NCBI GenBank assembly: GCA_025059045.1
Contig: JANXEA010000014.1
Location: 1-43,568 of the forward strand
Direction of reading: 5' to 3'
DNA length: 43,568 nucleotides
Source: Candidatus Bathyarchaeota archaeon
GTDB taxonomy: Archaea; Thermoproteota; Bathyarchaeia; Bathyarchaeales; DTEX01
The position numbers were made by a program, and so were the translations under genes. The notes under the pieces are model-generated. The model worked only from the letters and a program-made list of their open reading frames with translations. It was not told the DNA's origin and searched no databases. Each line of letters opens with the position of its first letter. The first letter of the stretch is position 1. This document shows positions 1-43,568 of the stretch, one piece after another.

Positions 1-741
1 CCTCAGGTCTAGGATGGGGAAGGGTACTGAGAAGCCAGTCCAGTTCCATCCATCTATCGTCAGTCTCGCCGGTCGAACAAGGCCCGCGACTAGAGTTGGA
101 GGCTCACCTTGCGTTATATTGTAAACTATTGTTGTGGGAACCGCGTATCCGCTGACTGTTACCGTGGTGTTCGGAGCGCCTGAGGTTGGCGTCATAAAGT
201 AATTAGGCGTGAAGCGTATCCTGTTGGTCGAGACGCCCACCTCACTTGAGGGAATATAGGCGGCTGGTGTGACGTCAACAACCTTTATCCAGTAGTCTTT
301 ATCGCCTCCCTCGACCATGAAGGGTATAGTACCATTGATCCAATTATTTCCGACGATGAATCTGTATGTCGCGCTCTCATTCCTGAATGGTAAAGGAAGA
401 TCAGCTGGTGCCCAAGTATAACTGAATGTGTGCGTCGTATTCGTGACGTGCCCCATGTAGAATGGACCCGCATACCATCTGTCTCCAAGCGCAGTACTAA
501 TCTCAGCTCCTCCATGAGGCGAGAGCCAAAGCCAAACCTGCGCACCTGATATGGTCATGCCTCCTAGGCTGATGTTCACATATGTTCCCGCTTGCACGTA
601 TAACGGGTCACCTGTAACAGCGTCTACATAGATTGTTGGTCTACCAGTTATGGTCGCCGAGACTGGCACCGCTATGAGCAGTGGCAGCAGCGTCACCAAC
701 GCCGTCAGAATTATGGCATTTATCTTAGACATCCTGTTCAT
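1..741 (-). CDS. Secreted or cell-surface protein, C-terminus beyond the window
   Basis: The minus-strand frame is open from the window edge (247 codons visible) and starts at ATG 741 or ATG 732. The first residues form a Sec-type signal peptide: a short basic start, a hydrophobic core of about 18 residues rich in Leu/Ile/Val, then a likely cleavage after a V-S-A motif. The mature part is rich in Thr, Pro, Gly, Asn, aromatic residues and N-x-S/T sequons, with short beta-like strings typical of archaeal surface or extracellular beta-sandwich proteins. I do not recognise a named family. A TATA box lies 53-62 bases upstream. It is the last gene before the window edge, so its downstream partners are unseen. 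Confidence 0.8.
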   Translation of the reverse strand, partial: MNRMSKINAIILTALVTLLPLLIAVPVSATITGRPTIYVDAVTGDPLYVQAGTYVNISLGGMTISGAQVWLWLSPHGGAEISTALGDRWYAGPFYMGHVTNTTHTFSYTWAPADLPLPFRNESATYRFIVGNNWINGTIPFMVEGGDKDYWIKVVDVTPAAYIPSSEVGVSTNRIRFTPNYFMTPTSGAPNTTVTVSGYAVPTTIVYNITQGEPPTLVAGLVRPARLTIDGWNWTGFSVPFPILDLR

Positions 742-793
742 CTCTCTCTTCCTTCTTTATTTTTTCTTGCGTTCAAAGGTTGGTCTTTGCCAG

Positions 794-803
794 TATTTAT
801 ATC
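794..803 (-). promoter_or_regulatory. TATA box for the secreted-protein gene
   Basis: On the minus strand the sequence reads GATATAAATA, close to the archaeal box A consensus. A start site about 26 bases downstream would fall near 771, giving a leader of roughly 30 bases to ATG 741. Confidence 0.55.
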
Positions 804-908
804 TTGTGTTAACAATCCATGATTCAATGTATACATATCCACGCAAATAATGCCTTCATAACATGCTATGATATATAGCCTAATTTGAAAATGGGTTCTA
901 GAAAACTT

Positions 909-1490
909 CTACATTTTGGAAATACTCAAACGTAGAATCCCTTCCATACACTCTCTGCCTATAATCTCGTATCCAAGGGGTTTAACTGCGCCTTCGATGA
1001 AACACGAGATAAGCGTCATCCTATCTTTTGATAGCGTAGTGGATACGCATCTAATTTCATATGTGCCGGATCCCCGACGTATCTGCACGTCGCAAAGCCC
1101 ACCAGCCACAGCCCTCAACGTATGCAGAAGTGCGAGTAACGGATCGCTGAACTGGCATTTAATATATAAGCCGCACCAGCGACCGGCATGATACCATATC
1201 TTGTCAGCCACACCTAGGCCCTCCTTCCCCGCGCTTGCTAAGGCATATTCAAGAAAGTCTTCAGGTACAAGAACTGCTCCTGCCTCTTTCAGAACTCTCA
1301 TGGCCTCTACATCCTTAACCGCCTCTTCAAATGGTAAACCCTTCTCATGCAATTCCATAACATTCTGGAGAATACTCACCAAATATAAATGGAAAGGCCT
1401 TCCTCGCCTCTGCGCCATTTCTTTAAGTTTATCGACCAAGTTGCTGGGAATTCTCACTAGCTTCTTATCCCTCATATTCTCAGCCATCAT
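909..1490 (-). CDS. Unknown protein, paralogue of the upstream gene (second of a tandem pair)
   Basis: This 193-residue protein aligns along its length with the product of 1487-2140. Shared features are a basic N-terminal segment with K-x-L-V-R-I-P and a helix ending in A-Q-R-R-G (resembling ribbon-helix-helix regulators), a middle part ending in a W-Y-H-A-G-R-W-C-G motif (W-Y-E-T-G-Q-W-Y-G in the partner), and a C-terminal alpha/beta part with L-I-S-C-F-I-E-G and G-Y-E-I. The C-terminal half is faintly like V4R or other small-ligand-binding domains, but I cannot assign it. The ATG overlaps the upstream stop by four bases (ATGA), so the two are probably translationally coupled. Confidence 0.8.
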   Translation of the reverse strand: MMAENMRDKKLVRIPSNLVDKLKEMAQRRGRPFHLYLVSILQNVMELHEKGLPFEEAVKDVEAMRVLKEAGAVLVPEDFLEYALASAGKEGLGVADKIWYHAGRWCGLYIKCQFSDPLLALLHTLRAVAGGLCDVQIRRGSGTYEIRCVSTTLSKDRMTLISCFIEGAVKPLGYEIIGRECMEGILRLSISKM

Positions 1491-2140
1491 TGTTTAACCC
1501 GCCCTCTTCTAAATTTCATATTTATGATCCCTTTTGTGACATCGGACTCTGTCACAGTATAGCCTAACGCGTTTAGAACCCCATCTATGAACCTGCTAAA
1601 TAGACGTGTATAAGCATCAGAAAACCTTGAGCTGAGGCATGTCAGATGCATGCTCTGCTCATTCTCCGCTATCTTAAATTCCGAAACATCCCAGAAGAAC
1701 TTCTTCACCGCTGACTGGAATGCTGAAAGATCTTCGAAGTATCTCCCATACCATTGCCCGGTCTCGTACCATAGTTTCTCCATCCATTCCTCTCCAACCT
1801 CTCCATAAGCTCGTTCGACCAGCTTGTAAAGAATAGACTGTGGAAAAACGGTTAAGCCAGCATCTTTCGCCTCCTTCATCAGCCAACGGTCATCTAAGAG
1901 TTCCTTTAAACTCAAGCCCAGATTATCCGCCCTAACAGCCTGCTCGAGGACATCATTAACATAATCATAAAGCGTGCCCCTCCTAGCGGCAATCTCAGAG
2001 ATCTTGTTAGCTAAGCTGAGCCGCGCGGCCAGGAGCTTCCGGCCTTCCTTACGGTTCTTCGCTTCACGTCCAATGCTCAGTATAGGTTTACGGCGGCTCT
2101 CCTCTCCCCCAGGATCTCTCACTGCCGAATCTTCTTTCAT
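1487..2140 (-). CDS. Unknown protein, first of a tandem paralogous pair
   Basis: This 217-residue soluble protein has a basic N-terminal extension of about 35 residues, then the same architecture as its downstream neighbour: a helix ending A-A-R-R-G, a Y-D-Y-V-N-D-V-L-E-Q-A segment like the second helix of a ribbon-helix-helix fold, the W-Y-E-T-G-Q-W-Y-G motif near residue 130, and a C-terminal part with F-I-D-G-V-L-N-A-L-G-Y and I-I-N-M-K-F. ATG 2140 is the longest choice; starts closer to the conserved part cannot be excluded. It is the promoter-proximal gene of a two-gene unit. A ligand-sensing DNA-binding protein is one possibility, but the function is not known. Confidence 0.8.
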   Translation of the reverse strand: MKEDSAVRDPGGEESRRKPILSIGREAKNRKEGRKLLAARLSLANKISEIAARRGTLYDYVNDVLEQAVRADNLGLSLKELLDDRWLMKEAKDAGLTVFPQSILYKLVERAYGEVGEEWMEKLWYETGQWYGRYFEDLSAFQSAVKKFFWDVSEFKIAENEQSMHLTCLSSRFSDAYTRLFSRFIDGVLNALGYTVTESDVTKGIINMKFRRGRVKQ

Positions 2141-2585
2141 ATCCCGTCCAGCCGTAGATCAAGACAAAAACAGCATCATATTAATTCATGCGAGGATAAA
2201 AGATATTCTATTAGAGAGGAGGCAACACCTAATAGAGAGGTTAATAATAACATTTCTATTAAACATCATCCTATTGAGCCGCTTATAAGCAGCCAGATAG
2301 CTGGAAATCTCAGGATAGTCTCCGAAGTTTTTCGCCATTAGGGTGCGAGCCGAAAGAAGGATTCACAAATTATAAGCATATAGGAGTAGGAACATGCCTC
2401 CATGTTTTTTGGGGGGCAGTCGCTAAGACATTCTAGAACTTAAGCTCATAATCTTTTCCGAGCAGTAAACAGAATCCCCACATCATATTAAGACGGCATG
2501 ATAGACAGGCAGGCCTAGCGAAAAATTTTTCACTGGCGCTGAGGTTTTTTCTCGTCTCAGCAGAAAAATTGGGGTTTCGCAATCT
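2141..2585. other. Intergenic region between two divergent transcription units
   Basis: No convincing gene is present in these 445 bases. The left part is AT-rich and contains two copies of a TAGAGAGG string (around 2212 and 2234). Weak TATA-like strings lie at 2368-2378 (plus strand) and in the A/T run at 2520-2531. An inverted repeat CTGAG...CTCAG at about 2537-2562 precedes the ABC ATPase gene. The region should hold the promoters of both flanking units. Confidence 0.5.
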
Positions 2586-3575
2586 TTGGAGTACGCGATT
2601 GAGACGTTTGACTTGGTTAAGACTTTCGTTACGAAGGAGGGTGGTAGGAGGAGAGAGGTCAGGGCAGTTGACCATGTAGATTTGAAGATCCGCAGAGGAG
2701 AGTTCTTTGGACTTCTAGGACCGAATGGTGCTGGAAAGACAACTCTAATAAAGATTTTATGCACCATAATCCTGCCTGACAGCGGGACGGCGAAGGTTAA
2801 CGGTTACGACATACTTAGGGAGTCTTATCAGGCTAGATGCAGCTTCGGATGGTTCCATGGTGAAACGGGCGGCCGCAGTCTCTATTGGAGGCTTAACGCC
2901 GAAGACAATCTGAGATTTTATGCTTACCTGCAGAATGTGCCACGCGACGTCGCGGAGAGGAGGATCGACGCGCTCCTCGAATTCTTCGGCCTCTCAGAGG
3001 ACAGGAAGAAGCTCGTTAAAGAGTATTCGACTGGGATGAAGGTCCGCGTCATGCTTGCAAGGGCATTACTGCATAATCCTCCGATCCTCTTCATGGATGA
3101 GCCGACGATCGGCCTTGACACGATAAGCGCCGTTGAGACTAGGAAACTCCTCAGAGCATTGAATGAGGATCTTGGGAAGACCATCGTCTTCACAAGCCAT
3201 AACATGTTCGAGGTTGAGCAGCTATGCGAGAGGGTTGCGATAATGAGGAGCGGAAGGATAATCGCCGATTCATCGCCTGAGGAGTTGAGGGAGATGCTCA
3301 GGGATGTGAAAGCGGTTGAGGTTGAGTTAAGGGGAGACTCAGACATTGCCAGAGCAAGGGATGAGATCGGCAAGATCCCAGTCGTCAAGAAGGTGCTGGA
3401 GACACGTGGTAACGCACATACAACAGTGATCAGGCTCCAGGTTGAGGACGAGTATGACGCGATACCGGAAATTGCCGATAGGCTTCGTGCACTCGGCATA
3501 AAAGCTTCGGCCATACGTCAGGCCGAACCAACATTTGAAGACATCTTCATCAAGCTCGCGGGGCAGAGAGAATGA
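2586..3575 (+). CDS. ABC-2 type exporter, ATP-binding subunit
   Basis: The 329-residue protein energises an exporter built with the two permeases that follow. Walker A is G-P-N-G-A-G-K-T at residues 45-52, the signature S-T-G-M-K is near 148-152, Walker B I-L-F-M-D-E-P is near 167-173 and the H-loop histidine is near 205. A C-terminal region of about 90 residues follows, as in DrrA/CcmA-type ATPases of drug, lipid or polysaccharide exporters. The signature is S-T-G-M instead of S-G-G, which is common in this subfamily. TTG 2586 is the longest start; the conserved part begins a few residues later. The stop overlaps the next ATG (ATGA). Substrate unknown. Confidence 0.93.
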   Translation: MEYAIETFDLVKTFVTKEGGRRREVRAVDHVDLKIRRGEFFGLLGPNGAGKTTLIKILCTIILPDSGTAKVNGYDILRESYQARCSFGWFHGETGGRSLYWRLNAEDNLRFYAYLQNVPRDVAERRIDALLEFFGLSEDRKKLVKEYSTGMKVRVMLARALLHNPPILFMDEPTIGLDTISAVETRKLLRALNEDLGKTIVFTSHNMFEVEQLCERVAIMRSGRIIADSSPEELREMLRDVKAVEVELRGDSDIARARDEIGKIPVVKKVLETRGNAHTTVIRLQVEDEYDAIPEIADRLRALGIKASAIRQAEPTFEDIFIKLAGQRE

Positions 3576-4453
3576 AGATTGAAGATCTAATCGATTTGTT
3601 TAGGGGTGAGACTCGGCGGAGCCGCTCAGAGGCCATCCACATATGGGCTGTATTCTGGGCTAACTTCAAGATCTTCCTCTCATATCGGACGTGGGTTGTC
3701 ACCGAGACGCTCAGCACAGTCGCCTCCATCGTTATGTACTCTTTCATGGGCCTCCAAGTTGACGCCGCAAGGATCGTTGAGGCCGGATACGGCCCTGTCA
3801 GCTGGCTCTCATTCGCCATCGTCGGCGTCGCGACAGCCAACTACCTCTGGATGTGTACAAGCAGGATAAGCCACTCTCTCCAGCATGAGGTGAGCGAGGG
3901 AACACTTGAGCCCATAGTCTCCTCACAGATCAACATGAGATCCTACATTATTGGGCAGTCATTACGGGGCTTCATTGTGAGCAGCTACTTTATGCTGGGG
4001 GTTCTACTTATAGGCCTCCTACTACTCAGAGTACCACTCATAATCAACCCATGGACACTCATATCTTTCGTTCTCATCCTACTCATGATGATAGTTAGCT
4101 ATGCGGGGATAGGCATAATGGCGGCTGGATTAATACTCGTCTACAAGAAGGGTGACCCACTCACATTCCTAATCGCAAGCCTAACAGAGTTCCTGGGCGG
4201 CGTCCTCTTCCCGCTTAAGTATCTTGAGCCATACCCAATACTAAACATGATGGCATGGGCCATGCCCTACACATACGCATTAGACGCGGCGAGATGGGTT
4301 CTGTTGACAGGCGCTGACCTAACTTCCGCGCCCGTTCTTTACGATGTTGCCATCCTAGCCGCCTATACGCTCATATTCCTACCAATCGGAATGAGGGTGT
4401 TCAAGTGGGGATGCGACAGAATAAGGCGTGAGGGTACAGTTGCAACCTATTAG
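3572..4453 (+). CDS. ABC-2 type transporter permease, first of two
   Basis: This 293-residue membrane protein has about six hydrophobic segments and the ABC-2 layout: a cytoplasmic N-terminus with an F-K-I-F-L-S-Y-R amphipathic segment, an E-G-T-L-E-P-I-V-S-S motif in the first cytoplasmic loop (the usual ATPase-coupling E-x-T-L-E motif), and a late L-G-G-V-L-F-P-L re-entrant-like motif. It is paralogous to the next gene; both end in R-R-E-G followed by T/S, V/L and a final Tyr. It overlaps the ATPase gene by four bases, so ATPase and permease are co-translated. Confidence 0.9.
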   Translation: MKIEDLIDLFRGETRRSRSEAIHIWAVFWANFKIFLSYRTWVVTETLSTVASIVMYSFMGLQVDAARIVEAGYGPVSWLSFAIVGVATANYLWMCTSRISHSLQHEVSEGTLEPIVSSQINMRSYIIGQSLRGFIVSSYFMLGVLLIGLLLLRVPLIINPWTLISFVLILLMMIVSYAGIGIMAAGLILVYKKGDPLTFLIASLTEFLGGVLFPLKYLEPYPILNMMAWAMPYTYALDAARWVLLTGADLTSAPVLYDVAILAAYTLIFLPIGMRVFKWGCDRIRREGTVATY

Positions 4454-4471
4454 CTGTTAGGTGATAAATTA

Positions 4472-5347
4472 ATGGAGACCGAGAAGATCATAAGGCTGTT
4501 TTCGGAACCTGTCCCTAGAAAGAAGACCCCGCTACTAAGCCTCATAGCCTCATTCATCGCTAGAGACTTCAAGATATGGTGGACATACAAGTTCTGGTTG
4601 ACACTCGACATATCTGGGATAATCCTCTTCGTAGCAACATACTACCTCTTCTCGCTGATCACATCTCCGCAGCAGATAATCGAGGCCGGATATACAAGGG
4701 GCGGCTACTTCACCTTCGCATTGATCGGCATAAGTTTCCAACAGTACGTCTTCTTCGCAGTCCAAAGCATAAATATGAGTGTGAGAGAGGAGCAGATGAA
4801 CGGCACGTTAGAGACGGTCCTCTCATCCGCGACAGACTTCAAGAGCTTCCTACTAGGTGAGACATGCTTCTACTTCATAGTCTCATCAATATTCCTTTTC
4901 ATCTCACTATTATTGGGCGCATTTCTCGGCGCTGAATTCCATCTGACACCATCAACCATCCTCTCAACACTAATCCTATCAACCCTCCTAATAGCCAGCC
5001 ACATGGCAATCGGCATACTAAGCTCAGGCATAATAATGAAGACTAAGCAGGGCAACCCTATAACTTGGGCCTTCTCCTGGATGACGCAGCTCGTCTCCGG
5101 CGTTTTTTATCCGCTTAGGCTTCTTCCATGGTACCTCGAATGGATCGGGAGAGTTTTCCCACTAACATATTCCCTCGACGGACTCAGGCTCTGCCTACAA
5201 AGTGGCCAAGACTTAACTTCGCCATCAGTCTTCAACAACCTCGTCAACCTCATAATATTCACGGTTGTAGCAACGCCGATCGCTATCAACGTCTTCAAGA
5301 TAGGTTATGACGCGGCGAGGAGGGAAGGCTCACTCGGAGAATATTGA
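4472..5347 (+). CDS. ABC-2 type transporter permease, second of two
   Basis: This 291-residue protein has six predicted membrane segments and is a diverged paralogue of the preceding permease. It has the coupling motif N-G-T-L-E-T-V-L-S-S, the V-S-G-V-F-Y-P-L motif, a P-L-T-Y-S-L-D-G segment and the shared C-terminal R-R-E-G signature. It starts 18 bases after the preceding stop, near a GGTGAT SD-like string. The pair probably forms a heterodimeric channel with two copies of the ATPase. It is the last gene of the unit; a convergent gene follows 44 bases later. Confidence 0.9.
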   Translation: METEKIIRLFSEPVPRKKTPLLSLIASFIARDFKIWWTYKFWLTLDISGIILFVATYYLFSLITSPQQIIEAGYTRGGYFTFALIGISFQQYVFFAVQSINMSVREEQMNGTLETVLSSATDFKSFLLGETCFYFIVSSIFLFISLLLGAFLGAEFHLTPSTILSTLILSTLLIASHMAIGILSSGIIMKTKQGNPITWAFSWMTQLVSGVFYPLRLLPWYLEWIGRVFPLTYSLDGLRLCLQSGQDLTSPSVFNNLVNLIIFTVVATPIAINVFKIGYDAARREGSLGEY

Positions 5348-5391
5348 TGAGGCTCTTACAACATATACTCAACGACTTGAAACGGAAAAGA

Positions 5392-6246
5392 CTACTTTTC
5401 CTTACAATGGCGAAAAACCACTATAGGCTTGTGCCTGAAACTTTTCAGCATCTCCCAGGTCACACCCGTAAGATCTACGCCGAGAGACTCAGCCATATCC
5501 CAGACCGTCCGACCTAACCCAGAGCCGCGAAGCCTATGAGCCGCCTCGGCCAATTCGAGCGCCAACTCAGCATCCATCAGAAGGCCTGCCACAGCAAGCG
5601 GCGTTGACCTACTCTTAAGGTTCAGTGCTCTTCCAATAATGTAGGCGAACACGCCGAAGAAGGTTCTGATGCCTTTCATCGGTTTTCTTCGATGCGTAAA
5701 ATGGAAGCGCCCAAAAGAATACGTCTTATCCGTGTCAACAATCATCACGGCAACATGCTTTGATAGAGTACGCCGCAAGAAACTGTGAATCTCTTGAGCC
5801 GTCTCCTCAGGATATTCAAGCGGCAGACTAACATATGAGTAGGGCAGATTGCTTGCGTCTATCCCGCCCTCCGAACCCCAAAGCAAAGAGTCAAGAAAGC
5901 CAGCATACCAAAGTGCAACCTGCTTATGGGCGGATCCCTCCCTAACCGGGTATTCTCTTAAACGGCGCACATTTATCGGCTTCAGCCTGCAGACAGCGCC
6001 CAGAAAGCAGCCCCACACAACCCTCATCCAGAAATGAGCGATAAACCTAGCTAAGAAACTGGGACTTACAAGGCTCTCGTCCACTATTCTACCCTTGGCG
6101 ACGGATAAAGCCTTCTCCGAGACCACGAGAATGTCGCCATCCTCTACAAAATCTCGTATAGCCCCGAGAATCAACTCTAGATAATTGTCACCCGGCATCC
6201 AATAACCTGTCTCAATAGCCCTTCCAACAAACCTATGAGCCATCAT
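5392..6246 (-). CDS. CofE-like protein (coenzyme F420-0:gamma-glutamyl ligase family)
   Basis: The protein resembles the F420-0:gamma-glutamyl ligase domain, which adds glutamate to coenzyme F420. The N-terminal region has a D-G-D-I-L-V-V-S-E-K motif followed by a K-G-R-I-V-D-E-S stretch, then G-G-I-D-A-S-N-L-P as in the family's A-G-I-D-x-S-N, and V-M-I-V-D-T-D-K-T near residue 190. It is longer and more diverged than typical CofE and no other F420 gene is nearby, so it may glutamylate or bind something else. I chose ATG 6246: a TTATTTTAAA box about 27 bases upstream suggests a nearly leaderless mRNA. ATG 6243 and TTG 6252 are alternatives. It is divergent from the kinase gene. Confidence 0.75.
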   Translation of the reverse strand: MMAHRFVGRAIETGYWMPGDNYLELILGAIRDFVEDGDILVVSEKALSVAKGRIVDESLVSPSFLARFIAHFWMRVVWGCFLGAVCRLKPINVRRLREYPVREGSAHKQVALWYAGFLDSLLWGSEGGIDASNLPYSYVSLPLEYPEETAQEIHSFLRRTLSKHVAVMIVDTDKTYSFGRFHFTHRRKPMKGIRTFFGVFAYIIGRALNLKSRSTPLAVAGLLMDAELALELAEAAHRLRGSGLGRTVWDMAESLGVDLTGVTWEMLKSFRHKPIVVFRHCKEK

Positions 6247-6405
6247 CCACAAGAAAGAACGGATCAGCCATTTAAAATAAATGTGTCATTGACCCATCAT
6301 CTCTGCAAAAACCACCAGCCTGGGCTTACTTAAAACAGATGAAAACAATCTCCCCTCACATAATGTTTTCGAAGAAGAAAGATACATAAGAAGAGAATTG
6401 TTAGA

Positions 6406-8208
6406 TTGACTATTGGGTATCTTCATCTAGACTTGATTATAACAGACGCTACCTTCCATGTAAACATTGAGGATGAAATAGTGCACGGCGAAATCTTCGG
6501 GGTGGAACTGAAGAGGCGGGTCATAGAAATCTGCAGGCAGGAGGCTAGCCCTTACAACGTTTTCGCGGCGTTAATATGTATTCCGCCAGTCAGTACAGAA
6601 GAGAAGAAGAGAAAGGTTACTGACACACTCGTCATAATAGAATCCTCAAAACCATTTCTAAGACATACTATTAAGCATCTGGGACTAAACGGGAGCCCCT
6701 CTGCCTCCCTCCTCTTAATTGATAGGAAGACCTTCGAGAAAGATGTAGAAAAAGATCTGATCGGAGGATTCGCCGTTGAGAGCCTCCTGACCCCATATGA
6801 GCCGCTAATCAATGGGGAGTATCTGTGGCGATGCGAAGTAGAAGCGAAAAAGAAGATAGTCAAGGAGGCTCTCCGCAACCTTGTCTCAGAGTATCCGGAA
6901 ATGTCCCGTGAGATGCTAATCAAACCTGAATACTTCCTATTCCAAGCGTTGGCGAGAAAAGCGTCTCTATACCCTCCCATCATATGCAAGTTTCTGAATA
7001 TTGTTAGCGGAGAAGGTTCTGAGACGAGCAAGGAAAGGGTGATGCTGGGATTTATAGCCGCACTCGACGAAGCCGCCAAGGAAGGCCTGGTAACATTCTC
7101 CGACGGTTATATCAAAATAACGGGCGCTCTGACCGGACCGAGAGGGGAGGGAAGAGCGATGATCTCAAACATTTTCGTCGCGATTAGAAACAGTCTTCTA
7201 CGGCACGGCCTAGAAGTGTTCCCGAAGCTCATGCGCTCCCTAATTAGCGATTACATGCTCCTCGCAAAGCATTTCTTACAGCCAGGCAGAGAGGAGGAAG
7301 GCGATTTATCTGACCTATTGGACCCCGAAAAGTATGTATTCATCCCGACACCTTCAGGGCACGTCTCGCTCTCAGAGAAAGTGACATTAGAGGAGTTTGC
7401 GAAGAAGAACTTTCCAGGGTGGGGGGATTCGCATCTTAAAATTGAGAGGATTGGCGGGATCCTAAACACGGTATACAAGCTCACCGTCAAGACTGAAAGC
7501 GGTGAAAGAAGCTACGCTGTTAAGGTCTTCAAAGACTGGTATGGCTGGAAATGGTTCCCAATCGCATTATGGACCTTCGGAACAAGGAGCTTCTCAGTTC
7601 TGGGAAAGAAGCGGCTCGAGAAGGAATACGCGATAAACAGGTTTCTCTCCAGAGAGGGATTCAACGTTCCAGAGATCATATTCATGAGCCCGAAGGAGAG
7701 ACTGATCTTTCAGGAGTACGTTGAGGGCGAATCTCTACTCACGGCCATCAGGATGGCGGACATGCACCGCTCGAAAATTCCTGAAACAGGAGCTCTGATG
7801 AGAAGAGTTGGGGGAGAGATCGCGAGGGTTCACAACGCCAACGTAGCCCTAGGAGACTGCAAGCCAGAGAACATCCTCCTCACACCGGATGGCAAGATAT
7901 TTTTTGTTGATTTAGAGCAGGGAGAGATAGGAGGAGACCAAGCCTGGGACATTGCCGAAATGCTCTTTTACATAGGACATTATGCGCCACTACTCTCAGC
8001 GGATCCTATCCGCAGACTAACAGGAGAGTTTCTTGACGGATATTTAGGGGCTGGGGGAGACAGGGAAAACATTAGGAGAGCGATCTCACCCGGATATGTC
8101 AAAGTCTTCAGCTTCTTCACATCCCCGCATATAATCTACGCGATCACAAAGGTATGTAAAGATAAACTGCAGGATACTATAGATTCGCGTAAAATCCAGG
8201 ATGGTTAA
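6406..8208 (+). CDS. Protein kinase-like (Bud32/RIO-type fold) with a long unknown N-terminal region
   Basis: The 600-residue protein has a C-terminal eukaryotic-like kinase domain from about residue 345. The nucleotide-binding lysine is in A-V-K-V-F-K (about K373), the catalytic loop reads G-D-C-K-P-E-N-I-L-L (D484, N489), and the metal-binding aspartate sits in F-V-D-L-E-Q (about D502) where classical kinases have D-F-G, so it resembles the small lipopolysaccharide/Bud32/RIO-like kinases. Residues 1-340 match nothing I recognise; they are mostly helical with an acidic linker near 300. The start is TTG 6406: there is no in-frame ATG near the N-terminus and an in-frame stop lies at 6361. The target is unknown. 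Confidence 0.8.
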   Translation: MTIGYLHLDLIITDATFHVNIEDEIVHGEIFGVELKRRVIEICRQEASPYNVFAALICIPPVSTEEKKRKVTDTLVIIESSKPFLRHTIKHLGLNGSPSASLLLIDRKTFEKDVEKDLIGGFAVESLLTPYEPLINGEYLWRCEVEAKKKIVKEALRNLVSEYPEMSREMLIKPEYFLFQALARKASLYPPIICKFLNIVSGEGSETSKERVMLGFIAALDEAAKEGLVTFSDGYIKITGALTGPRGEGRAMISNIFVAIRNSLLRHGLEVFPKLMRSLISDYMLLAKHFLQPGREEEGDLSDLLDPEKYVFIPTPSGHVSLSEKVTLEEFAKKNFPGWGDSHLKIERIGGILNTVYKLTVKTESGERSYAVKVFKDWYGWKWFPIALWTFGTRSFSVLGKKRLEKEYAINRFLSREGFNVPEIIFMSPKERLIFQEYVEGESLLTAIRMADMHRSKIPETGALMRRVGGEIARVHNANVALGDCKPENILLTPDGKIFFVDLEQGEIGGDQAWDIAEMLFYIGHYAPLLSADPIRRLTGEFLDGYLGAGGDRENIRRAISPGYVKVFSFFTSPHIIYAITKVCKDKLQDTIDSRKIQDG

Positions 8209-8243
8209 TAACCATATAAAATCTTTAAGGGGGATCGAATAGA

Positions 8244-8251
8244 ATTTAAAA
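8244..8251 (+). promoter_or_regulatory. TATA box for the RNase J-like gene
   Basis: TTTAAAAA is centred about 26 bases upstream of ATG 8274. This spacing predicts a leaderless transcript and supports ATG 8274 over GTG 8259. Confidence 0.5.
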
Positions 8252-8273
8252 AGGTTGTGTGGCGTGTAAACGG

Positions 8274-9596
8274 ATGGGAAATGCGACAATAACGTTCTAT
8301 GGCGGAGTCAACGAGGTTGGAGGAAATAAGATCTTAATAAGCGATGGGGACACTCAAATTCTTTTAGACTTCGGAATGTCTTTCACATTGAGAAACCAGT
8401 ACTATTCACCCCCGTTCCTATCACCAAAGAGCGGGGCGGAACTCATCGCATTCGGAATCCTCCCGAAAATTTCCGGCGCATACGAGTTTGAAGATTCAGA
8501 ACGAAGTATAGACGCCGTCTTCATCTCACACTCTCACATGGATCACTCCGCATACATCTCCTTCCTTAAAAGGAGCATTCCAATCTACTCTGGAGAAACT
8601 ACCCTGAAAATTCTTGAGGCATACGGTAAAGCTAGCTTTTCAGATCTTGAATTCAACCTTTCAGGCTTGGAGTTTCACACCTTCAGAACAGGTGACAAGA
8701 TAGGGCTGGGCTCAATGGAGGTTAGACCAGTACACGTGGACCACTCCGTACCCGGCTCCTATGGCTTCATTATTCATAATTCCTCAGGAACCATTGTATA
8801 CACAGGGGACTTAAGAAGGCACGGTCCCAGACCTGACCTGACAGATGATTTCGTAAACCAATCTGTAACGGATAAGCCGGACATACTCATCTGCGAGAAC
8901 ACCAACATGACGAATGTTGAAATCTCATCAGAGCGTGAGGTTATGGAGAAGATTTCAGAGATCGTCAAGTCTACAAGGGGGCTTGTCCTAGCTAACTTTG
9001 CATGCTCCGACATGGACAGGTTAAGATCATTCTACATGGCCGCTGCCCAGAACGGCAGAGAGCTGGTGGTAACCCCTAGGCAGGCTTATCTCCTGAATTC
9101 GCTACAGAAGGATCCCCACCTTGACATACCGAAGATCAAGGACCTCCTCATATTAAGGAGGGGTAAGAGAAAATTTTTGCAGTGGGAAGAAGAAATCATG
9201 AACCTCGGAGAGACTGTTGACGCTAAATTCATCTCTAAAAGGCAAGACAAAATAATTCTGGCCTCATCATTCTATGATCTAGGAGAACTGACCGAGATAA
9301 AACCGGCGCCCGGAAGTAGCTATATTCTCTCCGCATCCGAGCCCTTCAACGAGGAGATGGAACTTGACTTTAACAGGCTCTTAAACTGGCTTGACCACTA
9401 TGGTCTACCACAATACCATGTTCATGTTTCAGGTCACATTGTACCCTTACATCTCAGAGAAACCCTTAAGATGATAAAACCGAAAAGAATCTTTCCAATC
9501 CATGGAACCCGCCCAGAGCTTTTCCAGAAGTTTGTAAGAGACCTAAAAGGTAGAGTCATATGCCCCAAAAGAGGAAAGACGTATAGGATTAAATAA
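8274..9596 (+). CDS. Metallo-beta-lactamase/beta-CASP ribonuclease, RNase J-like
   Basis: A zinc-dependent nuclease of the archaeal RNase J group is the likely role (5'-3' RNA decay or processing). The beta-lactamase core shows G-G-V-N-E-V-G-G-N at the N-terminus, the H-S-H-M-D-H motif (about residues 86-91), H-V-D-H near 155, T-G-D-L-R-R-H-G near 178, and the C-terminal H-V-S-G-H and P-I-H-G motifs of beta-CASP enzymes. At 440 residues it has the family length. It is somewhat unusual in a roughly 20-residue insert between the N-terminal strand and the H-x-H-x-D-H motif. GTG 8259 would add five residues, but the TATA spacing favours ATG 8274. The next gene follows 14 bases after the stop. Confidence 0.88.
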   Translation: MGNATITFYGGVNEVGGNKILISDGDTQILLDFGMSFTLRNQYYSPPFLSPKSGAELIAFGILPKISGAYEFEDSERSIDAVFISHSHMDHSAYISFLKRSIPIYSGETTLKILEAYGKASFSDLEFNLSGLEFHTFRTGDKIGLGSMEVRPVHVDHSVPGSYGFIIHNSSGTIVYTGDLRRHGPRPDLTDDFVNQSVTDKPDILICENTNMTNVEISSEREVMEKISEIVKSTRGLVLANFACSDMDRLRSFYMAAAQNGRELVVTPRQAYLLNSLQKDPHLDIPKIKDLLILRRGKRKFLQWEEEIMNLGETVDAKFISKRQDKIILASSFYDLGELTEIKPAPGSSYILSASEPFNEEMELDFNRLLNWLDHYGLPQYHVHVSGHIVPLHLRETLKMIKPKRIFPIHGTRPELFQKFVRDLKGRVICPKRGKTYRIK

Positions 9597-9610
9597 TTTG
9601 GGAGGGAAAG

Positions 9611-11164
9611 ATCTTTCTAAAAGAAATCTATAACACCATAATAGATCTTTACAGGGAGCTTCGCCCCAATACATCCCAAACATTCCTCTCGAAATTCGCT
9701 AAACTATTCCGAAAGATCAAAGAAAACCTATTCATATTCGGATTACTAAGCCTCATATGGTTCATCCTTAGAACTGGCACAAAGCCGTCCCGGGCGGTAT
9801 ACCCCTGCCAAAGAATAGCTGCTGCAAACGCTTACCTATGGCTCTCAGTCTATGTTTTCCCACTCCTACCTCTCATATCAAAAAAGTTTTCACACATCCT
9901 TAATAGAAGGGTCCTAGCAATTATCTCCATACTACTGATTACCATATTGGCAACGGGTTGGGGGCTATATGAAATGTTTGGCAGACCAGGAAGACAGAGA
10001 GAAGTGAACCTGATTCTAAGAGAAAATAGGGCTACATCTCTGCCAGCATCCGACATATACGTTGTCCAAGGTACAAACGGAAACTATGAGGGAGTAACAA
10101 AGCTTATCCAGATCATGGGTTCTCACGGGCTACTCTTCTATAAATCAGAGGAGGAAGGATTGACGAAGGGCCCTTCTGGGCTAATCAGCAAAGACGACGT
10201 AATAATCATTAAAGTCAACAGCCAATGGGACGAACGTGGTGGGACGAACACAGATCTCTTGAGGGCTTTAATCAAATCCATAATAGAGCACCCCGACGGC
10301 TTCATAGGCGAGATAATAGTTGCCGATAATGGTCAAGCTCAGTATGGTTCAGCGCCGGGTGGGGGAGGAAGCTTCAACTATGCATTGAACAATGCCGAGA
10401 ACACTTCGCAATCGGTACAAGAAGTAGTCAACTACTTTGCTGGCTCGCATAAAGTCTCAACCTACCTCTGGGACACTATCACCACGAAGCTCGTAAAGGA
10501 GTACTTTGAAGGAGACATGGAAGATGGCTATATCGTCAACACAACACGAGACCCTGAGACCGGGATAATGGTTTCATACCCCAAGTTCAGAACGAAGTTC
10601 GGCACATATGTAAGCTTCAAGCTTGGAATATGGGATCCGAACAAGAGAGCCTATGACAGCGAACGGTTAAAGGTGATTAACATGCCCGTTCTGAAGTCCC
10701 ACAGCATATACGGGGTGACAGCATGCGTCAAACATTACATGGGAGTCGTGTCGGATAAGCTAACATCACAGTTTGGACAAAGAGCCCACAATACCGTTGG
10801 GACAGGTGGAATGGGAACCCAGATGGTTGAAACAAGATTCCCAACCCTAAATATTCTCGACGCGATATGGGTGAACGCGATCCCTGGAAATGGTCCACGC
10901 ACAAGATACTCAGACGCGACGAAGGCAAATGTGATCGCGGCCAGCATCGACCCCGTTGCCCTAGATTACTGGGCCTCAAAATATATTCTTCTCCAGATAG
11001 CCCGCATCAACGGGTATAGCCGGACCAGCTCTTTGGACCCCGACTATGCCGCTCCAGGATCATTCGGCAACTGGCTCAGACTATCAATGCAGGAGATCAC
11101 AAGGAGCGGATACCAAGCAACAGTCGATGAGACCCGTATGAACGTATATTTAGCGAAAGTCTAG
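9611..11164 (+). CDS. DUF362 family membrane-anchored protein, probable non-standard AUC start
   Basis: The C-terminal 400 residues match the DUF362 family, whose members often sit in ferredoxin-like or redox contexts. Visible motifs are I-I-K-V-N-S-Q-W, the I-V-A-D-N-G loop, N-M-P-V-L-K-S-H and a late S-I-D-P-V-A-L-D. The first ATG/GTG/TTG in frame is TTG 9947, but that falls inside a transmembrane segment. The frame is open back to a stop at 9590 and encodes plausible protein: a first membrane segment (about residues 38-52), then K-P-S-R-A-V-Y-P-C-Q, which I recall as typical of family N-termini, then two more hydrophobic stretches. A GGGAGGG site at 9600-9606 precedes ATC 9611 by about five bases. 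I therefore place the start there; a sequence error is the alternative. The gene follows the RNase J-like gene closely. Confidence 0.75.
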   Translation: MFLKEIYNTIIDLYRELRPNTSQTFLSKFAKLFRKIKENLFIFGLLSLIWFILRTGTKPSRAVYPCQRIAAANAYLWLSVYVFPLLPLISKKFSHILNRRVLAIISILLITILATGWGLYEMFGRPGRQREVNLILRENRATSLPASDIYVVQGTNGNYEGVTKLIQIMGSHGLLFYKSEEEGLTKGPSGLISKDDVIIIKVNSQWDERGGTNTDLLRALIKSIIEHPDGFIGEIIVADNGQAQYGSAPGGGGSFNYALNNAENTSQSVQEVVNYFAGSHKVSTYLWDTITTKLVKEYFEGDMEDGYIVNTTRDPETGIMVSYPKFRTKFGTYVSFKLGIWDPNKRAYDSERLKVINMPVLKSHSIYGVTACVKHYMGVVSDKLTSQFGQRAHNTVGTGGMGTQMVETRFPTLNILDAIWVNAIPGNGPRTRYSDATKANVIAASIDPVALDYWASKYILLQIARINGYSRTSSLDPDYAAPGSFGNWLRLSMQEITRSGYQATVDETRMNVYLAKV

Positions 11165-11347
11165 CATTTAAGCAACCTATAGTGAATGAGAGAGATGAAG
11201 CCAACAATTTTATGAGACTCAATGCAGGCCTCATTAAATAGTCAGCATCATAAGAAGACAGGTCCTAGGCTGAACCTATAGACCAAAAAATTTAACAAGG
11301 TATTTTCAACCTCTGATTCTTAGTTGACTGGTGGATAGTGCAATTAC

Positions 11348-12121
11348 TTGGCTGAGCTTATTCGTGAGGGAGACAATGTCCTCCTATTCCTAGACAACAG
11401 GAGAAGTTATCTGATCAAGGTTGGGAGAGAAAAAGACCTTCATACCCATAAGGGCATTATACATGTCGATCAGCTGATAGGCGTAGAGTATGGCACTCGA
11501 ATAAAGAGTAGCCTTAACGTTGAGTTCGCCGCTCTCAAGCCAAGCGTACGCGATTACATCTTTAAGGCCTCGAGAAAGACGCAGATAATGTACCCGAAAG
11601 ACATCGCGATGGTCATTCTCTACGGCAACATCCAGCCGGGAAGCATTGTTGTCGAGGCGGGAGCCGGAACTGGAGCCCTAACCACGGCTCTAGCACACTA
11701 CGTTAAGCCCACTGGAAGGGTGTTCAGCTACGAGATTAGACAGGAATTCCTCGAAATTGCGTCAAAAAATCTTGAGAGAGCTGGAGTCAGAGAGTATGTT
11801 GAACTGAAACTTCAAGATGTCACTCAGGGAATCGATGAGCGGGGAGTAGACGCGGTTATCCTTGACCTAGCGACCCCTTGGCTAGTAGTCCCGCATGCCT
11901 ATAATGCTCTAAAGGGAAGCGGGTCATTCATCTCATTCAGCCCCACCATAGACCAGACTGTGAAAACCGTTGAAGCACTTAGGGCCGAGGAATTCGCAGC
12001 GGTTGAGACGGTAGAATGCTTCATTAGAAGGATCCAAGCGGAGCCTGGTAAGACTAGGCCGGAGACGCTGATGACCGGCCACACAGGTTACATAACTTTT
12101 GCAAGGAAGACTTTTAAGTGA
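11348..12121 (+). CDS. trmI: tRNA (adenine-N1)-methyltransferase TrmI, archaeal m1A57/58 type
   Basis: The enzyme methylates A57/A58 in the T-loop of tRNAs using S-adenosylmethionine. The 257-residue protein has the N-terminal small beta domain (to about residue 75), a linker with Q-I-M-Y-P-K-D motif, then the Rossmann methyltransferase: motif I V-V-E-A-G-A-G-T-G at about 101-109, motif II around Y-E-I-R, and D-A-V-I-L-D-L-A-T-P-W as motif IV. The C-terminus H-T-G-Y-I-T-F-A-R-K is characteristic of TrmI. TTG 11348 is the start; a GGTGG lies at 11330-11334 and a TATA-like AAATTTAA at 11288-11295. It stands just upstream of the signal peptidase gene. Confidence 0.93.
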   Translation: MAELIREGDNVLLFLDNRRSYLIKVGREKDLHTHKGIIHVDQLIGVEYGTRIKSSLNVEFAALKPSVRDYIFKASRKTQIMYPKDIAMVILYGNIQPGSIVVEAGAGTGALTTALAHYVKPTGRVFSYEIRQEFLEIASKNLERAGVREYVELKLQDVTQGIDERGVDAVILDLATPWLVVPHAYNALKGSGSFISFSPTIDQTVKTVEALRAEEFAAVETVECFIRRIQAEPGKTRPETLMTGHTGYITFARKTFK

Positions 12122-12187
12122 AACTTTTATGTTTAACTTGCACCTAGTATACGCTAACCTAAACGGCTAGAGGAGAATCTCAGAAGA

Positions 12188-12775
12188 TTGGAGGAAGCCA
12201 ACGAAAGTGCACTGATGAGGGAGTTAAAGAATCTATGGGGCAAGAGCCTCTTCAGAACAATCATATACTTTATCCTAATCATATTTGCCGTATACGCATT
12301 CCAAGCGATCCTCACATATGCATTGAACACCCCATATCCCCTCCAAACACCGATTTCCGGAAGCATGGAACCAACATTAAAGGTTGGCGATCTCCTAATT
12401 GTTAAGGGAGTAAATGCAGAGGATATTGTCGCAGCACCTAAGCCGACTGGCGACATAATAGTCTTTAAGAAGCCAGGGAGCCCAGAGGAACTAGTAGTCC
12501 ATAGAGCCGTCCAAAAATACATGGTTGGGGGGAAATGGTATTTCAGAACACAAGGCGACAACAACCCCTACATGGATCCATGGGTCGTCTCCGAGGACCA
12601 GATTGTGGGTAAGGTGATATTCTCGATTCCATATCTGGGCTATGTGAAGATCTATCTTGGAACACCTCTCGGAATGATCATAAACATCATCCTCATAATC
12701 CTCCTCTTAATCCTAGAGAACATGACATTATCAAAGAGGATGAAGGAAGAATCGGAAGACGATAACCAAGTATAA
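12188..12775 (+). CDS. Signal peptidase I, archaeal/SEC11 type
   Basis: This membrane serine protease removes signal peptides from secreted proteins. The 195-residue protein has an N-terminal membrane segment (about 23-44), then I-S-G-S-M-E-P-T with the catalytic serine at about S59, V-V-H-R-A-V with the His general base at about H105 (archaeal and ER enzymes use His where bacteria use Lys), and Q-G-D-N-N with the aspartate at about D124. A second membrane segment near 160-178 ends the protein, followed by an acidic tail. TTG 12188 starts the longest frame; ATG 12215 is an alternative. It should process the secreted protein at the left end of the window. Confidence 0.92.
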   Translation: MEEANESALMRELKNLWGKSLFRTIIYFILIIFAVYAFQAILTYALNTPYPLQTPISGSMEPTLKVGDLLIVKGVNAEDIVAAPKPTGDIIVFKKPGSPEELVVHRAVQKYMVGGKWYFRTQGDNNPYMDPWVVSEDQIVGKVIFSIPYLGYVKIYLGTPLGMIINIILIILLLILENMTLSKRMKEESEDDNQV

Positions 12776-12828
12776 AAAGAGTTGAGTAGCCTTTCTGAAC
12801 CATTAAATATAAATGTTACCTATGAATC

Positions 12829-12838
12829 CTTTATAAAG
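12829..12838 (+). promoter_or_regulatory. TATA box of the TBP gene
   Basis: CTTTATAAAG matches archaeal box A. A start about 26 bases downstream would give a leader of about 30 bases, with a GAGG at 12878-12881 before ATG 12890. TBP would bind its own promoter here. Confidence 0.6.
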
Positions 12839-12889
12839 AAAATATAATGCATAGGAAAACTTCAATTTTAACTGTAGAGGATTGATTTA

Positions 12890-13450
12890 ATGCCGAAAGT
12901 TCAAGCAAAAGTTAAGATTGAGAACGTTGTCGCATCCGCAACCCTTAACCAGAAGATTGACCTGAAAGCGGTGGTTAAGAGTTATCCAGGCGTTGAGTAT
13001 CGGCCTGAGCAGTTTCCGGGACTCGTATTCAGACTGAAAAGACCTAAAACCGCCACGTTAATCTTCAATTCTGGAAAGATGGTCTGTACCGGGGCGAAGT
13101 CTGAAAGAGAGGCGCGTGGAGCGGTCCTAAAGGTTATTCGTGAACTAAAGAGAAGCGGTATAGTCATTATTGGAAAGCCTGATCTGAAGATACAGAATAT
13201 CGTAGCCTCCGCCAATTTGAGCGGAATGATCGATCTTGAGAAGGCCGCGTTCACGCTTGGGAAGACGATGTATGAGCCTGAACAGTTCCCCGGCCTGATC
13301 TACCGCATGGACGAGCCGAAAGTTGTGATACTGCTTTTTGCCAGCGGAAAACTAGTTTGTACAGGAGCCAAGAAGGAGGAGGACGTCTACAGAGCCGTTG
13401 AGAAACTGCATAATAGGCTTGAGACTGAAGAACTAATATACTACGAATAG
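12890..13450 (+). CDS. tbp: TATA-box-binding protein TBP
   Basis: The general transcription factor that binds box A and recruits TFB and RNA polymerase. The 186-residue protein is two tandem saddle repeats (about 1-92 and 93-186). Each has an I-x-N-V/I-V-A-S-A motif, a Y-x-P-E-Q-F-P-G-L motif and a S-G-K-M/L-V-C-T-G-A-K motif. It lacks a long acidic tail and ends at Y-Y-E. It is transcribed alone with its own promoter and converges on thiL. Confidence 0.98.
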   Translation: MPKVQAKVKIENVVASATLNQKIDLKAVVKSYPGVEYRPEQFPGLVFRLKRPKTATLIFNSGKMVCTGAKSEREARGAVLKVIRELKRSGIVIIGKPDLKIQNIVASANLSGMIDLEKAAFTLGKTMYEPEQFPGLIYRMDEPKVVILLFASGKLVCTGAKKEEDVYRAVEKLHNRLETEELIYYE

Positions 13451-13542
13451 AAGGAAAAGCTTCACCAGAAGCGTGGAGCACCCTAAATTTAATCATTCTC
13501 AAAGACTTTTTAATCGTCTTCCAATAATGAGGCAGTACACTG

Positions 13543-14553
13543 TCATCTAACACATGCATTATGGGAAGATCTGAAGTGCTCCCACCCCCTTCTCTCAAGA
13601 GATTCCATTCTTTCACCACACTTTAACAAGATCTCAGGTTTCTCTATTACCCTTCCTATCCTCATTAGAGAAGTGCCAAGATCTCTTGCGATCATCTCAG
13701 CGGTCTCCCATGCTTCGGGTTTTATAGTGAGCACAAGCTCGTACTCCTCTCCGCCGTAAAGCGCGAGCTCCAATGGGTTAAGCCCGCAGGTCTCAGCGAA
13801 TTCTCTTGCCTCAAGAGCCACAGGAACATCCTCAATTACGAACCCAACTTTGCTAGCCTCTGACAACTCAAAAAGGCTCCAAACCAGACCGTCGCTTGAA
13901 TCAATAGAGGCCGTCAGCACCCCGGCCTCAGCTAACGCAAGCCCCTCCTTAAGCCTAGCCCTAGGCATGAGAACCGCATCTAGAAGCGGCTTCTCTAGAT
14001 TCTCATTCACATGTAAACCGTTAAGTAGAATTCTCAAACCAGCAGCCGCGTTTCCAAAATATCCGGTAACAGCGAGAATATCCCCAGCTCTTGCTCCGCT
14101 ACGTGTAACCAGCTTATCCTCATGGCAAACTCCCATGAGCGCACAACTTATTATTAGGTCAGACGCTTCGTTTGTATCTCCGCCCACGACATACGCGCCG
14201 TATTCACGGGCACCCATATCCAACCCCCTACCGATTTCCCGAATATCCCGCTCCGAAAGACTGCCCGGCAACCCCAACGCTGCCACTAGGATCCTAGGTT
14301 TAACGCCCTTCGCCGCGAAGTCGCTGATGTTCATGACAACGGCCTTTCTCGCCGCCTGGCATAGGCTCATGCCTGGGGGGACATCCGTCTTCCCAACAAG
14401 CATATCCGTCTTCAAAACCGCCAAAATCTTACCCTCAAGCCGAAACGCGGAGACATCATCCCCGAAAGGAATAGGCATATCTGGCATCCACTCCAAACAT
14501 TCAAGAACGATTCTTATAGCATTCTTCTCGCCTATGTCTACAAGAGACCCCAT
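13543..14553 (-). CDS. thiL: Thiamine-monophosphate kinase ThiL
   Basis: The enzyme phosphorylates thiamine monophosphate to the diphosphate cofactor, the last step of thiamine diphosphate synthesis. It is a PurM/AIR-synthase-fold protein: an early G-D-D-V metal site, T-D-M-L-V, N-I-S-D-F-A-A-K-G, V-G-G-D-T-N-E-A, then a C-terminal domain with S-I-D-S-S-D-G-L and Y-G-G-E-E-Y-E-L. ATG 14553 is preceded by GGAGG at 14562-14566 with eight bases between, so the longer frame from TTG 14571 is not used. No other thiamine genes are adjacent. Confidence 0.93.
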   Translation of the reverse strand: MGSLVDIGEKNAIRIVLECLEWMPDMPIPFGDDVSAFRLEGKILAVLKTDMLVGKTDVPPGMSLCQAARKAVVMNISDFAAKGVKPRILVAALGLPGSLSERDIREIGRGLDMGAREYGAYVVGGDTNEASDLIISCALMGVCHEDKLVTRSGARAGDILAVTGYFGNAAAGLRILLNGLHVNENLEKPLLDAVLMPRARLKEGLALAEAGVLTASIDSSDGLVWSLFELSEASKVGFVIEDVPVALEAREFAETCGLNPLELALYGGEEYELVLTIKPEAWETAEMIARDLGTSLMRIGRVIEKPEILLKCGERMESLERRGWEHFRSSHNACVR

Positions 14554-14691
14554 AACACATCCTCCAAGCAAGATAATCCATTAACGAAACAAGAATTGCA
14601 AAAAGACCCATTTAAAGGAATATGAACTAAGAGCCCAACACGCCAGAGAGAATCATTAAATATTGACGTTAACAAATTGATCCTTGTGAGA

Positions 14692-14699
14692 CATAAATC
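14692..14699 (+). promoter_or_regulatory. TATA box of tRNA-Thr
   Basis: CATAAATC is centred about 28 bases before the first base of the tRNA, so transcription should begin at or just before the mature 5' end. Confidence 0.5.
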
Positions 14700-14724
14700 T
14701 TAATCATTTGAGAATACATTATGG

Positions 14725-14812
14725 GCCCCGGTGGCTTAGTGGGTTAGAGCAACGGCCTCGTAACAGAATGCAAGAGAGCCGTGGATCGCGGGTTCAAATC
14801 CCGCCCGGGGCT
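14725..14812 (+). tRNA. tRNA-Thr (anticodon CGT) with a 14-base intron
   Basis: The acceptor stem is GCCCCGG (14725-14731) with CCGGGGC (14805-14811), and the discriminator is T14812. The D-stem GCTT/GAGC, T-stem GCGGG/CCCGC and T-loop TTCAAAT are intact. The anticodon stem ACGGC (14752-14756) pairs with GCCGT (14778-14782); the loop starts CTCGTA with anticodon CGT at 14759-14761. The extra bases 14763-14776 sit at the canonical 37/38 intron site. The 5' loop bases CTCG can pair three of four with CAAG near the intron's 3' end, giving a relaxed bulge-helix-bulge. CCA is not encoded. Confidence 0.93.
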
Positions 14813-14839
14813 CTCACATGCCGAAACATCCATGTTTAG

Positions 14840-15253
14840 TTATTTCTTCAGAACCCCTGCGATAATTCCTAAGCAGAAGCCTATCCCTATCGGGAGAACC
14901 GAGAGTACTCCTAGTACGGTAAAGACTGACTGGGTTATTGAGATGATCTTGGTCCAGTCCATTCCCAACCTCTCGAAGAACCCTCGCAGACTTCCAAATT
15001 GCCAAATGTTAAGAAGGAGACCCACTATTAATAGAGCAAGTATTGCGAGTATATACTTTAATGCTTTCATCGTGAAATATCCGAGGCCAAAGCCAATGGC
15101 AATATGGACTATAAACACTATTGTGACGGTTGGATTTGAAGTTAATTCTGAGAGAATATTAGGTAACCCGTAGTCTTGCGCTGAAACAAGTTTTAAGCTA
15201 GAGAATAGAAGTAGCACGCAAATAATTAACATGTATACTCGAGAACTCCTCAT
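14840..15253 (-). CDS. Small membrane protein with signal peptide, FUN14-like
   Basis: This 137-residue protein starts at ATG 15253, seven bases after a clear GGAGG. The N-terminus is a signal peptide ending near V-S-A-Q. It is followed by two or three hydrophobic segments. The first has small residues in a G-F-G-L-G-Y pattern followed by M-K-A-L-K-Y, like the glycine-rich helix of FUN14 family proteins; the last carries G-I-G-F-C-L-G. I suggest FUN14-like with moderate confidence; the function is unknown. It converges on the tRNA-Thr gene. Confidence 0.7.
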   Translation of the reverse strand: MRSSRVYMLIICVLLLFSSLKLVSAQDYGLPNILSELTSNPTVTIVFIVHIAIGFGLGYFTMKALKYILAILALLIVGLLLNIWQFGSLRGFFERLGMDWTKIISITQSVFTVLGVLSVLPIGIGFCLGIIAGVLKK

Positions 15254-15364
15254 AAACCATCCTCCATTACCAGGTAAACTTCATTACCATATAAGAGTTT
15301 TTAGAGATATTACTGGACGGCGAAAGGTATCCCTGCCTAACTCATACAGTATAACGGGATTTCA

Positions 15365-16609
15365 TCACTTTCTTAAAGATTCATTTAACGACAAAAATAG
15401 CAGCCCGCCGAAGAAACGTCCACAAGAGGATATTATGTAGACTATCTGCAAACCTACTACTAAACCATATATGCTCACTGCGACATCCGAAAGATAACCT
15501 CCAAGAAGCGATCCCGTGAAGCATGCTATTCCGTAAAGGAGGTTGAAGAATGCGACGAAGCCTCCTCGATATTCCTCAGGCGAAATATCGAGTATGTAGG
15601 CGGTTGCCGATGCTTGCCCAAGAGAAGTTATTAGTCCAAGGTAAAAGTTGAATATTATGAGGCAGTAGACGTTCGGAGCGAAGGCATATGCCAATGGGAC
15701 TAGAAATAACCCTGTTCGAAAGGCTACTAGTAAAGGTCTCCTGCCCAGTGTGTCAGTCAATTTTCCAGCCCATTTCTGGAAGATTATGATTGCAATCCCC
15801 TGTACAACTGAGAGCAAAGAAACCTCCAGCATGGTAGCATTCAAAACTCTGATGAGCGTTATGGAGAATAATGGCCAAGCGATAGACATGAAGAAGGCGA
15901 ATACCACGTTCACCATGCAGTATTTGAAGAAGTCTCTGTTCCTCTCAGCCTGAATGATTATGTTAAGCATGTCCTCGAATAAGCCTCGATTATGAATGCG
16001 GGTCCTAATGTTATCCTCCTTTTCTTTGACCTGTAGCATCGCGATTGATGATGCGAAGCCACATATAATTGCTATCAAGAATGGAATGAGGAACTCATTC
16101 TGTATGGAGCCGCCAACATGCACCATTATTATTCCTGAGAACAATGTTGCTATTAGACCGCCGATTGATGACCAGAGACTAATCGACGCTGCGGCTCTTC
16201 CCAGCCTAGCTGGAGGGACAAGATCGCCTATAAGAGCTGTCCAGGCTGGCGTGGCTGCGGATCCCAGTAAATATTGAATTGCGATCAATATTATCAATTG
16301 TTGGACGGAATTCGCGAAGATCATTGGGATCCATGCGACTGTAGTCATCAGGGTTCCGAAGAAAATGAAGGGGATACGTCTTCGAAGCCTGTCGCTCATC
16401 TCTCCCCAGAAAACCTGCATGACATGAGTGGAGAGGTTTGTGAGCGATTGATACCAGCCCATGTCGGAGCTTGAAGCCCCTAGCATAACGGCGTAGGGTC
16501 CAAGAAAAGGCTGTATAGCGCCAGTTCCAAGCGAATTTAAAATTGAACGAATATATAGGGGCCTTAACCCTTGATCTCCGCCGTCATCCTCCTCAGGCGT
16601 AAATATCAC
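15365..16609 (-). CDS. Major facilitator superfamily transporter
   Basis: The 414-residue protein has about 12 hydrophobic segments and MFS loop motifs: G-E-M-S-D-R-L-R-R-R-I between helices 2 and 3 (the G-x-x-x-D-R-x-x-R-R motif) and G-K-L-T-D-T-L-G-R-R-P in the matching loop of the second half. The N-terminal 16 residues are acidic and cytoplasmic. GTG 16609 is the longest start. A TTTTATATGC box on the minus strand near 16656-16665 is a plausible promoter. Substrate cannot be read from sequence; drug, sugar or peptide export are possible. Confidence 0.88.
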   Translation of the reverse strand: MIFTPEEDDGGDQGLRPLYIRSILNSLGTGAIQPFLGPYAVMLGASSSDMGWYQSLTNLSTHVMQVFWGEMSDRLRRRIPFIFFGTLMTTVAWIPMIFANSVQQLIILIAIQYLLGSAATPAWTALIGDLVPPARLGRAAASISLWSSIGGLIATLFSGIIMVHVGGSIQNEFLIPFLIAIICGFASSIAMLQVKEKEDNIRTRIHNRGLFEDMLNIIIQAERNRDFFKYCMVNVVFAFFMSIAWPLFSITLIRVLNATMLEVSLLSVVQGIAIIIFQKWAGKLTDTLGRRPLLVAFRTGLFLVPLAYAFAPNVYCLIIFNFYLGLITSLGQASATAYILDISPEEYRGGFVAFFNLLYGIACFTGSLLGGYLSDVAVSIYGLVVGLQIVYIISSCGRFFGGLLFLSLNESLRK

Positions 16610-16703
16610 CTAAGAGGCTTCTATTGAAGACATTGAGTTACTTAAAAACATTTGCATATAAAAGTGATGAGCCGCCTGAAACCTCGATTACCACGAGAAA
16701 CTA

Positions 16704-19043
16704 CTACTCATATCTAAGCGTCGAGACAATGTTGAGGCTTGCGGCGTAGACTCCTAGGATTAAGCCACTCGGCAAAGTTGTCACTAGGATGAAGATAGCC
16801 GAATTCACGAGGATTCCAGGCGAGAGATATAATGGAATTCTCAATTGCAGTGTAGATGCTAAAAGATCTGAGAAAACCTTAAGGATTAAGGGGGTTAATA
16901 CACCGCAGAGCACCGCCGAGACGACGCCTAGAACCAAAAGTTTGAATGCTATTAGAATGATGCACTTTCCCCTGCTTAGACCGAGAGCTCTCAAAATAGC
17001 TATAACCATTCGCTCCTCATTTATATTTTGTCCTGCAATGCTGAAGATTAGAAGCACCGACGTTATCCAAGTGAAGGTGATCATAACAGTTGCAGTCGAT
17101 TGGAAAGCCTCTGTAAGCAAGTCGGAAAGAATGTTGATTATCCCCGCCCTATCAATATGCCAAAGGTAGCCTCTAACACTCCTTCTTATGTTCTGTATCA
17201 AACGAGAAGAGTCAACTCCTGCCTTCGCCTTAATAACAAACGCGTTGACAGATCCTTCTGCACTATCCAGCATCTGAGCCGTCGGCAACGGGAGAACCAG
17301 CACATTAAAAATTGGATCTCTTCTAATACCAATCACGGTCAGATTCGCGCTTCTAATGTCTGTGGAAAACGTTAAGTTGCCATTAACTCTTGCGCCAATT
17401 ATTTTCGCGAGACTCTCAGTAAGTATGACTTCACACATTTCTCCAGTAAAGCGCCCACCCTCCACGAGTGGATAGTTGAAGTATGTGGCGCCGACGGGCA
17501 TCCCGATGGCGAACAAAGTATACCCTGCAGCCCTCATGTTAGTGTAGTAAGCGAACTCGATGAACTCGGCTTCGTTCAGGAATGGCTCAAGGTCCGTCCC
17601 CAGCAAAGTTGCATTGAATCTCCTGTTAAGGCATATTATATAGTCAAAGTTGAGTGCGGCTATAGTTTCGTTTAGAAGGTTCTGCTGAGCTTCAGAGGCG
17701 GCCAGCAACGTTGAATTTACTGCGACACTAACCGCTATGACTATTACTATCGCAGCCTCACGGCCCTTTCTTCTCGCTAAGCTTCTTAAGGCATATCTCA
17801 TAAATAGCGGGCCTCTCGAGGTTCTAGGATTAGACCGTCCGCTCATCGCTAGAAGACCTGAAAAACTCTTCATAGCCTGTGATGGGGGGATATTTGATGC
17901 AATCGCCGCTGGGGGCATCACTAGAAGTAGAGAGAGGGATGTCCCCAACACTATGTAGGCTACAAGCATTTCCGCGTTCTGCCCGATTATCTCTGGAAGG
18001 AAACCGACAAAATAACTTGCGCCCTCGAAAATTTGGCTTACAGACGCAAAGCCTGATAGGAGCGTTCGAGCAGCAATCACCCCGAGAAAGACGCCTGAAA
18101 TACTTCCCAAAGCTCCTAGAAGAAGCCCTCTGAGCATATAGGCTGTTACAATATCTCTTCGGTTCGCTCCAAGAGCTCTCAGCGTTCCAAGATCTCTATA
18201 TTCCTGGGTCACCATGAGATTCAATGAACAATACATTAATGCCAAACTAACCGCAAGAAGAGAAACCCCTATCAGGGAGAATAGAGAGACAAGGTAATTG
18301 TAGTATGTTCTCGTTTCAATAAATGGGATGACTTGTCCCTGGATAGACGTTGAGACGGCTCCATAAGCTTGAAGTCCCATACGAAGATCATTCATGCAAT
18401 CAACTGTGTTATATCCGCCTTTGATCTTCACGAGAACCTGATTCGCACAGCCGTCTAGGCTCATGATCCGCTGTAATACTTTGATATGAACCAATGCGTA
18501 TGCTATTGAGCTGGCATACCATCGAGGCATCCAAACGGCCCTACATGTTCCTACAACTTTTAGTGTAACATTACCTGCCAAAGTCTTAACTAACAAATTT
18601 CTCCCCAGTACATTCTCGCCCAGGTCATGCTCAACCACCAGGGCTTCCTCATCCTCCTCAAAGAGCCTACCGCTCACCACGCTTACCCTGTTCAGTTTCA
18701 GCGGAGAATTCACTCCTATTAGTAGTATGTCGGTGCTTTCAGGCCACCCCTTGACATTGAAAGCTGTGGTTCTCATGACTAACCTCATCTCATACTCGTC
18801 AACATAGTCTTTCCTTCCTATAATCGAGTGGAGAATGGACGTTGATAGTGGGATAGTGTCTACAGTAAAATCAGCCATTCGCGCCTCTTCAAGAGAGGAC
18901 TCAACCAGTGCTGGGATGTTATTGCTTGCTATCGAGGTTCCAGTCATGAGCATAAGAGCGACCATAAGCATGAATATTGTAAAGAATGATCTCCAGGGGC
19001 GCTTCGTCAATCCCCTCACAGAATATCTGAGATAGGGTTGCAT
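16704..19043 (-). CDS. ABC transporter permease, MacB/FtsX type with two FtsX domains
   Basis: The 779-residue protein has an N-terminal membrane segment, a large extracytoplasmic MacB-like domain (about 45-235), an FtsX-like three-helix block with the R-D-L-G-T-L-R-A-L-G-A-N-R-R-D motif near 280-295, then a second membrane anchor, a second extracytoplasmic domain and a final FtsX block carrying V-I-A-I-L-R-A-L-G-L-S-R-G. This double layout is that of LolCE/MacB mechanotransmission systems, here as one fused polypeptide. The start overlaps the ATPase stop by one base (TGATG). Its role in lipoprotein handling, peptide export or envelope stress is open. Confidence 0.9.
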   Translation of the reverse strand: MQPYLRYSVRGLTKRPWRSFFTIFMLMVALMLMTGTSIASNNIPALVESSLEEARMADFTVDTIPLSTSILHSIIGRKDYVDEYEMRLVMRTTAFNVKGWPESTDILLIGVNSPLKLNRVSVVSGRLFEEDEEALVVEHDLGENVLGRNLLVKTLAGNVTLKVVGTCRAVWMPRWYASSIAYALVHIKVLQRIMSLDGCANQVLVKIKGGYNTVDCMNDLRMGLQAYGAVSTSIQGQVIPFIETRTYYNYLVSLFSLIGVSLLAVSLALMYCSLNLMVTQEYRDLGTLRALGANRRDIVTAYMLRGLLLGALGSISGVFLGVIAARTLLSGFASVSQIFEGASYFVGFLPEIIGQNAEMLVAYIVLGTSLSLLLVMPPAAIASNIPPSQAMKSFSGLLAMSGRSNPRTSRGPLFMRYALRSLARRKGREAAIVIVIAVSVAVNSTLLAASEAQQNLLNETIAALNFDYIICLNRRFNATLLGTDLEPFLNEAEFIEFAYYTNMRAAGYTLFAIGMPVGATYFNYPLVEGGRFTGEMCEVILTESLAKIIGARVNGNLTFSTDIRSANLTVIGIRRDPIFNVLVLPLPTAQMLDSAEGSVNAFVIKAKAGVDSSRLIQNIRRSVRGYLWHIDRAGIINILSDLLTEAFQSTATVMITFTWITSVLLIFSIAGQNINEERMVIAILRALGLSRGKCIILIAFKLLVLGVVSAVLCGVLTPLILKVFSDLLASTLQLRIPLYLSPGILVNSAIFILVTTLPSGLILGVYAASLNIVSTLRYE

Positions 19044-19738
19044 CAGGCTTCCCTCACAATTCGACCGTCAACTAGCTCGACAATCCGATCAGCGGAACTG
19101 GCTATTCTCTTATCATGGGTCACAACGATTAACGTAGTGTTCTGCTCCTTGTTCACCTCACTCAGTAGATTGACTATTTCAGCCCCAGTCTTTGTATCAA
19201 GATTTCCTGTAGGCTCATCACATAGCAGAAGCACCGGATTGTTGACAAGCGCCCTTGCAATTGCAACCCTCTGCTGCTCTCCTCCCGAGAGCTGGTGTGG
19301 AAAATGCCTCGCCCTCTTCCGAAGCCCAACTTTCTCCAGCAGACACTCAGCCCTCCTCATAGACTCACTCTTTTCCAAACCTAATATTTCCGCGGGAACC
19401 ATAACATTCTCTATAACACTGAAAGTTGGGATCAAATTGAAGAATTGGAAGATGAAGCCTATTTTCTCAGCCCTCAAACGCGATAGCCTACTCTCCTTAA
19501 GTTTTCCCAAGTCTTCACCATCAATGAGTATTGAACCCGAAGAAGGCCTGTCCAGTCCACCTAGAAGGTTAAGAAGCGTAGATTTTCCTGAACCGCTAGG
19601 ACCAAGAACCGCCACGTATTCGCCTCGCTCAACCTCTAAGCTTACACCATCAAGAGCGATGACTTTAGTCTCGCCAACATCATAGATCTTCCTTATGTTC
19701 CTTACAACAACTACGGAATTCAAGGGCTGGCACGCCAC
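19043..19738 (-). CDS. ABC transporter ATP-binding protein, LolD/MacB type
   Basis: This 231-residue ATPase energises the permease encoded just downstream. Walker A is G-P-S-G-S-G-K-S-T (about 46-54), the Q-loop is in F-I-F-Q-F-F-N-L, the signature is L-S-G-G-E-Q-Q-R-V-A, Walker B is L-L-L-C-D-E-P-T-G-N-L-D, and the H-loop is V-V-T-H-D. The L-I-P-T-F-S-V-I-E-N-V segment is typical of LolD-like ATPases. GTG 19738 is the longest start; TTG 19723, directly before the first strand, is equally possible. Confidence 0.93.
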   Translation of the reverse strand: MACQPLNSVVVVRNIRKIYDVGETKVIALDGVSLEVERGEYVAVLGPSGSGKSTLLNLLGGLDRPSSGSILIDGEDLGKLKESRLSRLRAEKIGFIFQFFNLIPTFSVIENVMVPAEILGLEKSESMRRAECLLEKVGLRKRARHFPHQLSGGEQQRVAIARALVNNPVLLLCDEPTGNLDTKTGAEIVNLLSEVNKEQNTTLIVVTHDKRIASSADRIVELVDGRIVREA

Positions 19739-19897
19739 GCTGAAACTCCGTCCTATGGAGGATGAATCTTGCCAAATCTTTCGTCCATCGCTTTTAATAA
19801 GATTTTTTGTCCATCCCCAAATTTAGGGATCCTAAAAAGCGCCACTTCCGCCCACGTTATGCGGAATACTTTCTCCAAGCATTTCTACTTGAGCAAA

Positions 19898-19908
19898 TTC
19901 TATAAACA
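19898..19908 (+). promoter_or_regulatory. TATA box of the serA-like gene
   Basis: TTCTATAAACA is centred near 19904. It predicts a transcript start at about 19930, downstream of ATG 19926, which favours ATG 19944 as the translation start. Confidence 0.5.
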
Positions 19909-19943
19909 TTCTGGCATAGAAAAATATGCTAAGAAGTGATAGC

Positions 19944-20870
19944 ATGGAAAAGGTAAAGATCCTTATATGCGACCCGATCGATGAAGATGGTATTGGCATA
20001 ATGGTCCGTGAAGGTTTTCATGTCGATTTCAGACCCTCCATCACTAAAGAGGATCTTTCGAAAATAATAGGGGAATATCACGCCGTAATCGTCAGAGGCA
20101 GGACAAAGATTACAAGAGATCTCATCAACCTCGGAGGCAGGCTTAGGGTTATTGGACGGGCTGGTGTAGGACTAGATAACATCGATGTTGAAGCGGCTAG
20201 AGAGAGGGGGATAACAGTTCTGAATACACCTGAAGCCACATCAGACTCCGTCGCAGAATTAACCGTTGGACTGATATTAGCGGTTTCACGGAAAATCGCT
20301 CTTGCCGATCGACTTATGAAAGAGGGAAAATGGGTAAAAAGCCAGTTTGAGGGCATACAGCTCAGAGGTAAGACTCTTGGTATAATAGGGTTCGGCAACA
20401 TTGGGATGAGAGTAGCGAAGATCTGCAAAGAGTTCGGGATGAAGATTCTCGTAACAAAGAGAACGCCCCCACAACATGAATTGCTTGTGACCCTAGGGGC
20501 AGAGCATGTTTCACTACGTGACCTTTTAACCTTAAGCGACATAATAACAGTCCACGTCCCTTTAACACATGAAACCAGAAACCTGATCGGCTACGAAGCA
20601 TTCAGCCTAATGAAGAACGGAGCGATCCTAATAAATACCTCAAGAGGAGGAGTTGTTAATGAAAAAGCTCTCTTAGATGCTCTTAAATCTGGAAAACTTG
20701 CAGGGGCAGGCCTTGATGTTTACGAGAAGGAGCCGCCTGAAAACTTCGAACTGATCAGGCTGCCTAACGTCGTCTGCACACCTCATATCGGTGCTCAGAC
20801 AGTGGAGGCGCAGCGAGCCGCATCGGTCGCCATTGCCGATAAGCTCGTAAAGTTCTTCAAAAGCAAATGA
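19944..20870 (+). CDS. serA: D-3-phosphoglycerate dehydrogenase-like 2-hydroxyacid dehydrogenase
   Basis: The enzyme probably oxidises 3-phosphoglycerate with NAD, the first step of serine synthesis. It has the D-isomer-specific dehydrogenase layout: an N-terminal substrate domain with I-V-R-G-R-T-K-I and G-R-A-G-V-G-L-D-N-I-D, the NAD motif G-I-I-G-F-G-N-I-G near residue 145, the catalytic R in N-T-S-R-G-G-V-V-N-E, the E in Y-E-K-E-P-P, and H in T-P-H-I-G-A-Q-T. At 308 residues it lacks the C-terminal ACT domain of long SerA, as in many archaeal enzymes. ATG 19944 follows a GTGAT SD element and fits the TATA box; ATG 19926 would add six residues. Activity on another 2-hydroxyacid cannot be excluded. 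Confidence 0.88.
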   Translation: MEKVKILICDPIDEDGIGIMVREGFHVDFRPSITKEDLSKIIGEYHAVIVRGRTKITRDLINLGGRLRVIGRAGVGLDNIDVEAARERGITVLNTPEATSDSVAELTVGLILAVSRKIALADRLMKEGKWVKSQFEGIQLRGKTLGIIGFGNIGMRVAKICKEFGMKILVTKRTPPQHELLVTLGAEHVSLRDLLTLSDIITVHVPLTHETRNLIGYEAFSLMKNGAILINTSRGGVVNEKALLDALKSGKLAGAGLDVYEKEPPENFELIRLPNVVCTPHIGAQTVEAQRAASVAIADKLVKFFKSK

Positions 20871-20940
20871 GAGTGGAAGCCAGCTACCTTTAAATCCATC
20901 ATAGAAAGATTCTGAAGGTGCGCGGAGGTTTTATTTCGCT

Positions 20941-22209
20941 TTGGTTGAGGTTTGGCTGCCATATGGAAAGACAGAAGTATGCGTTAGGGTAGAGACAAAG
21001 AATCTTCTTAACGTTATCGAGCCTCAGGAGAGAACCGTCGTAGGAGATGTTCAAAGTGAAATAGAGAGAAGCTTGACTAATCCAATAGATTCGCAGCCCT
21101 TAGTTGAGATCGCAAAATCCAGTGCCAGCGCATCTATACTGCTGGAGGATATGGGGACCAGTCTAAACAGTCTAATTGTTTCTCCCGTCCTGAAAGCACT
21201 TAACTCAGCTGGGCTTGGAAACGAAAATGTCAGCATCGTAGTATCTTGCGATCTATTCCGCGTCCACCCCCCGGAAGGCGGCACCAGAATTCTTAGTGAC
21301 GAAATACTTTCAACAACGAAGGTCCTATTACATACCCCCGGGGCAGGCGAGTACATCAATATTGGAAAGACATCTAGGGGAACGCCAGTAAATGTTGAGA
21401 AAAGAATTGTGGAAGCCGATCTGAAAATCGTCATAGGATCTGTTAAACCTCATGCATTTTTCGGCTATGGCGGCCCGATGACCTCAGCCACGCTGGGAAT
21501 CCTAAGCTTAGATAGCATCCATCAAAATCTTATGTTAAGCCTTGACTCAGAAGTCGGGAACGGAGTCTGCATAGGCAACCCTGTCTTTGATGATGCTGTC
21601 GAGGCGTCAGGTAAAATTGGAGCCGACTTTGCTATGAATATAGTCGTAAATAGGAGATCGGAATTAATTGGGGTTTTCTCAGGCGACGCCCATAAATCTT
21701 TCATGGAAGCCGTCAATTTTGTTGAAGAGACATGTAAATCCCCAATAGACACCCTTGCAGAGGTAACCTTCATAAGCCCAGGGGGTTTCCCTCTAGATGC
21801 CACCCTTCAGGAGTCATCCCTATGCTTAGACAACGCGGTTAAAGCTACGAAGATGGGGAAAACAATAGTTCTCGTGGCCGAATGCTCCATGGGCCTCGGC
21901 AGCAAAGAGTTCCGAGAGGCGATCAAGGGTTTTAGCGACGTAAAAACTCTCGAAAAGAAACTGAGAAAGAAACCGAACGTCGCCGGGCTAATGGTTCATC
22001 ATATGGCAATGGTTCTTGGTGCGATGAAGAATGCGATAATTGTTTCCATTCTTCCTAATTACTGTATCCCCGAGTCGCTAAATATCGAATTGGCTAGAAC
22101 TGCTAATGAGGGGCTTCGAAAGGCCTTAGAATTCGGTGGAGGCAATAGCAAAGTTTCTCTGATTCCATTCGGAAACATGACTATACCCGAAGCTAAAATT
22201 TCCGAGTAA
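20941..22209 (+). CDS. LarA-like protein (DUF2088, nickel-pincer racemase family)
   Basis: LarA-type enzymes racemise or epimerise 2-hydroxyacids using a nickel-pincer nucleotide. The 422-residue protein shows family motifs: an early L-P-Y-G-K-T-E, V-H-P-P-E-G-G near residue 105, and the G-S-V-K-P-H-A-F-F-G-Y-G-G-P stretch near 165, whose histidine belongs to the active site. The downstream half matches the LarA C-terminal domain. No larB, larC or larE gene is visible, so cofactor supply would have to be elsewhere or the enzyme may act otherwise. TTG 20941 follows a GGAGG at about 20925-20929. Placement after serA is consistent with 2-hydroxyacid metabolism. Confidence 0.82.
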   Translation: MVEVWLPYGKTEVCVRVETKNLLNVIEPQERTVVGDVQSEIERSLTNPIDSQPLVEIAKSSASASILLEDMGTSLNSLIVSPVLKALNSAGLGNENVSIVVSCDLFRVHPPEGGTRILSDEILSTTKVLLHTPGAGEYINIGKTSRGTPVNVEKRIVEADLKIVIGSVKPHAFFGYGGPMTSATLGILSLDSIHQNLMLSLDSEVGNGVCIGNPVFDDAVEASGKIGADFAMNIVVNRRSELIGVFSGDAHKSFMEAVNFVEETCKSPIDTLAEVTFISPGGFPLDATLQESSLCLDNAVKATKMGKTIVLVAECSMGLGSKEFREAIKGFSDVKTLEKKLRKKPNVAGLMVHHMAMVLGAMKNAIIVSILPNYCIPESLNIELARTANEGLRKALEFGGGNSKVSLIPFGNMTIPEAKISE

Positions 22210-22266
22210 AAAAGGAAGACTTATTTCTCTCCCAATACCCAAAATTCTTCATAACATAGGCGAGTT

Positions 22267-22791
22267 GTGCCGAGAATGCAGGCTAACTTCTCATTAAGAA
22301 GGTTCAGACCTGAAGACCTAGATGAAGTCATCCATATAAACAGGGTGTGCCTACCCGAGAATTATTCGGAAAGCTTCTTCATGGACCTCTATGAAAGGTT
22401 TCCAGAAACCTTCATCGTCGCAGAAGGGGATGGAAAGATAATAGGCTATGTAATGTGCAGGATAGAAAGCAACGTTTCCAATATAACATTGAGGCCGTTG
22501 AGCTTAACAAAAAAAGGGCACATAATCTCCATAGCTGTCTTGCCCGCTTACCGTAGGAGAGGCATCGGTCAAGCCTTGATAAAAGAAGCTCTCCGAGCCA
22601 TGATCCAGTATTACAAGGCAAAGTCATGTTACCTGGAAGTGAGAGTCACAAACACGAGCGCCGTGAATCTCTACAAGAAGATGGGGTTCGAAATCGAACG
22701 TGTGATAAGAGGGTACTACTCAGACGGGGAAGACGCGTACATTATGAGCGAGAATCTTAGCGATAAAGAAAAAATCCAATCATTATTTTAA
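22267..22791 (+). CDS. GNAT N-acetyltransferase, RimI/Ard1-like
   Basis: This 174-residue acetyltransferase resembles archaeal N-terminal protein acetyltransferases. The acetyl-CoA loop R-R-R-G-I-G-Q-A-L is near residue 98, preceded by the I-S-I-A-V-L-P beta strand; N-T-S-A-V-N-L-Y-K-K-M-G-F and G-Y-Y-S-D-G-E-D-A-Y complete the typical C-terminal half. GTG 22267 is the longest start and ATG 22276 is possible. The last nine bases overlap the convergent PIN gene. Confidence 0.9.
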   Translation: MPRMQANFSLRRFRPEDLDEVIHINRVCLPENYSESFFMDLYERFPETFIVAEGDGKIIGYVMCRIESNVSNITLRPLSLTKKGHIISIAVLPAYRRRGIGQALIKEALRAMIQYYKAKSCYLEVRVTNTSAVNLYKKMGFEIERVIRGYYSDGEDAYIMSENLSDKEKIQSLF

Positions 22792-23211
22792 GGCGTATCC
22801 ATCAATCTCTAAATGCTGCCTCTTTCTCACAAAAATTGTCGGAACCCCAATTTCTCGAAGCTTTCTTCTCAAACCAGCATCGTTGGTAGCAACTATACAC
22901 ACCAACCTTTGGGCAGCCAAAACGATAAGGTCATCTATACTTTTTACTTGCTCGCACTCAACATCGATGATTCTGCATCTCCTTGCCACATCAAGAGCGG
23001 CCAGCGCTGCTTTCTGCTTTTTCGTCGACCCCTTCCTCGCCAGCTTCTCAATCTCCATTAATGCTGGCCTCAATATTAGAGGTTCAAATCTTCCAAGCAA
23101 TGCTTCAATCTCATCAAAGATGTCTATGTGAAACTGAAATGGAACGAATAGGAAATTGGAATCAAAAATAACCTTGGGAAGACCTTTATCTTCACCATTG
23201 CATCCAATCAT
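22783..23211 (-). CDS. PIN-domain ribonuclease, Fcf1/UTP24-like
   Basis: The 142-residue protein has the PIN fold: V-I-F-D-S-N-F-L with the first acidic residue, an E in P-A-L-M-E-I-E-K-L, D-D-L-I in the middle, and T-N-D-A-G-L-R-R-K-L near the C-terminus, so the acidic metal site looks complete. The archaeal Fcf1-like family is linked to pre-rRNA cleavage by homology with eukaryotic Utp24; a VapC-type toxin role is less likely because no antitoxin gene is present. ATG 23211 overlaps the upstream pdxA-like stop (ATGA), so it is the last gene of the aIF2 gamma unit. Confidence 0.88.
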   Translation of the reverse strand: MIGCNGEDKGLPKVIFDSNFLFVPFQFHIDIFDEIEALLGRFEPLILRPALMEIEKLARKGSTKKQKAALAALDVARRCRIIDVECEQVKSIDDLIVLAAQRLVCIVATNDAGLRRKLREIGVPTIFVRKRQHLEIDGYALK

Positions 23212-24218
23212 TTATGCGGCGCACCTATAACAAGACTAGCAGCCAACCTTACGGCCTCCTCCAGACTTCTAGAATCTGCGATACCCTTCCAGGCGATGTC
23301 ATATGCAGTGCCATGATCCACGGAGGTCCTAATGAAGGGTAATCCAAGCGTCACAGAGACCGTTCCAAAGAAGTCAACCGTCTTTGCGGCAATATGCCCC
23401 TGATCGTGATAAAGAGAGAGTACAACATCATAATCTCCACTAAACGCTTTGAAGAAGACGGAGTCAGCAGGGACGGGTCCGATAACACTAAACCCCTCTC
23501 TTCTCAGATCCTCCACTGCAGGAGCAATCTCTTGCGTCTCTTCCCATCCCATAAGACCATCATCGCTTGCATGCGGATTCAGAGCTGCAACGGCGATGGT
23601 TGGATTCTCTATGCCAATTTTACGCATCTCCCTGACGATTCTTCTCACCGTCTCAACGATTCTTTCCCTCTTAACTGACTGAACAGCTTTGATCAGCGGC
23701 ATATGTCTCGTTAAGAAGAAGATCTTTACCCCCTTAACCCAAAACATCAATAATGGATCTTTGACACCGCATAGACCAGCAAGCATCTCAGTGTGACCGA
23801 TATAAGGACAGCCGGCCATCTGAATCGCCTTCTTATTGATTGGACCTGTAGTGACCGCGGCAACCTCCCCTCTTAAAGCGTACTCAACAGCCCTTTCAAT
23901 GTACTGGATCGAGGCTCTCCCACCTATAATCGTCGGCTTACCCACCTCCAAAATTCTAACATCAACATTTTCCAGATCAATCAAATTAATTGAGCCTGGC
24001 TTATATGATGCTTTAATGGGGGATTCAATGACATGAAAATTCACTTTCACCTCTATTCTCTCGGCGACGCTTTTCAGAACCCTCTCATCGCCGATGATAA
24101 TCGGACAGCATGTATCATAAATTTTCGGCTTTAAGAGCGCCTTGATACATATTTCCGGACCTATACCAGCAGGGTCCCCCATTGTCACCGCAATAATAGG
24201 GCTCTTCTCGCCTTCCAT
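23208..24218 (-). CDS. PdxA family dehydrogenase (4-hydroxythreonine-4-phosphate dehydrogenase homologue)
   Basis: PdxA enzymes oxidatively decarboxylate phosphorylated threonine derivatives. The N-terminus has T-M-G-D-P-A-G-I-G-P-E, and the three metal-binding histidines are seen in G-H-T-E-M, Y-H-D-Q-G-H and V-D-H-G-T-A. Most archaea make pyridoxal phosphate by the PdxS/PdxT route, so this may instead be a PdxA2-like 4-phospho-threonate or erythronate dehydrogenase; the adjacent homoserine kinase makes a threonine-related substrate plausible. ATG 24218 has GGAG eight bases upstream; the longer frame from TTG 24239 has no such support. The stop overlaps the PIN gene start by four bases. Confidence 0.9.
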   Translation of the reverse strand: MEGEKSPIIAVTMGDPAGIGPEICIKALLKPKIYDTCCPIIIGDERVLKSVAERIEVKVNFHVIESPIKASYKPGSINLIDLENVDVRILEVGKPTIIGGRASIQYIERAVEYALRGEVAAVTTGPINKKAIQMAGCPYIGHTEMLAGLCGVKDPLLMFWVKGVKIFFLTRHMPLIKAVQSVKRERIVETVRRIVREMRKIGIENPTIAVAALNPHASDDGLMGWEETQEIAPAVEDLRREGFSVIGPVPADSVFFKAFSGDYDVVLSLYHDQGHIAAKTVDFFGTVSVTLGLPFIRTSVDHGTAYDIAWKGIADSRSLEEAVRLAASLVIGAPHK

Positions 24219-24274
24219 AAATATGACTCCGATAAACAAGTAACTTAGTCAATCTAATAAACTACTATTAACAG

Positions 24275-25219
24275 TCACGAGATTCTCGTTGTTCCCTCCA
24301 GTGAAGCCTTGCATGAAACCGTTTCGCATTCTATTCCGGCTTCTAGGAACGCATCTTCCATAGCCTTCGCGACTTCTTTCGCCAAAACTTTCGTTTTGTC
24401 CATGATGGCTATGACGGTTGGACCGGCCCCGCTAATGGCGACACCCGCGGCGCCAGCTTCTACCGCAGCCCTTCTAACCGCTTTATAGTTTGGGATCAGA
24501 TTCATCCTTGCTGGCTCAACAATCGTGTCATTCATTCCCTTTCCAATCATATGAATATCGCCAAAGTGAAAACCTGCGACTACAAGGCATGCGTTTCTAA
24601 CATTTGATACGACATTCTCCAATGGCACTGTTTTTGGCAGGATGGATCTGGCTATTGCGGTTTTCATCTCTGGAGCCTCAATTCTAGGCATGGCCAATAC
24701 TACTTCTAGGTTGGGCGGAGGCTCTAAGCGGACTACCTTGAGTTCATCATTCCACATATAAACCATTGTGAAACCGCCCAGAATAGACGCTGCCACATTG
24801 TCAGCGTGGCTTGATCCGGCCGAAACCATTTCGCCTTTGGAGGCTAATTTTACAAGGTCTTCCGGTGCAAGTTTCATATCAAAAAGATAATTTATGGCCA
24901 CGGCTGCGGCTGCTGCCGAAGCCCCACTACTTCCCAGACCTTTCTTGGGAGGCACACCCTTCTCAAGTATAATCTTAACACCGTCCTCCCTACCTTTTAG
25001 CATCTCCCTTGCCACAACGCCAGCCGTATTCTTCATAGGATCTGATGGGATCATTTGAGAATCTTGCCCTTTTACTTCAATAGAAACGCCCTTCTCCGCA
25101 CGTTCTACAGTCAGAACATCGTGAAACGCATCTAACGCTAACCCAAAAACATCGAAACCTGATCCGAGATTTGCTGAGCTGCAAGGAGCTTTAACCTTCA
25201 CAATATCCGAGGAGCTCAT
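24275..25219 (-). CDS. thrB: Homoserine kinase (GHMP family)
   Basis: The enzyme phosphorylates homoserine in threonine synthesis. GHMP motifs are visible: K-A-P-C-S-S-A-N-L-G-S-G-F-D at the N-terminus, the P-loop-like P-K-K-G-L-G-S-S-G-A-S-A-A near residue 90, and A-I-S-G-A-G-P-T in the C-terminal domain. ATG 25219 lies five bases after an AGGTGA SD element and eight bases after the upstream stop; the longer frame beginning at 25252 would overlap the upstream gene. It is followed by the pdxA-like gene. Confidence 0.93.
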   Translation of the reverse strand: MSSSDIVKVKAPCSSANLGSGFDVFGLALDAFHDVLTVERAEKGVSIEVKGQDSQMIPSDPMKNTAGVVAREMLKGREDGVKIILEKGVPPKKGLGSSGASAAAAAVAINYLFDMKLAPEDLVKLASKGEMVSAGSSHADNVAASILGGFTMVYMWNDELKVVRLEPPPNLEVVLAMPRIEAPEMKTAIARSILPKTVPLENVVSNVRNACLVVAGFHFGDIHMIGKGMNDTIVEPARMNLIPNYKAVRRAAVEAGAAGVAISGAGPTVIAIMDKTKVLAKEVAKAMEDAFLEAGIECETVSCKASLEGTTRIS

Positions 25220-25227
25220 GGATTCAC

Positions 25228-26319
25228 CTAAACATCTAATCTTCCAATCCATTCACGTTTCTTTCTGAGATAATAAAGGTATGTGGAGAATGAGACTTCA
25301 GGCGGGCATCTATGGTCCACCATAGGAATGTATCCTCCATCTTTAAGTAGTGGGGTAAGCCGTTCCAGTTCCTTGTTTATCGCCTTTTCACCACTTATTA
25401 AGGCGAATTTGTCAACGGCGCCCATGAACATTATCTTATGGCCAAATCTTTCTCTAAGCTTGTAAATGTCCGTAAATCGAACCTCGACTGGAAACATGCA
25501 GTTTATCCCCGCTTCAAGCCAGCCTGGAACTAGCAACGTTATGTCCCCGTCGCAGTCGAGAATGTTTATGTCCACGCCATACTCCTTTAGGACGCTTGTA
25601 ACCTTCTTATATCTTGGAACCATAAACTCCTCAAAATGGCGAACAGAGATGAAGGGCCCTCTACTATAGCACATGTCCTCCCACCATGTGGCACAGTCAA
25701 CCCTAACTGACTTTAGGGCTTTTCTAATTATTGAGATCCAGAGGTTGACCAAGGTATCCATCATCTCTGCAACCCAGTCTGGATCACGGTATAAGGCTAT
25801 AGAAATCCCTTCGACTCCCATCCAGTCTCTAAGCCAGCCGTAAAGGCTTCCAATTCTAATCGCTAGGGGGTAATCGCGGTCCCTATAATGTTCGACCATT
25901 TCATCCCAGTTTAGTGGGAAACGTCCAGGAGTCTCCGGATCCAAGAATGGTTTCAGCTTCTCCCAATCATTACGATTCTTTAGCGGATAACGAATGTAAT
26001 GAGGAGGAGTTGAGGAGTTAATGGATCTTATGAAAATTCCACCCATTCCATCACTGACGGTCTCTCTGTCACCTTCTCTCTTTATCACTCTCTGGGGCAG
26101 TGAAGGCCAGAAGCCACTATGTATTGGCAGCCATTCCCCGCAATCCCATCCCTCTAACTTTAGATATAACTCTACATCCCTGTTCGTCCTCAAATGGGTA
26201 GGCAAGCCTTCCTTATGCCACCGATAAATGGTTTCTTCCCAGTATCCAAACTCATAGTCAGGCACTCTGTCCACTTCTTTGAAATGCATACACCTCAGGA
26301 AACGTTCTCTATGATTCAA
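25228..26319 (-). CDS. Uroporphyrinogen decarboxylase-like protein (corrinoid methyltransferase relative)
   Basis: The protein belongs to the URO-D superfamily that includes heme enzymes and cobalamin-dependent methyltransferases (MtaA, CmuA, MtbA). The N-terminus has the typical R-E-R-F-L-R-C-M and D-R-V-P signature; later I-L-D-C-D-G-D and M-F-M-G-A-V-D-K lie where the methyltransferase members carry metal-site and substrate motifs. No complete H-x-C-x(n)-C zinc site of MtaA is obvious. TTG 26319 follows GGAGG with eight bases between; TTG 26337 has no SD. The context (aIF2 gamma, thrB) gives no clear clue. True heme synthesis is unlikely because the usual N-terminal arginine pattern is absent. 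Confidence 0.85.
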   Translation of the reverse strand: MNHRERFLRCMHFKEVDRVPDYEFGYWEETIYRWHKEGLPTHLRTNRDVELYLKLEGWDCGEWLPIHSGFWPSLPQRVIKREGDRETVSDGMGGIFIRSINSSTPPHYIRYPLKNRNDWEKLKPFLDPETPGRFPLNWDEMVEHYRDRDYPLAIRIGSLYGWLRDWMGVEGISIALYRDPDWVAEMMDTLVNLWISIIRKALKSVRVDCATWWEDMCYSRGPFISVRHFEEFMVPRYKKVTSVLKEYGVDINILDCDGDITLLVPGWLEAGINCMFPVEVRFTDIYKLRERFGHKIMFMGAVDKFALISGEKAINKELERLTPLLKDGGYIPMVDHRCPPEVSFSTYLYYLRKKREWIGRLDV

Positions 26320-26341
26320 TTGCGGTGCCTCCGGCAACGCT

Positions 26342-27586
26342 TTATCTAATTATCCCAAATCCGATAAGCCTCCACCTGCCAGCTATTCTCCTACTAATCG
26401 CCACCCTTGCAGAATCCTCTGCGCAAACCGGTCGGCTCAGTTTCATCTCAACTTTGTCGCCTCTAACATTTTCCACTCTGCCTATTGTGGGAGCGGTTCC
26501 AACATCTAGCAGAAGCTCCTCTCCATTATTGAGATTTTTAACCTCACTCATCTCTTTTGTGCCAACAACTCTTTCAAAAAGATGAAACTCCAATGATAGA
26601 TCAAACCTCGTCTCTGGAAGTGTTTCAGGTCTTCCTACAACATTACCAACCAAACCATCTGCCTTCGTCAATGAAGGGTCAAGAAGTGTGCCCACGCCCA
26701 CCAAACCACCGCAATACGCCTCCTCAACGTTTCGGCCGCCCGTATGAAGGCTCGTTATCCTTGTAAAAAGGGGTTCATATGACCTTTCTTTACCATGTAG
26801 CCCGCTGATCCCAGGCCTTATCTCAATCTCATCTCCAACCTTGAATGATCCTTGAATAATTGTCCCACCTATCACGCCTCCAACCAGATCCTCGACAGAT
26901 GTTCCAGGCTTATTAATATCAAAAGACCTTACAACATACATTCTAGGAGGCTTAGTAGCCTCTCTTACTGGCGTCGGGATGTAATGCTCGACAGCATAAA
27001 GGAGAAGATCAACGTTGATTCGGTTTTGGGCTGAAAGCGGTATGATCGGCGCCTCCTCAGCCACTGTTCCTTCAACAAATTTTTTGATCTCCATGTAACT
27101 TTCTAGCGCTCTATGCCTGTCTACAAGATCAATTTTATTCTGAGCAATAACTATCTTGTTTATACCGATTATCTCTATGGCGGCAAGATGCTCTCGAGTC
27201 TGTGGTTGTGGGCAACGTTCATCGGCAGCAATAACGAGTATTACGCCGTCCATGACGGCTGCTCCCGAGAGCATAGTCGCCATTAAGGCTTCATGTCCAG
27301 GAGCGTCGACGAAGCTTAGGGCACGAACAAATTCCCCTTTCGATCCGCATCTCTGGCACTGCTCATCTGTAGAGTAATTACGAGGACTTTCACATTTTGG
27401 GCATCTGAAGACGGCGGCGTCAGCATACCCTAGCTTAATGGTTATCCCTCTCTTCAATTCCTCACTATGTCTAGATGCCCAAACTCCTGTTAAAGCCTCT
27501 ACAAGCGTCGTTTTACCATGGTCAACATGACCTATAGTTCCAATGTTGACCTCTGGTTGACGTGGCGGAGTAGGCTTTCTTTGCAT
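26342..27586 (-). CDS. eif2g: Translation initiation factor aIF2 subunit gamma
   Basis: The GTPase that delivers initiator Met-tRNA to the small ribosomal subunit. G1 is G-H-V-D-H-G-K-T-T near residue 20, switch I contains R-G-I-T-I-K-L-G-Y, a zinc knuckle has C-P-K-C and C-Q-R-C, G3 is D-A-P-G-H-E, and G4 is N-K-I-D. Beta-barrel domains II and III follow. ATG 27586 gives the usual N-terminus; the longer frame from TTG 27616 adds a Cys-rich stretch with no SD support. TATA-like strings lie near 27641-27665 on the minus strand. It heads the unit running to the PIN gene, with tight spacing throughout. Confidence 0.97.
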   Translation of the reverse strand: MQRKPTPPRQPEVNIGTIGHVDHGKTTLVEALTGVWASRHSEELKRGITIKLGYADAAVFRCPKCESPRNYSTDEQCQRCGSKGEFVRALSFVDAPGHEALMATMLSGAAVMDGVILVIAADERCPQPQTREHLAAIEIIGINKIVIAQNKIDLVDRHRALESYMEIKKFVEGTVAEEAPIIPLSAQNRINVDLLLYAVEHYIPTPVREATKPPRMYVVRSFDINKPGTSVEDLVGGVIGGTIIQGSFKVGDEIEIRPGISGLHGKERSYEPLFTRITSLHTGGRNVEEAYCGGLVGVGTLLDPSLTKADGLVGNVVGRPETLPETRFDLSLEFHLFERVVGTKEMSEVKNLNNGEELLLDVGTAPTIGRVENVRGDKVEMKLSRPVCAEDSARVAISRRIAGRWRLIGFGIIR

Positions 27587-27745
27587 AGTACACTCACATT
27601 TCCTTTTGCAGGTCAATAGTAAAATTAGATTGAACTAAATAAACCTTAAATGTCACTTTATAATAGCCTACAAATAGAATTGGATTCGATTTAGTTAAAA
27701 AATAGATGACACCAAGATGAGGAACGTTTGAACCAGTCGATTATC

Positions 27746-27940
27746 TCATCTCTTTTTCAGTGTCACAACTCCCCCTTCAATCGATATGATGCCAAACCTT
27801 TCCATCATTGAGAGCTTCTCCTCAACGATTCTCCTAGTCTCCTCCGTTTTTCCGAGTTTATCAAGTATCTCCTTTTTTGTCACTTTCCCGTTGCTATCCA
27901 TGATTACTTGGTATATCATATAATCCTGTACTGCCGACAA
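27746..27940 (-). CDS. Small winged-helix protein
   Basis: A 64-residue protein with a helix-turn-helix-like arrangement: K-V-T-K-K-E-I-L-D-K-L-G as the second helix, a recognition-like helix around E-E-K-L-S-M-M-E-R-F, and a terminal wing I-S-I-E-G-G-V-V-T-L. TTG 27940 is preceded by GGTGG (27949-27953) at eight bases and by a CATATAAAGA box at about 27966-27975, so expression is supported. It is probably a DNA-binding regulator; targets unknown. Confidence 0.72.
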   Translation of the reverse strand: MSAVQDYMIYQVIMDSNGKVTKKEILDKLGKTEETRRIVEEKLSMMERFGIISIEGGVVTLKKR

Positions 27941-28139
27941 ACTTCAAACCACCTTTTAGGTACGATCTTTATATGATTATCCCGTTCTTCGCCGTGGAAA
28001 AACGAGACGATTTAATATGCTTAATTGTTTCAAATTAATCTTTCGGATTGTTGGCTAGAAATCTTTATTCCTGAAAAATTAAGGTGAAGTTTTTATAGAA
28101 CTCGGCATATTTCTTATGCGGTCAAACCAGGTGAGATTC

Positions 28140-28718
28140 ATGGGATATTGTGAAAATTGCGGTTTTCCTCTGCCGGAGGGAGCTGAGTTCTGCCCAAGCT
28201 GCGGCATCCGGATAAGAAGAAAAAGTGAAGCTGCATATTCGGGGGAGAATCTAGCGAGAATTTTGCAGTCAGGTATAACAGGGGCATTTCTTTCATTACT
28301 AATTATATATTTAGTATCCGCATTCACCAACGCTGACCTTTATTTTCTCCCATCATTCCTTTCATCACTTCTAATCATATACTTCTATAGAGTTAGAAGA
28401 TTTGATGAGGCAGTATGCATCTCGCTGGCAATCTACCTTTTCGCTGAGGGCATGATTGCAGGGTTGAATCTCGGATATCTCTATTCAAATGGCATACCCT
28501 TAGCAGAGGTTTATGGGGACTATGTGCCGACAATTGTGGACGTAATAATGTACGCTTCAAACCCTGTTACTGCAGTGATTGCTGGCTATCTTGGGGCTAG
28601 ACTTTCATTTGGATCGCAGCCTAGAGAGGCGACTCCAGTTACAGTTGAGGGAAGAAGAGAGCCGGGAGGCGTTATATATAGCGTAAAACGACTTGCTAAA
28701 TCTTCTCATAATGCTTAA
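28140..28718 (+). CDS. Zinc-ribbon membrane protein
   Basis: The 192-residue protein begins with a zinc ribbon (Y-C-E-N-C-G and F-C-P-S-C-G, four cysteines in two C-x-x-C pairs about 16 residues apart), then three or four membrane segments and a basic C-terminal tail. ATG 28140 has a GGTGAG SD six bases upstream and fits a TTTTTATAG box at about 28091-28099; ATG 28116 would put the start before the predicted transcript start. Function unknown; such ribbon-plus-membrane proteins are common in archaea. It precedes the ribosomal unit but has its own promoter. Confidence 0.78.
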   Translation: MGYCENCGFPLPEGAEFCPSCGIRIRRKSEAAYSGENLARILQSGITGAFLSLLIIYLVSAFTNADLYFLPSFLSSLLIIYFYRVRRFDEAVCISLAIYLFAEGMIAGLNLGYLYSNGIPLAEVYGDYVPTIVDVIMYASNPVTAVIAGYLGARLSFGSQPREATPVTVEGRREPGGVIYSVKRLAKSSHNA

Positions 28719-28771
28719 ATATTATTCGATTAAGGTGTTATATCCTGTCAGCCGGATGTTGAGTGAACAAG

Positions 28772-29047
28772 ATGAATGTTCCTAAGGAGATCGTCACATA
28801 CTGTCCAAGATGTAAGACGCATACTGCGCAAGCCGTCACCTTATACAAAGAGGGGAAGAGAAGAGCGCTTGCTAAGGGTGAACGCCGGCATGAGCGTGAA
28901 AGGAAAGGCTATGGAGGCCAGAAGTACCCCATGCTGAAAAGAAAGGCTAAGACAACAAAGAAGCAGGCTCTCAAGCTTCGGTGCAAGCAATGTGGATATA
29001 CGAGGCATAAGAAGGGGATACGTCTGAAAAAGATGGAAATCAAATAG
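28772..29047 (+). CDS. rpl44e: Large-subunit ribosomal protein eL42 (archaeal L44e)
   Basis: The 91-residue basic protein binds near the E-site of the 50S subunit. It has the L44e zinc motif T-Y-C-P-R-C-K-T-H-T at the start and C-K-Q-C near the C-terminus, with the G-Y-G-G-Q-K-Y-P-x-L-K-R segment that is the family hallmark. ATG 28772 follows a GAGTGA SD-like string at six bases; GTG 28763 is only the longest frame. First gene of the L44e-S27e-aIF2alpha-Nop10-PAC2 unit. Confidence 0.97.
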   Translation: MNVPKEIVTYCPRCKTHTAQAVTLYKEGKRRALAKGERRHERERKGYGGQKYPMLKRKAKTTKKQALKLRCKQCGYTRHKKGIRLKKMEIK

Positions 29048-29065
29048 CTAGCGAGAAGATGTGAT

Positions 29066-29263
29066 ATGAGCGAGTGGGAAAAGATAATTCCCAAACCTAA
29101 ATCCGCATTCATCCAAGTCAAGTGTACAGATTGCGGGAATGAGCAAGTAACTTACAGCCATTCTAAAACGGTTGTCAGATGCAACATCTGCAACGCTGTT
29201 CTTGCCGAGCCAGCTGGCGGAAAAGCGAGGATAAAAGGCGAGATTTTAAAAGTTTTGGAGTAG
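29066..29263 (+). CDS. rps27e: Small-subunit ribosomal protein eS27
   Basis: A 65-residue zinc-ribbon protein of the 30S subunit. The ribbon is V-K-C-T-D-C-G-N near residue 19 and R-C-N-I-C-N near 39, with the V-x-Y-S-H-S-K-T segment between them, followed by L-A-E-P-A-G-G-K-A, as in the archaeal family. GTGAT directly before the ATG serves as the SD element. Confidence 0.97.
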   Translation: MSEWEKIIPKPKSAFIQVKCTDCGNEQVTYSHSKTVVRCNICNAVLAEPAGGKARIKGEILKVLE

Positions 29264-29270
29264 GGTTGAT

Positions 29271-30059
29271 ATGGTAGATTCTAATAGTTCTGAATGGCCT
29301 GAAGTAGGTGAACTCGTAATAGTCACTGTTAATAGGATAACTCCATACGGAGCATATGTCACGCTAGATGAGTATAACAAAGAGGGGTTTCTGCACATCT
29401 CTGAAATTTCCTCAAGCTGGGTCAGAAACATAAGGGATTTTGTGCGTGAAGGAGAAAAAAACGTTTTAAAAGTCCTGAGAGTTGATGTGGAGCGAGCCCA
29501 AATAGACCTTTCTTTGAGGAGGGTAACCCGACGAGAAAAGAGAGAAACAATCCTATTATGGAAACGCAAGAAGAGAGCTGAGAGCATCCTAAAAACCGCA
29601 GCCCAACGGCTAGGAATGAGTGATGAGATACGCGAGAAAATTGCACTTCAGCTTCAAGAAGCCTTTGGCGACATTTATGAGGGGTTAGAGAGAGCTATAA
29701 AAGAGGGTCCTGAAGTCCTAATAAAATGCGGTCTAACGAAAGAGGTTGCTGAAGTAATTGTGGAGATATCTAGGGAAAAGATCAAGGCGCCGACTGTTAA
29801 AGTGAAGGGAAACTTAAGGATTAGCTGCGCCAAGCCAGATGGAGTCCTAAAGGTGAAGGAAGCATTGCTAAAGGCTAAAGAAGTCAAGACGCCGCCAGGT
29901 TCAGAAATCAAAATATATGTTGTATCTCCTCCGCGATATTGCATGGAGGTTATGGCCGCCGACCATAAGGAGGCCAACGCCATTATTGAGGAGGCCGCTA
30001 GAAAAGCGATTGAGTTCATAATAAGAGAGGGTGGGCTGGGGAGCTTCGAAAGAGGATAA
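29271..30059 (+). CDS. eif2a: Translation initiation factor aIF2 subunit alpha
   Basis: The 262-residue RNA-binding subunit of aIF2. The N-terminal S1 OB fold includes G-E-L-V-I-V-T-V and Y-G-A-Y-V-T-L-D-E-Y, then G-F-L-H-I-S-E-I-S and an L-R-V-D-x-x-R-A-Q-I-D-L-S-L-R-R motif. A helical domain follows, and the C-terminal alpha/beta domain ends with E-E-A-x-R-K-A-I-E-F-I. It begins seven bases after the S27e stop. Its partner aIF2 gamma lies in another unit in this window; aIF2 beta is not seen. Confidence 0.97.
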   Translation: MVDSNSSEWPEVGELVIVTVNRITPYGAYVTLDEYNKEGFLHISEISSSWVRNIRDFVREGEKNVLKVLRVDVERAQIDLSLRRVTRREKRETILLWKRKKRAESILKTAAQRLGMSDEIREKIALQLQEAFGDIYEGLERAIKEGPEVLIKCGLTKEVAEVIVEISREKIKAPTVKVKGNLRISCAKPDGVLKVKEALLKAKEVKTPPGSEIKIYVVSPPRYCMEVMAADHKEANAIIEEAARKAIEFIIREGGLGSFERG

Positions 30060-30065
30060 GTTGTC

Positions 30066-30263
30066 ATGGTCTGGCTGATGATGAGGTGTATTGTCTGCAA
30101 AAGGTATACCCTCAACAGAGATCGATGCCCCTCCTGTGGAGGAGCTGTAAAGTCAGCTCATCCAGCGAAATTTTCTCCTGACGACAGATACGCAAAATAT
30201 AAGGGCATGATGAGGAGAATGAGCCGTGAAGAGAACAGTAATTCTGGAGAAAGAGAAGGTTAA
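30066..30263 (+). CDS. nop10: H/ACA RNP protein Nop10
   Basis: A 65-residue component of H/ACA ribonucleoproteins that guide pseudouridylation of rRNA. It has a zinc ribbon (C-I-V-C and C-P-S-C-G), R-Y-T-L-x-x-x-C in the N-terminal part and the family motif H-P-A-K-F-S-P-D-D-R-Y-A-K-Y. The last 38 bases overlap the PAC2 gene in another frame; the terminal 15 residues are polar and probably disordered. Confidence 0.95.
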   Translation: MVWLMMRCIVCKRYTLNRDRCPSCGGAVKSAHPAKFSPDDRYAKYKGMMRRMSREENSNSGEREG

Positions 30264-30999
30264 CCTAAAAAATCCTGTATTGATAGAAGGGCTGCCTGGG
30301 CTCGGACTAGTCGGCAAAATAGTGGTAGAGTACCTTGCGAGGCAGTTAAAAGCCAAGAAGATTGCGGAGCTATACTCCCCACACTTTCCATATTATGCAG
30401 TCGTTGACGGGAGGGGTAGCATCAGACTTCCTAGGCTCACATTTTATGGTTTGACCAACGAGATCGGAGATAATGATCTCATTCTACTTACGGGTGACAG
30501 TCAAGCACAAACGGTTGAGGGACAGTATGAAGTTGCTGACGAGATCCTGAACTTTGCGGTCAATAAGCAGGCTAGAATCGTAATAACGATAGGCGGATAT
30601 AGGAAGGAAGATGTGGAGACACCACAAGTATTCGTTTCTTCAACAAATTTGGAACTGTTAAATAGGGCTTTAGATGCGGGTGCCAAGGAAACCTCTATTG
30701 GAAATCCAATAGTTGGAACAGCTGGTTTACTCATAGGGCTAGGAAAATTTAGGGGGATAGAAGGCCTCTGTCTTTTAGCAGAAACATCAGGCTATCTGCC
30801 AGATCCGAAAGCGGCGAAAAGCATACTCAACGTGTTAAAAAGGCTGCTCAACTTTTCTGCGGATCTTTCGGGATTAGACAGAGAGATTCGCAAAGCTATA
30901 GAAATAGAGGAGAAGATGAGAAGGCTGGATGAACAGAGAAGGATCTCTACCCGCGTAAGGCAGAGACTGGAAGAGGAAAAAATAACCTACATCAGCTAG
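30226..30999 (+). CDS. PAC2 family protein (proteasome assembly chaperone-like)
   Basis: The 257-residue protein belongs to the PAC2 family, related to eukaryotic proteasome assembly chaperones. It shows the N-terminal P-V-L-I-E-G-L-P-G-L-G-L-V-G-K motif, a middle G-D-S-Q-A-Q segment, I-V-G-T-A-G-L-L-I-G-L-G, and a charged coiled coil in the last 50 residues. GTG 30226 has GGAG eight bases upstream and starts inside the nop10 gene. Confidence 0.92.
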   Translation: MKRTVILEKEKVNLKNPVLIEGLPGLGLVGKIVVEYLARQLKAKKIAELYSPHFPYYAVVDGRGSIRLPRLTFYGLTNEIGDNDLILLTGDSQAQTVEGQYEVADEILNFAVNKQARIVITIGGYRKEDVETPQVFVSSTNLELLNRALDAGAKETSIGNPIVGTAGLLIGLGKFRGIEGLCLLAETSGYLPDPKAAKSILNVLKRLLNFSADLSGLDREIRKAIEIEEKMRRLDEQRRISTRVRQRLEEEKITYIS

Positions 31000-31050
31000 T
31001 AAACTCATTACAATGCCACCACTTTTATAAATACGGTTTTAGGACTTAAA

Positions 31051-31060
31051 ACTTAAATAT
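31051..31060 (+). promoter_or_regulatory. TATA box of tRNA-Asn
   Basis: ACTTAAATAT is centred near 31056. The predicted transcript start near 31083 lies about 30 bases before the mature tRNA start at 31114, but only three bases before an extra copy of the acceptor sequence at 31086. A second box, TTTATAAATA, lies at 31024-31033. Confidence 0.5.
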
Positions 31061-31113
31061 GCCGGGAAATGTGAGATTAATCAGCGCCGCCGAACCGAAT
31101 GTCATGCGGTTGA

Positions 31114-31273
31114 GCCGCCGTTCGCATGCGGATCTGCATGCGGACGAGAGCTCAGCCGGTAGAGCAGCGGACTCAAAAATGCGTCTTTGAGGCTGAGGCT
31201 GTTAACCCGAAGGTCGACGGTTCGAGTCCGAAGAAGGGAATACGCGTCCCTTCTGGCGAATCCGGCGGCGCCA
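31114..31273 (+). tRNA. tRNA-Asn (anticodon GTT) interrupted by three introns
   Basis: Exon 1 is 31114-31121 (acceptor GCCGCCG and T8). Intron 1 is 31122-31148 (27 bases). Exon 2 is 31149-31170 (A9, D-stem GCTC/GAGC, loop AGCCGGTA, then A-GCGG). Intron 2 is 31171-31197 (27 bases). Exon 3 is 31198-31230 (G, loop CTGTTAA with GTT at 31201-31203, CCCGA, AGGTC, T-stem GACGG, loop TTCGAGT, CCG). Intron 3 is 31231-31260 (30 bases). Exon 4 is 31261-31273 (TC, acceptor CGGCGGC, G73, encoded CCA). The spliced RNA is 76 bases; acceptor, D and T stems pair fully, the anticodon stem has four pairs plus a G27-A43 mismatch. Each intron carries a strong hairpin and a bulge-helix-bulge-like motif. The canonical 37/38 site is empty. 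Confidence 0.88.
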
Positions 31274-31274
31274 T

Positions 31275-31481
31275 CTATTTTGCTTTATATATCAATATTG
31301 CAAAGCCTGCAGTCGCCAATATAAGCCCTAAAGCAATGAAGATGGGGGCTACATTTCCAGCTGCGCTCTGGTTTATGTATGTATTGTACGCTAATGATGC
31401 GCCAATAATCATTAGTGCTAAACCGATTATCTTCTCAATGATGGTTAGTATAACCGTTCTTTCTATGCTCACTTCCCTCAC
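31275..31481 (-). CDS. Small two-helix membrane protein
   Basis: A 68-residue protein with two hydrophobic segments (about 11-31 and 43-64) separated by a short polar loop, and a charged start and end. I recognise no family. It starts at GTG 31481, 41 bases after the topoisomerase VI A stop, on the same strand, so it is probably the last gene of that unit. It ends two bases from the encoded CCA of the convergent tRNA-Asn. Confidence 0.68.
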   Translation of the reverse strand: MREVSIERTVILTIIEKIIGLALMIIGASLAYNTYINQSAAGNVAPIFIALGLILATAGFAILIYKAK

Positions 31482-31522
31482 CGCGCCTACTATGTAAGGC
31501 CTTTTTTCAAGTATAAGTTTTT

Positions 31523-32614
31523 CTAGGCTCCAATCTCTTTCAACCTTTCTGGAAGATATTTGTCCACGATATGTGTTAGTCCATAGCGGGAGAAGGCTTC
31601 TAGTTCACATTTCTTCCTTATCTTCGAGAATGTTTCAATTTCTCTCTGCCAAAGTTTTTCTTTATATCTAGGGTCAGATCTTAGTTCCCGCAGTCGTTTT
31701 AGGTCGATCTCCTTCAGCTCCTCGCTTGGCAGCTTGTATCGCATTATGTCAGAGGCCCAGACACCTGCCCATTTTGCATCAGGCGTCGTTAACTCTCTTA
31801 AGTGCGCTGCGTTGGCTGATCCTGAGATTATCACCATTGCTATGTGCATTCCCCATGGATCGGCATCTGTGAATATGTATACGGGCAGCCCGAGTTCTTG
31901 GTTAAGCCTTCGAATGAAATATCTTGTAGATCTCGGTGCTTGCCCAGCTGTGTAGATTAGGATGGCATTAAATTTCTCATATACTCTCTCTTCTACGAAA
32001 CGTGTGAACATGGCGCCCTTCTCGATGACGATAACCTTGTCCGCACTGGTCTTTATGAAGCGTGCGTCCGTTAGCGCTGGGCCTATCATCATGCCGTCAG
32101 GATGTGAGGATAAATTCAATTGCCGATTCTCATATCCTGGAACTGTGTACTGGATTATTAAGTCGCCGAATACTGCTGATCGCTCCTCTGGGAAGACGTT
32201 GAAGGCTTCACGGGAATGCTCAATCACCGTTTCAAGATCCGTTATTATGTCATCTGATTCCGCCTGGTCCTTGAAGAAGATGTCGTAGGCCTGTGCGGAG
32301 TAGTAGACATCTCTTAATGTGCTTGTTTTCCTCTGCTTTAGAAGTTCATTGACAAAGTAGGCCGCCCAAACCATTTGTGTGAATGGGCGGAGATGCGAAA
32401 TAACCCTTGAGCTTCTCCGAACCTTCTTGTCGCCTAACACGTACTGTCTAAGTTCCGGACTATAGAATATGTTGTCTGTTGATCTGCTTCTCATCTCCAC
32501 CCAGGGAAATACTCCACCATTAATCTGGCGATAGAATCTCTCGCCTAGCTTCACAAGACTCTTTTGAATCTCATCTTTCCTTTCCAAAACATCTTCTTTG
32601 CTAAGACCCGACAT
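31523..32614 (-). CDS. top6A: DNA topoisomerase VI subunit A
   Basis: The DNA-cleaving subunit of type IIB topoisomerase, related to Spo11. In the 363-residue protein the 5Y-CAP domain carries the catalytic tyrosine in T-L-R-D-V-Y-Y (Y104 or Y105). The Toprim domain has V-I-E-K-G-A-M-F near residue 198 and the metal-binding D-A-D-P-W-G near 250. It follows the B subunit gene by 33 bases. Confidence 0.97.
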   Translation of the reverse strand: MSGLSKEDVLERKDEIQKSLVKLGERFYRQINGGVFPWVEMRSRSTDNIFYSPELRQYVLGDKKVRRSSRVISHLRPFTQMVWAAYFVNELLKQRKTSTLRDVYYSAQAYDIFFKDQAESDDIITDLETVIEHSREAFNVFPEERSAVFGDLIIQYTVPGYENRQLNLSSHPDGMMIGPALTDARFIKTSADKVIVIEKGAMFTRFVEERVYEKFNAILIYTAGQAPRSTRYFIRRLNQELGLPVYIFTDADPWGMHIAMVIISGSANAAHLRELTTPDAKWAGVWASDIMRYKLPSEELKEIDLKRLRELRSDPRYKEKLWQREIETFSKIRKKCELEAFSRYGLTHIVDKYLPERLKEIGA

Positions 32615-32647
32615 TTTCTATCACGCCACCCTTTAATCTGGAAAACA

Positions 32648-34459
32648 TTATTCGCTCATCCCGTCGAGAAATACGTCTATTATTCCTTCCTTATCTGGCT
32701 TAGAGGATCTGGCCTGAACTTTAACGAGTTCAAATCTACCCCTAAATGTTTCGTAGAGTTCCGATCCGGGGGTAAGCGTCACCTCAGGAAGAAGCGTTTG
32801 CCATCCCCCATCCTTGAATGCAAGAACCCTTAGGTTTACAGAGTTAGTTGGATGCTTATTCCTCGCATGGACGAGGATTGTCTCATAAAGTTTCGAGTCG
32901 AAGACATCACTGTCAGCATATTCGCTTGCGGTGACAAAGTCTTTGAATACATGTTGCTGCCTGTAGAGTCTTTCGATGCTGGGTGTCGCGTCGAAACCTG
33001 CTAATTTGGTTGAGAAGTCAGCGATCTTTGGGAGATACTTAGCAAATATGTTAACCCTTCTTATCTGTCGTTTAACCCTCTCCTTCCTTGAAAGATAGTA
33101 TGAGAGCTGCCGGGCAACTTCTCGAATGCCATTCAATATTTCTCTTGCTATTTCAGGCGTATCTGCAAGTATTTCTTTTCCAACAGTCTTATATGGAATC
33201 TTTGTGCTGCATAAATGGATCAGAACGGCTACTGGCATACCTGGCAGGACATTATACCTCCTCCAATTCAACGATTTGACTACCCTATAGCAGACATCGG
33301 CCGACTCATCGTATACCAGAGGGATCTTATTCGCAAACCTGTAGATTACAATGTCATCTTTAGCTGGAACTTTGCCTCCATAGGCAACCGCAACTTCAAC
33401 TATAAATGGATGCCCGGAATAGGTTGATGGTTTTCTCTGATGGACAGCTACAAACTCAGGCTCCAACTCCTTAAGAACGCCAGCCCTGAGCAGATCCTCA
33501 CCTATCGGCGAGAGGCAGCTAGCGTCGGGAGGCAAGAATTCCTCATAGCCCTTCATTTCTTGAACAAGCCGAACTATCTCTTCGGGTCTGAGGTTTTTCG
33601 GATTAAGATCTTCCTTTATTCCGGCATGCTTCAAAAATTTTTGCGCTGTCTGTCTTCCCACACGATGGAAATGCGCCTGCATAAAGTCTAGCATATTCGT
33701 CTCTTTCGTCGAACGAATCATCCTTTGAAGTGTTTCAACATCGACGCCGTGGGGATGGGGCAGCGTCTCCTTTGGCGGGGGAGGCATTTTGTTCACTGTT
33801 CTGTCAAACTTGTAGAGACGCCCTTTGGGGTCAACAAATGTGATGTTAGCGTAGGGGTTTGCGATGGCTGTCTGTTTAAGATATTCTAGAACCTTTGGGG
33901 CCGCTTGATAATAATTCCCTTCTAGATGAAATTCAACGACTGTTCCTTGCCAACGATCGCTTGGGCTTCTACCATTCGTATGGATTTTGCGATGCAAGAT
34001 TATTGGGCGGTTCCTCTCAATGTCTATCATAAACCTATACTCGAAAATCCTTGAGGCCCCAGTACTCGATATGACTGTAACGGGCTTATTCGTCGTGATC
34101 TGCCCGTAGAGTATCGCCATTGTTCCGCCGAGACCGAATGTTCCACGGGTCTGCTTCAACTTGTACTTTGAGCTGAAAAGGAACTGTCCAAGAGCCAGCG
34201 GCACCTGATGCTCCGGGATTCCTGACCCATTATCCATCACCCTTAAAGTATATACATCACTGTTTTCTCCGGCCCCATCATCAGGCGACAGACGTATATA
34301 GATGTCGGGAAGCACATCCTCCCTAGCCGCATCTAAAGAATTCTCTACAAGCTCCCTGATCGCCGTAAAAATTGCTCTGGCCGGATTGGTAAAACCCGCT
34401 ATCTCTTTATTTCTGTAGAAGAAGTCTGCAGGACTAATCTCCTGGAAAGTCTCGGCTAT
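32648..34459 (-). CDS. top6B: DNA topoisomerase VI subunit B, probable AUA start codon
   Basis: The ATPase subunit of topoisomerase VI. The GHKL domain is complete only if the frame is read from ATA 34459: this region includes E-I-S-P-A-D-F-F near residue 7 and the ATP-binding E-L-V-E-N-S-L-D-A, followed by M-D-N-G-S-G-I-P and G-x-F-G-L-G-G. The first in-frame GTG (34315) would delete the essential E-L-V-E-N motif. An in-frame TGA lies six codons upstream of the ATA, with no ATG, GTG or TTG between. GGAGG ends nine bases before the ATA, and ATA sits exactly where homologues have Met before A-E-x-F. Length is 603 residues. It heads the TopoVI B-A unit. Confidence 0.95.
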   Translation of the reverse strand: MAETFQEISPADFFYRNKEIAGFTNPARAIFTAIRELVENSLDAAREDVLPDIYIRLSPDDGAGENSDVYTLRVMDNGSGIPEHQVPLALGQFLFSSKYKLKQTRGTFGLGGTMAILYGQITTNKPVTVISSTGASRIFEYRFMIDIERNRPIILHRKIHTNGRSPSDRWQGTVVEFHLEGNYYQAAPKVLEYLKQTAIANPYANITFVDPKGRLYKFDRTVNKMPPPPKETLPHPHGVDVETLQRMIRSTKETNMLDFMQAHFHRVGRQTAQKFLKHAGIKEDLNPKNLRPEEIVRLVQEMKGYEEFLPPDASCLSPIGEDLLRAGVLKELEPEFVAVHQRKPSTYSGHPFIVEVAVAYGGKVPAKDDIVIYRFANKIPLVYDESADVCYRVVKSLNWRRYNVLPGMPVAVLIHLCSTKIPYKTVGKEILADTPEIAREILNGIREVARQLSYYLSRKERVKRQIRRVNIFAKYLPKIADFSTKLAGFDATPSIERLYRQQHVFKDFVTASEYADSDVFDSKLYETILVHARNKHPTNSVNLRVLAFKDGGWQTLLPEVTLTPGSELYETFRGRFELVKVQARSSKPDKEGIIDVFLDGMSE

Positions 34460-34463
34460 AGAC

Positions 34464-34535
34464 CTAATCCTCCTTCACAGATTCTTTCAGACGTATAGGC
34501 GCTTGGGCCCAACTAGATTTAACTTCCAGTCTCAT
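34464..34535 (-). CDS. Possible 23-codon upstream ORF before topoisomerase VI B
   Basis: ATG 34535 opens a 23-residue polar peptide ending at TAG 34466-34464, four bases before the AUA start. Its last codons contain the SD of the topoisomerase gene. TATA-like strings at 34551-34570 would place the transcript start close to this ATG, so it could be translated from a leaderless mRNA and hand ribosomes to the AUA codon. It may equally be chance. Confidence 0.35.
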   Translation of the reverse strand: MRLEVKSSWAQAPIRLKESVKED

Positions 34536-34735
34536 ATTAATCAATTTTCCCTTTAATAATCTCCTTTAAGCATTTTCAGGCGCTGAAATATTTTGACAAG
34601 TAGGGAACGAGTAATGTAGATGACCTTATCGATCTCCTGATGAGGATAATTTGATAAGGAATTGATTAGTAGAATTCTCTCCTTTACAATTACTCGCTTT
34701 AATTCTCTGCATGCATACAAGTTTTTAATTCACTC

Positions 34736-35001
34736 TCAATCCCGGTGGGTAGGAGCTTTCCATCGTCCAATATGTTCTCCAAGAATCAAAGTCAACATGT
34801 ATAAAGTAAGCCCTGATTTTTCAGCCGCTTTGACTACTTTAGTTAACTCTTCTGTTTGCCCCTCCAACAAGTCTACTACGAAAGACTGAACTTTATAGTC
34901 TTCATCCGGTAAAAGCACTAGGTCTTTTCTAATTCGTATAGTAATCTAAGGAAAACTCTCTCAGGTTAACCCGGGTCTATTTTTGGACTACTAACCTCCA
35001 T
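34736..35001 (-). pseudogene. Decayed small gene (one stop and one frameshift)
   Basis: A minus-strand remnant starting at ATG 35001. It reads 11 residues to a TAA (about 34968), continues in the same frame for 15 protein-like residues (P-E-R-V-F-L-R-L-L-Y-E-L-E-K), and then the sense continues in another frame: a 60-residue stretch from GTG 34918 rich in charged and aliphatic residues (D-E-D-Y-K-V-Q-S-F-V-V-D-L-L-E-G). An AATAAAAAC box near 35026-35034 is about 28 bases from ATG 35001. I do not know the family. The 34736-34918 part may still be translated on its own. Confidence 0.42.
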
Positions 35002-35093
35002 GGTTCTAGAACTTTTGCTTAAACAGTTTTTATTGGTTTAATAAGCCAGAGACCGTATAGAAGATTCAAGCGGCCTTTATTGTAAACGCCTTG

Positions 35094-35678
35094 TCAACAT
35101 ATCAAATCCTTTTCTTCACTATCCTGCCATAATTGTAGCCGCCTCTTCTTCAGTTCATGCCTCTCTTTCTGCAGGAACTTATAGACTGTCGAATGTTGGC
35201 TTCCCTTAATCAATAGGTCTATTGCGCGTCTCGCCGTCTCCGTCTGCTCGACACCACCTATAATCGACACTGTATGACCGTAGACCGAGATCATCGTCTC
35301 CGTCATCTCTTCAAGAATTTTCCGAGTCTTCCCATCCTTACCGATTATTCTGCCCTTTATTCTCCTAATGTCTGAGTCAGACTTTCCGAAGAATTCTCTA
35401 AGGTCGATAACCGTGAGGACTGTCTCTTCATCCTCAATCAGCCTGTAAGCGCGTTCCGGCGAGAACCCTCTGCCTATCGCAAGAACAACATCCTTCGCCC
35501 TAAAGAGATTAGAAGGGTCTGTTACAGAATCTTTTAGGCTTATTGTTACATCGCCTGACTTACCATCAATCTCCAACCTTACGCCAAGATTTTCCTCAAT
35601 TTTCTCTTTCACCTCGCCGCCACGCCCTATTAGGACGCCTATCCTTTCATGCGGTATCTTTACGAAGAGCTGAGCCAC
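35094..35678 (-). CDS. KH-domain RNA-binding protein, Dim2/Pno1-like
   Basis: The archaeal counterpart of Dim2/Pno1, which assists maturation of the 3' end of 16S rRNA. The 194-residue protein has two KH domains; the first has G-V-L-I-G-R-G-G near residue 15, the second has G-R-I-I-G-K-D-G-K near 109-117. A basic C-terminal helix follows. GTG 35678 has a GGAGG seven bases upstream, placed inside the end of the RIO1 gene (32-base overlap), indicating coupled translation. Confidence 0.95.
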   Translation of the reverse strand: MAQLFVKIPHERIGVLIGRGGEVKEKIEENLGVRLEIDGKSGDVTISLKDSVTDPSNLFRAKDVVLAIGRGFSPERAYRLIEDEETVLTVIDLREFFGKSDSDIRRIKGRIIGKDGKTRKILEEMTETMISVYGHTVSIIGGVEQTETARRAIDLLIKGSQHSTVYKFLQKERHELKKRRLQLWQDSEEKDLIC

Positions 35679-36483
35679 CTTTAATCCTCCTTAATGCCTC
35701 TTCTAGGCTCAGAACGTCAACGCCTATACTTTCGAAGTAACGGTTAAGATTCTCAACATCTCTGATTAAAAACTGTTCTGCTCCGGGATGCTCAAGATTA
35801 ACCGCCTGCGAAATGTCAAAAAGGACTGGTTTTCCTCCATAAACCATAATGTTGTATTCGCTGAGGTCTCCGTGGACAAGTTTTGCGTCTAAATATAGTT
35901 TTCTTACCTGCGAAAGGACTTTTTTGTAGAAGACCTGCGGATTCTTCAGTTTAGACTCTTTAAGGAGTGGGGCCGGGACACCGTTCTCGCCGATAAACTC
36001 CATCACGAGGACATTATTTTGTACGGTGAATGGCTTAGGCACGTTTACACCAGCATCATAAGCGTCTGTTAGGTTCTTGAATTCCTTCTTTGCCCATGCA
36101 TATACTAGGGATCTCGGATCTCTTTTTACATTCTTGAAGCGGGGATCCCCTAGGATATATGGGAGCATTCCCTTCCTGAACTCTCCGGAAACAGTCAAAT
36201 ATATTTTAATGGCCAATTCTTCTCCTTCTGGGCTCTTCCCCCAGTAAAGCCTAGACTCTTTACCCGCTTTCACAACCCCGTATATCTCACCTATTATGCC
36301 ATGGTTCATCATCTCATAGATGGTCATAAGTGTCGGCTTGTCGAAAACCTCTTCTAGAACCTCGTACTCCTCGCTTCTTTTCTCCTTCATCAATTGGGAA
36401 GTCTCATAGGTCTTCTCTTTGCGTTCAAGTCTCTTCCTCAATCTTTCTCTATAAGACGCCTCGGACGCCTCCATTCCCAGCAT
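35647..36483 (-). CDS. rio1: RIO1 family serine kinase
   Basis: An atypical kinase/ATPase of small-subunit biogenesis. The 278-residue protein has a charged N-terminal helix (about 1-40), a small lobe with the A-I-K-I-Y lysine near residue 93, the RIO flexible loop, the catalytic H-G-D-L-S-E-Y-N-I-M and the metal-binding L-F-D-I-S-Q-A, both of which are RIO signatures. ATG 36483 is the longest start; ATG 36474 is close. It starts nine bases after the aIF1A stop and overlaps the Dim2-like gene. Confidence 0.96.
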   Translation of the reverse strand: MLGMEASEASYRERLRKRLERKEKTYETSQLMKEKRSEEYEVLEEVFDKPTLMTIYEMMNHGIIGEIYGVVKAGKESRLYWGKSPEGEELAIKIYLTVSGEFRKGMLPYILGDPRFKNVKRDPRSLVYAWAKKEFKNLTDAYDAGVNVPKPFTVQNNVLVMEFIGENGVPAPLLKESKLKNPQVFYKKVLSQVRKLYLDAKLVHGDLSEYNIMVYGGKPVLFDISQAVNLEHPGAEQFLIRDVENLNRYFESIGVDVLSLEEALRRIKGGSALRKDTA

Positions 36484-36491
36484 GGAAAAAA

Positions 36492-36797
36492 TTAGAGTTT
36501 CAACAGTCCTATCTTCCTAAGGTACTCAGCTTGCCCCTTGGTGTACCGCCATATAAGATCGCCTCGACTCTCAGACTGGAAGTCCCAGGGTGAAACGAGA
36601 ACAACATCCCCAACCCTGATCCAAACCCTTCTCTTCATCTTGCCTCTTATCCTACAAACACGTTCGTACCCATCTTGACACTTGACTAGAACCCGATCGT
36701 AACCTAAGAGCTTCGTCGCTATGCCCAAGACGTCTGTCTCAGCTGGCATAACGAGTTCCTCAAGGTTCTCTTCGCTTATGACTTTCTTTTTTCCCAA
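36492..36797 (-). CDS. eif1A: Translation initiation factor aIF1A
   Basis: A 101-residue OB-fold protein that binds the A site of the 30S subunit in initiation. It shows L-G-Y-D-R-V-L-V-K-C-Q-D-G, R-C-R-I-R-G-K-M-K-R-R-V-W-I-R-V-G-D-V-V-L-V-like motifs and P-W-D-F-Q. It starts at TTG 36797 with a GAGG four bases before. It is the first gene of the aIF1A-RIO1-KH unit and divergent from the RFC genes. Confidence 0.97.
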   Translation of the reverse strand: MGKKKVISEENLEELVMPAETDVLGIATKLLGYDRVLVKCQDGYERVCRIRGKMKRRVWIRVGDVVLVSPWDFQSESRGDLIWRYTKGQAEYLRKIGLLKL

Positions 36798-36878
36798 GGG
36801 GCCTCGCCTTCCATTTACCTTCCTCTATTTTTGGTCAAACTTGTCTTATAGTTTAATTTTAAAAAAGAGTTGACTGAG

Positions 36879-36888
36879 ACTTAAATAC
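36879..36888 (+). promoter_or_regulatory. TATA box of the RFC unit
   Basis: ACTTAAATAC is centred near 36884. It predicts a transcript start near 36911 and a leader of about 90 bases, long for this genome, which contains a stable hairpin. Confidence 0.45.
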
Positions 36889-36912
36889 CTATTTATTCGG
36901 GTCGAAGGTTGC

Positions 36913-36957
36913 GAGCCCAACTAATAAAGGAGCAACTCTAATCTATTAGTTCGGCTT
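36913..36957 (+). other. Hairpin in the predicted 5' leader of the RFC mRNA
   Basis: The left arm 36913-36926 pairs with the right arm 36944-36957: eight perfect pairs next to the loop, a single C-C mismatch, then five more pairs (one G-U). The loop is 17 bases. It lies at the predicted 5' end of the RFC transcript and could stabilise it or regulate it, or be a small RNA. Confidence 0.45.
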
Positions 36958-37002
36958 CCTAGTTATTTGAGCTGAAATCGTCACCCTGCGTAGGTGTTAG
37001 GA

Positions 37003-37974
37003 TTGAGCTATGAGATGTGGACAGAGAAGTATAGGCCTAAGACCCTGGACGATATCGTTAACCAAGAGGAAATCGTCAGCCGTTTAAAGAGTTTCGTCAA
37101 GGCCAAGAATGTTCCACATTGCATATTTGCCGGTCCTCCTGGAACTGGAAAGACCACGGCAGCTTTATGCCTGGCGCATGACCTTTACGGAGAGACTTAC
37201 CGCGACCATATTATGGAGCTTAATGCGAGCGATGACAGGGGCATTAATGTGGTCAGGGAGACTGTCAAAACATTTGCCCGCACCAAATCGATCGGCGAAG
37301 TTACCTTCAAGATACTAATCTTGGACGAAGCGGATAACATGACATCAGACGCTCAGCAGGCGTTGAGAAGAACCATGGAGCGATATACTGAGACCGCGCG
37401 TTTTATCTTGATCGCAAACTATAGCGGAAAGATAATTGAGCCAATCCAGTCCAGATGCGCGCCCTTCAGATTCACATATCTGTCTCCAGAAGTCATAGCT
37501 AAAAGGATCAAATACATCTGCGAAATGGAAGGCATCCAAATTTCCGATGATGGAATTGAAGCTGTTCTCGAAATTGGAGGTGGAGACCTGAGACGGACGA
37601 TTAATGTTCTTCAAACAGCCTCGTCGGTTGGTAAGCCAATCGACGCCGAAACCGTATATTCAGTGGTAGGCAGGGCCAACCCTTACGATGTTAGGGAGAT
37701 GATGCTAACCGCCCTTAATGGAGATTTTATTGAGGCTAGAAACAAGCTTAGGGAGATGATACTTAAATACGGTTTGGCTGGCAGCGACATTATAACGCAG
37801 ATTCACAGCGAGATATATAGATTGAATGTCCCGGACAAATGGAAGGTTAGGCTTGCAGACATAGTAGGCGAAATTGACTATAGACTCATACAGGGATCTA
37901 ATGAAGAGATTCAGTTAGCTGCACTTTTAGCTAAACTTGTGGAAGTCGGCTATGAAGTGAAGAGAGGACTGTAA
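37003..37974 (+). CDS. rfcS: Replication factor C small subunit
   Basis: The AAA+ subunit of the clamp loader that places PCNA on primed DNA. It shows W-T-E-K-Y-R-P-K-T-L at the N-terminus, Walker A G-P-P-G-T-G-K-T near residue 43, Walker B L-I-L-D-E-A-D, the arginine-finger S-R-C motif, and G-G-G-D-L-R-R-T-I-N as sensor 2. TTG 37003 has a GGTG six bases upstream; GTG 36994 overlaps that SD and ATG 37015 is the shortest choice. The large subunit begins one base after its stop. Confidence 0.96.
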   Translation: MSYEMWTEKYRPKTLDDIVNQEEIVSRLKSFVKAKNVPHCIFAGPPGTGKTTAALCLAHDLYGETYRDHIMELNASDDRGINVVRETVKTFARTKSIGEVTFKILILDEADNMTSDAQQALRRTMERYTETARFILIANYSGKIIEPIQSRCAPFRFTYLSPEVIAKRIKYICEMEGIQISDDGIEAVLEIGGGDLRRTINVLQTASSVGKPIDAETVYSVVGRANPYDVREMMLTALNGDFIEARNKLREMILKYGLAGSDIITQIHSEIYRLNVPDKWKVRLADIVGEIDYRLIQGSNEEIQLAALLAKLVEVGYEVKRGL

Positions 37975-37975
37975 C

Positions 37976-39193
37976 TTGCATCTGCCATGGACTGTGAAAT
38001 ATAAGCCTAAGACGCTCACCGAAGTTATTGGGAACGAGGATGCAAAAAGAAAGGTGCTGGAATGGATAAAATCCTGGGAAAGAAATATTCCGAAAAAAAG
38101 AGCCCTATTCATATACGGGCCTCCAGGAGTTGGAAAGACAGCCGCTGTTGAGGCGTTAGCAAACGACTTGAACATGGAGCTTGTACAAAGTAACGCCAGC
38201 GATTACAGAACGGCTGAGGATGTTGAAAGGTTTGTGGGAAGAGCAGCCCAGCTCGGGACGCTCTTCGGCAAGAGGAGACTCATACTCTTCGACGAAATCG
38301 ATGGGATCTCAGGCACTGAGGATCGAGGGGGGCTTCATTTGATAACCCAGATCATCAATAAGACATCTTCGCCAATCATAGTGATTGCCAACAATGCTTA
38401 TGACCAGAGATTTGCAACCTTAAGGAATATGACTGAACTTGTGGAATTTAAGAAGCCAGCCAGAACCGAGATTGAAAAGCATCTAAAAAGAATCTGCAAC
38501 CTAGAGGGAATAGAGGCTGATGCCTCGGCAATTCGGTTTATTGCTGAGCGGGCCGATGGAGATGTCAGATCAGCCGTCAATGATCTTCAAGCATTAGCCC
38601 AAGGCTGGAGAACATTAACTTATGACGACGTATCTTGGCTTGCACCGAGAGACCGAAAAGACGTAATCTTTAATGTGCTCAGAAACATACTCTATGCGAA
38701 GGACGTGATTACGGCAAAAAGAGCCGTTGACATGGCTGATGTCGACCCAGATATGCTCTTTGAATGGGTATACGAGAATATACCTTACCATATAAAGGAC
38801 CCTAAGGAACTTTCATCAGCAATGAACATGATGGCACTCGCGGACATTTATCGGAATAGGATAAGGGCTACCCAGAACTGGTCTCTTATGCGATACTATC
38901 TCGACTTCATGACAGCCGGGGTATCCGTAGCATGGAGCAAGAAGGCATCTGGCTGGGTTCCATTTAAGTTTCCAACCCGGATCAGCCAGATGTCATCCTC
39001 CAAAGTCGACAGAACAATGCTTGCCGAGATAGGAATGAAAATCCGCAGGAGATGCCATATATCTGCAGCCCGCGCTATAAAAGAGGTTTTACCTTTTCTC
39101 AGAATCATATTCAAGAATAATCCCAAAATGGGAAAAGAAATTGCCAATTGGCTGGGTCTGAGTGAAGAGATGATCAATTATATAGCTGGTTGA
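37976..39193 (+). CDS. rfcL: Replication factor C large subunit
   Basis: The 405-residue large clamp-loader subunit. It begins with W-T-V-K-Y-K-P-K-T-L, Walker A is G-P-P-G-V-G-K-T near residue 44, Walker B is L-F-D-E-I-D-G, and sensor 2 is D-G-D-V-R-S-A-V-N-D-L-Q. The C-terminal collar domain follows and the protein stops at Y-I-A-G without a charged tail or recognisable PCNA-interacting motif, which many archaeal large subunits carry. TTG 37976 has a GAGG eight bases upstream. Confidence 0.96.
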   Translation: MHLPWTVKYKPKTLTEVIGNEDAKRKVLEWIKSWERNIPKKRALFIYGPPGVGKTAAVEALANDLNMELVQSNASDYRTAEDVERFVGRAAQLGTLFGKRRLILFDEIDGISGTEDRGGLHLITQIINKTSSPIIVIANNAYDQRFATLRNMTELVEFKKPARTEIEKHLKRICNLEGIEADASAIRFIAERADGDVRSAVNDLQALAQGWRTLTYDDVSWLAPRDRKDVIFNVLRNILYAKDVITAKRAVDMADVDPDMLFEWVYENIPYHIKDPKELSSAMNMMALADIYRNRIRATQNWSLMRYYLDFMTAGVSVAWSKKASGWVPFKFPTRISQMSSSKVDRTMLAEIGMKIRRRCHISAARAIKEVLPFLRIIFKNNPKMGKEIANWLGLSEEMINYIAG

Positions 39194-39270
39194 TGAGTTA
39201 CTACTCAAAACAACTTTTTGCTCTGAGTGAAATGATAGCCAATATGCTAGGCTTCCACGCGGTAGGTTGA
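39193..39270 (+). CDS. Possible 25-residue ORF coupled to the RFC large subunit stop
   Basis: ATG 39193 overlaps the rfcL stop (TGATG) and reads 25 codons. The peptide contains S-K-Q-L-F-A-L, which loosely resembles a PCNA-binding motif but lacks the glutamine at the first position and paired aromatics. It may be chance. Confidence 0.25.
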   Translation: MSYYSKQLFALSEMIANMLGFHAVG

Positions 39271-39274
39271 GATC

Positions 39275-39808
39275 TCATTCTTCACGTGCATGAGCCAAAA
39301 TGTGCCCGACTTCTGGCGCAATAAGATTCTCCACCGCTATTGAAACAGCTTGTGGGGAGCCGGGAATACAAAATATAACCTTCTTCGACGAGACTCCTGC
39401 TAACGCCCTGCTCAAAATCGCGGCTGAGCCGATGGCGTCATAGCTTAAGCGTCTAAATATCTCCCCGAACCCTTCCAACTCCTTATCTAGGACAAGTCTT
39501 ACTGCTTCGATCGTTACGTCTCTAGGCGAGATTCCTGTTCCACCGCAAGTGATTATTGCGTCTACTTTCCGAGATTTTAAGGCCTTAAGAACCGCTCGCT
39601 GAATCTGCTCCCGATCATCTGGCAGAACTTTACGTGAAACTATCCTGTGACCGTGTCTTCTTAGAATCTGGATTATCAGATCCCCTGATTCATCTTCAGG
39701 GAGCTCTCCCCTCATTAGTTTCTCATATCGCGAAGAACTGCAGATTAGTATACAAAAGTTTACAGTCTTGGGAGCCTCAAATTTGTGTTTCTCAGAGACA
39801 GCGCTCAA
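39275..39808 (-). CDS. moaB: Molybdenum cofactor synthesis protein MoaB/MogA
   Basis: The enzyme adenylylates molybdopterin before metal insertion. The 177-residue protein has the MPT-binding core: an E-S-G-D segment near residue 40, T-C-G-G-T-G-I-S-P-R-D with the catalytic aspartate near 90-97, and the P-G-S-P-Q-A motif near 150. TTG 39808 lies three bases after the moaC stop, with an AAGG SD inside moaC. Confidence 0.95.
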   Translation of the reverse strand: MSAVSEKHKFEAPKTVNFCILICSSSRYEKLMRGELPEDESGDLIIQILRRHGHRIVSRKVLPDDREQIQRAVLKALKSRKVDAIITCGGTGISPRDVTIEAVRLVLDKELEGFGEIFRRLSYDAIGSAAILSRALAGVSSKKVIFCIPGSPQAVSIAVENLIAPEVGHILAHAREE

Positions 39809-39811
39809 GAC

Positions 39812-40243
39812 TTATTCCTTCATTTTTCGCGTGACCCGTATTTCTTGGATTGATGTTAAAGGGTACTGTCCCATCATATCTTTTTCGTACTGTTTTGTCA
39901 TATCCCAGACGGTCAGCAGTGCTATTGCTGTTGCGACCAACGCCTCCATCTCAACTCCAGTCTTAGCATTAGTCTTCACAGTAGACTCCACCTCAACAGT
40001 GGTGTCATCCACAATACTAACCTTCACATCGACGTTTGTTAAGGGAATTGGATGGCAGAGGGGAATTAGGGAGCTAGTCTTCTTGGCCGCCAAAATCCCC
40101 GATATTCTTGCGACATAGAGCGGGTCTCCCTTCTCTATTTTTCCCTCTCTAATCAGGTTAATAGTTTCAGGCCTAAGCTTTATTTGCCCCTTCGCCGCAG
40201 CCTCTCTGAAAATTTCAGGCTTATGCGTAATGTCCACCATCAT
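39812..40243 (-). CDS. moaC: Cyclic pyranopterin monophosphate synthase MoaC
   Basis: The enzyme completes the conversion of GTP to cyclic pyranopterin monophosphate together with MoaA. It has V-D-I-T-H-K at the start, S-L-I-P-L-C-H-P-I-P-L-T near residue 60, and G-V-E-M-E-A-L-V-A and W-D-M-T-K in the C-terminal part. ATG 40243 has GGTG nine bases upstream; GTG 40255 is the longest frame. No molybdoenzyme is visible in the window. Confidence 0.95.
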   Translation of the reverse strand: MMVDITHKPEIFREAAAKGQIKLRPETINLIREGKIEKGDPLYVARISGILAAKKTSSLIPLCHPIPLTNVDVKVSIVDDTTVEVESTVKTNAKTGVEMEALVATAIALLTVWDMTKQYEKDMMGQYPLTSIQEIRVTRKMKE

Positions 40244-40266
40244 AGCAATGTACACCGTAAACGAGT

Positions 40267-40968
40267 CTATGATTCTTCATTATCTCTGACTAAGGAATGC
40301 TCAAAGTTCTGCGATTTATCTTTCTGCTCCCCGGACATTGGTATGAACTTTGGAACCTCATCCGGTGACGCTGGCCTAAATTTCGATATCTCCCCGATAG
40401 CTTGGTTTAAGCTGAACCTCAGATCTCCAATGGCACGCTCATGAGCTTTCAGTGAAACTTCTAATCTTTCTATGGATTTTCTTAGATCCATGAGTCTAGC
40501 ATGCGCAACTTCAGGAATAGCAATCGCGGACAGAAATTCCTTGGAATCGTAAACTTCCCTTAATTGAAGAATTGCGGAGATGCACTCAGAAGGATGCTCC
40601 TTAATCTCCTTAGCCAGCTCCAGAAACTCTGATGCACCAGCAATCGCCGATCTCAAATCTTCAAGATCAAGTTTAGCATCCTCAGAAGAAATAGCAGATT
40701 TAACCGAATCCACGAAATCTCTTATATCCTGAAGCAAATTGCTCATCTGCTTCTTGATCGTCGATGCCCTTTCAGGTTTTAAAGTAAGCATGAAGTCACC
40801 CAGCCTCAAAGCGACATTTTGAAGGGACTGCACACTTTTTTCAATCTCTCCCCAAAATTCCGGTAAGGAAGACCCTTCCACCGCGACCCTGCCCGCAACA
40901 TCAGAGGCGATCTTTTGCAGCATCCCCTCAAATTCATCAAGCGTTTGATGAAAGTCCTCAATCCGCAT
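40267..40968 (-). CDS. Helical protein of unknown function
   Basis: A 233-residue protein that is almost all helix, with heptad-like stretches around 40-100 and 160-205 and a polar, probably disordered C-terminal tail of about 35 residues (S-P-D-E-V-P-K-F-I-P). No membrane segment or enzyme motif is seen. It may be the first gene of the unit with moaC and moaB, 23 bases upstream of moaC. I do not recognise a family. Confidence 0.72.
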   Translation of the reverse strand: MRIEDFHQTLDEFEGMLQKIASDVAGRVAVEGSSLPEFWGEIEKSVQSLQNVALRLGDFMLTLKPERASTIKKQMSNLLQDIRDFVDSVKSAISSEDAKLDLEDLRSAIAGASEFLELAKEIKEHPSECISAILQLREVYDSKEFLSAIAIPEVAHARLMDLRKSIERLEVSLKAHERAIGDLRFSLNQAIGEISKFRPASPDEVPKFIPMSGEQKDKSQNFEHSLVRDNEES

Positions 40969-41376
40969 AAGATTACACCAGTATAATTCTAGCCAATTTT
41001 AGAATAACCATTAAGGGTTAATTAATCTTGCCTTACCAGAATGAAACCGGTGCTATATATTTTCAAAATAAATGCAGAGAAATTGCGCTTTTGTTTAGCC
41101 AAACTAATCAAAGTATGACTTCTATGGATTACAGGTCCGGTCGCCGCTTTACGAGGTTACTGTGACTGATCTCCAGTACCAAAACAAAGACTGTGTCTTT
41201 CACTTGACGAAACCTCAGCTTTCTAAGGGTTTGGCGTCCAGTTTAACCCCCCTCCCAAAATTCACAGAGGGCTTATAACTAGGATGCAGAGAAAATATTA
41301 TCCGCTGATCCACTAAGGTGTGACCTGCTCCGGTAAAGTGGATCTGCGGACAGACCATTCAATCTGGAGGAGCCGG
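40969..41376. other. Intergenic region before nurA
   Basis: These 408 bases hold the divergent promoters of the helical-protein gene and nurA. TATA-like strings include GCTATATATT at about 41050-41060 and GCTTATAACT at 41271-41280. The stretch 41090-41260 is more GC-balanced and could encode a small RNA from the first box, but I find no tRNA, C/D or H/ACA signature. Confidence 0.4.
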
Positions 41377-43185
41377 GTGCATCTTTATATGGGTTTCCTT
41401 GCTGAAAGGCTTAGGAGACATACCTCTGACCTAGCCTCCCTGCTCACTAGCCGCATAAGTGAGCTTAGAAGCCGTCCGGGTCTAACCCTCTGTATTAAGC
41501 CGCTCGCTACTTCGAACCCTAAGCCCGTCTTCTTTGAGCCGGGCGAGTATGTGGCGGTTGGTATCGACGGCTCTATGGACTATGATGAGTTGCTGGAAAT
41601 GCTTCTTTTCTACGTCTGCGCCACAGGATTTAGATGCGAGTTCAATATTGGTGATAGAGTTGACTTCAGCCTCGACCATGTAAGAAGGGATGAGCGGTTA
41701 GCGGCGTCCGCCTCGGTTCCGCTGTGGACAGAAGATCTATTCTACGTCACCGACGAGTCAAGCTCAACGGAATATGACTTGGCAAGGACGGCTGAGCGAA
41801 TCCCATATGCAATGATGACTATGGCTGAGCTGTCACTTGCCCTCAAGGCTATAGAGGATGATGATGTGCGGCTACTCTTCATGGATAGGCCTCTGCATGG
41901 AACCTTCGGACCCTTGGCCCGCGACTTCAGGCATTGGTTGGATAGAAAAAGATCTATCCTGCTTGGTATGAAGACAAGCCATGGTCCCTTAACCTACTTG
42001 GACCTCTGTCTAGCCTTCGTCTTAGGGTCTGGCGAAAACTGGGTTCCGAAGAGAAGAGGTTACTACCCATTCGCCGCGGTCCAGAAACTCATGCAAATTG
42101 GCAGGCTTACGGCGAAAGATCTTCTCGCCGAATTGAGCGTTCCTGAAAAGAGTAGAAAATATGTCCTTAGGGGTCTGCTTAAGCTGCATAAATCCTCAGA
42201 GGATGGACTGTTCACAGAGGATTTCAACCTGGAAGATGAGAACTCAGTTCTGGAGCTTAAGAGCCATGTCAGAAATTATTGGCTGAGAGCAAGGGAGGCT
42301 GCATGGTCAGTGGTTGAGAGAATCTTTAGCTCAAATGAGCATCCACTGATGCTTAACGAAGGAAAATCCTGGCTGACAGTTCTAGACTTAAATGTGATAA
42401 ATGTGCTGCTCATCCATATGCTGAGGGAGGAAGCCATAAGGAGAAGGGTTCTGGTCATAGGAATAGCCAAGGACACATCTGCATCCGACTATATTAGGGC
42501 TGTAATCCCATATGCAAGGTTTAGGGGCACAATATCAATGGAAGAGAAGCTTCCAAACCTAAGACATGACAGGGCCTTCCTAACGATCCTTAGCAGCACG
42601 AATCCTGAAACCTTTTCCGTCCCATGGCGGACCATAAGCTACGACTCATGCTTCGCAACAATGATCGAGGGTGATGGGAACATTGTGTTAAAGGCGGCGA
42701 GGAGGAGGATAGCCGTGGAGAGACAGTTTGTGAAAGGCTACTTCCAGATTAGACAGTTCAAATCAGATGAGGCGGTCAGGTCTCCGGCATTCATGTATGA
42801 CAGGTTCTACATTCCAGAAGTGGATGAAGACTTCACTGCCGAGATCACAGCCACTGAAGGCGACCGTGAGACCTTGATCCAACCATACTGGGAAGGGGAA
42901 GATGAGAATCCACTCGACTCATTTATTCTCCAGATTCTATCCAAATGCGATAATCCGGAGGTCTTGGAGGCAGTTGGTCATAATCAACTATTATACCTTG
43001 CAGACAAAGCCGTGAAGAACGAGGTCAAGATGATGAGGGGTCTATTAAGGGGTGTCGCAGACCTTGAACTCGGAACTCTCTCGAGAAAACAAAAGATCTT
43101 TACAATAGCACGTAGATTTAGGGACATAAGGCGTGAGACCGAGGGCGCGAGGGAAAGAACCTTATCGGAGGGAGAGAACATTTGA
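41377..43185 (+). CDS. nurA: NurA-family 5'-3' nuclease
   Basis: NurA trims DNA ends for homologous recombination together with the HerA translocase. The N-terminal motif G-I-D-G-S-M-D with the metal-binding aspartate is near residue 65, L-L-F-M-D-R-P-L-H-G-T-F near 170 is the second acidic motif, and the late R-F-Y-I-P motif fits the family C-terminus. At 602 residues it is longer than Sulfolobus or Pyrococcus enzymes (roughly 340-450); the extra length is mostly in the middle and the C-terminal 100 residues. GTG 41377 has GGAGG six bases upstream; GTG 41320 is the longest frame. The stop overlaps the HerA start. Confidence 0.9.
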   Translation: MHLYMGFLAERLRRHTSDLASLLTSRISELRSRPGLTLCIKPLATSNPKPVFFEPGEYVAVGIDGSMDYDELLEMLLFYVCATGFRCEFNIGDRVDFSLDHVRRDERLAASASVPLWTEDLFYVTDESSSTEYDLARTAERIPYAMMTMAELSLALKAIEDDDVRLLFMDRPLHGTFGPLARDFRHWLDRKRSILLGMKTSHGPLTYLDLCLAFVLGSGENWVPKRRGYYPFAAVQKLMQIGRLTAKDLLAELSVPEKSRKYVLRGLLKLHKSSEDGLFTEDFNLEDENSVLELKSHVRNYWLRAREAAWSVVERIFSSNEHPLMLNEGKSWLTVLDLNVINVLLIHMLREEAIRRRVLVIGIAKDTSASDYIRAVIPYARFRGTISMEEKLPNLRHDRAFLTILSSTNPETFSVPWRTISYDSCFATMIEGDGNIVLKAARRRIAVERQFVKGYFQIRQFKSDEAVRSPAFMYDRFYIPEVDEDFTAEITATEGDRETLIQPYWEGEDENPLDSFILQILSKCDNPEVLEAVGHNQLLYLADKAVKNEVKMMRGLLRGVADLELGTLSRKQKIFTIARRFRDIRRETEGARERTLSEGENI

Positions 43186-43568
43186 GACAGATCTTCGACG
43201 ACATGGATGGAGCATTCCAAGCGCGTTTAAGGGCTCACAGAACCTCGACTAGAACGTCGAGAACAGGAGAAGGCGAGTTGACGGTTACAAGTCAGGTCGC
43301 TGTTGCAGAAGCATCGTTCAGCCTCTCTGTTCTAGATAGGCTTCATGAGCCCAGCTTCATAGCCTTCAGAAGACCAACAATTAGTGGCGAGACCTTCATC
43401 ATCTATGAAGTTGTCGCTGTTAGACCAATGCACTACCAAATGTTAGGCATGGATGTATCAGTCCCAAAGGTGATAAGGAAGGAGTTTTTAGAGACCATCA
43501 ATCAGGGCTGGAAGGCAAGCGAAGAAACATGGATCGACATAATTGCAGTCCCAACAAACTATAGGCTC
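43182..43568 (+). CDS. herA: HerA-type DNA translocase, N-terminal HAS-barrel part (cut by window edge)
   Basis: A frame open from TTG 43182 to the end (129 codons). It overlaps the nurA stop (TTGA) and has a GGAGGG eight bases upstream. The visible part has I-I-Y-E-V-V-A-V-R-P-M-H-Y, like the HAS-barrel domain of HerA ATPases; the ATPase motifs lie beyond the window. Identity rests on this and on the position directly after nurA. Confidence 0.82.
   Translation, partial: MRQIFDDMDGAFQARLRAHRTSTRTSRTGEGELTVTSQVAVAEASFSLSVLDRLHEPSFIAFRRPTISGETFIIYEVVAVRPMHYQMLGMDVSVPKVIRKEFLETINQGWKASEETWIDIIAVPTNYRL

Follow-up and report, generated by a model that had tools for sequence, protein, structure and literature searches.

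The segment at positions 31114-31273 is a tRNA-Asn(GUU) gene interrupted by three BHB introns, at sites 8/9, 30/31 and 63/64, and its 5′ leader carries a further copy of the acceptor 5′ strand. With a probability of roughly 0.7, this is a working tRNA-Asn gene whose leader copy serves as a surrogate acceptor strand: it holds the tRNA 3′ end, and the true 5′ strand meanwhile builds the BHB of intron 1. The window, by which is meant the whole 43,568-nucleotide stretch that was analysed, contains the gene and lies on contig C14 of a host genome of 1.42 Mb (27 contigs, 98% complete). The features of the locus, from the promoter to the encoded CCA, are as follows.

31052-31059, + strand: TATA-box-like sequence CTTAAATA, read directly
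31084-31092, + strand: putative surrogate acceptor strand GCGCCGCCG, complementary to 31263-31271 over 9 contiguous pairs
31110-31113, + strand: leader tail UUGA, which pairs with the D arm and thereby lengthens the outer helix of the BHB around intron 1
31114-31121, + strand: exon 1 (nt 1-8), read directly and by template-free search
31122-31148, + strand: intron 1, 27 nt, site 8/9; BHB central helix 3/4, hairpin of about 7 pairs
31149-31170, + strand: exon 2 (nt 9-30), read directly and by template-free search
31171-31197, + strand: intron 2, 27 nt, site 30/31; BHB central helix 4/4 (CAGC/GCTG), hairpin of 6 pairs
31198-31230, + strand: exon 3 (nt 31-63) with the anticodon GTT, read directly and by template-free search
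31231-31260, + strand: intron 3, 30 nt, site 63/64; BHB central helix 3/4, hairpin of 8 pairs
31261-31273, + strand: exon 4 (nt 64-73 and the encoded CCA), read directly and by folding

Two open reading frames lie close by: one of 123 aa (31126-31497, + strand) overlaps the tRNA and is probably spurious, and one of 68 aa with two likely membrane helices (31275-31481, - strand) sits between the tRNA and TopoVI-A. Elsewhere in the window, 14725-14812 is a tRNA gene, probably for Leu, to which ARAGORN assigns a four-base anticodon (gtaa) and Rfam 61.5 bits.

Removal of the three introns restores a standard tRNA, GCCGCCGTAGCTCAGCCGGTAGAGCAGCGGGCTGTTAACCCGAAGGTCGACGGTTCGAGTCCGTCCGGCGGCGCCA, with 7/7 pairs in the acceptor stem, 4/4 in the D stem, 4/5 in the anticodon stem (27-43 being G-A) and 5/5 in the T stem, and with CCA encoded. 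Each intron is framed by a BHB, with two 3-nt bulges at the junctions around a 4-bp central helix that is relaxed to 3/4 in introns 1 and 3; the outer helix of the intron 3 BHB is a single pair. These introns were fixed by a template-free search, in which BHB candidates were anchored on the T loop only and combinations of up to three introns were tested, together with shuffled controls. The top solution was exactly this set (score 33.9, against 27.9 for the runner-up), and among 200 shuffles of the flanks any solution was found in 51, the best scoring 27.0. When introns 1, 2 and 3 were each shuffled 100,000 times, the observed BHB quality was reached 0, 0 and 2 times, respectively. The original prediction, of a tRNA-Asn gene with three introns at these junctions and central helices of 3/4, 4/4 and 3/4, is therefore upheld in its gene, junctions and BHB anatomy; the leader element at 31084-31092 had escaped it. 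Both ARAGORN and Rfam missed the tRNA-Asn gene at 31114-31273. The exons lie in order within 160 bases, and a split or permuted gene was rejected on this ground. The transcript is predicted to be freed of all three introns in vivo.

In folding, the leader copy at 31084-31092 pairs with the 3′ acceptor strand with a probability of 0.99, so that 31263-31271 is a strand common to the true and the surrogate acceptor stems. Stretches of this kind, resembling GGCGCCGCCG and able to pair with the 3′ end of the same tRNA (CGGCGGCGCC), are found in the 5′ flanks of tRNA-Asn genes; they copy 7-11 nt of the 5′ acceptor strand, with a core, GCCGCCG, equal to nt 1-7. Among 142 distinct genes, the copy was present in 53/53 with an 8/9 intron and in 7/89 without (Fisher 1e-31, uncorrected for descent), as called at a duplex score of ≥19, a cut-off set after the data were seen. 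One of these seven, L324, is probably a chance match, and the copy is thus kept without intron 8/9 in five to seven genes; it is missing from most genes with the 30/31 intron alone. The association of the leader copy with intron 8/9 is strong. A class-level tree of TopoVI-A, a single gene, implies about eight changes of each trait, with well-supported independent pairs that are concordant in two cases, discordant in none and tied in two (too few for a sign test); in both tied pairs the leader copy outlasted intron 8/9. Since the independent lineages are few, descent accounts for part of the association. One genome (G031) has two tRNA-Asn genes, L158 and L159; both have a leader copy but intron 8/9 is present in just one of them, which looks like a recent loss of the intron. 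Within the host genome, 0/28 other tRNA genes have a leader copy; one apparent match, at an intron-bearing tRNA-His, was discarded as the product of a wrong start.

The intron-1 BHB uses the entire 5′ acceptor strand as well as the D arm, and its outer helix has 8 pairs, G1 and C2 included. The leader tail contributes at least two extra pairs in 44/53 of the genes that have an 8/9 intron, against 27/89 of those that lack one.

The leader copy keeps a steadier distance from the TATA box than from the tRNA. At the host locus 24 bases separate it from the TATA box, which was assigned by hand where the scripted scan took an earlier match, and the median in relatives is also 24. In 38/41 genes scored, the copy starts 21-26 nt past the end of the TATA box, although anything between 3 and 25 nt may separate it from nt 1. 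This fixed spacing places the copy at the expected transcription start, and the primary transcript would accordingly be predicted to begin at the leader element, 31084-31092. The pairing is conserved too: leader pairs with nt 69 and 72 are invariant, those with nt 70 and 71 show one change each, to G.U, and changes at the pairs with nt 67 and 68 are mostly to G.U; the copy is often extended to pair with nt 73-75. Compensatory double changes are not visible because all sampled genes with an 8/9 intron have an identical acceptor 5′ strand. Together, the TATA spacing and the conservation of pairing argue that the leader copy is functional.

With the leader included, the MFE structure of the host precursor (z -5.5) joins the copy to the 3′ end and has no acceptor stem; without the leader, the acceptor stem forms instead. 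Across the unspliced precursors of 53 genes, the probability of the acceptor stem is 0.00 and that of the leader helix 0.95, and replacement of the copy by random A/U gives a mean acceptor-stem probability of 0.61. For the host precursor the same replacement moves the value merely from 0.06 to 0.08, because pairing of the leader tail with the D arm also occupies the 5′ strand; the tail alone largely blocks the acceptor stem in the model, and with a 5-nt leader the probability is 0.48. The mismatch-bearing central helix of the intron-1 BHB is often unformed in the model, in many species, with the leader included. In addition, the nearest-neighbour model still favours the leader helix after splicing, so its displacement needs a force outside the model, such as the tertiary fold or RNase P.

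The predicted splicing machinery is of the type expected for such introns. The host genome has two EndA genes, encoding proteins of 204 and 197 residues. The longer (alpha) has crenarchaeal enzymes as its nearest PDB entries, retains the catalytic Tyr, His and Lys, and contains the crenarchaea-specific loop, whose conserved Lys (PMC6379350) aligns with A. pernix K44; the shorter (beta) lacks the catalytic Tyr and His. Judged by sequence, the (alpha-beta)2 splicing endonuclease of the host thus appears to be crenarchaeal in type and to have a broad-specificity loop, the make-up that one would look for in a host with noncanonical and relaxed BHB introns. The endonuclease type had been set as a check on the intron assignments, and the two subunit genes give the answer that favours them.

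These observations can be assembled into a mechanism. Transcription would start at the leader element (31084-31092), and the leader copy would pair with the tRNA 3′ end (31263-31271), closing the precursor with a provisional acceptor stem. This would free nt 1-7, the true 5′ acceptor strand, and the last bases of the leader to build the intron-1 BHB with the D arm, and introns 2 and 3 would fold BHBs of their own. The (alpha-beta)2 endonuclease would then cut out the three introns and a ligase join the exons, after which the freed 5′ strand would displace the identical leader strand, to be followed by 5′ and 3′ maturation. In this way the leader copy may put splicing ahead of 5′ processing. 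The predicted displacement of the leader strand by the true strand is the weak point of the scheme.

The main rival explanation is that this is an ordinary multi-intron gene, whose leader copy gives no help to the folding of intron 1 and blocks RNase P until splicing is done. Leader pairing with the 3′ RCCA inhibits RNase P in bacteria (PMC9433436), as an anti-determinant in which the 5′ leader likewise pairs with the pre-tRNA 3′ end, and the persistence of the leader helix in the model after splicing also speaks for this rival. The bacterial system adds 2-3 pairs to an intact acceptor stem, whereas here 7-11 pairs would replace the stem. Against the rival, the leader copy goes with intron 8/9, and most genes with the 30/31 intron alone have no leader copy, yet need splicing equally. 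A pure RNase P block is considered unlikely, although such a block is compatible with a surrogate-strand role.

It is very doubtful that the leader copy is a functionless relic of a duplication of the tRNA 5′ end that arrived with intron 8/9. The identity of its core, GCCGCCG, to nt 1-7 and its retention in a few genes without the intron would suit such an origin, but the copy has persisted in about 12 families while flanks and spacing changed, keeps a constant distance from the TATA box, has changed mostly in ways that keep G.U, and is frequently extended to nt 73-75, for which a duplicated nt 1-7 gives no explanation. Less credible still is a reading that takes the upstream copy for the true 5′ exon of a leaderless tRNA and puts the second copy inside a longer intron. 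The copy does sit where transcription should start, but no BHB joins it to the rest (on checking by hand, the would-be central strands are identical, not complementary), the tRNA would be deprived of its conserved U8, some species have G.U changes in the copy, and the standard junctions already give a full tRNA; the reading was rejected. A degraded tRNA-Asn copy, as the three interruptions and the failure of two gene finders might suggest, is the least probable reading of all and was likewise rejected, given the intact stems and encoded CCA of the locus, the homologous intron-bearing genes of relatives, and its standing as the sole copy found. The second, uninterrupted tRNA-Asn gene that the original prediction had named as grounds for doubt was not found in the 98%-complete assembly with three unrelated DNA patterns, and the locus is best explained as the working tRNA-Asn(GUU) gene of the organism.

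The relatives place this gene among many of its kind. TopoVI-A loci returned by the search came nearly all from Bathyarchaeota/Bathyarchaeia MAGs (top identity 84%), which sets the host outside the Thermoproteales, the setting first implied. The tRNA-Asn gene near TopoVI-A is retained in these relatives, with intron sets that overlap that of the host gene. When tRNA-Asn genes of the order and the class were aligned in spliced form, introns came out at 8/9, 30/31, 37/38, ~44/45, 48-50/51, 59/60 and 63/64, in patchy combinations; the host's set of 8/9, 30/31 and 63/64 recurs in B26-2 (L048 and L123, which are one gene). Several class-level genes with a short intron-1 hairpin escaped the template-free search and were parsed with an exon template; this gave false “introns” at 73-75 in 11 genes, apparently where CCA is not encoded, and raw intron counts are slightly high. 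A DNA pattern, CCGGCGGCGCCA, had one site in 29 genomes without a first match, and some matches to GGNCGANAGCTCAG and GGCYGANGCTGTTA were set aside as not tRNA-Asn. Introns at 30/31 are found in many families of Bathyarchaeia and those at 8/9 in about 12, and seven genes have four introns, so that multi-intron tRNA-Asn genes of this kind, initially described as rare, are common in the class. In the host itself, single noncanonical introns are predicted in tRNA-His, Arg, Glu, Met and Asp (L010, L012, L025, L026 and L213), and a partial survey found no other three-intron gene among its parsed tRNA genes.

The seven four-intron genes (8/9, 30/31, 37/38 and 48-50/51) belong to family f10 of another order (L356, L359, L360, L363, L370, L372 and L390); their central pairs are 4/4 in nearly all cases and some of their intron hairpins are short. 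One such gene is the only tRNA-Asn gene shown by G140 (93% complete), and G126 has one four-intron and one three-intron gene. A further tRNA-Asn gene, L403 (G223:C4:123340-123850), combines four clear introns with a 30-nt D-loop insertion that is possibly a fifth, and to which no canonical BHB could be assigned. The archaeal maximum has been given as three introns per tRNA gene (PMC8450103), and a text search that covered few subscription papers returned no four-intron counter-example.

Multi-intron tRNA genes with up to three introns are known from the Thermoproteales (PMC8450103, PMC4090602, PMC3218864), where Pyrobaculum and Thermofilum likewise have several small noncanonical BHB introns per gene and a broad-specificity endonuclease. 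The present genes differ in that they belong to the Bathyarchaeia, reach four introns in relatives and have a leader copy that accompanies intron 8/9, a site absent from the examples in the text of PMC4090602. In Caldiarchaeum subterraneum, the portion of the report consulted (PMC3293823) also describes several noncanonical introns per gene, patchy within the population, but in tRNA-Thr at 24/25 and 45/46 and with no leader complementarity reported there. Split and permuted archaeal tRNA genes (PMC3218864, PMC4090602) similarly use complementarity between leader and trailer to build a splice-competent fold, whereas the present gene has all its exons in cis and in their normal order, and what its leader copies is the 5′ strand. 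In the open-licence papers searched, nothing was found that describes the leader copy. The three-intron tRNA-Asn is a known kind of gene in a new class, and we think the leader copy the more novel part.

The chances are about even that a 5′-terminal surrogate strand prevents the acceptor stem from closing so that the 8/9 intron can be spliced, and then gives way to the true strand, a strand-exchange step that would have lasted across an archaeal class. With these genes, the multi-intron kind of tRNA gene reaches into a large class of uncultured archaea, and the highest number of introns in one such gene apparently rises from three to four, and perhaps to five. As such genes are missed by gene finders, MAGs may seem to be without tRNA-Asn. 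The leader copy itself suggests a simple way to splice an intron whose splice site takes up the entire acceptor strand, namely with an extra 5′ strand.
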